A stretch of DNA of 64,000 nt from Xanthostigma xanthostigma (lineage: Eukaryota > Arthropoda > Insecta > Raphidioptera > Raphidiidae), in contig OY754467.1 of the NCBI GenBank assembly GCA_963575645.1, forward strand, positions 34,035,108-34,099,107, written 5' to 3'. The notes beneath the pieces were generated by a model. The model had not been told where the DNA came from, ran no database searches, and saw only the letters and a list, made by a program, of their open reading frames with translations. Below, piece by piece: positions 1-64,000 of the stretch (its first letter is position 1; each line of letters starts with the position of its first letter). The position numbers and the translations under genes were made by a program.

Positions 1-514
1 AACTTGGTTTACTTAATAACATGTGATCAAATTTTGTTTTTCCTTCAGAAAACAATGATATTCTTGAAAAAGGTGCTAAAAAACTGTATGACCTGTATTT
101 TCTTCTTCTTATTTGTTCTGAGGGTGAGATCTTAGGTAGCCTCCATTTATGGCAGATTTTTTTGACAAAAGAAAATATTGATTTGAGGAATCCATTTGAG
201 CTGTTAATTACTTCTTAATTTTGAACTATCATTTCATTTTTATTTTAGAAATGTAATAAAAAAATCTGGGGACCCGTACACGATCTCTTAAAACCCCCCT
301 CTTACAAAAATCCTGGGTACGGCCCTGATTAATGAAATAAGTTTTTTGCAACTTAATCTGATGTCGCAATGGTCCCGCCTATAGTTCTTTGACGCAACGC
401 ACGTTTCGGGTTTTTCGTTAAAGCTAAAATCAGAGAATTTCTTATTAATCCGTGGTATTTGTACTTCAGTAATCTTTTTGTCGTTTCCATAATACATATT
501 TTGTTTTTCGACAG
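1..514. other. Intron and repeat-derived DNA upstream of the mRpL12 last exon
   Basis: No further mRpL12 exon is recognised here. A stretch near 268-330 ending in CCTGGGTACGGCCCTG resembles the end of a hAT-type repeat and recalls the sequence near 43790. A pyrimidine tract and CAG acceptor precede the exon at 515. Confidence 0.5.
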
Positions 515-736
515 ATCCAAACATCATTCAGCGTCAAACTTGTGAAGTTCGATGATAAACAGAAGGTAGCGTTAATCAAAGAAATCAAAAATCAAATGGA
601 TGGTATGAATTTAGTGCAAGCTAAAAAATTCGTAGAAAGTGCTCCGGCTATCGTTAAAGCTGATATAGCTAAAGACGAAGCTGAGAAACTCAAAGAAATT
701 TTAGTTAAAGTTGGCGCCGAAATAGATATTGAATAG
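515..736 (+). CDS. mRpL12: Mitochondrial ribosomal protein L12, last exon (partial)
   Basis: This is the C-terminal globular domain of the L7/L12 family. In mitochondria this protein forms the ribosomal stalk that recruits translation factors. A splice acceptor (TTTTTCGACAG) ends at 514 and the open frame begins Ile-Gln-Thr-Ser, followed by FSVKLVKFDDKQKVALIKE, then LVQAKKFVESAP and DEAEKLKEILVKVGA, ending with TAG at 734-736. These are the signature blocks of the L12 C-terminal domain, with conserved Lys and the AKxxVESAP helix. Upstream exons (mitochondrial targeting peptide and dimerisation domain) lie outside the window. The open frame could also be read from the GTG at 542, but the conserved residues upstream of it show this is an internal exon. 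The gene ends convergently, about 550 bp from the minus-strand gene at 1286-3698. Confidence 0.93.
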   Translation: MQTSFSVKLVKFDDKQKVALIKEIKNQMDGMNLVQAKKFVESAPAIVKADIAKDEAEKLKEILVKVGAEIDIE

Positions 737-834
737 ATTAGTACATTTATGTTTGTTTTTTTTTTTTATACATGTTCATTATTTAGTTAATAGTATTTGA
801 AGTACGACTGGTTTAATAATAAAATACATAACCA

Positions 835-840
835 AATAAA
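835..840 (+). terminator. Polyadenylation signal of mRpL12
   Basis: Canonical AATAAA about 100 nt after the stop codon, with T-rich sequence downstream. Confidence 0.6.
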
Positions 841-1285
841 TGTGTATTCAATTTTTTATAACAGCGATTTTTTTATGAAATTGTTTTTTTTTTTTTTTGT
901 GCACTAAAAACAAAATTCAAATAATATGAATCTGCACCAAAATACAATACATTATAATATAATAGTTAGGAAATAATCAAATGTTTAATTTAAAGAACAT
1001 GCATAGTGATATTTCTTATCCATAAAATTTTTTTCATTAATTGTCAGTATAGAAGCAATTTTTAAAAACATATTTTCGTTTATATTCCAATCTATTGGAC
1101 AATTTAATTTATGAATTTCTTGCACCTAGTACCTTGGATTGGAATATAATAAGAGAAATAAACTATGACTCTTCATCTTCGGAAATAATTGGACTTCAAC
1201 TTCTTTTCCAACATTGTCTTTCATATAATACAGTTAACAATCCTTGGACGTTTGTCAATACAAAAGCTGGTATAATAATGAACCC

Positions 1286-3698
1286 TCATTTATGCTTGGA
1301 TTCGGATTCGTCATGCTTTTGGACAAAAGATGTGTGACAATGTTTTTCGGGATGCTCACCTCTGAGTTTAACGTATTTAATGACGGAGGGAATTTTTGAT
1401 TTAGGACGACTGGGAGAGGCACTCTTAGAACTATTTTTGGTGTCAGGAATGCATCCACAAGTATTATTTTTGCTATCCAACACATTGCCCTGTAAAAAAG
1501 TTATTTTGTTTAAACTTAAGCTCTGTTCCAAGCTCTCTGAGAACGGTAACAGAACCGTCACCGTCTTGCGCAGTAGCTAACACCAAACTATCGGTTTTTG
1601 GGCTACTGCGCAAGACTGACGGTTCTGTTACCGTTCTCAGACAGCTTGGAACAGAGCTTTTGTTTAGTGTAACAGTCGTTAATTTGAGGTATAAATATTA
1701 TACTTACTTGACTACTAACTGGTAATTTTTTTTAATTTTGTTTTTTTTTTTGGTCAAAATGCGGTGTTTTTAAAGATGGTGAGTAGATTCGACAAAAGAA
1801 ATTACTACTTTCCAATAAAAGAAAAATTAGTAACTGATCGAAAATTATATAATTGTTTACATACTGAAAGAAAAAATGTGAGATCTTCATTACCGGTGTT
1901 CCATTCGTTTTATTGTGGTCTTTTTTTTCAACCGAACTACAAAATTTGTTGTCTTTTGATGATTCTTGTATTTCGACTGACTCTTCATGGTTTTTATCAT
2001 TGAGATCGGAACTAAATTGAAGTTTATGATGATCGTTCTTTCCTTCTTTCTTATCAGGTATACTTTTTTCAGCGGAATTTGTAATGGAAGTGGGGTTTTG
2101 ATGGCCTTGTGTTTTTTTCGTTTCATCTGATTCTTTAGTAGGCTCGGCTAGGTGAGAACTGTGATGACTTTGTATTTCTTCTTTCTCACTTGGCTTCTTG
2201 CGACTTTGGCTATCGTAGGTATGGTCTGGTATTTGCTTTTCGGTTTCACCAGAATCAAGTTTGGGTGATTGACGATGACTTTTATGTACATGCTCGCGAA
2301 CGGGTTCGTCGTTAAATTCGTATGTCGTAGTTGACAAAGTACGCTCCGGCGGTTCTTTCACAAAGATCACCGAATCCGTTTTGGAAGCCGATTGATCTTT
2401 AGTCAAATATTTCCAAGAAAATTCGGAATGTTCTGACGAATCATCCAACGAACTTTTCGTGCAGTATTTTCTGTTACAATTGAATTGGCATTTAGGTAAA
2501 CAGTGTCTCGATGTATCAAAATCAGAGTATTGGACAGCTGATTTTTTGGCTTTTCTGTGATCTGAGTGCACCGGACCAGAGTGTTCTGGATTTGTATAAA
2601 CTGGATGTGAGGACGTTTCTGGTTTAGATTGCAAATAAATTGAGTCATTGGGACTCGTGTAAACCGGATGTAAAGCTGTCTTGGGCTTAGATTCGGTTGA
2701 CTCGTGATTTGTTTCAGACGGATTAGGTGTGTGTCTCGATGTTTCAGGCATAGATGTGAAAGGAATTGATTGATTGGAATTCATACGACACGGAACGTAG
2801 TAAATTATCGGCCTCTTACACAGATTCTTTTTACAATGACAACCGTTTAGTGAAAACAATTCATCATGGTGGCTTTGAAAATCAGATTCGTCATCAACGT
2901 CCTCGTCGTATGACAACTGAGACTCATCTGAATCGCTGTCATCTTCTAGACGATGACACCGACAAGTTTCTTCACGTTTTCTTGAATATGTCGGATGCGG
3001 TAAAAATCTGTTGTCACAATCGTACAGATACGATGCGGGAGTCGCTGTGCGTCTAGGAAAGCTTCTCGTACTTAGCTTTGATGGTTCATAATAGTCTAGA
3101 AGTGATAAATATTCAACAAATAAATTAATTTAAAATGTAGAATTCAAATGAAAGTTCGATCAAAAATTACATAGTTGACAAAAAATTCGGCTTCGGCCAA
3201 AATCAGAGCGATGGTTGAAGTTGATGAATATTCAAAAGATGCACAAATAAAAATGAAAATTATGTTTATTTTACTCTCTTTTAATACACGCAACTCAGCA
3301 AACAAGGAATATTAAAAAAGAAAAAAATAAGAAATGAAAAAATACCTCACAGCTTCAAAACAATTGTGCATTATATAATTTGGCTAAAAAACTGGCTTTC
3401 GATTGTACAAAGTCAGTCAAAAAATTAACGCAACTATTTATGGATAATTCTTACCTAAGAAGCGATCGCCGGTGTTCAACGTATCATAAACTCGATAGTC
3501 ATTCGGAGGTAGGATGCGATAAAAGCGTCTGGTTATTCGACGCGGTCTTGGTCTCGGGTTGAAATTGTACCAATTGGAGTATGCTGATTCGTGACTATTA
3601 TACCCGTTAAAGTGCGCGTATCGTTCAGGTGTTGTGCGCAGTAGTCTTCTAGGAGCACCGAAATTATTACTGGACTGATAGTAATTTTGTCTATTCAT
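1286..3698 (-). CDS. Uncharacterised low-complexity protein, three exons, 549 aa
   Basis: Exons on the minus strand are 3698-3455 (ATG at 3698), 3095-1894 and 1489-1286 (TGA). Both introns have GT..AG ends and the phases join exactly (1, then 0). The product is 549 aa. The N-terminus is Asn/Tyr/Arg-rich (MNRQNYYQSSNNFG..., then a PRPRPRRITRRFYR patch), followed by an acidic run near DDSDSDESQ and YDEDVDDES. Two Cys clusters follow (CHCKKNLCK and CLPKCQFNCNRKYC). After that comes a long Ser/His/Lys/Glu-rich region with repeated ETS(R/S)H-P motifs, and a short basic tail. No membrane segment or signal peptide is seen. I do not recognise the family. The composition suggests a disordered protein, and the Cys clusters might bind metal, but that is speculation. 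A MITE lies inside intron 2, ending about 22 nt before the exon 3 acceptor. Confidence 0.72.
1505..1666. mobile_element. Foldback MITE, family A, copy 1, with 8-bp TSD
   Basis: The element at 1513-1658 is a near-perfect inverted repeat whose ends read AGCTCTGTTCCAAGCTCTCT and its complement, around a short loop. The direct repeat TTTGTTTA occurs at 1505-1512 and 1659-1666, an 8-bp target duplication as made by hAT transposases. Related copies are at 37879-38134 and 38967-39114. It sits in intron 2 of the minus-strand unknown gene. Confidence 0.75.
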
Positions 3699-3899
3699 TG
3701 TTTAGTTAGACTTAGTAATTTAGAAGCGGTTTTAAAAATACTTGTAAATTTATTATTTGAACCAAAAGTGTACGAAGTCATGAATATGCATTACTATCGA
3801 CATAAGTCGTCAAATGAATTTGTCAAGAACACTGTTCACTCTCAATTGTTTTCATTCTTCAGTGATATTTTGATATGTTTTTAATTTTATTTTTTATAA

Positions 3900-5740
3900 A
3901 CCCACGCTAACCATACTTTGTATATGTGACGTCACGAATAAAAACGTTTTAAAATGAAGTGACAATAATCCAAGCAAGTATCCAATTTAGATAAAGGCGT
4001 CTAATGTTCAGAGGACGGAGATGGGGCATTGCCCTTACCTTAAATTTTTTCTTGAATCTTTTCCGTACTAAAGCTTGAAATAAAAATCTTGCCAAGTAAA
4101 AGGAAGTTCTCAACAAATAATTTTAAAATTAGTTATTGTAGGCATGACTTTCATATTCCATATAATTCCTTGAATGAAGTTCTGTGCTTAAAAATATTAA
4201 AATGAATAATGTATTTAGAAAATCCTTGTCTACGTGAAAATCTGTTGATTCTTTCTAACTTATACGAACGTGAAATGTTGGACCTGTTTCTTTTCTGTAA
4301 TAAAATACATCAGAAAGTCTCTAAATACAACTTTCCGTAAAGTCTTGAATCTTTTCAAAACGAAGCTTGACGAAAATCCCGCTATATGTCAGGTCAGTAG
4401 CATTCATGGCGACTATGTCAAGACGAGACAGTTTTTGTTGCTTGTTGACAACGTAATTTTAATATAAAAATGTTAAAAATAATTTAATTAGTTTAATTAA
4501 AATTGGTTGTTATTGTTCTGTTAATAATGGTTTAAGTGTTAAAATGATTTTAGTGTGTTTGTGTAAATGGCTTTACTTGGATAATTTGGAATATGATTGG
4601 CTGCTCTACTCGTATTATATAGTTGTTCAGGTGAGTTACATTAAAATTAACACTTTTAAAATGTGTGGTACCTTCGAATTGAAGAAAAATATACAATAGT
4701 CTTTGAAAAAAATCTAAAATCAGTATTTGTTTAAATTTTATCACTTAAATTTTTCAAATACCGTGTGCACTTTACCTGAATGTAACGCTTATTTTGTAAG
4801 GTTAGGCTAGGTTTTTTTTAGAAAATTCTGCAGTTAGTTAAGAAAAGACCATGTTCTACTTATTTTTCTCTAAATTAAAACTGAAATGTCAGTTACAAAT
4901 TGCAACAAATACTTTTTTAACGGTTTTTGTTTCAAAATTTTGGAAGGGGTCAACAAAATATGAACTCGTAACAGAAAGCATTGTCTCAGTTCTTACGAAG
5001 ATTTTTTCAAAGCGGTAGTTTTAAATTAAGAATTTGTGATATTAAAATTTTGTTTAGCTTATGTGATCGCAGTTGATTTAAATATTTTTTTTTTAAATAA
5101 TTGTTTTACCATCAGGTAATAGATACAAATACCTACGTATCATGTTGTCTTTTGATGTTTTGCATTTAAGGGTAAGAAACCATGTCAAGTTTACTTGTAT
5201 TTAGATTTTATACCAAAATTTAGTGCTATTCAAGATAGGTAACTGAAAAAATATTTTTTTAATACATAGTTGAAAATTTGAATTTCGAATTATTTTACCA
5301 GACGAGGTTTAAAATTTCATTGGAAAAAGTTTATTTTTTATACGTCTATCTAAAACTTTTACTTAAACACATTTATTTGCACGGCTTTTCGTTTTATTTG
5401 TTCATTTATTAGTATATAACTTTCAAAGTAGATTTAAAATAAATACGTTGTGACCACAGAACAGTAATCTGTGGTTGTGACAATTAAAAATCATAATGTT
5501 TCAGAATATTCCTTTAAAATTCTGAAAGAAATTAATGCCATTCAAACGAACATTATTGTCGTTTTTGTGCTAAATAAAAAATAGAATTTAATTGAGTAGC
5601 TATTTGTAACATTTTTCTTTGGTATGTACAAATTTACAAAATATCACCACTGAAGTTAGAAAAGTTTTTATTGACATTTGCTTTTAATGAAGATACCTAT
5701 GTCTGACTAGGATAAATAAGAAATTCAGTTGATTGGACGG
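3900..5740. other. Gene-free AT-rich DNA
   Basis: No convincing coding exon. The start is the likely promoter side of the minus-strand gene and holds a CRE-like TGACGTCA near 3928. A short inverted repeat (TTGTGACCACAG and its complement) lies near 5449-5484. The open frames at 4270-4467 and 4550-4744 are short and unsupported. Confidence 0.5.
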
Positions 5741-5742
5741 TG

Positions 5743-6440
5743 GGACCATTCCAACGTCAAAAATAATGCTTGTCATTTGACTCATTTCTTTTTGACAGAT
5801 CAGTTATTTCTGAACAAAATAACAGCTGATTTTATTGTTTTTAAAATATTCACAAAACTGTAAGGTTTAAAAAAAGGAATTTACCAAACTTTCTTGCATA
5901 AATGAATAGAATACGAATTTTGAGGATAAGAAATCACATAGCGATTCAGCATATTTTTAAATCCTCGTAATTTTGTTCTGGATAACACTCCAGGTCTCAA
6001 AATTTCAGAATAGGATAGGGTTACCAAGGCTTAAGTAATACCTATACCAAATTTCATTTTTATGGTTGTGCTACTTTGGATTTGATTAGCACGCAAAGTT
6101 CATTGATTTTGTCACTGATGCATCTAATTCATGATCATTAAAATCTTTATAATAGGAAAAACAACGTTATAGCGCACATATCTCTTCTGCACATGTGCCG
6201 ATTTTTCCCACAAAATAGAGCTTTTCCTATTTACATGGTATAAAAGTCCTACTAAAATTTGGCTACGGTCCGCTCAGCCGTTTGACTTGTATCGTATTCA
6301 CAGACTAACATACGAACAGACTATCTAAAAATGTTTTTTGAATCCGGAGATCTCAAAATCAAAAATATGTTGTAAAATTTTGGAATTCGAATATTGACTT
6401 TAATTAGTACCATTCCTCACTTGTGGACTTGGAATGGTAA
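5743..6440. repeat. Interspersed repeat, GACCATTCC family, copy 1
   Basis: Starts GGGACCATTCCAAC and ends in a small hairpin (TACCATTCC...TTGGAATGGTAA). A copy of the same layout is at 60868-61480. Shared inner blocks include ATATCTCTTCTGC and TTTGACYTGTATCGTRTTCACAGA. Superfamily unknown. Confidence 0.65.
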
Positions 6441-6519
6441 TATAATATTTACAGTTGACCCGCAGCCCCTGTCTAATCCGGCACCCCTCCTATAAACCGA
6501 CATGCCTATATAACAGTAC

Positions 6520-7090
6520 ATTGTGTTCAGCGTTGCCAGACGTCCCGATTTTGGCGGGACGTCCCGATTTTTAAATCAAAATTAAATGTCCCGCGCGGGA
6601 CAGCCTCAGTCCCGCTTTTCGGGGATAACTTTAAAAGAAGTTAAATCTTCACAGAAATATCATGAATAAGTAATTCTTATAAACAATTATTCTCTTACTG
6701 TAAGTTGCAACTTGTAACACTCACTCCACAGACTATTGTTTGAAACGCCATATTTTTCTAATGAATAAAACTTTTTTGATTTTGATTTCTGTTTCTTTTT
6801 TTTATTCTGAAGACGAATAAGACTCAACTATTTAACGATAGGGTAAATCTGATTTAAAATATTATATTTTTATTAAAATACATTTTCTATGGCTATTTTT
6901 GCTATCTATTGTCACGTAAACGTAATTTTAATTCAAATATAAAGATAAATAGGTATCTATTTGAAAACTTCTTATTATATACGTTTTTTTACTATGTCCC
7001 GCTTTCGACGAAAGAATCCCGCTGTTTTCACTCAAAGAGTTCCAAAATCCCGACTTGGCAAAAAAAAAAACTGGCAACGCTGATTGTGTT
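6520..7090. mobile_element. hAT-type MITE with TSD ATTGTGTT
   Basis: The element at 6528-7082 has inverted termini CAGCGTTGCCAG / CTGGCAACGCTG and is flanked by the exact 8-bp direct repeat ATTGTGTT (6520-6527 and 7083-7090). Subterminal CCCG-rich repeats (GTCCCGATTTT, TCCCGC) occur on both sides. No transposase is seen, so it is non-autonomous. Confidence 0.88.
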
Positions 7091-7144
7091 GTTTAATGAA
7101 CTAAGTCCCATATCGTATATTATGCAGTACATATAGATTTGATC

Positions 7145-8302
7145 TTATAATAATAATAATAATCTTTATTATGGGATCAAGAGTGGCCATAGCCGTTTTC
7201 ATCTTGTCCTTAAAATAATACACACACACATGCAATTATACAAATTCTGAAAAACATTAATGAATTAAAGAAAATAAATAAAACAATAATAAAACAACAA
7301 AATATTACAATTATAGGTAACAAATAAAATGCTCCCTCAAACAGTGCAATGACGAGTATAGGGCTTCACACGAGAGCGAGATTTTTCTCGTCTCGTCTCG
7401 TTCTCGTCTCGGAAAAGCGAGACGAGACGAGACGATACGTTTTGGTAAATATTTTGGACGATACCGAGACCACATACAGTGCAACCCGAGAGTCGCGTTT
7501 ATGGTCTCGTTAAATTTTTTTTTATAAAGTTTTTATTGGAAAAATTAGAAAAGGTCGAAATAAAAAACAATATATTTTACAAAATATAAAATCTGAGTGT
7601 GTAAAATAAAAAAATTTATGTATATGTTCAAATATTTCTATATAATAACGTAATAAATATAGCTTTAAAAAACTACATATTATTATTTATTATTTAGTTT
7701 ATATAATATATATTATCATTATTTAAAATTAAGCGAGACGAGACGAGACATCTGGTAACGAGACGAGACCGAGACTTGAACGAGACTGAATTTTCTAGGG
7801 ATTGACGAGACCGAGACGAGATTTTTGATAGTCTCGTCTACTCTCGTCTCGTGTGAAGCCCTAGACGAGTAGCTATATGTAATTGATAGAGGTCAGTAAG
7901 TGACTTTTTAAATTGATTTTAAAATTTCCATATCTCTGGGAACGTAACGCTTCAGGCAACTTGTTCCATTCCCTAGGCCCACTAACGATAATGGATGATC
8001 CGCCAACTAATGTATTAGTCCCAGGTATGATTTAGTCACTTGTATGCCTAGTATTGTGTTCGTGATGCGTCTGTAAAGAATCAATTTTCAGCGAAGACAA
8101 CATGGAATCATCCACCATAAGTAGCCGATACATAAAACACAAAAGGTGGAATAGTCTATGATCTTCCATATCCAGTAACGCCAGGTTTTTTAAGATCGGA
8201 TGAATTCGCTGAAAGCGGCTTGTGTTACACACAAAGCGTACGCATGAATTCTGTACCTTTTGGATCCTATACGCAATACGGTTCAGAATGCCATAATATA
8301 CT
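7145..8302 (-). mobile_element. 5'-truncated non-LTR retrotransposon (LINE) fragment, split by a hAT MITE
   Basis: The minus strand encodes the very C-terminal end of a LINE reverse transcriptase polyprotein. A stretch with IQKVQNSCVRFVCNTSRF, IHPILKNLALLDMEDHRLFH and LDSLQTHHEHNTRHTSD-like blocks (about 8290-8032) is followed, with some decay, by NTLVGGSSIIVSGPREWNKLP (about 8005-7965) and KINLKSHLLTSINYI (about 7925-7880). The 3' end at 7145-7165 carries a short microsatellite tail (ATT/AAT repeat), as in CR1/Jockey-like elements. The middle is interrupted by the hAT MITE at 7359-7863. The copy is dead. Confidence 0.75.
7351..7871. mobile_element. hAT-type MITE with TSD GACGAGTA, rich in CTCGT repeats
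   Basis: Element 7359-7863 with inverted termini TAGGGCTTCACACGAGA / TCTCGTGTGAAGCCCTA, flanked by the exact 8-bp repeat GACGAGTA (7351-7358, 7864-7871). Subterminal regions are arrays of GAGAC/CTCGT units on both sides, probable transposase binding sites. It is nested in the LINE fragment, so it is the younger insertion. Confidence 0.9.
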
Positions 8303-8977
8303 ATGTCTGCATCGTATCGTTTTTATAGTGTAATTTGTCGGATTACAAGGTACCTCTTTTCAAAAAAGTTCCGAAATTCGATCATCCGACACCGCCTTGT
8401 CAAACGTTTGTCGGATTACCGTGGGTCAACTGTATTACTAACCGTTACCCGCGTCGTTGCATGCTTTAAAATATTTTTTTTTTAATATAATAATATCAAA
8501 TGCCGGTATTTTTGAAGTTGGAACGGTCCTGTCGTGACGTCGTCCAATTGGCGGGCGTTTTTAATTAAAAAAAAATTACCTCGAAGAAATCCCAAACATT
8601 CATTGTGGATTACATAATATTATGTTGAGAGCCACTGGTTTAAAACTATAAAGCGTGTCGGTGGAGAAGTAAGATTACAGGCTTGTTTTTCTTGGAATTC
8701 CACCCCGAGCGGGACTTGTGTTGTATTGTTCTGTTGGTGTATATTGAGGGACGTTCGGTCACTACTCACTACAGAGTATAGACTTGCACGGCAGCCACCA
8801 CCGGTTAAGTTACACAGGCGATTTGCAAATTGTCTTATCGAACGGTTTGTTATCTTTATCGTATTTGTCACTCGGTCAGTGGTCATATGTTTTTCAAGGT
8901 TAACATTGCCGAATTTTTTTAAATTTTAAAACCCAAACATTTATATATAGCCTTCGTACATCTATATATTATACAAA

Positions 8978-9390
8978 ATTCTTGTGTCACAATTTTGGCC
9001 GAGCTAATCTCTGATTTTAATGACATTTTGTAAATGTGTCTTGCTTGGTGCAACTTATGCTATAGGATAGTTTTTATTAAATATTTTGTACAAAATTAGG
9101 ATATTTTCTCCAAAAACCCATTTTAGTAACACGTAACGACGTCTGATAGAATTTACAAAGCTAAATAGATTTGAGTAAATTCTATCAGAAGTCAGTTTTG
9201 TTTTTTGCTTCTAAACTAATATTAGTTCAGGTGCAAACCAACAAAACTGTTTTAGTACCAAATAGCGACATATGTTAGAATTAGCAATTTGCTCAAAGCT
9301 CTTACTTCAGACGCCGCGCCGGGCCGCAAACGAAATAAATTTTGCAGAATTATATCTATCGCACCCGGGTGAAACCGAGACGGACCGCTA
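8978..9390 (+). mobile_element. Helitron-like fragment, copy D
   Basis: Starts within TTGTGTCACAATTTTGGCCG and ends with the hairpin CACCCGGGTGAAACCG..., then CGGACCGCTA. It is homologous to 56261-56770. It is followed directly by another element of the same general type. Confidence 0.6.
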
Positions 9391-9634
9391 TATTATATAA
9401 AGAGGTATAAAGTTTGTAAGTTTAGATGTAGGGAGTAATGTCCAAAACTACTCATCCGATTTCAATAATGTTTTCACCATTATTTTAGTATGCAGGACTT
9501 ACAGGATGGACATGGCTATATATATTATCGCGTTAAAATAAAAGCGCTTTTCGTGAAGATCAATTTTGCAAAGTAAGTCGACGAAAAAACGATGGCAATT
9601 TACAAATTCGGGCGAAGTCGAACCGGGCCGCTAG
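9391..9634 (+). mobile_element. Helitron-like fragment, copy E
   Basis: Begins TATTATATAAAGAGGTATAA, contains ATTATCGCGTTAAAATAAA and AGTCGACGAAAAAACGATGG, and ends GGGCCGCTAG. Shares these blocks with the copy at 20966-21203. Confidence 0.6.
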
Positions 9635-9732
9635 TTACCTTAATAATTGTGTGTCATGTTAGAAATATTAGACACACAATATGCTTAATTTTTTAGTGTA
9701 GACTTCAGTTTGAATTCTGATTTTTTAAGTTC

Positions 9733-10179
9733 GCTGTACACGAGGCTGGATTTGCCGCTAGGTTCCTTGTTAGATTTCACTACTATAGTTTTCTGGCGCT
9801 GTTTTTCTTAATTGCTATTATGCGCTCGCTTCACACGAGACGTCTTTACAAGTTTGCTCTGCAGGTAGATTCGGTGCACGCGCAGTGATAGAACGGTAAC
9901 AAAAGTGCATGTTTATTGTCTCTGAACAGAACACACACTATGGCATAGTGTTTGTTTGTGGGCGTTTGTTCAAATCGTCCACGTGACAAGATACTGCTTC
10001 CTGATTGGTTCTAGCTCATGCCTAGCAGCCCACCTAGCAAGAAAAATAACCCTTGTTCTAATTTTAAAACCTATCTTGGGAGCTAGCATGCGAGCCCGCA
10101 GTGACGTCATTTCCAGCTTCGTACCCAGCCTATATCGGTCAGCAGAAGTCCAAGCAGCGTTTCTAGCCTCGTGTGCAGC
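9733..10179. mobile_element. Non-autonomous DNA element, CACACGAGG family, copy 1
   Basis: Inverted ends GCTGTACACGAGGCT and AGCCTCGTGTGCAGC. Internal blocks (GTGACGTCATTTCCAGCTTC, CTGATTGG, AAACGCCCAC-like) recur inverted at 12691-13313 and partly at 55918-56250 and 16547-16640. No coding capacity recognised. Confidence 0.65.
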
Positions 10180-10269
10180 AGCCTTTAGTTCAATTATTTT
10201 TACTAGTGGTCGACCGTAATTCATTAAATTATTAAGTTTGTACGAATTTCTCGTGAATCGATTTTACCT

Positions 10270-10371
10270 GTGTTCATTAGTACACATCGTGATGAAATAT
10301 AGATTGTACACTTCCCCCCATTAAAACGAAGCGAACGATGTATGCTTCATCACGATGTGTGCGAATTAACA
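10270..10371. repeat. Short inverted repeat
   Basis: TACACATCGTGATGAA near 10281-10296 pairs with TTCATCACGATGTGTG near 10346-10361, with imperfect extension outward. The loop is about 49 nt with a C run. Probably a decayed foldback element. Confidence 0.5.
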
Positions 10372-11670
10372 CACTCAACTCGTTACCACAACTTTTCCTT
10401 CCCGTATCTATATATGATATGTTTCAAATCGAATTGAATCATAGTCGGTGTTTTCTTGGTCACAAGGAACAATGGGCTTTTGAATTAGAGTATTATTGTC
10501 TGCATTAACTTTAAAATCGTTTCTACGACATTATCACCGAGTCTCAGCGTGGTGTCGAAGCTTAAAGTAAGCATAAATATAAATATCATGATTTTTCGAC
10601 CATAAATGTCGGTGTCTGGTCAGATTTGACTCTTCGAAAAGTGAAAATAGAACCCCTAATAAAACAGTCAATGTTTGTGTGTCAACTGTCAATATTTTGT
10701 GGCTTGGCTTAACGGTCTGATGGACCCAGATTCTTGAAAATATGCGGCATAAACTATTTTAGTATTGGTAAACATTTGTTCATTGCTGAGTTCTACCGGT
10801 TTATTTCTGAATTTTTATGTAAATTTTCTGAAAGATAGTATAATATCCTGTTCATTTGCTACGACGAAATGAAAAGTGAATAACTTATAATATAGTAACC
10901 ATTACATTTCTTTATTGTAAATAGTGGTCACTACTATTTTTTGTATTTACGTAGAAATTGAAAATGTTGTAGCTATCGCCAATTGAAGTGAAAAGAAAAC
11001 ATTTGGTGTCCAAGGAATGATTAAATATATTTTTTGTTGTATGAAGAAATATCAAAGCTTAGCCGTTTCTCATAAAACATATAAAAGAACCGATCTGCTC
11101 TAAAGAAGTTCGAAGTAAATCAGGGCTGCCTAACCCACGGTACAGCGCTGTAATAAATGCGGCCTAACTATCGTAAACTTGAAATGTTGAGACATGTTTA
11201 GGAACTTATTTTTTGTAATTGGCGCAACGTTTTCTACGTACTTATTGTTTAAAAGTTGTCACAGGTTGCCATTTAGTATGCATTTACCTACCAATAATTG
11301 TACAGTATTTACTAACTGTTTTTATTTAATTGACAACTATCGTTAAAATTGATACATTTTATGTGCGGCACAAGAAAGGCAAAATTTTGGACGCCCCTGA
11401 AGTAAATCTATGCACATTTTAAATTACCAGAAAATAGCATTCAAAAGAAAAAGAAACATTGTTTTCTAATAATTTGCGAAAAAGCAAATATGGAAGGGTG
11501 AAGATTGGAGTGGTTGATTATAGTTGGGGAACTGTTGTGTTTTTTAAACGACTTAAAAAAAGAGGTTATCAATTTGACATGCATATATTTGCTAGCAATT
11601 TCATTGGATGATTCATTTTGTCCTTCCGAGAGAATGGCATAAATCTCTTTGTTTTTTGTTTAAAAATGAC

Positions 11671-12506
11671 TTGGGATTGACCGATACGATTTTTTCCGCC
11701 GATACTGATAATAATCGGCCGATACCGATATTTCCATAGCCAGTATCGGTAACCACCGGTATTATCGGTCACAGAAAATATTTTAAACCTAAAGCTTCTT
11801 TTTACGCTTTTTAATACTCTTTTTTGAAGCAGACTCAATTTTTTTTTTAAAGTTTATTTTAATTTTATACTTTTTAGTGCTTTGCAATATGTCATTCGCA
11901 CGTTATTAACTTATTATCACCGCCTTCTTCCCTAGTATTTTAATACTAAACTAGAAAAAAACTGCTGAACCGATTTAAGTTAAAGATATGCCTTATTGGT
12001 ATACAGAAAAAAAATATAATAAAAATCGGTTCACAAATGTGGGTGATATGAGGTAAGACATATATAATAATAAAAAAAAATCAGATCGATTTATAAAAAA
12101 AAAATATAGTACCAATCCGTAAACATTCTGAAAAACATGGCGTCGAAATTATTCAAATCAGTTAACTCCTTGAAAAGTTATTGAACAAACATAAATATAT
12201 GTATTATATTTTTTTAATCGGTTAAACATCGGTTCTTATGACTAGATACTAATTTCTCATTCAATCCTTAATAAAAAAGTAGGTAAGCAGTTTTTTGAGG
12301 CTTTTAAAACAAAAATCAAAATTTAAGGTGCTTAAGTATGTACTAGTAGATACTTAAGTACCTTAATTTACCTGCTTTTGTTAAGCATTATTAGGTTTTA
12401 TTATTAGGCCTATTATATCGCACCATTTATATCGGCCTAAACCGAAAATCGGCCAAACGGCCGTTTTTGGCTGATAACTATGATATCGGTATCGGTCGAT
12501 CCCTAA
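11671..12506. mobile_element. hAT-like MITE rich in TATCGG/CCGATA repeats
   Basis: Ends TTGGGATTGACCGATAC and GTATCGGTCGATCCCTAA are inverted. Both subterminal regions are packed with CCGATA/TATCGG units, as in other hAT MITEs. No clear 8-bp duplication remains. An open frame of about 89 codons inside is not convincing. Confidence 0.6.
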
Positions 12507-12690
12507 AATTGAGTGCTTTTTCACAAAATGAAAGAACACGTTTTTCCAGACTTTTTTACTTCTGCAAGCTACATATACAATTTCAGTACCATTTTGTCAA
12601 ATCTTATTTATTTATTATATTACCCAATTATTTCCTCGATTGAAAAAATATATCTTATTGATCGTGAAGAAACGCATTATCAGAAAGTTA

Positions 12691-13313
12691 AGGCCGCTAC
12701 TAGGAGTTCTGCTAGCCCAGGCCTGCGGGCAAATGGCTGCCCGCGGGCCGGATCCGGTCCGCGAATCATTTTAAAAATGATAATTAAAAGCAAAAATATT
12801 ACTGTTTGCCAATATATATTGGTGCATGAAAAGAATTTTTGAAAAATAGTAAATAGTGTTCATTGTTTGGCCCGCGATCATATTTTCATCCGCAATGTGG
12901 CCCGACGATCCAAAGATTTGCCTACCCCTGTGCTAGCTGGTAGGCTGGATACGAAGCTGGAAATGACGTCACTGCGGGCTGCCTTGCTAGCTCAGAAGAT
13001 AGGTTTTAAAATTAGAACAGGGGCTATTTTCCCTGCTAGATTTGCTGCTAGGTATGAGCAAGAACCAATCAGGAAGCAGTATCTTCACGTGTGCACTTGA
13101 ACAAACGCCCACATGGCGTCATTCTGCTCAGAGTCAGACAACAGGCACGTTTTGCTCTGTGTTTATATTCGAACTGTCACTGCGCGCGCACAGATCTATC
13201 TACAAAACAAACTTGAAAAAAATAGTCTCGTGTGAAGCGAGCACTTAACAGCAATCAAGAAAACCAGCGCTAGAAAAGGTATCTAGCAGCGTTTCTATCC
13301 TCGTGTGCAGCGA
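12691..13313. mobile_element. CACACGAGG-family element, copy 2 (inverted to copy 1)
   Basis: Carries the complement of copy 1 blocks (GAAGCTGGAAATGACGTCAC, ACCAATCAGGAAGCAGTATC) and ends ATCCTCGTGTGCAGCG. Its left end is shortened, and a separate hAT MITE is inserted at 12718-12930. Confidence 0.65.
12710..12938. mobile_element. 213-bp hAT MITE nested in the previous element
   Basis: Element 12718-12930 begins CAGGCCTGCGGGCAAA and ends TTTGCCTACCCCTG (imperfect inverted ends). Flanked by TGCTAGCC/TGCTAGCT (7 of 8 identical). Inner GGCCCGC/GCGGGCC blocks are typical of this hAT type. Confidence 0.8.
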
Positions 13314-13679
13314 CTTTTATGCATTTTTGACGGCATTGTTGCATGATCTACAGAGGCGATATATTACCATCGCATGTTCGTTGCGCATTATAAGCTTTTC
13401 GTTGTGACAGAGTTTTCGTGTTTTCATGCGACGTTTGTGGGGAGCTGCATTTATATTCGGAAAACCTCTAAAATATGACGGAAAAGAATGTTCAAGGTCC
13501 AACAGCTGCTATAAAAAAAAACCCGCGGTATTCTGAATATAATGTGTCTAAAACACGCTTTGACGGAAAAGTAAAAAATTATGTTTTAACAGAAGGGTTC
13601 ATTTTCGAACGATGTCAGTATTAGAATTCTCGAATCGAGTTCTCTCGTCTAGGTTCCAAACAAAGTGCTGGTTCTACGT

Positions 13680-13995
13680 CAATTAATTGTGCGATAATTC
13701 GTCGCACGACAACTCATAGCCGACAATTCATCGCGGCGACAGTTTATCGCGGGGCTAGTTATCGTAACGACAATTTCTCACAACAGGAATTTATCGAATC
13801 ACTATTATTGATATCCATAACTATTTGAATAACATATTTAAGGCTATGACTTGACGTAAGTAGAAATAATACATGGCAATAGATTGCAACTATTTTAACA
13901 GTTTATCAGAAAGTGGGATAGAAAAAGTCTAAGTTTGTCAGAATTAAAATAACTCTATCAATTTATCAGAAGTGGGATAGAGAAACTCAAAAATA
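13680..13995. repeat. Short degenerate direct repeats
   Basis: CGACAATTCATCGCGG / CGACAGTTTATCGCGG units occur at about 13720-13760. A second pair, TTTATCAGAARGTGGGATAGA, lies near 13902 and 13958. Confidence 0.45.
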
Positions 13996-14421
13996 GGCAT
14001 TATGGATAAGTTTTTAGCATTTTGTAGATGACAGCTATTCTAATAATTAAACAACACAAACATATCATTGTCTGGCCAAAACCCAAAATGCCTACCTGAA
14101 TTCAACACATTTGATACGATGCTGCAACGCATCGTGAAACATCTCCAATACTTCGATGATCTACAGACAGATTAAATAAGTGATGTGCAGTCGAGAAACC
14201 CATTTTAATACCTTGCATGAATTTTCCGGAAAAAAATATGTTTTCGATAGAATAAGAATAGTATCTGTGAGTAGATTTAATGCCTCTCAATGTGTATAAA
14301 CATTTTCCTCCTTCAAAAATGCGAAAGAATATTCGGGGTGACCCATTAAAGAAAGTTCTTTTTTGAGAATATCTTAAAAGCCCGATGCTCAGTTTTTTTC
14401 ATCGACGTAAGTTATGTAAAT

Positions 14422-14546
14422 AAAAAGTAAAAAATATTTTTTTTTAAATAAGCTTAAAAAGCGTGGGGCGCTTTGTTCCACATTTTCGTACATCGAGCGC
14501 CCCACACTTTTTAAGCTTATTTAAAAAAAAATATTTTTTACTTTTT
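14422..14546. repeat. Foldback MITE, 125 bp
   Basis: Arms AAAAAGTAAAAAATATTTTT... through AAGCTTAAAAAGYGTGGGGCGCT are inverted about a short loop near 14480. Confidence 0.6.
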
Positions 14547-14675
14547 AGTTCGATATAAAGCGTGTTTTTTAGTTTTTTTAAACTATATACCTATATTTTT
14601 CACTTTTTAGTTTGATATAAAGCGTGTTTTTTAGTTTTTTTTTTAAACTATATTTATTTTCCACTTTTTAGTTCG
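14537..14675. repeat. Two tandem copies of a ~75-bp AT-rich unit
   Basis: ACTTTTTAGTTYGATATAAAGCGTG recurs at about 14540 and 14604, with part of a third near 14662. Confidence 0.5.
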
Positions 14676-14717
14676 ATTTATTGTCAAAAATTTGCCGAAA
14701 AAAAACAATTTTTTTTC

Positions 14718-14804
14718 GACGTGGACGGGATTAGAACCCACGACCCGTGATGCCGAGAGTTGACGTCAGCGAAGACCCGTGCCTTAGACCGCACGGCTAG
14801 CCAG
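14718..14804 (-). repeat. tRNA-derived sequence (class II-like), probably a SINE head or tRNA pseudogene
   Basis: On the minus strand an A box (TAGCCGTGCGGTCTAAGG) and a B box (GGGTTCTAATCCC) are spaced by a long variable region, as in Ser/Leu tRNAs. The acceptor ends do not pair, so this is not a functional tRNA. Confidence 0.5.
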
Positions 14805-14967
14805 TGTACTTACTGTGCTGGCATATTATACCGCTATATAAACCACTTGCTGTAGTCCAAACGAGTTTACAAACATACATACTTACATACATAGTACATA
14901 CATATAAACTTTCAAGTGAAACTAATATAAAGCGTGTAAAAATACTACAGAAATGCCCATTCCATAT

Positions 14968-15516
14968 GGGCTATGTGCAAGGAGGCGGGGTTACAAATTT
15001 ATCGATGCGAGCGTCTGTGGTGAGCACTAGGGGAAACTTCGCTCAAATTTTCCGTATGTCTACAGTGAGGAATGTTTATTAAAAGGGAAAATAGTTATAA
15101 TTTTTTAAAGTTTTTAATTACAAAGAAAACATGAGCAAAACTAGGCGATCTGGAAATGCTTGATGTGTCGCGGGCTGTCGCGCTTATGGCGATTAAAGTA
15201 AAATAAAGATCATTGGCGCCATAATTTGACGTTACGCTGTCAATGTAAACAAATTATTTATTTATTGTACGTCATAATTGATAAATAATTCGCACGTACC
15301 TTTTATGTTATGCTATTTGTATAATGGTTTACAATCTGAATTTTATTGTATATACAATTACCAGCAGTTTTCCTTTTTACATTTTTTTACACATCATGAC
15401 CAACTAAAGTTTTTGACTTATCACCATACTAACATGTCGCGATTTCCATAAAAAAGTGAGTTAATTAATTCTCTATTACCCACTAGCGGCGCTAGTAGGC
15501 TTCGTGCACATAGCCT
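14968..15516. mobile_element. Non-autonomous element, GGGCTATGTGCA termini, copy 1
   Basis: Starts GGGCTATGTGCAAGGAGGCG and ends TTCGTGCACATAGCCTAT. An inverted copy lies at 33669-34085, sharing AGTGCTCACCACARACRCTC (as complement), AAAACTTTAGTT and CTAGTGGGYAATAGAGAATT. No protein recognised. Confidence 0.65.
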
Positions 15517-15621
15517 ATAGGCAGCCATTTTCGTCCGGTTTTCCGATCTCCTGATTGGTTTCCTTTTCTATCGCGAAGCCGCTTGCAATAATAGCCGCAG
15601 ATTCTGACAGTATATCTTAGG

Positions 15622-16211
15622 GTACGTGCACCACGGAGCTGTGATACTAGATGATAGCAGTGATGATAGCAGTGATGATAGCTTAGAGAGTGGAATACAA
15701 GCGCTGATTGTAGAATAATTTCAATAACCAGTCCATTTCAAGATGTCGAGTAGTAGCGACGATGATTATTTCGCTTCTGCAGCGACAAAATGGTTTATTT
15801 TAAATAGGCAAACTAAATTTTTGTCTAGGCAATACCACGTTCACCCTATAAATAAGAACCGATCTACGCTTGGTGAATATCATTACCTCTTTAATGAATT
15901 AAGAAATTATCCACAGCGTTTTTTTTTTTAATATATGAGAATGGAGCCAGTCACGTTTGATTATATTTTGGAAAAAATAAAGCCAAGGCTTGTAAAACTC
16001 GCGGGGCCCAATGTACAGTCAGCTTGCAGCGAGCAGAAGAATGGTGAATACCATTCTTTAAAACACAAGCGATTATAACAATTCGCATACTTGATGTACT
16101 CTCTGCTTGGTTGTGCAATGTGCACGCTTTCATATGAATATGCGATAAAATTCTATCAGCGCTGTAAAGCTATCAGCTATCATCTAGTATCACAGCTCCG
16201 TGGTGCACGTA
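15622..16211 (+). mobile_element. Harbinger-like element with long TIRs and a transposase N-terminal remnant
   Basis: Ends are long inverted repeats: GTACGTGCACCACGGAGCTG (then TGATACTAGATGATAGC) and the complement ending at 16211. A frame from ATG 15743 reads MSSSSDDDYFASAATKW, then VHPINKNRSTLGEYHYLFNE and LRNYPQRFFF. After a break at the T run near 15930 it continues YMRMEPVTFDYILEKIKPRL. This order (short acidic head, NxxRxxxGEYxxLxxEL, FFxYxRMxxxxFDxLL) is that of PIF/Harbinger transposase N-termini. The rest of the enzyme is missing. A small tandem array, TGATGATAGCAG, lies at about 15650-15690. Confidence 0.7.
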
Positions 16212-16285
16212 TATCTCGAGGCGGGCAAACTGTACTATACTATAGTATTGTTGTAAAATGCGCCACCTGGACTTTCGTCTAGCGG

Positions 16286-16480
16286 CTTTGTGGCGGCGCG
16301 GCGAGTGCACGAGGTGGCAACGCGGTATAATGTCATGTCTATTCTATAGAGCCGGCTGCATGTGGGAGAGGCGGCGGCTCGCCTTTGATGTCGGCGCGAG
16401 TTTTGTTTAGCAATTAATAAAACTCGCGATGCAGCGTGTGCGGCGTATACCTACATAATAACAACATACATGCATACAAG
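16286..16480. other. GC-rich patch without coding signal
   Basis: Much richer in C, G and CpG than its surroundings (GCGGCGCGGCGAG, GGCGGCGGCTCGCC). No exon or RNA gene recognised. Probably TE-derived. Confidence 0.4.
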
Positions 16481-16546
16481 CGTCCATCTGTGTATTATTA
16501 AGTACAGTGTGTCCGAACTTATTACTTCAGATCACTTTCCTGAAGG

Positions 16547-16640
16547 CCGCTGCACACGAGGCTGGTTTTGCCACTAGATTTAACTGCTAGTTTTTAAGTG
16601 CTGGTTTTTGTGACGGCTTTATTTGCCCGACCGGAAACTC
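16547..16640. mobile_element. CACACGAGG-family element, fragment (copy 3)
   Basis: CGCTGCACACGAGGCTGGTT followed by CACTAGATTTAACTGCTAG, matching the end of the copies at 9733 and 55918. Truncated soon after. Confidence 0.55.
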
Positions 16641-16677
16641 GTTTATATACCGACATGACCTTACGATCTTCTCTAAC

Positions 16678-17220
16678 GTCTAAACCTGTGATTCCCAGAG
16701 TGGTCTATATCGACCCCCAGGGGTCGACGACAACTTGCAAGGGGTCCATGTCAGCGGGAAAAAAATTGGGGGTCCATGAAATGAAAATGAGGGTCAACGA
16801 TAGTGAATCTCCTAACAAAAAAAGAAACAAACTGGACATCGTTAACCGAAGAGATTTAAGATTAAATCTAACTAAATTGATGCCAAATGTTGAAAATTTA
16901 TTATTAAAGCATCAGGTTCATCACTCACACTAAAAGCATTTAGGTATTTTTTGCTTAGTTATTTTATGTAACAGAAATTAAATTTTAATTTGAATCTAAT
17001 TAATAAATGTATAAAACTAAACATTTCACACTACATTTCACTACCGTTATAAATTTAAATCGTTCAAAGTGAGTAGCACAATACCGGTTGTCAAAAATAC
17101 ATTTGAAATTAATGAATTTGCAAAAAATCAATATCAGATAAGCAGGGGGTCTACCCAAAACCGAAAAACATGGCAAGTGGTCTACGAGACAAAAAAAGTT
17201 TGGAAACCTCTGGTCTAAAC
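16678..17220 (+). mobile_element. hAT element with TSD GTCTAAAC and a transposase C-terminal fragment
   Basis: Element 16686-17212, flanked by exact GTCTAAAC at 16678-16685 and 17213-17220. Imperfect termini CTGTGATTCCCAGAG / TTTGGAAACCTCTG fit the common CAGTGGTTCCCAAAC hAT end. A plus-strand frame (about 16785-16933) ends with NRRDLRLNLTKLMPNVENLL and KHQVHHSH-stop, the usual C-terminus of ZBED/Buster-like hAT transposases. The catalytic domain is lost. Confidence 0.82.
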
Positions 17221-17438
17221 GATACTGATCCAATAGGGTATTTGACACGCAGAAGCGAGGGTCTGTTTAATCACCAAATCTTATACCTAGAGAATTGAAA
17301 AAAAAATGTTTTTTGGTCCAAGTCGAAAATGAAGGAGCAATATTTCTGGCTGCGGGACACTAATCCCAAGGGAAGGTTTCTTTTGTTGAACTCTAGTGTC
17401 GCTATTTTTTGGAGGGAAAAAATTAAAAATGAATTTAT

Positions 17439-17588
17439 ATATATGTTACGGTTAATACAAGAAAGTAGTTAATTCGCGAATTAATCGACTAATTACCCGA
17501 ATTAACCAATCCTTGACGTTGGTTAATTCGGGTATTAGCCGGTTAATTCGCGAATAAACTACTTTCTTGTATTAACCGTAACATATAT
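17439..17588. repeat. Foldback MITE, 150 bp
   Basis: Near-perfect palindrome: ATATATGTTACGGTTAATAC at the left pairs with its complement at the right, through GTTAATTCGCGAATTAA-type inner arms. Confidence 0.65.
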
Positions 17589-17797
17589 ACTCATCAAAGC
17601 ATGTAAACAGATTTTTCTATACATATTTTACTTTGTTTTAAAAAATTACCAAAATTAATCTCTTTTTTGGTCGCTAGAGTCAATAGTGGCATTATTATTA
17701 TCTCTTAATTATTGTACTTAGATATCCCAATTTCATTTAATTTTTTTCTGGCGGTCTTTTAAAACGTTTTTTTATCAACTTTTAAAACAATGCAAGG

Positions 17798-18372
17798 AAT
17801 AGGGTTATTGACAGTGATTAAAATTAAATATAAAACTGTGTTATAATGAAAGTTTATGGTCTAAAATATCGTTTAGAATTATTATTTTTATTAAATAAGT
17901 GCGTTAAATATATTAAAATAAATAAATAAAATCACGATTTTTAACCTATGTGTCACGTGATTTCAAACAGCAATCACAGCGCGTGACGTCATTAATCAGT
18001 CAACATGGCCGGTAGCTGTGTGCCACTGACTGCCATGTGTATTCGTTATCTCTGTTCAGTGTATGTTCTCTGGTGTATTCATTGTACTCTGTCAATCATA
18101 TTATGCAACACTTTGTTGGTTATAATGCTATATGTCACGTTGTACCCGCTTGCTTAGTGTTTACTGATTGCCTACTGTGACGTAGGCAATCAGTAAACAT
18201 GGCTGTCAAGGTCAATTTACGTTTTGGCGCAGAATTTAAAGTCAAAATAAAAAACAACTAATAATGAGTCAAATCTGTTATATTTATGAGAAACAATATT
18301 TTTTACGGGTCCATATACCTTTATTCTTTAATTTTAAATACTTTTTGAAATTTTATTAATAACCCTATTTTA
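17798..18372. mobile_element. Possible MITE with TIR AATAGGGTTATT
   Basis: AATAGGGTTATTGAC at the left end and TTAATAACCCTATT at the right end are inverted. No clear TSD. A strong hairpin with 17-nt perfect arms (GTTTACTGATTGCCTAC) lies at 18160-18199 inside it. Confidence 0.35.
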
Positions 18373-19057
18373 CATAAACTTTTGACAAAATTTTGACTCG
18401 GATGTAACATCTGTAATTAATTTAATTTATTTTGAAACATTCTGTATATTTAATATTTTGTGTACTTACGTAAATTATAATATAATATTTTCAGTATTAT
18501 TTTTTATATTTCAATATATAATATATTAACGCTGATTTATACATAATCATTTTTAAAATATAAATCCAAATGATCCTGTTGATATTTTTTTTATTTGAAT
18601 ATTCAAAAAAAATATGTATGATCTGTGGACTACATGGCGCTTTTGTTGTTATTATTGATTCGAATCACAACTGGAAGATGGTTCTACCCCTAGGTACGAC
18701 TGTAGTTCAGTGAAGCTCTAATAGGTGGCAATATAGTAAAAACATGGACTTGAAAATTGTAATACTTCCTCAAGTTCAGTAGTTATAAAAAAATAGGCTT
18801 GTAACGAATTTACTTATAATATAACGAATGTGAAAGCAAAAAACTCAAAAATGCGAGTAATTCATTACTTTTTCAAACTATTTTTACAAAATTGATTATG
18901 TTATTAAAATTGAAAAAGCTCAAATTACCATTATTTATTGAATAACCAGACAATTTAGTAACAATGAATGGCTATTGTATGATCTACCTATATAGAATGC
19001 CACATGACGCAGACAAAAATGGATAATGGTTCATGAATCAATTGCGTCAAAACAAAA

Positions 19058-19540
19058 TTACGAAATTAGTTTAGGTATATAAAATGATAAAAGTAATAAT
19101 AAAACATTCCAAATGTGTTCAAAAGAAGAATTTATTATTATTTTAATAGAAGTATACTTACGTTTCTGGGAAATTTTTGTTATAATACACAATTTCATTT
19201 GATTGATTATTAACCCGGAATGATTTCCATCGATAGTACAAATGACAACTAACTTAGGTTTGTTGGATTTAGTTTGAATCTTACTGACAAAGAAATTAAA
19301 AATATACCAAACATGTTGCATATTATCTTTTCCGTAGTCAACGCGTTGTCTATTTTTTTTCTGGACATATACTTCACTGTTACGTTTTTGATCGATAATG
19401 ATTTGTTTATTATTTTTAATGACAGGGAAAAAACTAGATTTCGTTAAGTAAGATTTTAAATACATGTAAGTTAGTTTGCTGGGCCCATTAATACTGTCTT
19501 TTGTAATACTTAACCAATCAAAAAAAAACGAGGATACGAC
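19058..19540 (-). other. Open reading frame of unknown nature, possible exon or TE remnant
   Basis: The minus strand is open for about 160 codons with blocks such as DWLSITKDSINGPSKLTYMY, VYVQKKNRQRVDYGKD, NMQHVWYIFNFFVS and KLVVICTIDGNHSGLIINQM. A plausible donor (AAAC|GTAAGT) lies near 19160 after ISQK. I do not recognise the family, and no partner exon was found. It could be an exon of an unknown gene or a decayed transposon frame. The AT-rich composition makes chance possible too. Confidence 0.3.
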
Positions 19541-20199
19541 TAAGTTATAAAAAAGAAAATTGAAATATAGTTAAAAAAAAAGGATTAATATATTTTAAAC
19601 TATACAGTAGGTATACACATTACACATAAAAAAGTATTATAAGGTTAACCCGATACAAAATCTTACAATAAAATATAAGCACTAAAATACAATAGAAAAA
19701 AAAATATCGTTAGACAAAATATTTTAACTGATTTCAGAAATTTAAACAGAATGTCGGAAGGCAAAGTTATAGGGAAGGAAACACCAAGTCGTCCGAATAC
19801 TAACTAATTTAAAAAATTATTTCATTTTAAATTTTTACGATTGGAATTTTTACAAAATTTGAATATTATGTAACATGAACATTTTAACTGGGGCATTGAA
19901 TAATCTACCTGTAAAACAATGTTCATCAATAAGGTGACCAATTAAATTTTATTTAAAAAAAAACATATTTTAACTAAAATAAAAAAAATACGGGCAGGAA
20001 TTCTGGAATACGCTTCATCACATTATTGTAACAATATAGAAGTATTAATATTTTAAAAAAATATAATAATAGTTAATATTCAAAAGATCATGAATAATTG
20101 CAAAAACATTTTTTTTATATGTAGGTATTTATTTTGTGACATATCGGTAATAATAATAAAAATTTATAAATGACTTTGTACGAAGCTCAAATAACCATG

Positions 20200-20560
20200 G
20201 CAATCGACGGCCTTCGTTGAATAAAAAAATAAATGTTTTCATCGATTTGAGTATGATTGCCATTGTGATCCGTATAAAGGGCGCATCGAAGCGTTTTCAT
20301 CTCAGGGCCCCGGGACTGTTAGCTTCGTGACTCATTCGATCGATGCTTGTCATCAATCGGTTGACGTGAAATGTTACGTAAAAAGGCAGAGTGCGCAGCT
20401 GTCGGATCCTTCGTAGCTCAACAGTCCTTTCTGTCCGGGGGTTACGTATCGTACCAAACTACCCGTTCGGATGCATTTAGAATCGATCTCCGTACAAATG
20501 CACAAGGATCGCATACGATTGTGTTTCGTAACGGTTTAAATCTATTAATATTTTTATTCT
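20200..20560. other. CpG-richer patch, possible non-coding exon or promoter
   Basis: Less AT-rich than its surroundings with many CG dinucleotides. The frame at 20371-20601 has no recognisable domain. It lies 5.5 kb upstream of Axin exon 1 on the same strand, so a non-coding 5' exon is conceivable but unproven. Confidence 0.25.
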
Positions 20561-20965
20561 TCATATTTACTGCTTACATTGTTTGTATTGCAAAAAAATA
20601 AATAAATAAAAAAAGAAAAAAATATCGCCCGCTTCGAACAGTGAAATCGATTCACAATGGTAAGCAGACTAAAGTTTTTATTGCTGTTGTGTTTGCTTGA
20701 TTTGGCATCCCTATTATTAAAATTTTGATGTAATTGAATATGACAGGTATTAATATTTCTTGCTTGTACCTGCATTTTTTTAAACTGCTGCTATATCTTT
20801 ATATGTTTACACGTTGTGTAATAATGCTTACTAGTGAATCCTGTGTAAGGATGATTGCCCAAGAGCTGTGAAAAATGACAAAACAAAGTAGAGCTGCCAT
20901 CTCTTAATATACCAAAATCGCTCAGCTGAAATCGTTGTTTTCGCACAAAAAAAAAAAAAGTCTTG

Positions 20966-21203
20966 CCCATACTAATATTATAAAGAGATAAAGTTTGTAA
21001 GTTTTGATGTTGGAGGTAATCTCCGAAAATACTCATCTGATTTCAAAATTTTTTTCACCAATATTTAGAATGTACCTTCAGGATGGACATAGGCTATATA
21101 TTATCGCGTTAAAATAAAATCGCATTTTGTGGAGACCAATTTTGCAATGTAAGTCGACGAAAAAACGATGGTAAACGGTGCGAAGCCGGACCGGACCACC
21201 GAT
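20966..21203 (+). mobile_element. Helitron-like fragment, copy F
   Basis: ACTAATATTATAAAGAGATA start, ATTATCGCGTTAAAATAAAA and AGTCGACGAAAAAACGATGG inside, and GGACCGGACCACCGATA at the end. Homologous to 9391-9634, with its 3' end mutated. Confidence 0.6.
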
Positions 21204-22960
21204 ATAAGATGGCTATTTATTGAACTATTTGTTATATTGATTTTAATTAAGTATTAAGGTTCATTTGCGCTTATTTTACTGAAAAGGAGAGATAACGCTA
21301 AGAACATTTTCCAGCCCTACAACTGAATGGAAAATGAAAAATTTCCGTAAATGTTTACTGTTCTTTTTTTTTCTTTTTGAACCATTTAAACACAAGTATT
21401 TTCAACTTATTCCAGCAATCACAATGAATTTTGCGGATCTTTTTTATATGGAAAGTCTCTTGGAGCCCGGTTTAAGCGCGCATTTTAATTTTAAAAAAAT
21501 CGGTAGTCTAGACTCTAGCGTACGCTCTATCTTTTTCACGGTAAAAATCTTACTAAAACGGATTTACTTGAATTAAAAAAAAAATATAGGTAACTGAAAT
21601 TTTCAAATTATTCATGGAGCTTAACGTCACCCTTCATTTGTTTTATATTTGACTAGTTACATTAAAAATCTATGCGTAATTTGGATGTTTTTTTCCGCAT
21701 GGAAAAATACAAAGAATTTTTTTACCTGGTAATTTAATAATTTCACTGACCCCAAGTATTGTATGTAATATTAATATTCTTATTATAACAGAATAATAAC
21801 AAAACAATATCACCGCTTGCATTCATTTTTTTTACGATGTGAAGAGCGGCTAGAATTTCTCTTTCTTATACCTAATCTTTTGACATGTGTTTGCACTGAT
21901 ATTTCTTTAAATACGATTTTATAATAAAATATAATAATTCATATTTATTAGGTCGGTTACACAACGAAAAAACATGTTGTTAAATACATGTATACACAGT
22001 TTATGAAAAATATTGCTACAATCGATCAATTATTATTGTTCGAGCAGGGTCGATTTAAAATTCTGCAATGCTTTTCGTATAGAGAAATATGTATCGTCAC
22101 AATCTAAAGTCATTGTCAGATCAAATTTAGAATGAGAATTCGCTATTTTATAATTTTTTCGCCTATTTTTTTAATACGATTAATTTCCTAAAAAAAATCA
22201 GTATTTTTGCACTACAATATAAAAGCTTTTTTTTTTTTTAATAATACTAAATAGTAATTTTTATCAGTCCTGACAATAAAAAAATCCGTTTTAAGCCACG
22301 TCACATCGTTGTGTCCGTCTTTAGAAAAAAACAGAGCTCTCGGGTTCTCGTGGTTAAACGTGGAAATAAAACATCCCTCGGCTGCATCGAGGCTCCATTG
22401 TGTGAATATTTTTTTCCAGACTGCGAATGAGCGGTCCAACCTTTCGACTCTTTCTCTCGTTTACATCATCCGGTGCTGTCAGATATTGATCCGTCGTAAA
22501 ACCCCTATCTCGGGACTCGTGCCAACGTATCGGTGCACTGTTCTTGTACGATTGCTGCAACTGTCCTTATCTTACAATTACTGTTCGGCTGTTGCTTCTC
22601 TCGATACGTACCACGGGGAGCCGGGGGTGAACAAATTGGAATCAATTGTGCTTCGTATTGATTTTGCCACCGATGCTTCCGATGAGATTTCCATTATTCG
22701 TAGTCATATTGCATAAAGTCATTTCATCTGCTGCCTGTATAACAATCTAATAAATAAAAAAAAAATGCAACAGTCCGCGAATTGGAAAGGAATTTATTTG
22801 TAATTTGAACAAATTAAACGTATTTAACAGCAAAACTCTACTTGTTTTAGCTAACTTGGAAGGGAATTTGCATGTACGAAAAAATTCATGGCTTTTTTTA
22901 TTATTAATGTATTTGAAGCCACCGACTACTATGATTATTAAAGATTGGTATCAATTTATT
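21204..22960. other. No gene recognised; includes a CpG-richer patch at 22309-22720
   Basis: AT-rich DNA with T runs. The patch at 22309-22720 is open for 135 codons on the plus strand and 68-75 on the minus strand, but no domain is seen in either. It could contain an unrecognised 5' exon of Axin. Confidence 0.3.
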
Positions 22961-22966
22961 TTGTCA

Positions 22967-23106
22967 AATAAATAAAATTGTCGACCAATTTTTTCAGACT
23001 ATATATTGATAAAAATAAAATTACAAATCAATATTACATGGGATGACGTTTCGATCCGAATTTGGATAGTCTGAAAAAAATTGGTCGACAATAATTTTAT
23101 TTATTT
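22967..23106. repeat. TIR element with GATCGAAACGTCAT motif, copy 1
   Basis: AATAAAATTGTCGACCAATT at the left is inverted at the right. Between them the minus strand reads ATCCAAATTCGGATCGAAAC. The flank CAGACGTTAATCAAAGATTT (about 23120-23145) is shared with the copy at 35456-35730. Confidence 0.6.
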
Positions 23107-23234
23107 GAAGAGTTTTATTCAGACGTTAATCAAAGATTTGAATTTATTTTGTCAATTAGAAGGAACGGATAATTTGTAAAGATGAGTCATAGTCAGAAAT
23201 AATTCCGAAAAATCGCAACGTATTATTTTTTTAT

Positions 23235-25600
23235 TATTATAGGAAATAAAAGAAAAAATTTCGAACGATCGTTTCGCCTAGGTCAGGTCATCTTCAGATA
23301 CTAGAATGAAGAATTGTCAAGATACATATGAAAGTGAATAAATTACAGATATAGGTAGTTCTTAAACAAGAAATGTGAAGTACTTACATGATGTCAATTA
23401 AGATTAATATGTAACATAAGAACTACATTTTATATTCATCAAAGTTAGAAAACATGATGTGAAATGAAAAAATAAAAATTAATTTCTAACAAAAAATTAC
23501 ATTTTGTGTTTATCAAAGTCAAATATCGACTGATTTGAGATTTTTATTCTGTTTGAACATTTTTGTATCAAGAAAAAAGCCAAGAGGCAATTATGGTGTT
23601 CTTAACCTCTTATGATTGAAAGAATGTCGATTTTCGAATAAAACAAATGTTGTACTATGTCATCTATTGAAATTTTATTGTATTATATGACTTTGTTAAA
23701 TTTTTTTTTTAATATTAACGTATATGTGTGACGGGAGTATGAAAAAGATGAATGAGTTACCTGGTAAATGACTTTGATAAACTAAGTTATACCAGAAATG
23801 GCTAAATTACAAGAATAATATACTTTCACAAAAAAATACAATGTCAATTTGATTAGATTCTTAAATTAAAAAAAAAAATGATTATGGAAGATAAGAAAGT
23901 CTTATTCAAGATCGGAATGATTTGGTCGTTGAGTATGTTGTTATCACCAAAATTGTCAATAAATTTGATGATTTCATAATTTTCCAAGTTATCTAACACT
24001 CTCCCTTTACTTTGTACATGTAAATTTTTAAAGAAATTTTTATGATCATAGTTGTGTCCTGATATTATATGATTAGCAAAACTTGAAGACGGGGAAATGG
24101 ATTTTAAATCTCTGATATTAGTTAAAGCAATGGTGCGTATTTCAATCGGTGGAAAGCAACCGGATGACTCTTGGTATTTGAGTTCCTGAAGCAATTTGGA
24201 AACTTTTTTGTTCAGTACCTCATAACCCCAAAATGGAAGGAATCGGAGAAAAGGGGGGGGGGGGGGTCAAAACGTAAAAAAAAATTGTTTAGAAACCAAA
24301 TGGAAAGGCGGTAGCATTAAAGTACGTGTACTCACTATTGTTTAAAAAAATTGTCATCCGAAACGTGCGGACGGTTTGCGCGAACCGATTTTTTGAAAAT
24401 CGGAAAAAAAAAATTGTGTCGCAACCGGTTGCGATTTTGAGGAAAATTCTTGTTTTTGTTCAGAGATGCTGTAAAAAAATTGTCATCCGTTTCTGCTGGA
24501 CGGATTTTGAGGAATTAAAGGTTTGAGTGGCTAAAATTCTCGATTTTTCACTAGCTTTTTTCAAACATCATAAAAAAATTGCTAAAATTGTTAAAAACGG
24601 ATGACGTTTCTTATACATGTTCTCAGAGAGTCCAACTATAATATGTATCAATGTCATCCGTTTTTATAACATTTAACCCCATTTTTCAACCCTTTACTTT
24701 TGTGCGATATTAATCAGAATATTGAGGTTAGACTCGTTTCTGGTGGCATACAGATAACGTACACAACCCCTTTAGGGGTTGAAAAATGAGGTTAAATGTT
24801 ATAAAAACGGATGACATTGATACATATTATAGTTGGACCCTCTGAGAACATGTATAAGAAACGTCATCCGGCTTTAACAATTTTAGCAATTTTTTTATGA
24901 TGTTTGAAAAAAGCTAGTGAAAAATCGAGAATTTTAGCCACTCAAACCTTTAATTCCTCAAAATCCGTCCAGCAGAAACGGATGACAATTTTTTTACAGC
25001 ATCTCTGAACAAAAACAAGAATTTTCCTCAAAATCGCAACCGGTTGCGACACAATTTTTTTTTTCCGATTTTCAAAAAATCGGTTCGCGCAAACCGTCCG
25101 CACGTTTCGGATGACAATTTTTTTAAACAATAGTGAGTACACGTACTTTAATGCTACCGCCTTTCCATTTGGTTTCTAAACAATTTTTTTTTACGTTTTG
25201 ACCCCCCCCCCCCTTTTCTCCGATTCCTTCCATTTTGGGGTTATGAGGTACTGAACAAAAAAGTTTCCAAATTGCTTCAGGAACTCAAATACCAAGAGTC
25301 ATCCGGTTGCTTTCCACCGATTGAAATACGCACCATTGCTTTAACTATATGTTCTTTAATTCTAGTATAAAATTTTCTGCCCGTCTGGCCTATGTATGAT
25401 TTCCCGCAATCACAGGATATTTGGTAAACACCACTTTGATGTAAAGGAGGAGTACTATCTTTGTTTCTTACTAATAAAGATTTCAAATTGTTGTTATTTT
25501 TGAAAGAAATATTAACATTGGGTTTCTTTTTTTGGATTTGGTCTACGAAATTTTTTCTTTTATTTCCTACAATAATGTTTAATCCAAACTACGAGCTCAC
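23235..25600 (-). mobile_element. Penelope-like retroelement remnant with GIY-YIG endonuclease domain, split by a foldback element
   Basis: The minus strand encodes the C-terminal linker and GIY-YIG nuclease of a Penelope-like element. The first part (about 25578-25338) has the blocks GVYQISCDCGKSYIGQTGRK and YTRIKEHI, including the GIY-YIG motif (variant GVYQ..SYIG) and the catalytic Arg in R-x-x-E-H. The second part (24128 down to about 23850) has SSSFANHIISGHNYDH and LENYEI, then LNDQI, ending in a stop. The frame is split exactly by the foldback at 24129-25337. The reverse transcriptase is missing (5' truncation near 25600). The 3' region carries a hammerhead-like motif at 23267-23297. 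Confidence 0.82.
24129..25337. mobile_element. Long foldback element, CATCCG family, copy 1 (1209 bp)
   Basis: Two arms of about 565 bp are almost perfect inverted repeats around a loop of about 75 nt (about 24695-24769). Termini are AATGGTGCGTATTTCAATCG and its complement. The arms carry, in order, ACCGGATGAC (24158), a C/G homopolymer run, TTGTCATCCGAAAC (24350), TTGTCATCCGTTTC (24479), AACGGATGACG (24597) and ATGTCATCCGTTTT (24651). The flanks TAGTTAAAGC (24119-24128) and GCTTTAACTA (25338-25347) form a palindrome. The identical 66-aa frames on the two strands merely reflect the arms. It is inserted in the GIY-YIG frame of the Penelope-like element. Confidence 0.85.
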
Positions 25601-25890
25601 ACCTAATAATTTTTTTATTAAGAAAATCTAGTCAGCGAAAGCTTAGAGATGATAGTTGAGCATTGAAAACCGCTAATGGTTATCTTTATAAAGGCTACCT
25701 GATGAAAATAAAAATGTTGTTTTTATTTTTTAGTTTAATTTTCGATTTTGTTAGATATGTGTTTACAGAGGTTTGAATCTCTGTTTTTTTTTTTTTTAGT
25801 AAATGTAAACACCAATTTTACAGATATCTGTATATTAAATTCTTTTTAACTAATGTTGTGTATTCGGTTTGCTGCAGTGTTTGAGGCGCC

Positions 25891-26049
25891 ATGAGGCGTA
25901 GGGCGGTGCTCCTAGCACATAACAGCACCCGCAAGCAGCAGCCGGGCCACGATGAGCGGCCAAACCGACTTGCCCGCGCAACGTCCGAGAGACGACGGAA
26001 AAGAGGAGGCGACGCGCACGACGACGACGACGACGGGTATACGCTGTGA
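25891..26049 (+). promoter_or_regulatory. Upstream ORF overlapping the Axin start codon
   Basis: An ATG at 25891 (context GCCATGA) opens a 52-codon frame in another phase that runs past the Axin ATG (25952) to a TGA at 26047-26049. If the transcript begins upstream of 25891, this overlapping uORF would be expected to lower Axin translation. The peptide has no recognised domain and includes a short run of Asp. Confidence 0.45.
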
Positions 26050-29000
26050 CACACGGCCACCAGCGCTCGGCCAGGAGCAGCGGCAGGACATGATGGGGGT
26101 CGAGCGCCGGGAGGCCGCCGTGCCGCAGCATTACATCGGTGCCGATAGCGACGGAGGTTGCTATACAACAATCGTCAGGCCCGAATCTAGTTGTAGTTTA
26201 TTATCCGACCGTCCGACCGAATTGTGCGGCGCGAGCGCCACCCCGGGCTCCGACCAAAGTCCGGTGGAGATGTTTGCGCCTGAACGACCGCGAGCTCTGC
26301 CGACGTCGTCGACACAATTACGCGCACACAACGTCCATTACAGTTACGATGCCGCGACGCGATACGAGAGCGCGTCGATAGATTGCGGCGGCGGAGACAT
26401 TTCGACGCCGCCTTGGAAGAAATGGGCCACGACGCTCCACGATCTGTTGCACGATGCCGAGGGTGTACTGTTGTTTAGAAAGTACTTACAGTCCGAAGGC
26501 AGGCAGCACGCGGACGCGCTCGAATTTTGGTTCGCCGTCGAAGGTTTGCACGGTCAAATTGCGCCCGAGACAGTTGGCCAGCTGGTGAAAGTTATTTATA
26601 GACGTTATTTTATTAAATCTCAGCTTCCGATCGACAAGTACATGAGAGACGAAGTGGCACGCAGATTTAAATCTGCGGCCGCCGATACTCAGCCTAGACT
26701 TTTTGACGAAGCGCAAAATTATATTGAAAATTTAATCGGTCAAACGACATATCCAAATTTTCTGAAGAGTGATATTTATTTACAGTACTTACAGGTAAGT
26801 CAGGATTTTCTAATTCAATATTTAATGTAGCACTTATTGTTTTGGATACACAGCTAAGCATAAAGAAACAATTGCAGAATTATTCGACTTTCAGCACTTT
26901 GATATTTACCAGTAAGCTATATATTATAAACGACAATTGCCTGCTAAGAACATGGCGGTCGCTTGCGCAGCATGCATGCGCGAATTCTACTGTATTCATA
27001 TGCTATACTATGTATCTGATGTGTTAAAATAGATACATTCTTTTTAATTCTTGTGATTTCGTTTTTGTAAATTATTTAATAACAGTTAACCATACTTTGG
27101 TAAAATATTTAATGAAATGTCAACTGTTCAACCGTTTTTTCAACTTTTGTTTATTTAATCGTTTAAAATATTTAACTAAAATGCAATATATTACAGTTAG
27201 TGCAGAATCCTTCGAGATGTGCTGTGGGAGCTGACGGATCGCCAAATTACAGTGGGGGCGACGTCAGCAGCGGATCCAGCGAGTGTCTCAGTGCTAGAGA
27301 TCTTCCTTTATCCAGCGGTAGTAACGGAGGACCTTTACCTACTGTCCACGAAGACGCCGAATTGATTACTGATTATTATCATCATGGTACACAACTCGCA
27401 AATTTGATTTCTTTAAATTATTCTAGTCATACAAAATTCATTGTAGGTGGCAACACTGTACTGATAGTCTATTATTGCCAGAAAATGATATGGCATCTGG
27501 TGACAGAAATTTAAACCATAAGCACATTACAATAAATCATTTCTTCTCTCGAAAGCTAATATGTACATTGATCGTGCAGTTAGGTTATTTTTTCATTGCT
27601 GCCATCTACTTTAATTTGTCGTGTCGTCTGTATATTTGGTTTGTTTTGTTTAGGTATGCTGAGTTCTGGTCAAAAGAGTCCATTATTCGAGCCACCAAGG
27701 TTGACAAAAGATCTTCTCCTTCAGACACAGACGCGTCGGGCATTCGATGTGAGACCACGAACTGAAACATTTGCAGGGTACGGTTATAATGCACGTTTCT
27801 TTTGTTTTGCATGTGGTTTTTTTTTAATATATAAATATACGATATATAAGCATGCACTTCAAAATACAGCTTTCCTGCTTAGAGAAGCATATAATGTGCT
27901 TTTATATTATTCAGTTTCAGTAAACGACGTTGTATTATTTTACAGTTCAATTATATTTTATATTCTTTGATCTTAATGTAAGACTGACCTTTAATAGCCA
28001 GTTTAGCGCGGCGTCACAAAATTGGAAATTCATAGATTTCAAGGCCAATAAAATACTGTCGACCGTTTCTTAGGGTTTTAAAATTACACAATTTGATATA
28101 CATAATTACAATATACTGGAATATTGTCAAAATTTTCATTACGGAAACAAACATCGCATGGATATCACAACAAAGAACCCTCAACGCCAAATATTATATA
28201 TTTCTTTTACAGCGAAATTAAAAACTCGAAAGGTCAGTCCTTCATTGCGTAGATATTAGATAAAATATGTGCAGTTGTTTGTGTATAGCGACATTGATAT
28301 TTTTCAATAGCGAAGACATTATGATTTGATTTCGGTTTGTTTTTGTTTTTTTTTTCCCGTTTTGGTTTTGTGATCCTCGTATGTGCACGTGTGATGTTGC
28401 TTGCGCTTGGTCCTGTAGCGTGCCTCCGCCATGGATGTCGTATCACGCCGCATACTCGGGCTACGTCCCCGTGTCTCGGGTCGACAGCGAATTACAGTCG
28501 GCCAGCAGCCATTCTGATATCAGGACAGACACTGATTCGATATCGCTCGCGGATCTCAGTGTGTAAGTATGATGCATGTCTAATACTTCAACCTAACCTC
28601 ACTTAAGTAGTGTCAAAGAAAGTATTTGTTCATTTAGCAAGGATGTGTCTTTAATAACTTCTATATTGCTAGTGGCCGTAAGTAGGAGTGTGGCCCATGA
28701 GGTGAGACGGAAAATGACTGTTTTCTATCTCTTTCTTTTTACTTGACCCGTTGTGCGCAAGTGTCGCGTCTGTAGGGGGGCAATTAGTAAGCGGAATAGA
28801 GCAAGCCAGCTCCCTTTCACAGCTAAGTTCCATGTGCAAACTGACGCTGCAACTGACGCGCATCCATTCACGGACATGCGCATGAGACTCAGAGTATAAT
28901 AAGTGAGATAGACGTATACATGTCTGTGCCGTAGTGTTTAAGTCTTTCTCCCGATCTTTGTTAGCAATATAGAGGGCGTTAAATGGTCTTTACCGACATT

Positions 29001-32000
29001 ATGGATTATTCCAGAATGTGTGTGTTGATCTTTATCACTTGTTTTTGTTTTTTTTTTTTTTACAACAATGTGTGATTTTATTTAAGTTAGCATAATTTAT
29101 ATTATCTAACTTTTTCTGAAAATATTCATCATTAATAAATACTAACGCAACAAATGTCACTCTAATTTTACGTTTAAGTACTGCAGAGAACAGGGGCTGA
29201 TGGGCTCAACTATTTCATCCCGGGAAAGTAAGATTCCGATCCCCGCAATAGACGCTTATGACCTCAGCTGTTGAGCGTCTATAATTTACAATCAATCACC
29301 GATCCCCGCACGAATAATATTTTTTTCCTACAGAGGGCCAGCGCTAGTTTTTGCCGCCCTGTACAAAGTGAGCGTTCGACACTCTATTATTTAGCCGACA
29401 CAAAAATTATAGCTTACGGTTGTGAGAGCTGTGTCCACAGTGGACATTACTAGTAAACAAAAAAGATATAAACCAATACAGGCAATCGGCCTACCGGGCC
29501 TACTGGGAGAACGCCCAAATTCCCCGTGGGCCCATCCGTCCCTGGCAGAGAAACTGTTTTATGTGATCACAGCCGCTTAACCAAACATTTTCAAAGATTG
29601 ATTCGATTTACGTTTTAATTTAATGCATGAACTTCGTTTCACGGCTGAAATGGATCAGAGTTTTTATAAACGAAATTTTACAGTCCTTTGAATTTCATAT
29701 AGCTGTTCTAATCTAATGAATTATCTCTGTTCATTTCGCGTTTATTAGGCATTCGTGTAAATCGGGTTAGTGGTTCTTGAGTTACAAGCATACAGACAGA
29801 CGTACAGAGAAACTTTGTATTATATCTATATATAGAGATGTTTGTTTACAGTGACGGCTCATCTCAGCAGAAGAAACGACACGAATTGCGCAAACATAAA
29901 CGCCAGTTGAATGAACAGGCGAGCATGAATCGCGAAAGTGAATCGACTCTGCCGCATATACCTCGCACACAAAGACCACCGCTGGAACAGCAGAGGCCAA
30001 AATCGCCTATGACGTTTGCTGCCGAACTTACTGAGAAACTTAAAAAGCTCGAGGAACAACAAAACATCGAGGAACGTGTCAAAAGGAATATGTTTGAGGT
30101 ATGTGCTGGAATCTCAAGTTGATTGTGTTTGTGTTTTGTTTCAAATGTTTATTATTGATTTAATTTCTACTAGTGTCCGACCGAAACTAGTTTTACGGCC
30201 GAAACCGAAATCGAATTTCGGCTTCAGTCTTAGTTTCGGCCGAAACTGAAACCAAAACTTCATGTTTTCGTGGGAAAAATAAAGTAAACATTATCATAAT
30301 CAGGCTTTATTTTTTTATTTTTAATTTTTAAATTAATCACATTAACTTATCATATCATATTATTACCCCCCTTATTTCAAAAACACAAATAAATATACTT
30401 TTTTAAATACATATGAAATAAATAAAAACTCCAAAACAAAATTATTTTTTAATAAAAAGTATTTACCTAATAGTAGGTACACACAACAAAAAAAAAAGAA
30501 AACACTCTTTTATCTTAAGAACAAAATTATTTCTTCTAAACTTTGGTCATTTTGTATGGTACTCTTGTTAACGAACTACAATAAAATTAAAATTAATAAG
30601 TACCTACTTACCAAATACAACAACTAAATAAATATTTTTAATGCAAATAATAGGTATCAAAATAAAAATAGTTTTCTTTCAAACTAAAAAAAAAAAAAAA
30701 AAAACGCGGAGCACGCAGGCATAAAAGACACTTCGTTGCTCGCAGCTGCACCGCATTTCAGCGCGAAACCTCCCAAATGTAGTTTCGGTTTCGGCCGTAG
30801 TTTCGGCCGGATGGGCAGTCGAAACCGAAACTAAGCCGAAACCAGTTTTTTTGCCAAAACCGAAACCGAAATTTCGGTCGGACACTAATTTCTACGGATA
30901 TAACTTTATTAAACGCTCAAATAAGTTTGTGACGTCACGATAATAAAGCCGAAGTTAGGTACTATAAATTCATTATAGTTAATTTTGTAAACAGATAATT
31001 TTCATTTACTTCAATAATAGCATTTTATATTTGGATAACTAGAGGATAACAAGTGAGAACTACTGGTTATACTGTGGTTAAAATGCCGTTGATTATAAAA
31101 CTATACAAATATGTTTTGTTTATCGTGTGCTTTGTTTTAATACAGGTCGGCGTCGTCAGTGAAGACGCCAACAGTAGTATTGGAACTTCTGCCACGCTTG
31201 TATCGGGTGATTCGGGTGCCGAAGTGCCTGCCAAAGTTCTCGCTGCAGCCATCAAAGAGAAATTACAGCTCGACGACGACAATGATCAAGATATATTAGG
31301 TTTGTTGTGAACTGACACAAGCTCGATAATTCGATTTTGTGAAAAGAAAATTTGCAATTTCTTGGCAGTCGGACTTTAAAAAACGGACAATTTTTATTTA
31401 ATCAAGTTTTTATTTATTTAGCTCGGCATTATAAATTGTGCACACTAGCTACTTAACTTATAATCAAACTTCATAAAATCTCTACTTTTAAGTTCAATGT
31501 TAGTGTCTCATGTTAACAGTTTTGACGGGTCAGTATTTTGACAAAAAAATTATTGTAACGTAGATAAGTGATGGGCAGTTACTTGTGGCAATGACGTGTG
31601 TTCCTCGCTCGAAATGAGACCATGATAACAACACAAATGTTGGATTATACAAAAGGTCTCGGTGGTTCATCACTATTGCATAAATGTCGAACTGTTGGGT
31701 GTTTCGAACCATCGAACATTGAATTAACGAACTTATTTTTTTATTATTCCACGCCAAATTTTTCTCTATATCTACACTAATATATAAAGCAGGAGAGTTT
31801 GTTTGTTTGAACGCGCTAATCTCAGGAACTACTGGTTCGAATTGAAAAAATTTTTTTGTTGGATAGCCCATTTATCAAGGATGGCTATAGGCTATATAAT
31901 ATCACGCTACGACTAATAGGAGCGGAAAATCAATGAAAAGTGTTGCAGAATGTCAGTCAAAATTTTTCACAATATACTTATATTCAGGTGAAATGCCCTA

Positions 32001-35000
32001 ACTGAATATCCCAATATTAGCGGCACACGACACAAGCTCGGTTAGATCAGTCGGTAGAGCGCTCGACTCTTAATCTCAGGGTCGTGGGTTCGAGCCCCAC
32101 CTTGGACGAATATGTTTTTAATGTTTTTTTTTTTTTTTTTTCTACATTGCTTTCTTCTAAGGCTATCATTTAAATTTATTTTAGTTTTATTTACGACTAA
32201 TTAAAATTAAATAAATCTAAATAATAGCTCATTTGAAAACTATTACAGTACCTATATATAAAAATAATTTTCCTACAGTGTTTTCAATTAAATATTTATT
32301 ATATTTTATTAATTATACAGTAATTATTGATTTAAAAGAAATAATTATTACTTAAAAAAATTATTTTCATCAAAAATGAAGGTTTGAGTTTAAAATAAGT
32401 AATAAAGCAGGGAACTGCCGAAAACTGCAAAAAAGTTGGACCCAACATTCATCTCGGTAAACTAAGATGAATGTGCTTACTCATGTCCCTCCCTTCCCCA
32501 TTCGTTCTTTTGCACCCGGGTGAAACCGGGTGGGACCGCTAGTTTATTATATTGTTTTTGACGCCACGAGCAATAAATCTTCTATTTTCTCTGTATGAAA
32601 TTATTGTTCTAATTTGTTACAGATCAACACGTATCGCGAGTGTGGAAAGACTTGACACCTTGTCGATCACCGGGCGTCACGACGCCGGCTCAAGTCGCCG
32701 CGGCACTTCCGATATTCAGAGCAGCTCGACGCAAAGAGCGTGCTGACGTGTATTCGACGTTCAGCAGCGACTCCGGCAACGTAATGGACTACGTGGAATT
32801 GAGCAGTTCGATGGTCAAGAGCAAATCGATGGGAGACTACGAGGAGCGATTCAACAGGGCAGGACCCAACAGAAAATCGGCCAGTAAGAAAACGCTTAAC
32901 GAGTTGACCGACAGCGGTGTGAGCGTCGTGTCGGACACGCCGCCGATCGGTGCTATGCCGAAAGATGGAAAGGTCATGTCGTGGCTGTTTACTCAGAGAG
33001 GTGTCGAGTCGCCGTCGTCACCTACTGCATCACGGTACGTTTTTTTACCACTCGCCCACTTTAAAACCTGAACCACAGTATGTCGAATATGGTAGAATCA
33101 GTTCTCTCTCAGTATTTAAATTGCGCAGACAAGCTGCGCAGCTCGTATTAGCTTACAAAGCGTTCAGGCACGCCAATACTGTCTTCTTATTGATGCAATC
33201 TACATATTGGTCAGTGTGGCTATGGGACTAAGACCGTACAGTATTTAAAGATAAGCTTATCTATCACTGAATCATGGCCCCCACATTCGATTGTGGGCCC
33301 TGTAACCAGGATCTGGGTCGGCCCCCCCCCCAACATATGCCTATTTTTCTTTGTCTTCGGACAAGAATCTTCGCAGAGTTAGAGTGGGGGAGAGTAGAAG
33401 GAGTAGGCGGGGCCCGTGCGTGCTGTTGTATACAAAGTAATATCTATTTTACTCTAAACTGTTTTTATATTTAAATATTTTCATTTATTTTGATAATAAA
33501 GCTATGATTCACTGCAAATACTTCTTGAATAAAAAAATCAGGGCCCCCTCTGAGCCCGGGCCCTGTTACCAGAGTTGCACCAGCCCCACCATTGTGGGGG
33601 CCATGCACTGAATGCAACGCAATGGAAGTGTTCAAAAAACGCTGAATGCATTCGAAGGGACTGATGACTATAGACTGTGTGCACAAAGCCTATTAGCGCC
33701 GCTAGTGGGCAATAGAGAATTATTTAGCTCATTTTTTATGGAAATTGCGACATGTTTCTATGGTGATAAGTTAAAAACTTTAGTTAGCCATGATGTGTCC
33801 AAAAAAAATGTAATAAGGAAAACTGCTGTTAATTTTATATACAATAAAATTAAGATTGTAAACCATTATCAGCGCAACAACACAACAAGCATTTCCAGAT
33901 CACCTAGTTTTGTCCATGTTTTCTTTGTAATTAAAAAACTTTAAAAAAATTATAACTATTTTCACATTTAATAAACATTGTTCACTGACATATGGAAAAT
34001 TTGAGGTTAAAGTTTTCCCTAGTGCTCACCACAAACACTCGCATCAATAAACTTGTAACTTTGCCTCCTTGCACATAGCCCATAGCCCAGTGTTTTTCAA
34101 CCTTTTTCATGATGCGACCCCCCTGGTATGAAAAAATATTTCGCGACCCCCCAACCCTCCGCTTTTTTATCATGTATGTATGTGTATGTTACAGTGTTAC
34201 AAATATTCATTCATACGACGTTTTTATACGTCTCCATAATTAGGATTCGGATATAAGTACATAATATAGTACGTAAAACACATTATTTTACAATTACATA
34301 CCTACATCGAATGCGTCGCCAATTGATAACTAACTAACGCAATTTACGCACATAGGTATTAATAAAATTCTCTCGACCTCTGGCGACCCCTCTACAGAAG
34401 CTTCGCGACCCCCCAGGGGGTCGCGACCCACAGGTTGAAAAACACTGCCATAGCCTATGCCAAACGCGATTGTGATTGATTGTCTCAAGGTCAAAGAAAT
34501 TGTTGACCAAATATCAACTGATTGTACTTTGATGTACTCGTTCTACTATGCCTGAGTGATGCATTTGTCATCAGTTCCTTTGTTTCAGTATTTGTCATCA
34601 GTTACACCGAGTTAGGTAGCGTGCATTTCCAAGTCGAACTTTGATTTGTGTGCTCATGAAACTTGTTATTAGTTTAGTTTTGTAAATTATCTTTAAAATT
34701 TTTGTATTATTATTTTTTTTTATTTCGCAGTAGTCATAAGAAAGCACACGGCCATTCCCGTTCGTCTTCATTGGAACGCGGCAGCACGTCCAGTACGGCG
34801 GCGTCGTTACCTTTAGCCGCCAGTACGCTGCTTATTGCTCCGGTCACCTGTAGACGGGGAGAACCGAGACAGCCTTTCTTAACGATCCCCAACATGCCTC
34901 TGCTGCCAAGTCCACACACTGCCACGCAGCTTGAAGAAGCTCGTCGAAGACTCGAAAGCGATACCAAGCTCATCAAATCGCGGTGAGTATCTATCTCATA

Positions 35001-35913
35001 AACGAGCAGTCGTTTGGACTCGGGACGACCCCAAAACGAAAATTTTGAAAAATTAATTGTGACTTGAATTTGTGCCGTTTGCCACTTGTAGAGTTGGAAT
35101 GGTGAAATAAGAATTAATTGAAATTAAAAATTTGACCAAGGAATTTCATGTGCGCTGTGATGTTTGAAATCTTACAGTTGAATTGCAGGTATTTGTGTAA
35201 CGGAGTGCGATTTTAAATGAAAACTTTTTAATTGCACACAGGTCGAGCCAGTCGACGATGCGAAGAGGCGCGACATCGGGTTTATCGAGTGCTCCGCAAC
35301 AAGCCACGATTTATACGATGGTAACGTATAACTTCTGCGATGAAAAGTTGCCTTATCGAACCAAGATACCCGGTGCTGTTATTACGCTCAAACAGTTTAA
35401 AGATTATCTTCCAAAAAGGGGCAACTACAGGTTAGTGAACATATTATAATTTATTCAATAAATAAAATTATCGACCAATTTTTCAGACAAATATGTTAAC
35501 AAAAAATAATAATTAATAGGTACATTGACGTTTCGGTCATTATTATTATTATTATTATATCGGTTAATTATTTTTATATGTTTTAGATCAGTTCTGAAGA
35601 AGGTCCAAATCCGGACCAAAACGTCAATGTATTAATTATTATTTTTTTGTTAATATATTTGTCTAAAAAATTGGTCGATAATTTTATTTATTGAAGAATT
35701 CTAATCAGACGTTAATCAAAGATTTGAATATTATAATTTATTTTTCGATTGTGATCAAATGGTGATGGTATTTTTTTTTTCGCTAGGTATTTTTTTAAGA
35801 CAGGCTGCGCCGAACTTGGTACTCAAGCACTATTGGAAGAAGTAATGTGCGACTCCGATATTCTTCCGATGTGGGAGGGAAAAATTATGGCCCAAGTGAA
35901 ACCTATCGAATGA
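25952..35913 (+). CDS. Axn: Axin, ten coding exons, 893 aa
   Basis: Axin is the scaffold of the cytoplasmic beta-catenin destruction complex in Wnt signalling. Exons: 25952-26794, 27197-27386, 27654-27777, 28419-28562, 29852-30098, 31146-31299, 32623-33034, 34731-34982, 35242-35430, 35787-35913. All introns are GT-AG and the phases join exactly. Residues 35-40 (RPPALG) resemble the tankyrase-binding motif. Residues ~153-281 are the RGS domain that binds APC ([16 protein letters not shown]..., [16 protein letters not shown]). Exon 3 has [15 protein letters not shown]. Exon 5 carries the GSK3-binding helix ([20 protein letters not shown]). The exon 6-7 join gives the beta-catenin-binding motif [10 protein letters not shown]. 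Residues ~809-892 are the DIX polymerisation domain ([18 protein letters not shown], then RYFFKT and LPMWEGKI). An in-frame TAG at 25913 supports ATG 25952. Length is in the usual range for the family. Exon 1 is GC- and CpG-rich. Confidence 0.95.
30163..30895. mobile_element. hAT-type MITE in an Axin intron, TSD ATTTCTAC
   Basis: Element 30171-30887 with termini TAGTGTCCGACCGAAA / TTTCGGTCGGACACTA, flanked by exact 8-bp ATTTCTAC (30163-30170, 30888-30895). Subterminal arrays of TTTCGG/CCGAAA. It lies about 70 bp after the donor of exon 5. Confidence 0.9.
31771..32542 (+). mobile_element. Non-autonomous Helitron, copy A, in an Axin intron
   Basis: Begins TCTACACTAATATATAAAGC directly after an A and ends CTAG directly before a T, the Helitron rule (A|TC...CTAG|T). 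Just before the end is the expected hairpin CACCCGG-gtgaaa-CCGGGTG (about 32513-32532). An inverted copy of its 3' part is at 51963-52228. It carries a tRNA-Lys-like sequence and a long T run in its middle. Confidence 0.82.
32036..32108 (+). pseudogene. tRNA-Lys(CTT)-like sequence inside a Helitron
   Basis: 73 nt with the D-arm TTAGATCAGTCGGTAGAGC, the anticodon loop CTCTTAA (anticodon CTT) and an intact T-arm GTGGGTTCGAGCCCCAC. The anticodon stem has lost three of five pairs (CTCGA against TCTCA) and the acceptor stem is mismatched, so it is a pseudogene or SINE head. Intact A and B boxes could still attract Pol III, and a T run follows within 25 nt. Confidence 0.7.
33265..33613. mobile_element. 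hAT-type MITE in an Axin intron, TSD CACTGAAT
   Basis: Element 33273-33605 with termini CATGGCCCCCACA / TGTGGGGGCCATG, flanked by exact CACTGAAT (33265-33272, 33606-33613). GC-rich subterminal GGGCCC blocks. Confidence 0.88.
33669..34085. mobile_element. Non-autonomous element, GGGCTATGTGCA family, copy 2 (inverted)
   Basis: Complement of the element at 14968-15516, shorter by about 130 bp. Its right end is the target of the hAT MITE that follows. Confidence 0.62.
34080..34455. mobile_element. hAT-type MITE in an Axin intron, TSD CCATAGCC
   Basis: Element 34088-34447 with termini CAGTGTTTTTCAACCTTTTT / AGGTTGAAAAACACTG and subterminal GCGACCCC blocks. Exact TSD CCATAGCC at 34080-34087 and 34448-34455. 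This is a very common animal hAT MITE end type. Confidence 0.92.
35456..35692. repeat. TIR element with CCAAATCCGGACC motif, copy 2, in the last Axin intron
   Basis: AATAAAATTATCGACCAATT at the left is inverted at the right. Inside, CTGAAGAAGGTCCAAATCCG then GACCAAAACGTCA (35594-35626). An ATT microsatellite lies at about 35540-35557. The right flank, CAGACGTTAATCAAAGATTT, is shared with 23120-23145. Confidence 0.62.
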
Positions 35914-37878
35914 GAAAATAAACTGCCATAAATTATTTAACTAAGAATCAACGATCTACAAATTTGTTACTTATAACTAAAGTGGGCACTTATTCAGTCA
36001 TTTTAAAATGTTTTTCCATAGCTATTTGCAGTTTTCAAATTCAAAATGGACGAAAAAGACATTATTATGTAATAGTATTTTTCGTACATTTCGAGTTTGA
36101 AAATTGCAAATAGATAAGACAGACTTTGTTGTGGCATACTTGTGACTGATTTGTTATAAATATTTGTCGTGAAATTTTTCTACTTAAATTGTTTTAATTT
36201 GCACAGGGTGGCAGCACATCCAGAAAAGCCAGAGAATTTTTTATAGGTTAGGGAAATCATGTAAAGTCATGAAACATAGTCAGAGTTAGGGAAAAAGAAT
36301 AAAAATAAGTATTTTTCTGCAGCGAGGTTACCTTTCGCTGAGCTCTAGCGACTTTGCGAGAATAAAAAGTAAGGGATACTGGAAAGTCTGGAAGTCGGAG
36401 GTTTTTATTATTCAATTGTTTGTAGCCACCTGGTATTCATTCTTCCTTTTGTTTTTCATTGTGCAGTACAGCTTCACAAACCGATTTCTGGTGTATCTGG
36501 ATTTATGAAGCTGTACTGTATAAAAAGGTTTTTCATGTCCAAACTTTGTAAAGTTTTTAAATCTTTGCAATGGAATGAAAAGATTGAATGAATGTGTCTG
36601 AGTAGATAACACATAAACGTTAATATTATAGTTTTTCTCAGGTTACTTTTGTAGTGTTTTGTTTTCGTCTGTTTTTGTTTAGTATATTTTTGTTACTTCA
36701 TTGCAATAACAATATAATTTCAACGACAGATTCAATAAATAATTTTGTAAAAATAGGTCTAATATACGATCAACTTAGTTCTACTAGTAGGGTGTTCTTA
36801 CGGCTTAGTTTTTCTGTATTGAAGAGTAAATGGGAAATTGCAAATCTCCGTGATTTTGAAAATTTAAATCGAAAAGAATAATGAATGGAAAAATTTCACT
36901 CAACGAGTTTTTTTTTTTTTTTTTGTAACGAATCTAGTCATAATGTATTTTCTTTCTTCCATTTTGAATTGATGTGGAGACACGTACTGTAAGTGTTGTT
37001 TTCGCGAGTGTGTCGAAAAAAGTGACTGTTTAGTTATTTTTTGTTTTTTCTTTTTATATAAGTGACTCACAACAGTGGAACAAACTACTTTAAGGTTATA
37101 CAGAACATTGTAATATATTATTAGTAGAGAGAAAAATAAGCTTGCCGTTATTTTTACACCAACTATTTTTTAATAATCAGGTGCGAAATTATAGTGCCTT
37201 TATAAAAAAAAAAATAAAGATTTACTACACTGATGACAAAGTAGAAAAAAAATTACCGTTTTCATTTAGGTTGGTGTTTTCTTTTTATATTATAATATTT
37301 ATTTTTTAATTTTTAAATTAAATTTTAAATAAATTATTATTTAACATGATATTGTTGCAAGGCAGCTATGAATTCCACATTTGAATTTGTTTGACAATTT
37401 AATGTTAGAGCAATCTTAGTTTTGTTGGATATTTTATGTTAAAATATCAGTTATTTTTTTCGGAATTAAAATCATCGTTATCATTAGAACAATTTTCAAA
37501 TCGCAATACATGAGCGCCTCATGAGGACGAATCGTTGAATGTGGGGGATTTTGTTTTTTGATATTCGTTTTTTTTTTGTGTAAACAGTTGCAAGATGTGT
37601 TCTATTTGAATTAATAATTCACGAATAGTTAATTTTCTAGCTATAAGCTGGCAGACAATTTGTTGTAACGGTTTATTTATAGAATAAATGATTAATTGTA
37701 ACATTTCGTGTGCAAGTTTTGTGGCCTAATATATTGTAGAAAAAAAATAACAATATAAATTTAACAGCAAATTATTTGCCACCTTATTATTTAGAAAAGT
37801 ATCTATGTTTAAAACTTCAGGAAGTTAAATTGTCGAAAAGACGATTATAAGAAAACATTTCCCCATCTTAAGTCAAAT
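35914..37878. other. Axin 3' UTR and downstream AT-rich DNA
   Basis: No coding exon seen. The Axin 3' UTR must begin here, but several AATAAA sites exist and its end cannot be chosen. Frames at 36412-36612, 36654-36881 and 37519-37704 are short and unsupported. Confidence 0.5.
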
Positions 37879-38134
37879 GAAACGTCTGTAGCTCTGTTCC
37901 AACCTCTCTGTGAACAATAATATTATCGTCACAATCATGCGCCGTAGCTAAAACGAAATTTGTTTTGTATCGATTTTGTGCGCTTGCGTCGACTTTGCAC
38001 TGTTTTGCGGCCTAAAGGACAGTTCTGGAACCGTTTTGATCTTGGTTGCAACGCGTTTTAGCTACTGCGCATGACTGTGATGATAATAGTACCGTTCGAA
38101 GAGAGGTTGGAAGAGAACTTGTATTAGACGTTTC
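37879..38134. mobile_element. Foldback MITE, family A, copy 2
   Basis: GAAACGTCTGTAGCTCTGTT at the left; GAGAGGTTGGAAGAGAACTT then AGACGTTTC at the right. Arms share the GCGCAGTAGCTAAAACG-type block with the copy at 38967. Confidence 0.6.
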
Positions 38135-38966
38135 CTTTGCAAGATTGTCGTTATTTAACTGAAATTTTACGTTGATCAAAACAGAAAAAATTTAAGGTGA
38201 TTTAGAGACCGGAAATACATTTTTATTTACATTTTAAGTGCCTCTATTTGGATTTTGGACTTTTTTGTTTTATATATATTATATATTTATAGATTAGAAT
38301 AAATAACTGCAAAACGTTTTCCGAAATACCAACTTGTTGACTAAAAACAAAAAAAAAAGAGTATTGTAAAATGTATAAGGTTTGTCAAACATTTTTATTT
38401 GTTGGTAATTTTATGTCGTAAATGTAATTTACTAGCAAAATTAGCAAATATGTACGTAAGTTTTTAATGAATTATTTTTCTATTTGATTTTAGAATATAT
38501 TATTAGACAATGTATTACCTCATTTCTTCGTGTATTGGTATATTTAATTTTTTTATTTAACGTGTTTTTGAATTTTTTATGCGCTTCGACTTAAGTGTCT
38601 AAATACTGTGGATTTACAGATGCGATAAACAATAGGCGACCTCGGTAAACGAGATTGACCCATTTCAAGCAGAATTTCAGTATTGAATTTGATAGAAATA
38701 TTATCAATAATATAATTTATTTAAACGCGCATACTGCTGACACAAGAAAATACAAGTTTTTTTATTTAGCCTTTTTAAAATATTTTTTTTTAATCAAGAA
38801 ATGAAACCATTGTCCATTAACTTTTTGGTGCACACAGGGCCGGACTGTCAAATTACAACTAGCCCAGAGAATTTAATGAAACCCGCCCTTGCTCAAAAAA
38901 TTCAATAGTAAAAAATGCTGGTTTTATTTATTTTATTTTTTTACAAAACAAAAGTCAGTATATACA

Positions 38967-39114
38967 AACTCTGTTCCAACCTCTCTGCGAACGGTAAGAT
39001 AACTGTCACAGTCATGCGCAGTAGCTAAAACGAAACTGTATCTCTTTTTTTTTGAGGTACCGCGCAAGACTGTGATGGTTCTGTTACCGTTCGCAGAGAG
39101 GTTGGAACAGAGCT
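38967..39114. mobile_element. Foldback MITE, family A, copy 3
   Basis: AACTCTGTTCCAACCTCTCT at the left, complement ending GGAACAGAGCT at the right. Arms differ by few bases, so it is relatively young. Confidence 0.7.
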
Positions 39115-42100
39115 ACATACAGTAACCTCAAATATCACGTTTATAAAGTGTACTTTATAAGAAAACTTTATTACTGGACCTTCAAGATTTAAATGATTAT
39201 TATATTTAGTAATTTACTAAAAGAATTAAAAAAAAAAAATACTAAAAAGCCTCTAAGTTATTCTCTATGCATCAAATTTGTCTTTCTGATGTGTGGCCTT
39301 GAAAATTGCTAAATCAACACAGCTATAGTCTTGTTTTGATAATTGTTTGTTGAATTTTAATATTATTTTTTTGCGTCTAGTTTCAAATAAGCGTACAATA
39401 TTGAACCATTTAGAGGCGTTTTACGAAAAAGAGACGAACCTTATTAACAGTCAGACACAGTATTTTGTCAAATAAAAAATAATTACTGTTGAAAACAAAA
39501 GCATTAAAGAGTTCCAAATGAAAGTGCCATAAAATGTGTGAAAACCATTTTGCGTCTTAAATCAAATCTTCACGTTAGGTATTTTGCAAATTCAGACGAT
39601 TTTTATTTTTGTATGTTTGATAGGGCTCACACATTTATCTAATGATAAAATTTGAAAACTGGTAAAATTATATGCAAATTGCTTGACGTTGTGATTTGAT
39701 CTTGGTTGTTATAATACGGCATTTTGTTTATTAAAGTCAGACATTTCAATAACGTTCGTTTAGTGTCGTGTTTTTTTAGAAATCGCGAAATGTCTATCAT
39801 AATTTGTTGCACCCATCTCGAACACGGCGAAAAAATGATTTCTTTTTACTTTTATATTTTAGTTAAAAAAAAAACACGGCGGTGTTGAGAACTGCTGCTG
39901 ATTCTGTTAAACAAAATGCCGGTACATTTTCGGTATAAAAAAGAAAACATGCAATGTACAGTTTTATTAATTTACGGTAGGTACATTAAAAACAAATGAA
40001 ACAAAAAGCCAACTTGAGATTAATTGGACTCTTTTGATGTGAGCCAATTAAATTATTTCTTCAAGTTTATTATAAAACAAAATGTACATGCTAATAAAAA
40101 GAGCTCTGATTAATTTCAAGTTACAAATTGCTGTCCACAACTTTGAGGTAGGTGTATTTATTTCATCTTTGTTTAGAAACTGTACTACTAGTGGAGTCTT
40201 GGCTTTAATATTTGATTAGTATAGTAATCAAACGAAAGATGAAATAAATACACGTACTTATTTATACAAACCCGCACCATTGTAAATAGTACATAGAAAA
40301 TATAATAATTATAATTAAGATAAAAAAAAATTGTGCACATAGATAATTTTTAATACAATCACGAATCATCGATAAACTTTATTATATTATATATTCACTT
40401 GTCCAAATGCAGTTTAATTTATTATTATTATTTCAATTAAATTTCTTTACTAATTTTTCAAAACTGTTGTGCAGTGAAAATTGACCTGGGGACCGGCGAA
40501 TTCCCGTCATTCCGTTATTACATCTAAATGGATCCTGATATAGTGGTACTTCGGTTTAAGTTAAGTGCCATTTTGGGCATCTAGTGATCACTCGCTAAAT
40601 TGTAAAAATAAAAAGCCAGTAGTGATATCTAATAGCGTTTTTCTAAGCTCATATCTTGGAAACAGATCAAAGCTCCATGAATTGTGATAATTTTGTGTTG
40701 ATTATCCTTTAATTATGGAATACCTTTAATAAACACAAAATGATCAAAATTCAGGGAGGTTTGATCTGTTTTCAAGATGAGCGCTTAGAAGAACGTTATT
40801 AAAAAATTGTATGAGGATGTCAGTGTGTTAATTCGGTTACTTGTGGGTTTTTGAGCATTTTGTAATTTGTTAATTGAATGATACAGGAATGGGTATAATC
40901 TTTACCCTTTGCTGTTAGCATTTTAATACCTGAGAACAGTAAATATTAAATTGTAATGTTTTTGAACATTTTGTTTGAAACATTCGTAATGTGCCATTTT
41001 GGACATATAGTGACCCTTTGCTAAATTGTAAAAACAAAAAAGTCAACTGTGTAATCTAGTAACGTTTTTTTAAGCTCGTATTTTTAAAAAAGATCAAACC
41101 TCCATGAATTTTGATCATTTTGTGTTGATTATCCTTAATTTATCAATTGTAGACTGCAGATACAGAAATCTTAGTGAAAATAACTTTTTAAAATCAAATA
41201 GGTACCTTATTAAGTTATTTAATATTTTCAAAGGGTTAAGTTCATAACAATATTAAGGTTTTAAGTGGTTTTTTATGTCAAATGTCCTCCTAAGTCAACT
41301 CAGATATTACATTACTCTAATACTTCTAAAGCAGAACGCACAACGAATATTGTCACGATTTCCTGATATGTATTGTGGGCGAAGGGAAATGGATAAATTA
41401 TTGTGTTTTGTAAAATATTTATGAAATTAAAACGTTAACAACGTAGGATATAATTGATTTTGCCTTTTTAACTAAAAAAAAAAAAACGAGGTAATGTTTT
41501 ATTGAATACTTATTATTTTCGAAGTCAAATACAGTAAATCTTTTTTCCATGTATGAAATTGTCAATTATTAAATCTCGTATAAATTACTGGTATACAATT
41601 ACTAATAAATAAAAAAAGGCTAAATATGCGAGGCACTAAAAACATTGGTTATGAATTTTCGAAATTTAAGTTACTAGAGTTATTTAGTGTTCATGCTGAT
41701 CTGGTTTTCAGTGTATAACATTAGTTCTGACTTAAAATTTAAGGTACAAAATATTTATGTTTGCACAAAGTAATAGAAGTTCTTCATGTACGCATTGAGG
41801 TAGTCGCGTATACCGTTTGGGGCCCGTTGCAAATTTTTCTAAATATTGTAATAATAAATGTTAGAATCCTCCTGTGCTCATGGCTCTTTTGGGCAGATGA
41901 CCCGTAATATTTTGCCCGTTCTATACCCTATTGTTACTTTGCGCAAAGAATTTTTTGACCATTCAAGGTTTGAAAAATCCCTGTGTGATGTGACAATAAT
42001 ATTGTCAATTTTTATTCAGCCCCCAGAAACATACAAGAAATATTTTTAGTCTGCTCGAATTAAGCACAGACACTAACCACAGCTGGCATGTTGGTGTTTG

Positions 42101-42832
42101 ACCATACTATTGTTTAAAAATAAAACGTCCGGTGTCACTAATATCTGTTGGAAACACACTAGCGACACCGGCCAAAATTTCATAAAAGCTTAAAACACCA
42201 GCATGTGAGTTATGATTAGTGTCTCTCGCCTAGAAATACCTCCTGAATACTTCTGGGATCCGAATAATAAAATAAATCACACAGGATTTTTTAAATATAG
42301 TGAAAAATTCCGTGCGCGTTATGGCACACACCGAAATCGATTTTAACGATTTTTGCGTGCTTGTACATACGATTCCTCAACTTAAAAAAGTCAAGCTACT
42401 TTATATTCGGCTTCGCTCGCGTGAAAGTAGCCCATTCAAATAAAAGTGTTTTCTACAAAACTTGTTTGACTAGGACACCCGGTGGGTGCAGTCAGAAAGT
42501 TTTAAATAATCCTCAAGAAATTATTGCACTAACACACTTCACATGTGCTGAGGTCGTAACTACACCGTTAGACGCCCGTGGCATATTTCACTAAATGTTT
42601 TAAAATGTTAGGAGTCCTCCTGTGCACACGACTTTCTTGGGCCGGAGGTTCCATCCGCAACATAGACAGAGGGCGCCTAAGGAGTTTCCCATTGAGAATG
42701 GAGTTTCCTGTATATTGCATTTTAAATGAAATGCACTGTAATGTCTCCTTCTAAAGCGTTGCCAAGCAACCGTCTTGTAAACAAAACGTTTTTATTATTT
42801 ACACGATTTCCAAACATGTTAAACTGTTAAAA
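39115..42832. repeat. Gene-free region with forward-reverse-forward repeats
   Basis: A block containing GATCAAAGCTCCATGAATT and TTTTGTGTTGATTATCCTT is present forward at about 40567-40723, inverted at about 40734-40810, and forward again at about 40990-41145. A further inverted pair (GTATTTATTTCATCTTTG) lies at about 40150-40257, and a hairpin (CCGGTGTC...GACACCGG) at 42129-42171. ATACTTCTGGGATCC near 42248 recurs near 48665. No exon found. Confidence 0.55.
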
Positions 42833-45114
42833 ATGGCCTCTGAAAAAGAATTGACCGAAGGTAAAGTATAAAACATTTTAAAATAGAATAATGTTATTCA
42901 TGATGTACAGAAAAAAAATGAAATTTTAACTAACAAATAGTTACATATTTTTGTAATGTTTTTAGCTGTGAAAGAAGCACTCCAAAAAGACGGTCATCTA
43001 GGTAAATTTCAAGCTGAATTGCGAGCTGCAGTTATAAAGGTTTTGGAACGGAAGCCTCCCGATCATCTGAGGCCAAAATTAACCGATGAAAACTTGTTTG
43101 TCAATGAAATTATACGGGAATATCTGGACTTCAATGGCTTTCGTTATACTGCACAAATGCTAGCTGCAGGTAATTTTTTTACAAAAAAATGTGTTGATTT
43201 GCAAGTTTAAGTGCTACGTGTACGTGTTTTTATTTTTTTGGTGTGTATTAAACTTTTATTGATATTGTGAAAGCTTTATCGAGATAAAAATAAGGAAACG
43301 TTGCAAATTTTCAGCACAAGGACGCGTCGTTATCCGAGTCGGACTTAGAATTCGTAACGGTTGTGATAAAATTACCCTTTCGGCCATTTTTTTCTCAATT
43401 AAAATTACTAGTGGACTTTGTGCAAGAATGATTTTGCTGTAAAATCATATATCTGTTAATTAACTATATGAATCATTACCTATCTACTCAATGTGCGGTG
43501 AGTGAACGCAACAAAGCGTATCGAAAATATATCTGCGTCTCTTTCTTCGATGTAATTCCCTGATTTTTTCGATGATAGGATTGGTTGATGTACTTGCATT
43601 CAATCTGAATAAAGCATATACCTACTTTTATTCTATACTGAGCATAGGAATAAAATCGCAATCGAACTATTAGGGTGTAAACATATACTTCTGTCTTTTT
43701 TTACGCCATAAGCACTGGCGTATCCAGGAGGGCAAAACAAGCACGGGGATCTGGCTTAAGAAATTTCTAATTTGCCCCCTCCTGGGCCAAAACCTGGGTA
43801 CGCCCATGTTAACGTCATAGAAAAAGACAAAGTTTTTGAAACAGAGATACTTTATTCAGATTGAATGCAAGCAAGTACATCAACCAATCCTATCATTGGC
43901 GACATCAGGGAATTGCATCGAAGAAAGAGACGCAGATGTATTTTCGATACGCTTTGTTGGCTTCACTCACCGCACATTGAGTAGATAGGCAATGATTCAT
44001 ATAGTTAATTAATAGATATATGGAATAAAGTATATCTGTTTCAAAAACTTTGTCTTTATCTATGACGTTAACATGGGCGTACGCCGCGTACCCAGCTTTT
44101 GGCCCAGAAGGGCAAATTAGAAATTTCTTAAGCTGGGTCCCCCGCGTGCTTATTTTTCTCTTCTGGGTACGCCAGTGCTTACGGCGTAAAAAAAGACAGA
44201 AGTATATTATGTTTGCAGTTGCACCCTAATAGTTCGATTGCGATTTTATTCCTATGCTCAGTATAGAATAAAAGTATATAATATGTCTAAAATAGGTAAT
44301 AGAAAAATGCATATAGTATGCTAATTTGACATCAACCGTCTACAGCTAAAGATATTTCATTTGGTCTATTCTATTTTATTTTTTACAAAAATATTTCATT
44401 GAGCCAAGCTTCTCAAATGCCTTTTTAAGTGTTGATTAAGGTCCTCCGCGCACATGGGTCGGCTGTTTTACAATTTTAGTTTCTAGCCGAAACAGAATAC
44501 AATCGCTCTATGATCATTCGTACGTTAGAGAATGGGGAGCCCACACATGGATCGACAGAAGAAAAGGCCCCCATACACCTCGTTCTTTTTTGGCAGTTTT
44601 AACCGCACGGGTAAAACGGTCAGTGTGTGGCCAAAAACCGTCCTTCTTACCGGCGTTCAAAAATATTTGCTGTTGCTTGATTTAAACCGTCCGTTTTCAA
44701 ACGTGTTCGAAAAGGACGGGTTTTGTTCGTTGTAGGATCCATCAAAGCAGATCAGATGATGCCACGACTTCTGAAAAACTGAACGAAACAACGCCTAGTG
44801 TGTGGATGTGGTCGTTGTTTACCGTACAGTTTTACCCGTGCGGTTAAAACTGCCAAAAAAGAACGAGGTGTATGGGGCCTTAATAATGCCAGTTGCATGA
44901 TTGAATGTTGCGAAATTTTCATAAGATATAGTTAGTAGATTGCTTTATAAAAATCGCATTGTCTTTTTCAGAAACAGGATCAATTCAAAGAATGAGTCGT
45001 AGGCAAATGGCATACGAATTGGGGGTTTGCGACGATTCTAGAACAATCCAAGTACCGTTGTTGTACAGTTTAATAACGACGTTTCAGAAAAATTTTGCCA
45101 CTCGTAATCAATAA
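42833..45114 (+). CDS. Cep20: CEP20/FOPNL (FOR20) homologue, three exons, 124 aa
   Basis: CEP20 is a small LisH-containing protein of centriolar satellites and basal bodies, needed for ciliogenesis in other animals. Exons 42833-42860, 42966-43169 and 44972-45114, all GT-AG, join in phase 1 each time. After MASEKELTE come a FOP-type N-terminal helix (VKEALQKDGHLGKFQAELRA), ENLFVNEIIREYLDFNGFRY with TAQMLAAE (the LisH motif, residues ~55-80), and a conserved C-terminal block with VPLLYSLITTF. It is shorter than the vertebrate protein (about 174 aa), mainly at the C-terminus. The last exon stops at 45112-45114, and an AATAAA overlaps the stop. Intron 2 holds two complex inverted-repeat elements. 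Confidence 0.9.
43440..44285. repeat. Compound inverted repeat of the order a-b-a'-b'
   Basis: Block a (about 43440-43615, with CGCAACAAAGCGTATCGAAA) is repeated inverted as a' (about 43853-44023). Block b (about 43614-43858, with ATAGGAATAAAATCGCAATC) is repeated inverted as b' (about 44023-44285). The blocks interleave and are not nested. b itself carries GGCGTA(T/C)CCAG and CTGGGTACGCC ends. Confidence 0.75.
44564..44881. mobile_element. MITE with long TIRs in CEP20 intron 2
   Basis: AAGGCCCCCATACACCTCGT through CAGTTTTAACCGCACGGGTA at the left is repeated inverted at the right, over more than 50 bp. 318 bp in total. The open frame at 44532-44735 is incidental. Confidence 0.68.
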
Positions 45115-45162
45115 AAATTGGGTTTGAATTATACAGCATATTGTATTTATTTTTTTTTCGTT

Positions 45163-45168
45163 AATAAA
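45163..45168 (+). terminator. Polyadenylation signal of CEP20
   Basis: AATAAA about 50 nt after the stop, a better-placed candidate than the one overlapping the stop at 45110-45115. Confidence 0.5.
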
Positions 45169-45901
45169 TTATATTTTTGATACTGATTTGTAAAACTTTC
45201 ATAATAATAATTTTATTTCCATTGGGCGGCGCACATCAATTCAGTAAAATTAGATTTGCATGCTGCTTTATACATATGTATAAAAAATAAATAAATAAAT
45301 TTCTAATCACTGTGATTACGTAAGTACAGTGATTACAAATTACAATACAGCAATACACAAATGGTAAAATATTTGAGAATGCAATATTGCACATACCGCT
45401 AAACTAGCGGTATGTGCTTTATTATCGCTTTGTGCGTCAGAGCTGACTTTCGTTCATATAAGAAGTTATATCTAAGTTAATTTCACACGAAATCCATTCA
45501 AATTGAAGCTTTTTGAAAAGAGGAGATTCTAATCTATAAAACAGAACCATTTTTAAATCAATTCGAGTTCATAAATACTATTAAAATTGTAATTGAAAAT
45601 TACAAACAGCAGTTGTCGGTTGGTCTGTACGTATGTACGTACGTCACGACTCTACAGATCGCAATTTTGGTCGGATTGCCTTAGGTTATATTTTATTCAC
45701 TTTGTTTACTATCAGACCAGAACCCTATTTAAATTCACTAAAATGTGTTCAGTAGTTTAATTTTTATAAACAGTTTTATTTTATTATTTTTGACAGCTAA
45801 TAGTTTAAAAAAACAATATAATAATTGCTGTGTAAATATAGTGTAATCCATAAAACAAGTGCTACACTTCTATACCGTGTTAACACCACTGCGCGTAGTA
45901 G

Positions 45902-45972
45902 GGCGCCGTGGCGTAATGGTTATGCCGTTGGATCCCCAAGGGCAAGGTCCTGGGTTCGATTCCTTACGAGAT
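45902..45972 (+). repeat. tRNA-derived SINE head or tRNA pseudogene
   Basis: A box (TGGCGTAATGG) and B box (GGTTCGATTCC) at tRNA spacing; the 3' acceptor strand does not pair with the 5' GGCGCCG. A long pyrimidine run follows. Confidence 0.5.
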
Positions 45973-46257
45973 CATTAATTTTTTTCTTTTTTTTTCTTTT
46001 TTTTCTTTTTATTTTGTTTTATTTTATTCCACTTGATATTAATTATATATTATATTATGTATAGTTCTTAATTTTTTTTATTTTTGCAAACTTAAAAAAA
46101 ATATTTTTTCAATTTTTAATTATTTATTTCTTTAAATTTTTAAATCTTTTTAAATTTATTAAAAATATTTTTTAATTGTTATTTTTTTATCATACAGTGG
46201 AAAACTTGCGGGATGTGCACTTTTGGTTTTGCCAACTATTTAAAAGATAGGTACATG

Positions 46258-47253
46258 CCGTGGCGGATTTGCAGTCTTGGCCGCCTTAGGCCCCAGGCCA
46301 TGTAGTAAGTACCAGCCGCCCCTTTCTCAGCACCCGTCATATACTTATATTACATAATATATGAATTTACTTTATTGCCAACTTTTATCGAAATCGATTC
46401 AGAAATTTAGTTAACTATAATGCCCGGTTTACATTATTCCAGTCCAGCGATCCAGTCCAGTGCTGGACTGGATTCGTTGTCTACATTATTCCAGTCATTT
46501 AGAAGCCGTTTTCATTGTGAACACCACAGTGACAATGATTTCAAAAAGAGATCAGTTTCGAAAATGTTTCAAACGTGCTCAATCACTCTTGCTACAAGAA
46601 GTTATTAATGAGGTTGATAATGAACTAAGAAAAAAGGAACGGAATGGCACTGGATTGGCCGTCTACATTATTCCAGTTGCACTGGATTGATCGCACTGGA
46701 TTCAAAAGTAGACCGCGAATCCAGTTACTGGACTGGAATGCTTACTGGATCCAGTGCATTCCAGTGGGGGTTTACATTATTCCAGTTGCAATCCAGCACT
46801 GGACTGGATCGCTGGACTGGAATAATGTAAACCGGGCATTAAATTGCTGCTAGTTTGATATTTTCCGAGGTTTCAGGGATAATTGCACATTTAAATAAAA
46901 CATTCAATATACACTATATACACATATACACCCTCACGAACTCATTTTTGAACTTAGACGTTGCGTGCTATCAAGAAAGCTGACGTGAAATCATCTTAGA
47001 AGAGCGTTGTGTGCCTAAACTCAAAATAAAAAAATCCTTGACAATAGCTCAAACTGGACTGTCCAAAATATTGATCTAAATTAGATATTCCGATCACTTT
47101 TTTAGGAAGATTATTATTACACGATGCAGTGTAGACAGCACCGTGCAGGGCGTCCCGCCATGCGCCATAATGTGTTTTGTCACGATTGGCCGCCCCTGAT
47201 ATCTGGCCGCTCTAGGCCCGGGCCTACTGGAGCTTAGGGCAAATCCGTCACTG
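46258..47253. mobile_element. hAT-like non-autonomous element with a nested MITE
   Basis: Ends CCGTGGCGGATTTGC and GCAAATCCGTCACTG are inverted, resembling the common CAGTGGCGGATTTGC hAT end. Subterminal GGCCGCC/GGCCTAGG-like blocks. No clear TSD. The element at 46420-46839 lies inside. Confidence 0.62.
46418..46841. mobile_element. TA-flanked MITE with CCAGTCCAG arrays
   Basis: Element 46420-46839 with termini ATGCCCGGTTTACATTATTC and its complement, flanked by TA. The termini and interior hold many CCAGTCCAG/CTGGACTGG and TACATTATTCCAGT units. A fragment of coding-like sequence (KRDQFRKCFKRAQSLLLQEV) is inside; source unknown. Confidence 0.72.
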
Positions 47254-47880
47254 CACAAATAGTAAAATATTTGAGAATGTGGTATTTAAAAGAAACATGC
47301 AAATCTTATTATCACTCAGTGGCAATGTTTACTTTTTGTGTACAACACTATTATGACAATCGTTTGGTTTAAAAACTGAGCTCCTGATACTCTCAAGGTG
47401 CTTGTAATTTTAAAATACGAATTTGAAGTTATGAAATAATAATTTGTGGATGATGTCTTGAAAATTTTTATTTCTGTGTTTATACACAAAACTTATATAA
47501 TATATACCGTGTGTTGTAGAATATCGAATTCGAAAGTTTCATTTTTAAATAACTTCAGTGTTAGTATTTAAAATTTTTATGTTTATCGTTTATATTTGAA
47601 TTTAAGAACAAATTCACGACGATATAAAATAATTTTTTAAAAATCATACGATTATTTTCATACTACAGATTTTCATGTACCTATATTGTATCTTTCGAGA
47701 AAGTGAATGCATAGTATATTGTATATTTAAATACATTTTTAATGTATCTTCTGCAGCTATGTCTGCCAAAAAATTATTTCTTGACTTAATTACTTGTGTT
47801 CTTTGCATTATAATTTAAGTATTTTTTTTAATTTACATTAATGATTGTTTTTATACAAATACGTGTAATTTATAAATTAA

Positions 47881-48492
47881 CTAGCGGCCCTGTACGTGCT
47901 TCGCTACGTATAAAGTGAAATAATAAAACAATTTAATTGGAACATCTATCTATCTATCTATCTATTAATTAATTAATTGCTAGCTATTTTAAAATATACA
48001 TGGGCGTATATGTGTGTATGTCGAGCACTCCGGCTGCGCCGTCGTGCTCGAAAAAAAATAGCGTAAAGTATTCGTGGATAACTGGTCTTTAAAACACTTG
48101 CTCTATTTCGAGCACTCCGGCTGCGCCGTCGTGCCGAGCACTCCGGCATATGGTTGTTAAGTTCGTTGCGCCATCTATTGAATATTCACTCAATCCAGTC
48201 AACAGGTATCGCCATCTTATATGGTTGTTAAGTTCGTTGCGCCATCTATTGAATATTCACTCAATCCAGTCAACAGGTATGGCCATCTTATATGGTTGTA
48301 TTATGACTGTCAAGGAATAGACAAATAATTTGCAATAAAATAATATTGCGACTATAAATTGAAATGTAAGCTATCCTATCTTTCAAGTTGGGTCGAATTG
48401 CACACGGTGTGCAAATCAAATTTAAAATCGGTTCAGTAGTTTAGGAGTTCATCGCGGACAAACATATGACACGTAATTTTTATATATAAAGA
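47881..48492 (-). mobile_element. Non-autonomous Helitron, copy G, with tandem repeats
   Basis: On the minus strand it starts TCTTTATATATAAAAATTAC after an A and ends GGGCCGCTAG before a T. Inside are an (ATCT)n-(AATT)n microsatellite near 47946, GAGCACTCCGGCTGCGCCGT repeats (48023, 48116), and a 71-bp tandem duplication. Confidence 0.68.
48148..48300. repeat. 71-bp tandem duplication inside a Helitron
   Basis: Units starting ATATGGTTGTTAAGTTCGTT at 48148 and 48219 differ by one or two bases, with a third partial start near 48290. Confidence 0.75.
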
Positions 48493-49133
48493 TATCAAAT
48501 TTAAAAAAATATCTATGTATATCTAGTATTGACACAAAGTAAAACTCTCTAAAACACTCTGTATATGGTATAGACGACTGTACGGGAATGATATAACATT
48601 GTAATAATAACCTACACTGACCTACAGTATATTAGTCGAGTTTTACAAATTAGAAATACCTCTTAAATACTTCTGGGATCCTATTCATTTTTTGTTAAAT
48701 TGTCCAAATGCCGCTTAAAAAAAAAAAACAACAACAACTCCGAATACCTTTTATAAAGTTATGGGGGATGAATAATAAGTTCTCAATCTTTTGTCAAATC
48801 AACAAACACGTTTTTTAAACCTTTTTGTGTTCCTGAATCTGGTACACCCTACAGGACCTCTGCTAGTAGCCTATGCGCATAATGCACGCAGAACTTCTAG
48901 TTTTCTTCTGGAATGTCTGGAATACTTTTCAGATACTTACTTTTGGATCTTATAAAAATGATACTCTGAATTCAATACATTCATCCGTTCTGTAACTGTT
49001 ACCGTTTCGAAGATAGAGCTTCTCCAGATTTTTTTCTGAATATTCTGGAATATTGAACGGATCCTTTTGAAATTCGGTATACTTACGGAAAACAATACGC
49101 TGAATTCAACTGGACCATCCAAATATTCAAAGC

Positions 49134-50321
49134 AATGGCACGTCAATCCGGTGTCGGAGAGGCAACCGGATGGCGAGTGGTAATCTGGGCTTATGAGTGG
49201 TGCAGAACCCCCTGGTAGCGGCCAAAGTGACCCCAAATGGACGGGGGCGGCGATATGGGGGTGGGTCAAAATCGAAAAATTTCTGAAAAGGCAACCGGAT
49301 AAAAATGCGGTTGCATTGAAGGAAATACCCTAATTATATAATAAATTTTTTTTGCCATCCGAAACACGCGGGCCGTTTTTGCACTAGCGAATAAAAAAAA
49401 AATAAAAAAAAAACTGAAAAGGCAACCGCTTCAAAATTAGTGAGCATACTTATTGACACCACCAAACGTTGGAAAAAAATTGCCATCCGATCCTGATGGG
49501 CAGTTTCGGAGAAACAACCCCTCAAAGTCGCCGAAAAACCCTTTTTTTCGATTTTTTCAACAATTAGTAAAAAAAACACATTAAAAATTGTTCAAATCGG
49601 ATGGCATTCGAAATTTATACTGTCCTAAGTACAAATAATAGTGTGTATCATTGCCATCCGATTTCGATTAAATTTACCCCTATTTAGCCACCTCCAAAAC
49701 TCATGAAAATAACAATTTTACGCAGCGTATGGCATTATTTTCATTGTTATTGAGTCTTGGGGGTTGGCTAAATAGGGGTAAATTTAATCGAAATCGGATG
49801 GCATTGATACACACTATTATTTGTACTTAGGACAGTATAAATTTCGAATGCCATCCGATTTGAACAATTTTTAATGTGTTTTTTTTACTAATTGTTGAAA
49901 AAATCGAAAAAAAGGGTTTTTCGGCGACTTTGAGGGGTTGTTTCTCCGAAACTGCCCATCAGGATCGGATGGCAATTTTTTTCCAACGTTTGGTGGTGTC
50001 AATAAGTATGCTCACTAATTTTGAAGCGGTTGCCTTTTCAGTTTTTTTTTTATTTTTTTTTTATTCGCTAGTGCAAAAACGGCCCGCGTGGTTCGGATGG
50101 CAAAAAAAATTTATTATATAATTAGGGTATTTCCTTTAATGCAACCGCATTTTTATCCGGTTGCCTTTTCAAACATTTTTCGATTTTTCCCCACCCCCAT
50201 ATCGCCGCCCCCGTCCATTTGGGGTCACTTTGGCCGCTACCAGGGGGTTCTGCACCACTCATAGGCCCAGATTACCACTCGCCATCCGGTTGCCTCTCCG
50301 ACACCGGATTGACGTGCCATT
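49134..50321. mobile_element. Long foldback element, CATCCG family, copy 2 (1188 bp)
   Basis: Near-perfect inverted arms of about 550 bp around a loop of about 75 nt (about 49690-49770). Termini AATGGCACG and CGTGCCATT match copy 1 (AATGGTGCG) at seven of nine positions, followed soon by GCAACCGGATG as in copy 1. Ordered inner motifs: GCAACCGGATGGC (49152), TTGCCATCCGAAAC (49353), TTGCCATCCGATCC (49479), ATCGGATGGCATTCG (49597), TTGCCATCCGATTT (49651). Flanks TATTCAAAGC (49124-49133) and GCTTTGAATA (50322-50331) are complementary. The identical 81-codon frames in the two arms mirror each other and look incidental. Confidence 0.85.
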
Positions 50322-50617
50322 GCTTTGAATAAAAGGATCGTACCTACCATTTTCCATTTTGGAGATACAGACGTGCAAAAGTTGCTTTGATATAAACTGA
50401 AAATTTAAAAAAAAGTAGTTAATAGCTATGGTAACAAGAAACTTGCATTTAAATTAAATCAAATTAAAAATAAAACGGACTTATTTAAATTTGATGGTTC
50501 CATACTTTTCTTGACTGTTAAAATTACAATGGGCACTATGAGAATTTTCGAACATTGATATCTTATCAAATATATTTTATTAATATTTATTTCCATTTGA
50601 AACAAATAATTTAAAAA

Positions 50618-53600
50618 ATGTGTCATTGTCCGGTAACTGATGAAAATGCCGCAATTGTTCAAAGAATTATTAATGGGTTGGACGGAAACGAAGTCACCGT
50701 CGCTGAGTTCATTGGATTGGTAGGTCCACATACCCAAGATAATGGTAAGTGGGTTTAGCTGTGGTGGCTCCTCCATGAGCGCTGCAGAACAATCTTAGAT
50801 ACTTTATAATTTTTGAGTGAATTACGTTTTCCATACTTAACCAATATTAATGCTTACGAAATAGTGTAATAGACCACAAAACTCGTGTATGATCTCTGTG
50901 GCAGTTTCTTGTGCGCTCCGAAACAGCACCTGAAACGTCATTATCAGATACCCTCGGTGTACAGTGTACACCATAGATATATAAGTCACTAGAGTACGTA
51001 TGCTTGCCAAAAGTGAAAATGTCCTCAGTTGAGAGAGAGAGAACGCTGCAGAAATTCCGGAAAACCAGATATTTGTTTACTCAAATCAGCATTGTTTTGT
51101 ATCATTAGTTACCAAAGAGATAAGGAACTGTTCTCTGTCTGAATTGCAGACACTCACTCGCGTACTCTAGTCTAATATCTCTGTGGTGTACACTGTACAC
51201 CCTGACCCACAAATTATTAAGCCAACACTTTTGACGTATCTAGTACATACACATACGTGATGCACGACACACGGCTTATGGCAGTACTGACTAGTGTTAC
51301 AGTGTATATTGTAGTTTGTTGTCAACAGTGTTTGAAAAAACTTAATAATTTAATAAAGCGTTACTATGAATGTTATTTTTTTTTCAATCAAAACGAAATT
51401 TGTTTAGGCGCTTTGCTTAAACGAGTAATGGACAGTGATTTACGTACGTTTCGAACTACTTGCGGCCAAGTGTATGACACCATGACGGCTGATGTGGGCG
51501 ACGTATTAGCCAACGAACACGTTACCCTTGAAGAACACTATCAGAACGAAATTTATTCGCTTAATAACAAAATTGATCGCCTGATGAAAGTCTTATTGCG
51601 ACACTTTCCCGATTTCAGCATGGAAAAATATCGAACAAATCCAAACTATGTGAATGAACTCATTCCGCCTTTTGTTCCCGTAAGTTTCCTTTACTGTAAA
51701 ATAATATTAATAATAAATAATAATGCGTTTAACGTCCGTTTCTCGACTGTTATCATACAAACGCCATTCGCACCATTACTATTTTCTATCTACCAACACT
51801 CCTCGTTATTTTCTACATTTTTAAACTTCCACTTAATAGCAATGGGTAAATGAAGGAATTTTGGGACATTAGGATAAGGTAGGCAAATTTTGATCATAGG
51901 AGTTTGACAGGTAATCGGCCATGGCCTTGAATAAGAAACCATCTCGATATTTATCTATAGAACTAGCGGTTCCATCCGGTTTCACCCGGGTGTAAAAGAA
52001 CGAATGGGGAAGGGAGGGACATGAATACACACATTCATCTTAGTTTACCGAGATGAATGTTGTGTCCAAATTTCATGATGATCGGAGTTACCGTTCAAAA
52101 TTTTTTGTCGATAAGAAGCAGTATTTATATCTACTTTTTTTAACTAATAATTTTTTTTTAATTAATTAAATAAAATTAAAATAAATTTTAATGTAAGTCT
52201 AAGAAGAAAGCAATGTAGAAAAAAGAGAGTTGTGTGGTTTTAAGAAACCACGACGCAAGTGAAACTTTTATTGGATTGTAGGCGTTGGATTGTAGACACT
52301 TATCCATCACGATTAATTATAAACATATTATATTTATTCACATGAATACACGAAAAAAAACATGTAAACACTGTACAGCACTTGCCCGCATGACAGACTG
52401 ACTATGTGTTATGCATACTCAGTGAAATGTATACATTTCACTGTGCATACTACACGGTCAGCTGATGCTAACCATGGGCGCCGCCATATTGGCCTTGGCT
52501 GCTCTACCGAGCGTCTACTCCGAGCGCCTACTCCGAGCGCCTTTCACTTTACCCCTACTCCGCGGCCGCCTGTAATGCGACATGCAACAGACGGCCAGAA
52601 AAATTCGGGGCGATAGAATAAAGGTTTCACTTTAAAATTAGTTTTTGTAATTTTCTATCAGGCTTGGACCGATCACGACTTTGAAGAATCGAAGAAACAA
52701 GCGCGACTTCATCGACTTCAGTGGTTGCGTGAAGAAGGGCAGAGATTACAGAAAGAGAATGAAGGTCTCATAAATTATCTCGAGGAAATTCAAGAATCAG
52801 CGTTCCATGACTCTTTCGATTTGGCTGCTGATGAGCAAGCCGTCGCCGCCGAAGGACATAATCTTTCAAGAGTGCATGCCAAGCTACAAGACAAGTATTT
52901 ATTTTCTGGAAATTGTCAATTAGATACAGTGTAAACTCTATATAGCGACACTCAAGGGACTGTGCCCTTTGTGGTATTATTGAGAGTTATCGTTATTTAC
53001 TCATAATATTTAAATTTTCAACTGACCAACAAACATAAATACCATCACAAATTACAGCTCAGCAAAACATGTGAAAGATAATTCCAACAAACACGAGAAT
53101 GAACTTCTTAGAATCTTTGGTAAGCATGATGCCGACAACAAAGCAACAAAGTAACAGACAAGTACTGTTTATTGCTTAAATGATGACATATTGTTGTCGT
53201 TATTTACAGTGGGTGTGTCGTTATTTAGAGTGTATCATTACAGGAGCAACAAGTTTATCGAGTGACGTTAAATGGAGTTTACACTGTATTTGAATATTAT
53301 TATACAGTATAGATCACATAATTTAGATTTTATTCTTTTTTTTTCGCCTTTTGGTTACGGAACCCTAAAAAGAACTTACAAGAAAATATTCCTTTGCGGT
53401 TATTGATGATATGCTTAAATATTATTGCAGGTTAGATGCGCAGAAGCAAAGAATCACCGAACTAATGGTGAAAGTTCAAGACCATAGCAGATTCGAGGAG
53501 CCAGGAGCGCGCGTGACAACGTCTGTTCACCATGTCAGCCATTCCGTCATGTCCGTGACGAGTACCGGAGAAATTGATGTCAGAGGTACTGTTGTGATCG

Positions 53601-54898
53601 AAAGCAAAACCGGAATGTTACCGCCGGATCCACGCCATTCGCCGGCCAGATCAAAGTCACCACGAAGGTTAAATTACGAACTTGAATTATTAATTAACTG
53701 TAATGATTAGTTTATTCTATTTTCTGTTAATTTAAGTAAAGGCAGACAAACGCATAGGATGTGTGTTTATTCTCCTGCATGACGTATATTTATTTATTGT
53801 CATGCCATTTTCATCTAAATAGTGTATTACACCACAAGGGCCGAAAGTTTGATGTCTTGCACTGCGCGCCACGATGACCTCGGTTTTGCCTCGGGCATCG
53901 TGGCGCGCAGTGCAAGATATCAAACTTTCGGCCAGGGTGTATGCTATTTTTCTTCATACCTCGGTGGTAAATACGCTTATTAAATACATAATTAATTACT
54001 TACTTATTTATTACATAAAACATAGATAAATTCCAAGCAAGCAGCTTTGAGGTTATACGTAAAAACACGAATGATAGCTGGTCGCGACTATTAGCTAAAC
54101 TGTAATAGGGCTGCTATGGAAACGACATCTAAACAACAGTCGATAGGTGATTTTTTCTTTACTGGCGCCCGAACGTAGGTATGTACTACCCGCACCAATG
54201 CGTAAATGTTAGACTTTCTGCCTTACAATTGGTGCCGAAAGTATGTACTTTCGATCGAGGTATGAAGAAAAAAAACTAAATAAACTTTCAAGAAGTAACT
54301 AAAAACTAAAAGAAATATGTTGACGTATATAAGTATTGTGTGAAGGCCTCCGAGGAAATAATTTCTTTTAAAAGAGGTCTAGAAATGAAAAGCCAGTGTT
54401 AATGCGTTGTTTACGAAAATTATTCAAATATGTCGCGGCCCGCTGAAAGATCACAGCTCAAAATTTTAGAAAAATAAGTTATAAACTATAGATAAGAAGA
54501 TCCAAATCCGGATTGAAACGTCAATTGGTTAATTGACTTTTTTGTTAATAAATCTTTTTGGAAAATTAGGCGGAAATTTTATTTATATAATTATTGTAAT
54601 TAATAAAGACTGTGTTAAAAATTCCACTTTAAGGAAATCGATTCAACGTACGGCTCCACCTGAGCTAATGAGTGACGACGAATTGCTTAGAAGGCTAGAT
54701 GAACTCAATGCGAGAGCAGAAGCAGAAGAGAAACGGCAAAGATTATTTGCAGAAAAATCGAAAACATCTTCAAAACCAAAATCAAAACCTGCAGCTTCTA
54801 AACCGGTGACATCAACCAGAATAGCAAAACCGAGCCAACAAAAAAAACCAAAAACTGTTAAAAAGCAAACACCGCAAGCCTATCCTGAAGGATGGTGA
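50618..54898 (+). CDS. Uncharacterised coiled-coil protein, five exons, 377 aa
   Basis: Exons 50618-50744, 51408-51679, 52662-52894, 53431-53667 and 54634-54898 (TGA). All introns are GT-AG and phases (1, 0, 2, 2) join to one frame. The N-terminus (MCHCPVTDENAAIVQRIING) is followed by an alpha-helical region (KRVMDSDLRTFRTTCGQVYD, EEHYQNEIYSLNNKIDRLMK). A predicted coiled coil comes next (ESKKQARLHRLQWLREEGQR, LQKENEGLINYLEEIQES, and LDAQKQRITELMVKVQ). A Ser/Pro linker has SPARSKSPRR. A second charged helix (DDELLRRLDELNARAEAEEK) leads into a Lys/Ser/Pro/Thr-rich basic tail ending AYPEGW. I do not recognise the family. The basic tail and coiled coils would suit a microtubule or centrosome protein, but that is inference. 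Its stop is 155 bp before the next gene's ATG on the same strand. Confidence 0.82.
50950..51207. repeat. Inverted-repeat element ending in GGTGTACAGTGTACACC
   Basis: The near-palindrome GGTGTACAGTGTACACC (50956-50972) and its relative at 51185-51201 mark the ends. TAGATATATAAGTCACTAGA inside is matched inverted near 51160-51180. In intron 1 of the coiled-coil gene. Confidence 0.6.
51963..52228 (-). mobile_element. Helitron fragment, copy B (inverted relative to copy A)
   Basis: Minus strand: CACCCGGGTGAAACCGGATG then GAACCGCTAG at 51963. Shares AACATTCATCTCGGTAAACT and CTACATTGCTTTCTTCT with 31771-32542. Confidence 0.65.
52412..52451. mobile_element. 24-bp perfect palindrome with 8-bp direct repeats: apparent solo TIR pair
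   Basis: Positions 52420-52443 are a perfect palindrome starting CAGTGAAATGTA and ending with its complement. It is flanked by the exact direct repeat TGCATACT (52412-52419, 52444-52451). CAGTG ends plus an 8-bp duplication are hAT features. Confidence 0.6.
52927..53288. mobile_element. Tigger-like MITE (Tc1/mariner superfamily)
   Basis: Termini CAGTGTAAACTCTATATAGC and AAATGGAGTTTACACTG, flanked by TA. CGACACTC and GTTATCGTTATTTACTC blocks match the decayed Tigger at 60324-61552. It lies about 30 bp after the exon 3 donor of the coiled-coil gene. Confidence 0.85.
53740..54290. repeat. Repeat with hairpin and GGTATGAAGAAAAA block, copy 1
   Basis: A strong hairpin at about 53836-53936 pairs GAAAGTTTGATGTCTTGCAC and following bases with their complement. 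Flanking blocks (TTTCTTCATACCTCG, ATGAATGACAGCTGGTCGCG-like, CGATCGAGGTATGAAGAAAA) recur at 57530-58310 in the next gene. Confidence 0.55.
54494..54523 (+). repeat. AAGATCCAAATCCGGAT motif, copy 3 (fragment)
   Basis: AAGATCCAAATCCGGATTGA then AACGTCAATTGGTTAAT, matching the conserved core at 35594 and, inverted, at 23042-23072. The TIRs are absent or decayed. Confidence 0.5.
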
Positions 54899-55053
54899 TG
54901 CAATTTTATGTTTCTTGAGTTACGTTATTTTAAAGTTGATATCAATGTACCCATGAAATTGTTTTTGTTATGTCATCATTAAAAATTAAAGTGACATTTT
55001 TGTGTGTGCAAAATTGTTTTTTTTTATAATTTTTTTTTATTATTAAATTCACA

Positions 55054-58000
55054 ATGAACGACCTGTATGAAGATTTGAATTATGATTGTAACTATAACAT
55101 GTTTCTTTGCAAGACAATGCTTTCGAATCTGACGTCACTCAGTGGTAAGTAAATGCAATTTATATAGCTTAAGTTTCATTTTATAACGTTCAAGCGAAGA
55201 CACCGATAATAATAATTAGTAAACAGCTAGAACTGTTTTTACTTTTTTATGAGTATATACGCTAAAAAAGTATATTTTGACAAGCGACATTTGCGCCCTC
55301 GTGTTTTTTTTTTTAATTCTGGTTCAGCCAAAACCTTAATGTCGTATGTTATACGTTCATTTTAATAAGGATTAATATAGTTGAATAAAATGGGTAAAAA
55401 GCTATCAAATCGAAAGTGCTGTGTTTTTAATTGTAAAGATACACCAACTAAACATCCAGAATTACAATTCCGCCGTTTTCCTTGGTTTTCTTATGAATTA
55501 GAGAGGGAAAAAAATGGACTTCAGCAGTACGTCGTCACTCGTCAAGGGTAATTAAATTTTATTTTACGTCTGTAATCATTATTAGATACAGGAAAAATAT
55601 CATAATTGTTATTTTGTTAACAAAAATAAGATTTAAAAAAATTGAAATGAAAAATGTATATCATTTATGTAGTTTTTTTACTGACATTGTGAGAAAATAT
55701 TTTTTTTTATAACGCTGATTTCCACAGGTTTGTAAGTTTTGAGTGAACCAGATTTTAAAAAATCAAACACGAGATGGCGCAAAGATCGCATTTCAAAGAT
55801 ATTTTCCTAGCGTATAGAACGAGTAATTATGGTGTTCAGATTCATGAAATTTTTAACCAACTTCAAAAAAGAACTTGTAACACAATTCGATGCGTTTATT
55901 AAAAAAAAATTACGTTAAGACCGCTGCACACGAGGCTAGTTCTGTCGCTAGAACCACTGCTGGAGATCTTCTGCTGGCCGGCGGGCTGGCGGTACGAGAT
56001 AAGAAATTACATTCCTGCGGGCTCACGTGCGAGGTCACAAGATGAATTTCAAAATTAAGAACCGGGGCTATTTTTCTCGCTTGTTCGTCTGCTTGTTTTG
56101 AGCAAGAACTAATCAGAAAACAGTGTTTTGTCACGTGGGTGACATGGACAAACGTCTACAAACAAACACGTCGTCATAGCGTGTGTTCTGTTCAGAGACA
56201 ATAAACGTTCACTTTTGTTAACATATTCTATCACTGCACGGTACTTATCGGACATCCTGTATCTTGTGTCACAATTTTGGCCGCGTTAATCTCCGAAACC
56301 ACTGAACCGATTTTAATGAAATTTTGTAAATGTGTCTTGCTTGGCCCAACTTGGACTGTAAGATATTTTTTATAATATTTTGTACAAAATTACGGTATTT
56401 TCTAAAAAAAACTGTTTTAGTAACATGTATCTTGCGTCACAATTTTGGCCGCGTTAATCTCCGAAACCACTGAACCGATGAATTGAATTTTATAAATGTG
56501 TCTTGCTTGGTCTAACTTAGACTATAAGCTGGTTTTTTATAATATTTTGTACAAAATTACGGTGTTTTGTAAAAAAAAACTGTTTTAGTAACGTGTAGCG
56601 ACATCTGATAGAATTTACCCAAAGCTATTAGTTCAGAACCAAACAAAAAATAACTGTTTTAGTACCAAGTAGCGACATCTGATAAATTCGCTCTTAGTTC
56701 AGAAGCAAACGAAATGCGTTTTGCAGAATTATATCTACCGTACCCGGACGAAACCGGGACGGACCGCTAGTTATCTATAATGATGTGAACTGTTTATAGA
56801 TAGACAGAAAGTCGTAAGATGGATGCGTAAACTGTCCACGTGTAACCGAAGTGTTGATGAGATGCGGTTAAGAAACGATTTTATGTACTACCTGGTTTTA
56901 AATGTCCAGAATTGTGAATTGCAAGCGCCGTTCACTGAAAACCCTCCTTCGGGAGCATTGCCGACGATTGCTCAGTTATTGGTAGGTACTTTATTTAATT
57001 AGCTCTACAATACTAAAATTCTAATTTAATAGTATATTGTCCGACTAGTGAGAGAAGGAGAAGATTCCATGAGCGTGAAATTTGCCGCACGAGCGTAGCG
57101 AGTGCGGTAACACGCGAGTGGAATATTCTCCTTCGATCAATGGTCGCACATAATACTTTATTCAACTAGCACGAGTAATATGTAATCGGAGTCCTGATAA
57201 AAGAGGGAAAAATAATAAATCACTTCATTGATTGACGTACCCACCGTCAGTGTATGCACACAAGATGGCCCTGACTTTCACTGAATTGCGATGCTGTTTT
57301 CATATATACAATACCGCCTACCACGTTCCTATTGGTCCAGAAGCCGTGCAGTTTTTTTTCATTATTTAACTGCTTGGGCTTGCTATTGCGTTCCTATTGG
57401 TCCAGAAAATTCATTATATCACAGTACGGTTCATTATTAGCACTCTACGCGTCAACATGAAGTAATCTATTATTTCTCCCGAATTTAGCAGGGCTCCGAA
57501 ATTACATATTACTCACGCGTGTTGAATAATAGTATATTACACCACAAGAGCAGAAAGTTTGCGCGTTATGATGCCCGAGGCGAGCGCAGTCAAGGAATTT
57601 ATATACCATTTTTCTTTATACCTTAGTCGAAAGTACGCTTATTAATTAATTATTTAATTACTGATTAATTACATAAAAACACAGATAAATTCTAAGCAAA
57701 CACCTTTGAGGTTATAAATGAAACACGAATGACAGCTGGTCGCGACTATTGGCTGGCGACAGTATCATGAAGCGGTGTACATGATAACTGTTTTGCTTCA
57801 TACCTCGATCGAAAGTACATACCTTCGGCATCAATTGTAAAGCAGAAAGTCTAACGTTTACGCATTGGTGCAGGGATCACACGCACTGATGCGGGAAGTA
57901 CGTACGTTCGGGCGGCAGTAAAAGAAAATAACCTATCAACTGTTGTTTAGATATCGTTTCCATAGCAACATTATTACATTTTAGCTAATAGTTGCGAACA

Positions 58001-58627
58001 GCTGTCATTCGTGTGGTTACGTATAGCCTCAAAGCTGCTTGCTTGAATATAATTAATTAATGTATTTAATAAGCGTACTTACGACCGAGGTATGAAGAAA
58101 AATAGTAGTGCATGAATAAAAAATAGAGAATAGTTACTTCTTACCACAACAAATTTATTAGTGGATGTACATTTCGAGAGCTAAAAAGTACGTACTTCCT
58201 GCATCAGTGCGTGTAATCCCACCAATGCATAACTGTTAGACTTGCTGCCTTAAAATTTATGCCGGGAGTACGTAGGTACTTTCGATCGAGGTATAAAGAA
58301 ACTTTGTCTTTCGAATTGGTAATTGAGTTGAAGTTTAAGAAAAAAGTAAGTTATCTTCTAATATGAAGAAAACATTTACGATACTAACAACAAAACAAAA
58401 ATCCTTTTTTTTATTAGCCAGGTGGGTTAGATAATATGAATTTCGATATGGATGCAAGTGCACCGGATATGGATAAAAGACCTGAGCATCAACGTCCACT
58501 TTTATATAAGAATTCGCCTGATGGCGGGGCGTTTCTTGCCGCTCAACCAATTCCACGTTGCGGCGCGTTTTGTTATTTGGCCGTTGTCAGCAGATCGGTG
58601 ACAGCTGATTCATCCAACTCGCCATAA
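55054..58627 (+). CDS. DUF4485-like protein, three exons, 160 aa
   Basis: Exons 55054-55144, 56800-56981 and 58418-58627 (TAA). Introns are GT-AG and join in phases 1 and 0. The first two exons give about 90 residues with the DUF4485 pattern: an N-terminal helix (DLNYDCNYNMFLCKTMLSNL), RQKVVRWMRKL, RNDFMYYLVLNVQNCELQAP, then PFTENPPSGALP. DUF4485 occurs at the N-terminus of centrosomal CEP112 and related proteins. The C-terminal 70 residues (PGGLDNMNFDMDASAPDMDK..., a Pro/Ser tail) are unrecognised. There is no coiled coil, unlike CEP112, so this is a short DUF4485 protein. Intron 1 holds a THAP-domain fragment and Helitron DNA; intron 2 is repeat-rich. The proximity (155 bp) to the upstream coiled-coil gene suggests a shared promoter region or readthrough. 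Confidence 0.75.
55390..55551 (+). pseudogene. THAP zinc-finger fragment in intron 1 of the DUF4485 gene
   Basis: The plus strand encodes MGKKLSNRKCCVFNCKDTPT, then PELQFRRFPWFSYELEREKN, and stops after 53 residues. C-x(4)-C at the start and FRRFP match the first half of the THAP C2CH finger. The second Cys/His pair is missing. Probably a relic of a THAP-containing transposon (P-element-like) or a domesticated gene's first exon ending at a cryptic donor (GG|GTAATT). Confidence 0.55.
55918..56250. mobile_element. CACACGAGG-family element, copy 4 (truncated)
   Basis: Starts AGACCGCTGCACACGAGGCT, contains GAGCAAGAACTAATCAGAAA and GACAATAAACGTTCACTTTT, and is cut off where the Helitron-like element begins. 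Confidence 0.62.
56261..56770 (+). mobile_element. Helitron-like element, copy C, with an internal ~160-bp tandem duplication
   Basis: The segment starting ATCTTGTGTCACAATTTTGG is present twice (about 56264 and 56428). The 3' end has the hairpin CCCGGACGAAACCGGG, then GGACCGCTAG before a T. It ends about 30 bp upstream of the exon 2 acceptor of the DUF4485 gene. Confidence 0.7.
57020..58320. repeat. Intron 2 repeats of the DUF4485 gene
   Basis: AGTATATTACACCACAAGAG, CGATCGAAAGTAC, GGTATGAAGAAAAATAG and other blocks recur within the intron and at 53740-54290. The arrangement is partly inverted (TTTCGATCGAGGTAT occurs in both orientations). No exon seen. Confidence 0.5.
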
Positions 58628-59638
58628 AAGTATGAATCCTTTTTATCACCGATTAATTTTGATTGTGAGACTCGATTTTTTCTTAACACACCAATATTAT
58701 TCAATTGTAATTTTACAGAATAACAACAATGGTACTTTGCTGAAGATTTTGGTTGTCATTGAAGAATTTAAATGTTATAATAAAATTACGTTTAAAATTT
58801 ATGTTCCACTCTGTACTAATATTAAACTTGTACTATATTGCTGTTTTTGCCTAAAAAATACAAATATTTGAGTCCTTTTATATTGCCCAAACTTGTAAAG
58901 TTCGTTTGTTGGTGCAGTTCTGAACTAGTTGGGACTACAGAACTCCTCGAACTGTCAAAATTACGCATTTGTTGGCCAAATTCTTGAACTCAGACTTGGT
59001 TCAAACAGTTCCAGGTCTGGTTGATCTGATGTACTCTCGTATAGAAAGCTACCTACTCCTATAAATTATTATTACATAATTGTAAAATTTCATTCGAATC
59101 GATGTAAATATGGCGGAGTTTTAAGCCTGTGGCCTGCGGATAGACAGACAGACGAAGGAAGGGACGGACATGACAAAATTATAAAGGGTTTCGTTTTTCG
59201 CCATTTGGTTACGGAACCCTAAAAATGTAGCCCCAATTACAAGTGTCTTTTAGTTATCAATGACAATTCGTATAAAGATACTTATGACCTTAGATTCTAG
59301 GTGTAAATGAAATTAATAAATCTTTTTAATTGTTAGTAACTTTTTTTTAATAATATACATTTTGTTTGTCGATTTTTCAATGTGTTAACAATGTATAATA
59401 TACTTATATTGTTAGTTCATAAATTCAATGGAAACGATTTATTTATTAGATTAAAATCAATGGTGTCTGGTACAATACCAAAAATATTTTCTTCAGATTC
59501 ACGTCTTGTTCAGTTACAACTTACAAGCCATAGAGTTAATTGTTCTATGGTTGCATAGTTTTTAATCCGAGTTTATTTTTCAATTATTAAATTAGGAAAT
59601 GAGCAGTTAATTTGTTCTGCATCAAACGATTATTATGT
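58628..59638. other. Intergenic DNA between two convergent genes
   Basis: No exon seen. TTTTCGCCATTTGGTTACGG then AACCCTAAAA (about 59197-59225) is a recurring repeat end, also at 53345. TTTATT at 59438-59443 is an AATAAA on the minus strand, about 195 nt after the carboxypeptidase stop. Confidence 0.5.
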
Positions 59639-62358
59639 TCATCGTGACATATTTGTAAGAAATTTAGCAACAGCTTGTAAACCGTTCCATATTTCATTTA
59701 CAGTTGGTTGTATTTTATTTGGAGGCAGTTCAAACCCAGTCGGGCCACCTTCGGGTAACTCAATACAATAAACAAACGGAACGCCGAGAACTCCTTTAAA
59801 CCAGTCATCACTTCCTCCTCCAGCTACGTACATATCTTGCCCAGGTGAACCGACATAGTATTTGTAACCAGTTGCCTTATTCATAATATTAGCGACACAT
59901 TTCAACGACTCTATATCTTCCGGTAAATCTTTCGTGTATCCCCAGGAATGATAAATATTCGTACCGAAACTGTGAAAAGTTAGGTAAAGTTGAATCTTCG
60001 GAACGGACAATCCAAGGTCACGCAGTGCGCTCGATTCTGGTTCAGAAAATGGCTCCGGGCCGGCGTACGTCTCATCGCACGGATATGTCGGGTCTCCTGA
60101 TATGGATGGACTATTGAGTTCGGACAGCCATTGAAAATCGAAGTTTCTGTTCAAATCGATTCCGTAACAGCCATCGGAATCGTTGAGCGGAACGCGCGTC
60201 TTACGCCATAGGCGATCCTTCAAATATAAAGCAATTAATTTAACAAATTTTAATAAGCCACTATATGTTAAACGAGAATCACTCAGATTGTTTACTTAGA
60301 GGAGACAGTTACTTTTAAAAATATAGTGTAAAGTTCACTTAACGTCACTCGATATAACGACAAACTCCTTAAAACGTCGAAATTACTTAGCTCTAATTGG
60401 TTTACCTTTTTTCTCATGCAATGATACACTCTAAATAACGACACACCCATTCTAAATAACGACAACAATACGTCATCATTAAGCAATAAACAGCACTTGT
60501 TTGTTATTTTGTTGCTTTGTTGTCGGCATCATGCGTACCGAAGATTCTAATAAATTCGTTCTTTTGTTTGTTGGGATTATCTTTCATATGTTTAGCTCAG
60601 CTGCTTATCGATAAGTTATCATATTTTTAGTTGCCCACAAACTTGCAAACTGTGAACATTGCGAGTAAAAGAAACTCTTTGTGTATTGACGAAAAAGTTT
60701 TATTAATACGCGCAATAGATGCGGGAGAAAAGATAAGTGATGTTGGAAGACGCTTTGGATTCAGTCGCTCGACCAAATCGACAATATGGAAGAACAAAGA
60801 AAAAAATTCTAGAAGCAGAAGAGGATGGATAATTATTATAGTAAAAAAATTCCAGCCAATTGGGCGACGGGACCATTCCAACTTCAAAACTGTTGACATT
60901 TGATTAAAATAAAGAAAATACAATATCTTATATCGCGTGAGGTGACGCGGGTAATGGCTAGTATTCAATATGATATTTGCTAATCGTTGCCATGGTTACC
61001 TATATAATATGTTCCACGTCATGTAAATATTAATCAAAACATGCCGAACTTGTTTATTTCTGATAGATCCATAAAACAAAAGAGGGGCTTATTTTTTTTT
61101 ATTTTCAAAATATTTCCGAAACTATAAAGTTTAGAAAAAAAATTTTTTAACGAAACTTTCTTGAAAAAATAAATAAAAGTATACCATTATTATATAAAAA
61201 ACACCGTTATAGCAAATATCTCTTCTGCGCATACGCCGATTTTCCCCAAAAACAATAGGGCTCTTCATATTTGCATACCAAACATCCTCCCAAAATTTGG
61301 TTTCGAACCGCTCATCCGTTTGACCTGTATCGTGTTCACAGAGAAACAGACGCACAGAGATTTTCCAAAAATATGTTTTTTGGATTCAGGGGACCTCAAA
61401 ACGGAAAGATATTGTAAAAATTTTGAAAAGTGATTTTTGACCTAAACTAGTACCATTCCACTTGTGGGTTGGAATGGTAAAATATTAATGGATTATTTCT
61501 TCTCTCCGGTTAACGACAACTCTCAATAGCGCCACAAAGTGCACAGTCCCTTCACAAAATAATTATCTCAACCGCCGGTAAGTAAATACAACATTATTTT
61601 TATCTTAAGTGGAGAATTAATTTGACAAAGTTTTTGTCAGTTAAATTTGATTGATAAGCCTCATTAATTGTTGCTTTTATATCCTACAAAACTGCATTTC
61701 TTAGAAAAAGACGAGTGCTTTTCTCTCATACTGGATGTTATTATCATTATTCATTACGTTGTATTAAATGATATAGGGAATGCTAGGTCCATTTATATAT
61801 TTTACGTCTTTGGTGTGAACTAATATGGGAAATGCTAGGTCCCTCTCCGATCACTACTTACGTGCGTGTGACTGTATTCATAACCATCGGGATTCAGTAC
61901 TGGAATAATATACCAATCAAATTTAGTAACACAAAGATCGGTAAACGCAGTTGCGTTATCCAAAAGTTGGTGCGTTATATAGAGGGCAGTAGCTGGGGCA
62001 ATCCATTCCCGTGCATGTATGCCAGCATCAATTACAATAGCCGGCCGTTCTTCTTCGTTATGCGTTGCTTTGAACGTTATCTTTATCATTTTTATTAACC
62101 TGCCTTCAAATGTTCTGCCAATTGAGGATACTTTTGCACTCTCTGGATACTCTTGTTGCAACTGATCTAAATAATTCACTATCTACAAATTAAAAAATAA
62201 ATCATAGACGGGCAATGAAGTTATGGCTGCTGGATTCATTCTTTTTCAAAATATATTTTCATTGATTTCATTGTTTTATTACCTCGTGGTATCTGTGATA
62301 TTTCTGAAATGAAATTTTATTTCTTTGTTGTGATAAATCTTCAAAGATTTTGTGGGAT
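59639..62358 (-). CDS. Zinc carboxypeptidase (M14A, B-type), three 3' exons, partial
   Basis: Minus-strand exons are 62358-62283, 62182-61862 and 60217-59639 (TGA), with GT-AG introns. The first exon gives KYHRYHE before IVNYLDQLQQEYPESAKVSS. All M14 landmarks follow: zinc ligands His and Glu in DAGIHAREW, the FDWYIIPVLNPDGYEY core, DRLWRKTR with the substrate-binding Arg, NRNFDF, a third zinc-ligand His in LTFHSF, MYVAGGGSDDW (Tyr-248 equivalent), and IEL with the catalytic Glu. The residue equal to CPA-255 is Asp (GGS-D-D-W), as in carboxypeptidase B, which favours C-terminal Lys/Arg. The signal peptide, propeptide and N-terminus are not found and probably lie beyond 64000. A digestive or secreted role is likely from the family. 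Confidence 0.92.
60324..61552 (+). mobile_element. Decayed Tigger-like element with transposase N-terminal remnant
   Basis: The left end AGTGTAAAGTTCACTTAACG and the right-end block with AACGACAACTCTCAATAGCG resemble the TIR regions of 52927-53288. At about 60661-60835 the plus strand encodes SKRNSLCIDEKVLLIRAIDA then GEKISDVGRRFGFSRSTKST and IWKNKEK, the CENP-B/psq-type helix-turn-helix of pogo/Tigger transposases. The rest is replaced by the repeat at 60868-61480. It lies in a carboxypeptidase intron. Confidence 0.78.
60868..61480. repeat. Interspersed repeat, GACCATTCC family, copy 2
   Basis: Starts GGGACCATTCCAACTTC and ends with the hairpin TACCATTCCACTTGTGGGTT then GGAATGGTAA, as in 5743-6440. 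Inserted into the Tigger remnant. Confidence 0.65.
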
Positions 62359-63268
62359 CTGTATAGAAAAATATAGAAAATTAATTAATCTAATCAATTT
62401 AGACCGCACACATTAATCCAGCATGAACCACAAAGACTAGCACACAAGAGCTCGAATTAAGCATAGACACTAACCATAATTGGTATGTTGGTGGCCAATC
62501 CGCAACCATGTATCTCTTTTAGTTTCGAAGATATAGTAAATTTTAACTGTTTAAATTTTTATACATTTTAAACCGCCATAGCGTTTAAACTAATAGACAT
62601 ACAAATTTGCGCTTAGGCCTAATCGATTCAGCGTACTTTTTTCTATGACATGTTGATATTAAGCATATCAAAGATGTTTATATAATTTCCTAAATATCGT
62701 AAATTGATAATATAGAAAATAGATAATATAGAAAATAGATAATATGGCCCGCAATATCATATGAGCTTGACATGCCTGGTCTAAACTAATAGAGATACGA
62801 ATTTTTTCTATAAGACACATCAATATTAAGCATATCGGGGATGTTTATATATTTTCGTAAATATCGTAAATCGTTTCAATGTTTTCATGCGTTTTGCAAA
62901 TATGCTACTTTTTAAGACACTAAACGATTTTTGACCTGTTACTCATATATATTAACCGAACTTATAGAAAAAATCAAGCTGATTCGATTCCGACAATTCA
63001 AAACCCTGTGTCACTTTTAGTTTCGGAGATATGAGCGTTTATTTATATCTTTATATCGACGTTCTTTTTAGTGACATTGTTTTGTGTAATACTGAGCAAA
63101 ATTAATAGAATTTAAATAATTAAATTTTAAAACCCTGAGGAGTGTTTATGGCTTTTCGAGCTCATAGTGCAGGGCATAGTGGCGCATTCGTTTGCAAAAT
63201 TCGTTTGGTTCGTAAATTTTTTTTTAAATGTCCAGGAGGCTCTCCTGATTATAACAGTGTAACATGAC
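62359..63268. other. No exon recognised; repeat fragments
   Basis: CTCGAATTAAGCATAGACAC and TAACCATAATTGGTATGTTG (62450-62490) match 42053-42095. Two AATATGG/AGAAAATAGATAAT-type direct repeats near 62710-62750. Upstream exons of the carboxypeptidase were looked for on the minus strand and not found. Confidence 0.45.
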
Positions 63269-64000
63269 ACTCAATATCTGTTGCCGTTATTGTTTAAACA
63301 ACGAAAAATTGAAAATATTGCAAAATAATTTTTTTTGCAATAAATAATTTTTTTATATATTTTTCAGACTATTTTGAATCGAAAAAGTCCTTACACTCAT
63401 TATCGTATCTTCAACCGGTGAATTTTTATGAATTTTTAAAAATTAAAAATCGTTGTGATTTTCTTGAATTAAATAGTACACCTGAAAAAAAATACCGTGA
63501 TTTCTATTTTTTTATTAAATATTTAAACTTTAATAAAAAAAATGGCGTAATCAGATTTCAAATATTTTATTAATTATTATGTTTATTATTCATAATAACA
63601 ATATGCAATAATTTGTCGAAGCGTACCATCTGCCTCTCTCTTACTAATGTCATACATAGGACTGGGAGTGAGATGACAATACTACTATCCTTAAAGTGCA
63701 TGCGCGTAAAGACCATATTGTTATTATGAATAATAAACATACTAATTAATAAAATATTTGAAATCTGATTACGCCATTTTTTTTTATTAAAGTTTAAATA
63801 TCACGATTTACAACGATTTTTAATTTTTAAAAATTCATAAAAATTCACCGGTTGAAGATACGATAATGAGTGTAAGGACTTTTTCGATTCAAAATAGTCT
63901 GAAAAATATATAAAAAAATTATTTATTGCAAAAAAAATTATTTTGCAATATTTTCAATTTTTCGTTGTTTAATAAACAATAACGGCAACAGATATTGAGT
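63269..64000. mobile_element. Third long foldback, running off the window edge
   Basis: The left arm 63269 to about 63605 (ACTCAATATCTGTTGCCGTT...) is repeated inverted from about 63713 to 64000, around a loop of about 107 nt. It lacks the CATCCG motifs and the AAAGC termini of the other two. Its outer boundary may lie beyond the window. Confidence 0.75.

Follow-up and report, generated by a model that had tools for sequence, protein, structure and literature searches.

In C. elegans, the Tc1/mariner transposon Tc4 has long arms and a short loop, and also occurs in a short form without a gene. The passages of the cited papers used here place Tc4 at CTNAG targets, with TNA duplicated, and report relatives in arthropods (PMC11071193). 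Those on TgmR* of soybean (CACTA/EnSpm) describe a 3-bp duplication and a subterminal motif whose repeats are both direct and inverted, with soybean CACTA subfamilies distinguished by motif (PMC4219821). Galileo is described as having long inverted repeats, transposase-less copies and diverged subfamilies in one genome (PMC4168063), and Tetris as having long inverted repeats with internal tandem repeats, again with copies that lack a transposase (PMC4079207); duplications of 7-10 bp are given for both. Muta1 of Aedes, a Mutator-like element termed a foldback type, makes an 8-9 bp duplication, and its inverted repeats hold 12-bp motifs in tandem, separated by 3-4 bp linkers (PMC5225508). TA..TA ends with 6-bp duplications are ascribed to IS3EU/GingerRoot, 3-bp duplications to Zator and 3-4 bp duplications to AcademX (PMC10045372). 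The insect MITE survey iMITEdb, as its description states, discarded consensus sequences above 800 bp (PMC5199201), and a survey of that type would therefore miss elements of the lengths given below.

Here, we describe two palindromic elements lying 25 kb apart in a 64-kb window (the whole stretch of DNA that was analysed). We think it probable that they are non-autonomous foldback cut-and-paste DNA transposons with TA..TA ends, whose ordered sites would be bound by a putative transposase encoded elsewhere (Table 1). The window has a G+C content of 34.3% and is animal DNA, as its Axin and carboxypeptidase exons indicate: Pfam finds an RGS domain and an Axin beta-catenin-binding motif in frames 25916-26830 and 32613-33071, and zinc carboxypeptidase in two frames at 59639-62182. 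Nine translated stretches of the window were scanned against Pfam, and five gave no match. The animal is possibly an arthropod. Other repeats were also seen in the window. A large inverted repeat at 63287-63979 (170-bp arms 98% identical, inner 84-bp pair 92%) contains no GYCATCCG, the site discussed below; nested inverted repeats at 43446-44207 (160-bp arms 91%, 60-bp arms 97%) are possibly another foldback; and at 48148-48289 two 71-bp units, 99% identical, lie head to tail.

Table 1. Window coordinates of the two elements, their sites and flanking repeats, and the interrupted reading frame. For site starts, the sign after each number gives the strand of that site.
Feature	Position	Strand	Basis or remark
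GIY-YIG endonuclease frame, downstream half, 3-bp repeat included	23889..24118	-	
3-bp direct repeat TAT, target-site duplication, left of copy 1	24116..24118	.	
Foldback element copy 1, TAGTTAAAGCAATGG...CCATTGCTTTAACTA	24119..25347	.	palindrome limits; homology to copy 2
Copy 1 left arm (574 bp), five GTCATCCG sites	24119..24692	+	arm alignment, site scan
Composite site GCAACCGGATGAC (GCAACCG fused to outermost GYCATCCG), copy 1	24156..24168	+	
Copy 1 left-arm 8-bp site starts	24161-, 24353+, 24482+, 24598-, 24653+		site scan
Copy 1 unpaired loop, 83 bp	24693..24775	.	inverted-repeat scan
Copy 1 right arm (572 bp), five GTCATCCG sites	24776..25347	-	arm alignment, site scan
Copy 1 right-arm site starts	24808-, 24863+, 24979-, 25108-, 25298+		site scan
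3-bp direct repeat TAT, target-site duplication, right of copy 1	25348..25350	.	identical to 24116-24118
GIY-YIG endonuclease frame, upstream half	25351..25579	-	
3-bp direct repeat AAA, target-site duplication, left of copy 2	49121..49123	.	
Foldback element copy 2, TATTCAAAGCAATGG...CCATTGCTTTGAATA	49124..50331	.	palindrome limits
Copy 2 left arm (575 bp), five GCCATCCG sites	49124..49698	+	arm alignment, site scan
Composite site GCAACCGGATGGC, same place in copy 2	49162..49174	+	
Copy 2 left-arm site starts	49167-, 49354+, 49482+, 49598-, 49653+		site scan
Copy 2 unpaired loop, 58 bp	49699..49756	.	inverted-repeat scan
Copy 2 right arm (575 bp), five GCCATCCG sites	49757..50331	-	arm alignment, site scan
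Copy 2 right-arm site starts	49795-, 49850+, 49966-, 50094-, 50281+		site scan
3-bp direct repeat AAA, target-site duplication, right of copy 2	50332..50334	.	

Long inverted arms form the bulk of both elements, as in a foldback. Arm against arm, copy 1 shows four mismatches in 572 positions and one 2-bp gap, and copy 2 shows 11 in 575 with no gap; the resulting within-copy identity of 98-99% bears out the initial annotation, which had described two near-perfect foldbacks. That annotation located both elements but set their edges 10 bp too far in on each side, so that its lengths of 1209 and 1188 bp are replaced by 1229 and 1208 bp at the exact palindrome limits. It also took the loop size to be kept, whereas the loops measure 83 and 58 bp. 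Both copies have TA..TA ends, the termini being TAGTT in copy 1 and TATTC in copy 2, and the bases just inside the terminal TA differ between them (GTT versus TTC), which is odd for terminal repeats. Read on the other strand, the terminal box (24119-24137 and 49124-49142) gives (A/G)CCATTGC and looks like a degenerate sixth GYCATCCG site. We saw no gene inside either element, in agreement with the earlier statement that no transposase is encoded: the longest reading frame wholly inside an element is 85 aa, and 22 stop-to-stop frames of at least 50 aa overlap the elements, of which the 10 scanned had no Pfam match above the curated cut-off.

Sequence comparison supports the two copies being homologous members of one family. 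Of 565 aligned left-arm positions, 325 are identical (57.5%); between random segments of the window, identity averaged 44% over 30 pairs and never exceeded 49%. The copies are strongly diverged, as had been noted. Another aligner setting with slightly different limits gave 239 mismatches of 566 for copy against copy. When the sites described below were overwritten with random letters, four of the five still found their exact alignment in 12-20 of 20 trials, whichever of three settings was used, and homology therefore extends into the spacers; site 2 realigned exactly in just 3-4 of 20.

Left arms and right arms do not form distinct lines of descent, since all cross-comparisons are equivalent (left 1 with left 2, 325/565; left 1 with right 2, 325/566; right 1 with right 2, 326/566). 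In a four-way alignment, from which 17 gapped columns were left out, 231 between-copy differences are identical on both arms, against 14 columns in which a copy's own arms disagree, which indicates that within each lineage the two arms evolved in step. Because arm differences within a copy are so few compared with those between copies, both insertions look much younger than the lineage split.

The sites form an array that this divergence has largely spared. The window contains 20 copies of GYCATCCG, compared with 1.15 expected under a dinucleotide model, and all 20 lie inside the elements, ten in each. Every arm carries five in the order - + + - +, with order and orientation the same in both copies; the initial annotation had recognised this arrangement, although its five sites are those of one arm and not of a whole element. 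Distances from site to site along the left arm are 192/187, 129/128, 116/116 and 55/55 bp (copy 1/copy 2). In copy 1, ten of ten sites read GTCATCCG, and in copy 2, ten of ten read GCCATCCG, the difference being T or C, respectively, at the second base. After low-complexity filtering, the top-ranked 8-mer of the copy 1 left arm alone is CGGATGAC (5 observed, 0.008 expected), and that of the copy 2 left arm alone is CGGATGGC (5 observed, 0.017 expected). As each arm by itself puts its own version on top, detection of the motif does not depend on the comparison between copies.

Between the copies, 35 of 40 site positions are identical as opposed to 290 of 525 other arm positions (Fisher p 4e-5), consistent with the original proposal that the sites are kept while the rest drifts, and just one of 564 circular shifts conserves as well as the true site positions. 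The five differences within sites all consist of this T/C switch, and their joint chance is about 1.4e-4 at the rates of T-to-C and A-to-G change found at non-site positions. Conserved stretches occur outside the sites as well, namely AAAGCAATGG, GGGTCAAAA and A-runs. A second enriched motif, GCAACCG, is found six and eight times in the elements (both strands) and once elsewhere in the window; in both copies it is joined to the outermost GYCATCCG site as GCAACCGGATGRC. Nearly all spacings are kept, and the copies differ by 6 indels per 239 mismatches, compared with 76 per 947 among 25 further repeat pairs from the window; however, unrelated segments aligned likewise also have few gaps (mean 8.5, minimum 5, 30 pairs), which makes the argument from low indel numbers weak.

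Direct repeats of 3 bp flank both copies, TAT at copy 1 and AAA at copy 2; they are short and AT-only, with a joint chance of about 4e-4 from base composition. These repeats, the insertion into an endonuclease frame and the GCAACCG motif are new relative to the initial annotation. The frame that copy 1 splits, on the minus strand, carries GVYQISCDCGKSYIGQTGRKFYTRIKEH. Removal of copy 1 together with one TAT joins YIGQTGRKFYTRIKEH to IRDLKSISPSSSFANH without a stop (KEH-IRDLKSISPSSSFANH), and the 3-bp duplication model predicts the uninterrupted target CTCTGATATGTTC on the plus strand. Excising the copy 1 palindrome alone, with no duplication, also leaves the frame open, one residue longer. The joined peptide scores 26.2 bits against Pfam GIY-YIG (cut-off 22.6) both as a 49-aa peptide with the 3-bp join and as a 50-aa peptide with no duplication; among the 73/74-aa versions, the no-duplication join alone passed the GIY-YIG filters (24.8 bits). 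Against Pfam, a 150-aa joined peptide gave no GIY-YIG match, just a weak KaiA match, and nothing matched the 31- and 35-aa upstream pieces by themselves. Pfam identifies the GIY-YIG domain but does not choose between the 3-bp and no-duplication joins.

Duplications of TA and TTAA were considered first, because both palindromes start with TA and copy 1 has TTAA. A TA duplication, as in Tc1/mariner, is compatible with the sequence at both ends, but joining on that model puts a stop in the copy 1 endonuclease frame, a result that concerns copy 1, as copy 2 interrupts no such frame. TTAA, as in piggyBac/Kolobok, is allowed by the sequence at copy 1 only, where it likewise puts a stop in the frame; copy 2 has TTCAA/TTGAA. 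The rebuilt target of copy 2, ATCC-AAA-GGAT (49110-49123 plus 50332-50345), is palindromic and contains CATCC, and that of copy 1 is not palindromic.

From the GIY-YIG match and its sequence motifs, we take the endonuclease gene to be that of a Penelope-like retroelement, and the interrupted frame is probably its 3' end. A word search of open papers found no co-mention of the YIGQT peptide with Penelope, no relatives of the endonuclease peptide were confirmed in viral contigs, and comparison with the PDB gave nothing convincing (best E 0.026, judged to be chance). A 31-bp piece of the frame recurs inverted at 23233-23263, and the frame (23889-25579) stops about 340 bp short of the Axin RGS exon frame.

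The family is known from these two copies, both within the 64-kb window. A three-site pattern matched 28 stretches of a viral collection and at least 119 prokaryote stretches, matches that we judge to be due to chance. Among the 148 loci listed, two have nine sites within 1.3 kb and none has ten; within that span the two nine-site loci have no 18-mer in common with their own reverse complement, and the most 18-mers that any listed locus has in common with its own is 28. One terminal pattern had no match in the collections searched. The other matched a single stretch, L148 (included in the 148), which has one end and no inverted repeats of at least 20 bp in the 2.6 kb examined. AAAGCAATGG is also present in L104 and L116.

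A gene-less palindrome with short direct repeats at both loci points to a non-autonomous cut-and-paste transposon, and the persistence of ordered sites while the spacer drifts suggests that the sites bind a transposase. Copies 1 and 2 would then represent two old subfamilies of one family, one each, and would have inserted much later than the subfamilies split. A putative transposase from elsewhere in the genome would bind the rows of GYCATCCG, and perhaps GCAACCG, in each arm; once bound, it would join the two ends and cut beside TA, and insertion at a staggered cut would leave the 3-bp duplication. Five ordered and oriented sites per arm would set the geometry of this protein-DNA complex, with the intervening sequence able to drift more freely. 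The arms may be kept nearly identical by gene conversion or hairpin-templated repair, in which a change is either copied to the other arm or lost.

An extension of this scheme, which we consider unlikely, is that a single recognition code exists in two versions, GTCATCCG and GCCATCCG, one for each subfamily, so that two mutually exclusive transposition systems coexist in one genome. The ten sites of an element would have switched together, with order, orientation and nearly all spacings unchanged, because the binding domain of the transposase changed its base preference; arm-to-arm and site-to-site gene conversion is a likely route for such a joint change. If so, the arrays would document how a DNA-binding protein and ten of its sites evolved in concert.

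The same uniform switch bears on the alternative that the elements are mobile but that their sites bind a host factor, acting in transcription, insulation or silencing, or serve the transcription of a hairpin RNA from which small RNAs are made. If transcribed, the near-perfect arms, each about 570 bp long, would indeed give a long hairpin RNA, and CAACCGGTTG in copy 1 resembles a Grainyhead-type site. However, binding of a host factor would not readily explain why ten of ten sites per copy differ at the same base between copies, and ordered sites are dispensable for a hairpin RNA, so we regard this alternative as unlikely. It is more improbable that the elements are ordinary relics in which site conservation reflects sampling of a motif-rich ancestral repeat, the shared letters being chosen post hoc. 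There are just two copies, the motif was first chosen by eye and other shared runs exist outside the sites; against this, the motif tops the 8-mer ranking in the left arm of each copy alone, and neither its 35 of 40 positions kept, compared with 55% elsewhere, nor the one shift in 564 that does as well is readily attributed to sampling.

Local inverted duplication by template switching, with no transposition involved, can create palindromes, and the arms here are nearly identical. We consider it very improbable, since loci 25 kb apart have termini, layout and sites in common, 3-bp direct repeats flank both, and reconstructing the empty site restores an open endonuclease frame.

Should the elements be transposons of the kind we favour, they would provide an animal example with a multi-site oriented array as its ends, and one in which the array switched sequence as a unit. 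Comparable multi-site arrays form the ends of bacterial Mu and Tn7. The pair would also offer a natural experiment on joint change in a DNA-binding protein and its many target sites, and on the means by which the arms of a long palindrome stay identical while lineages diverge widely (231 paired versus 14 unpaired differences).

The systems introduced above match the elements in part, as far as the cited passages describe them, and the family may have a catalogued relative. Tc4 has the same fold-back plan and 3-bp duplication, but the duplications here are TAT and AAA and CTNAG is absent from both 40-bp rebuilt targets, which argues against Tc4-like membership. With CACTA/EnSpm the elements have in common a 3-bp duplication and a motif array in both orientations; they differ from it in that the whole element is one palindrome, and their ends are TAGTT/TATTC, not CACTA. 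Long inverted repeats, no transposase and diverged subfamilies in one genome recall Galileo, whereas the dispersed single sites are unlike the internal tandem repeats of Tetris, and for Mutator/Galileo-type foldbacks in general a duplication of 7-10 bp is expected in place of 3 bp. Muta1 likewise has inverted repeats with repeated short motifs, but its duplication is 8-9 bp as opposed to 3 bp. IS3EU/GingerRoot fits in its TA..TA ends and not in its 6-bp duplication; Zator and AcademX, compared by duplication length, resemble the elements in that feature; and ATon of Aedes, which inserts at AT and is shorter than 500 bp (PMC3422177), is a misfit. As judged from open papers searched by words, the kind of element is already known, namely foldback transposons with motif-rich long inverted repeats, and the two copies described here appear to be an unusual variant of it.
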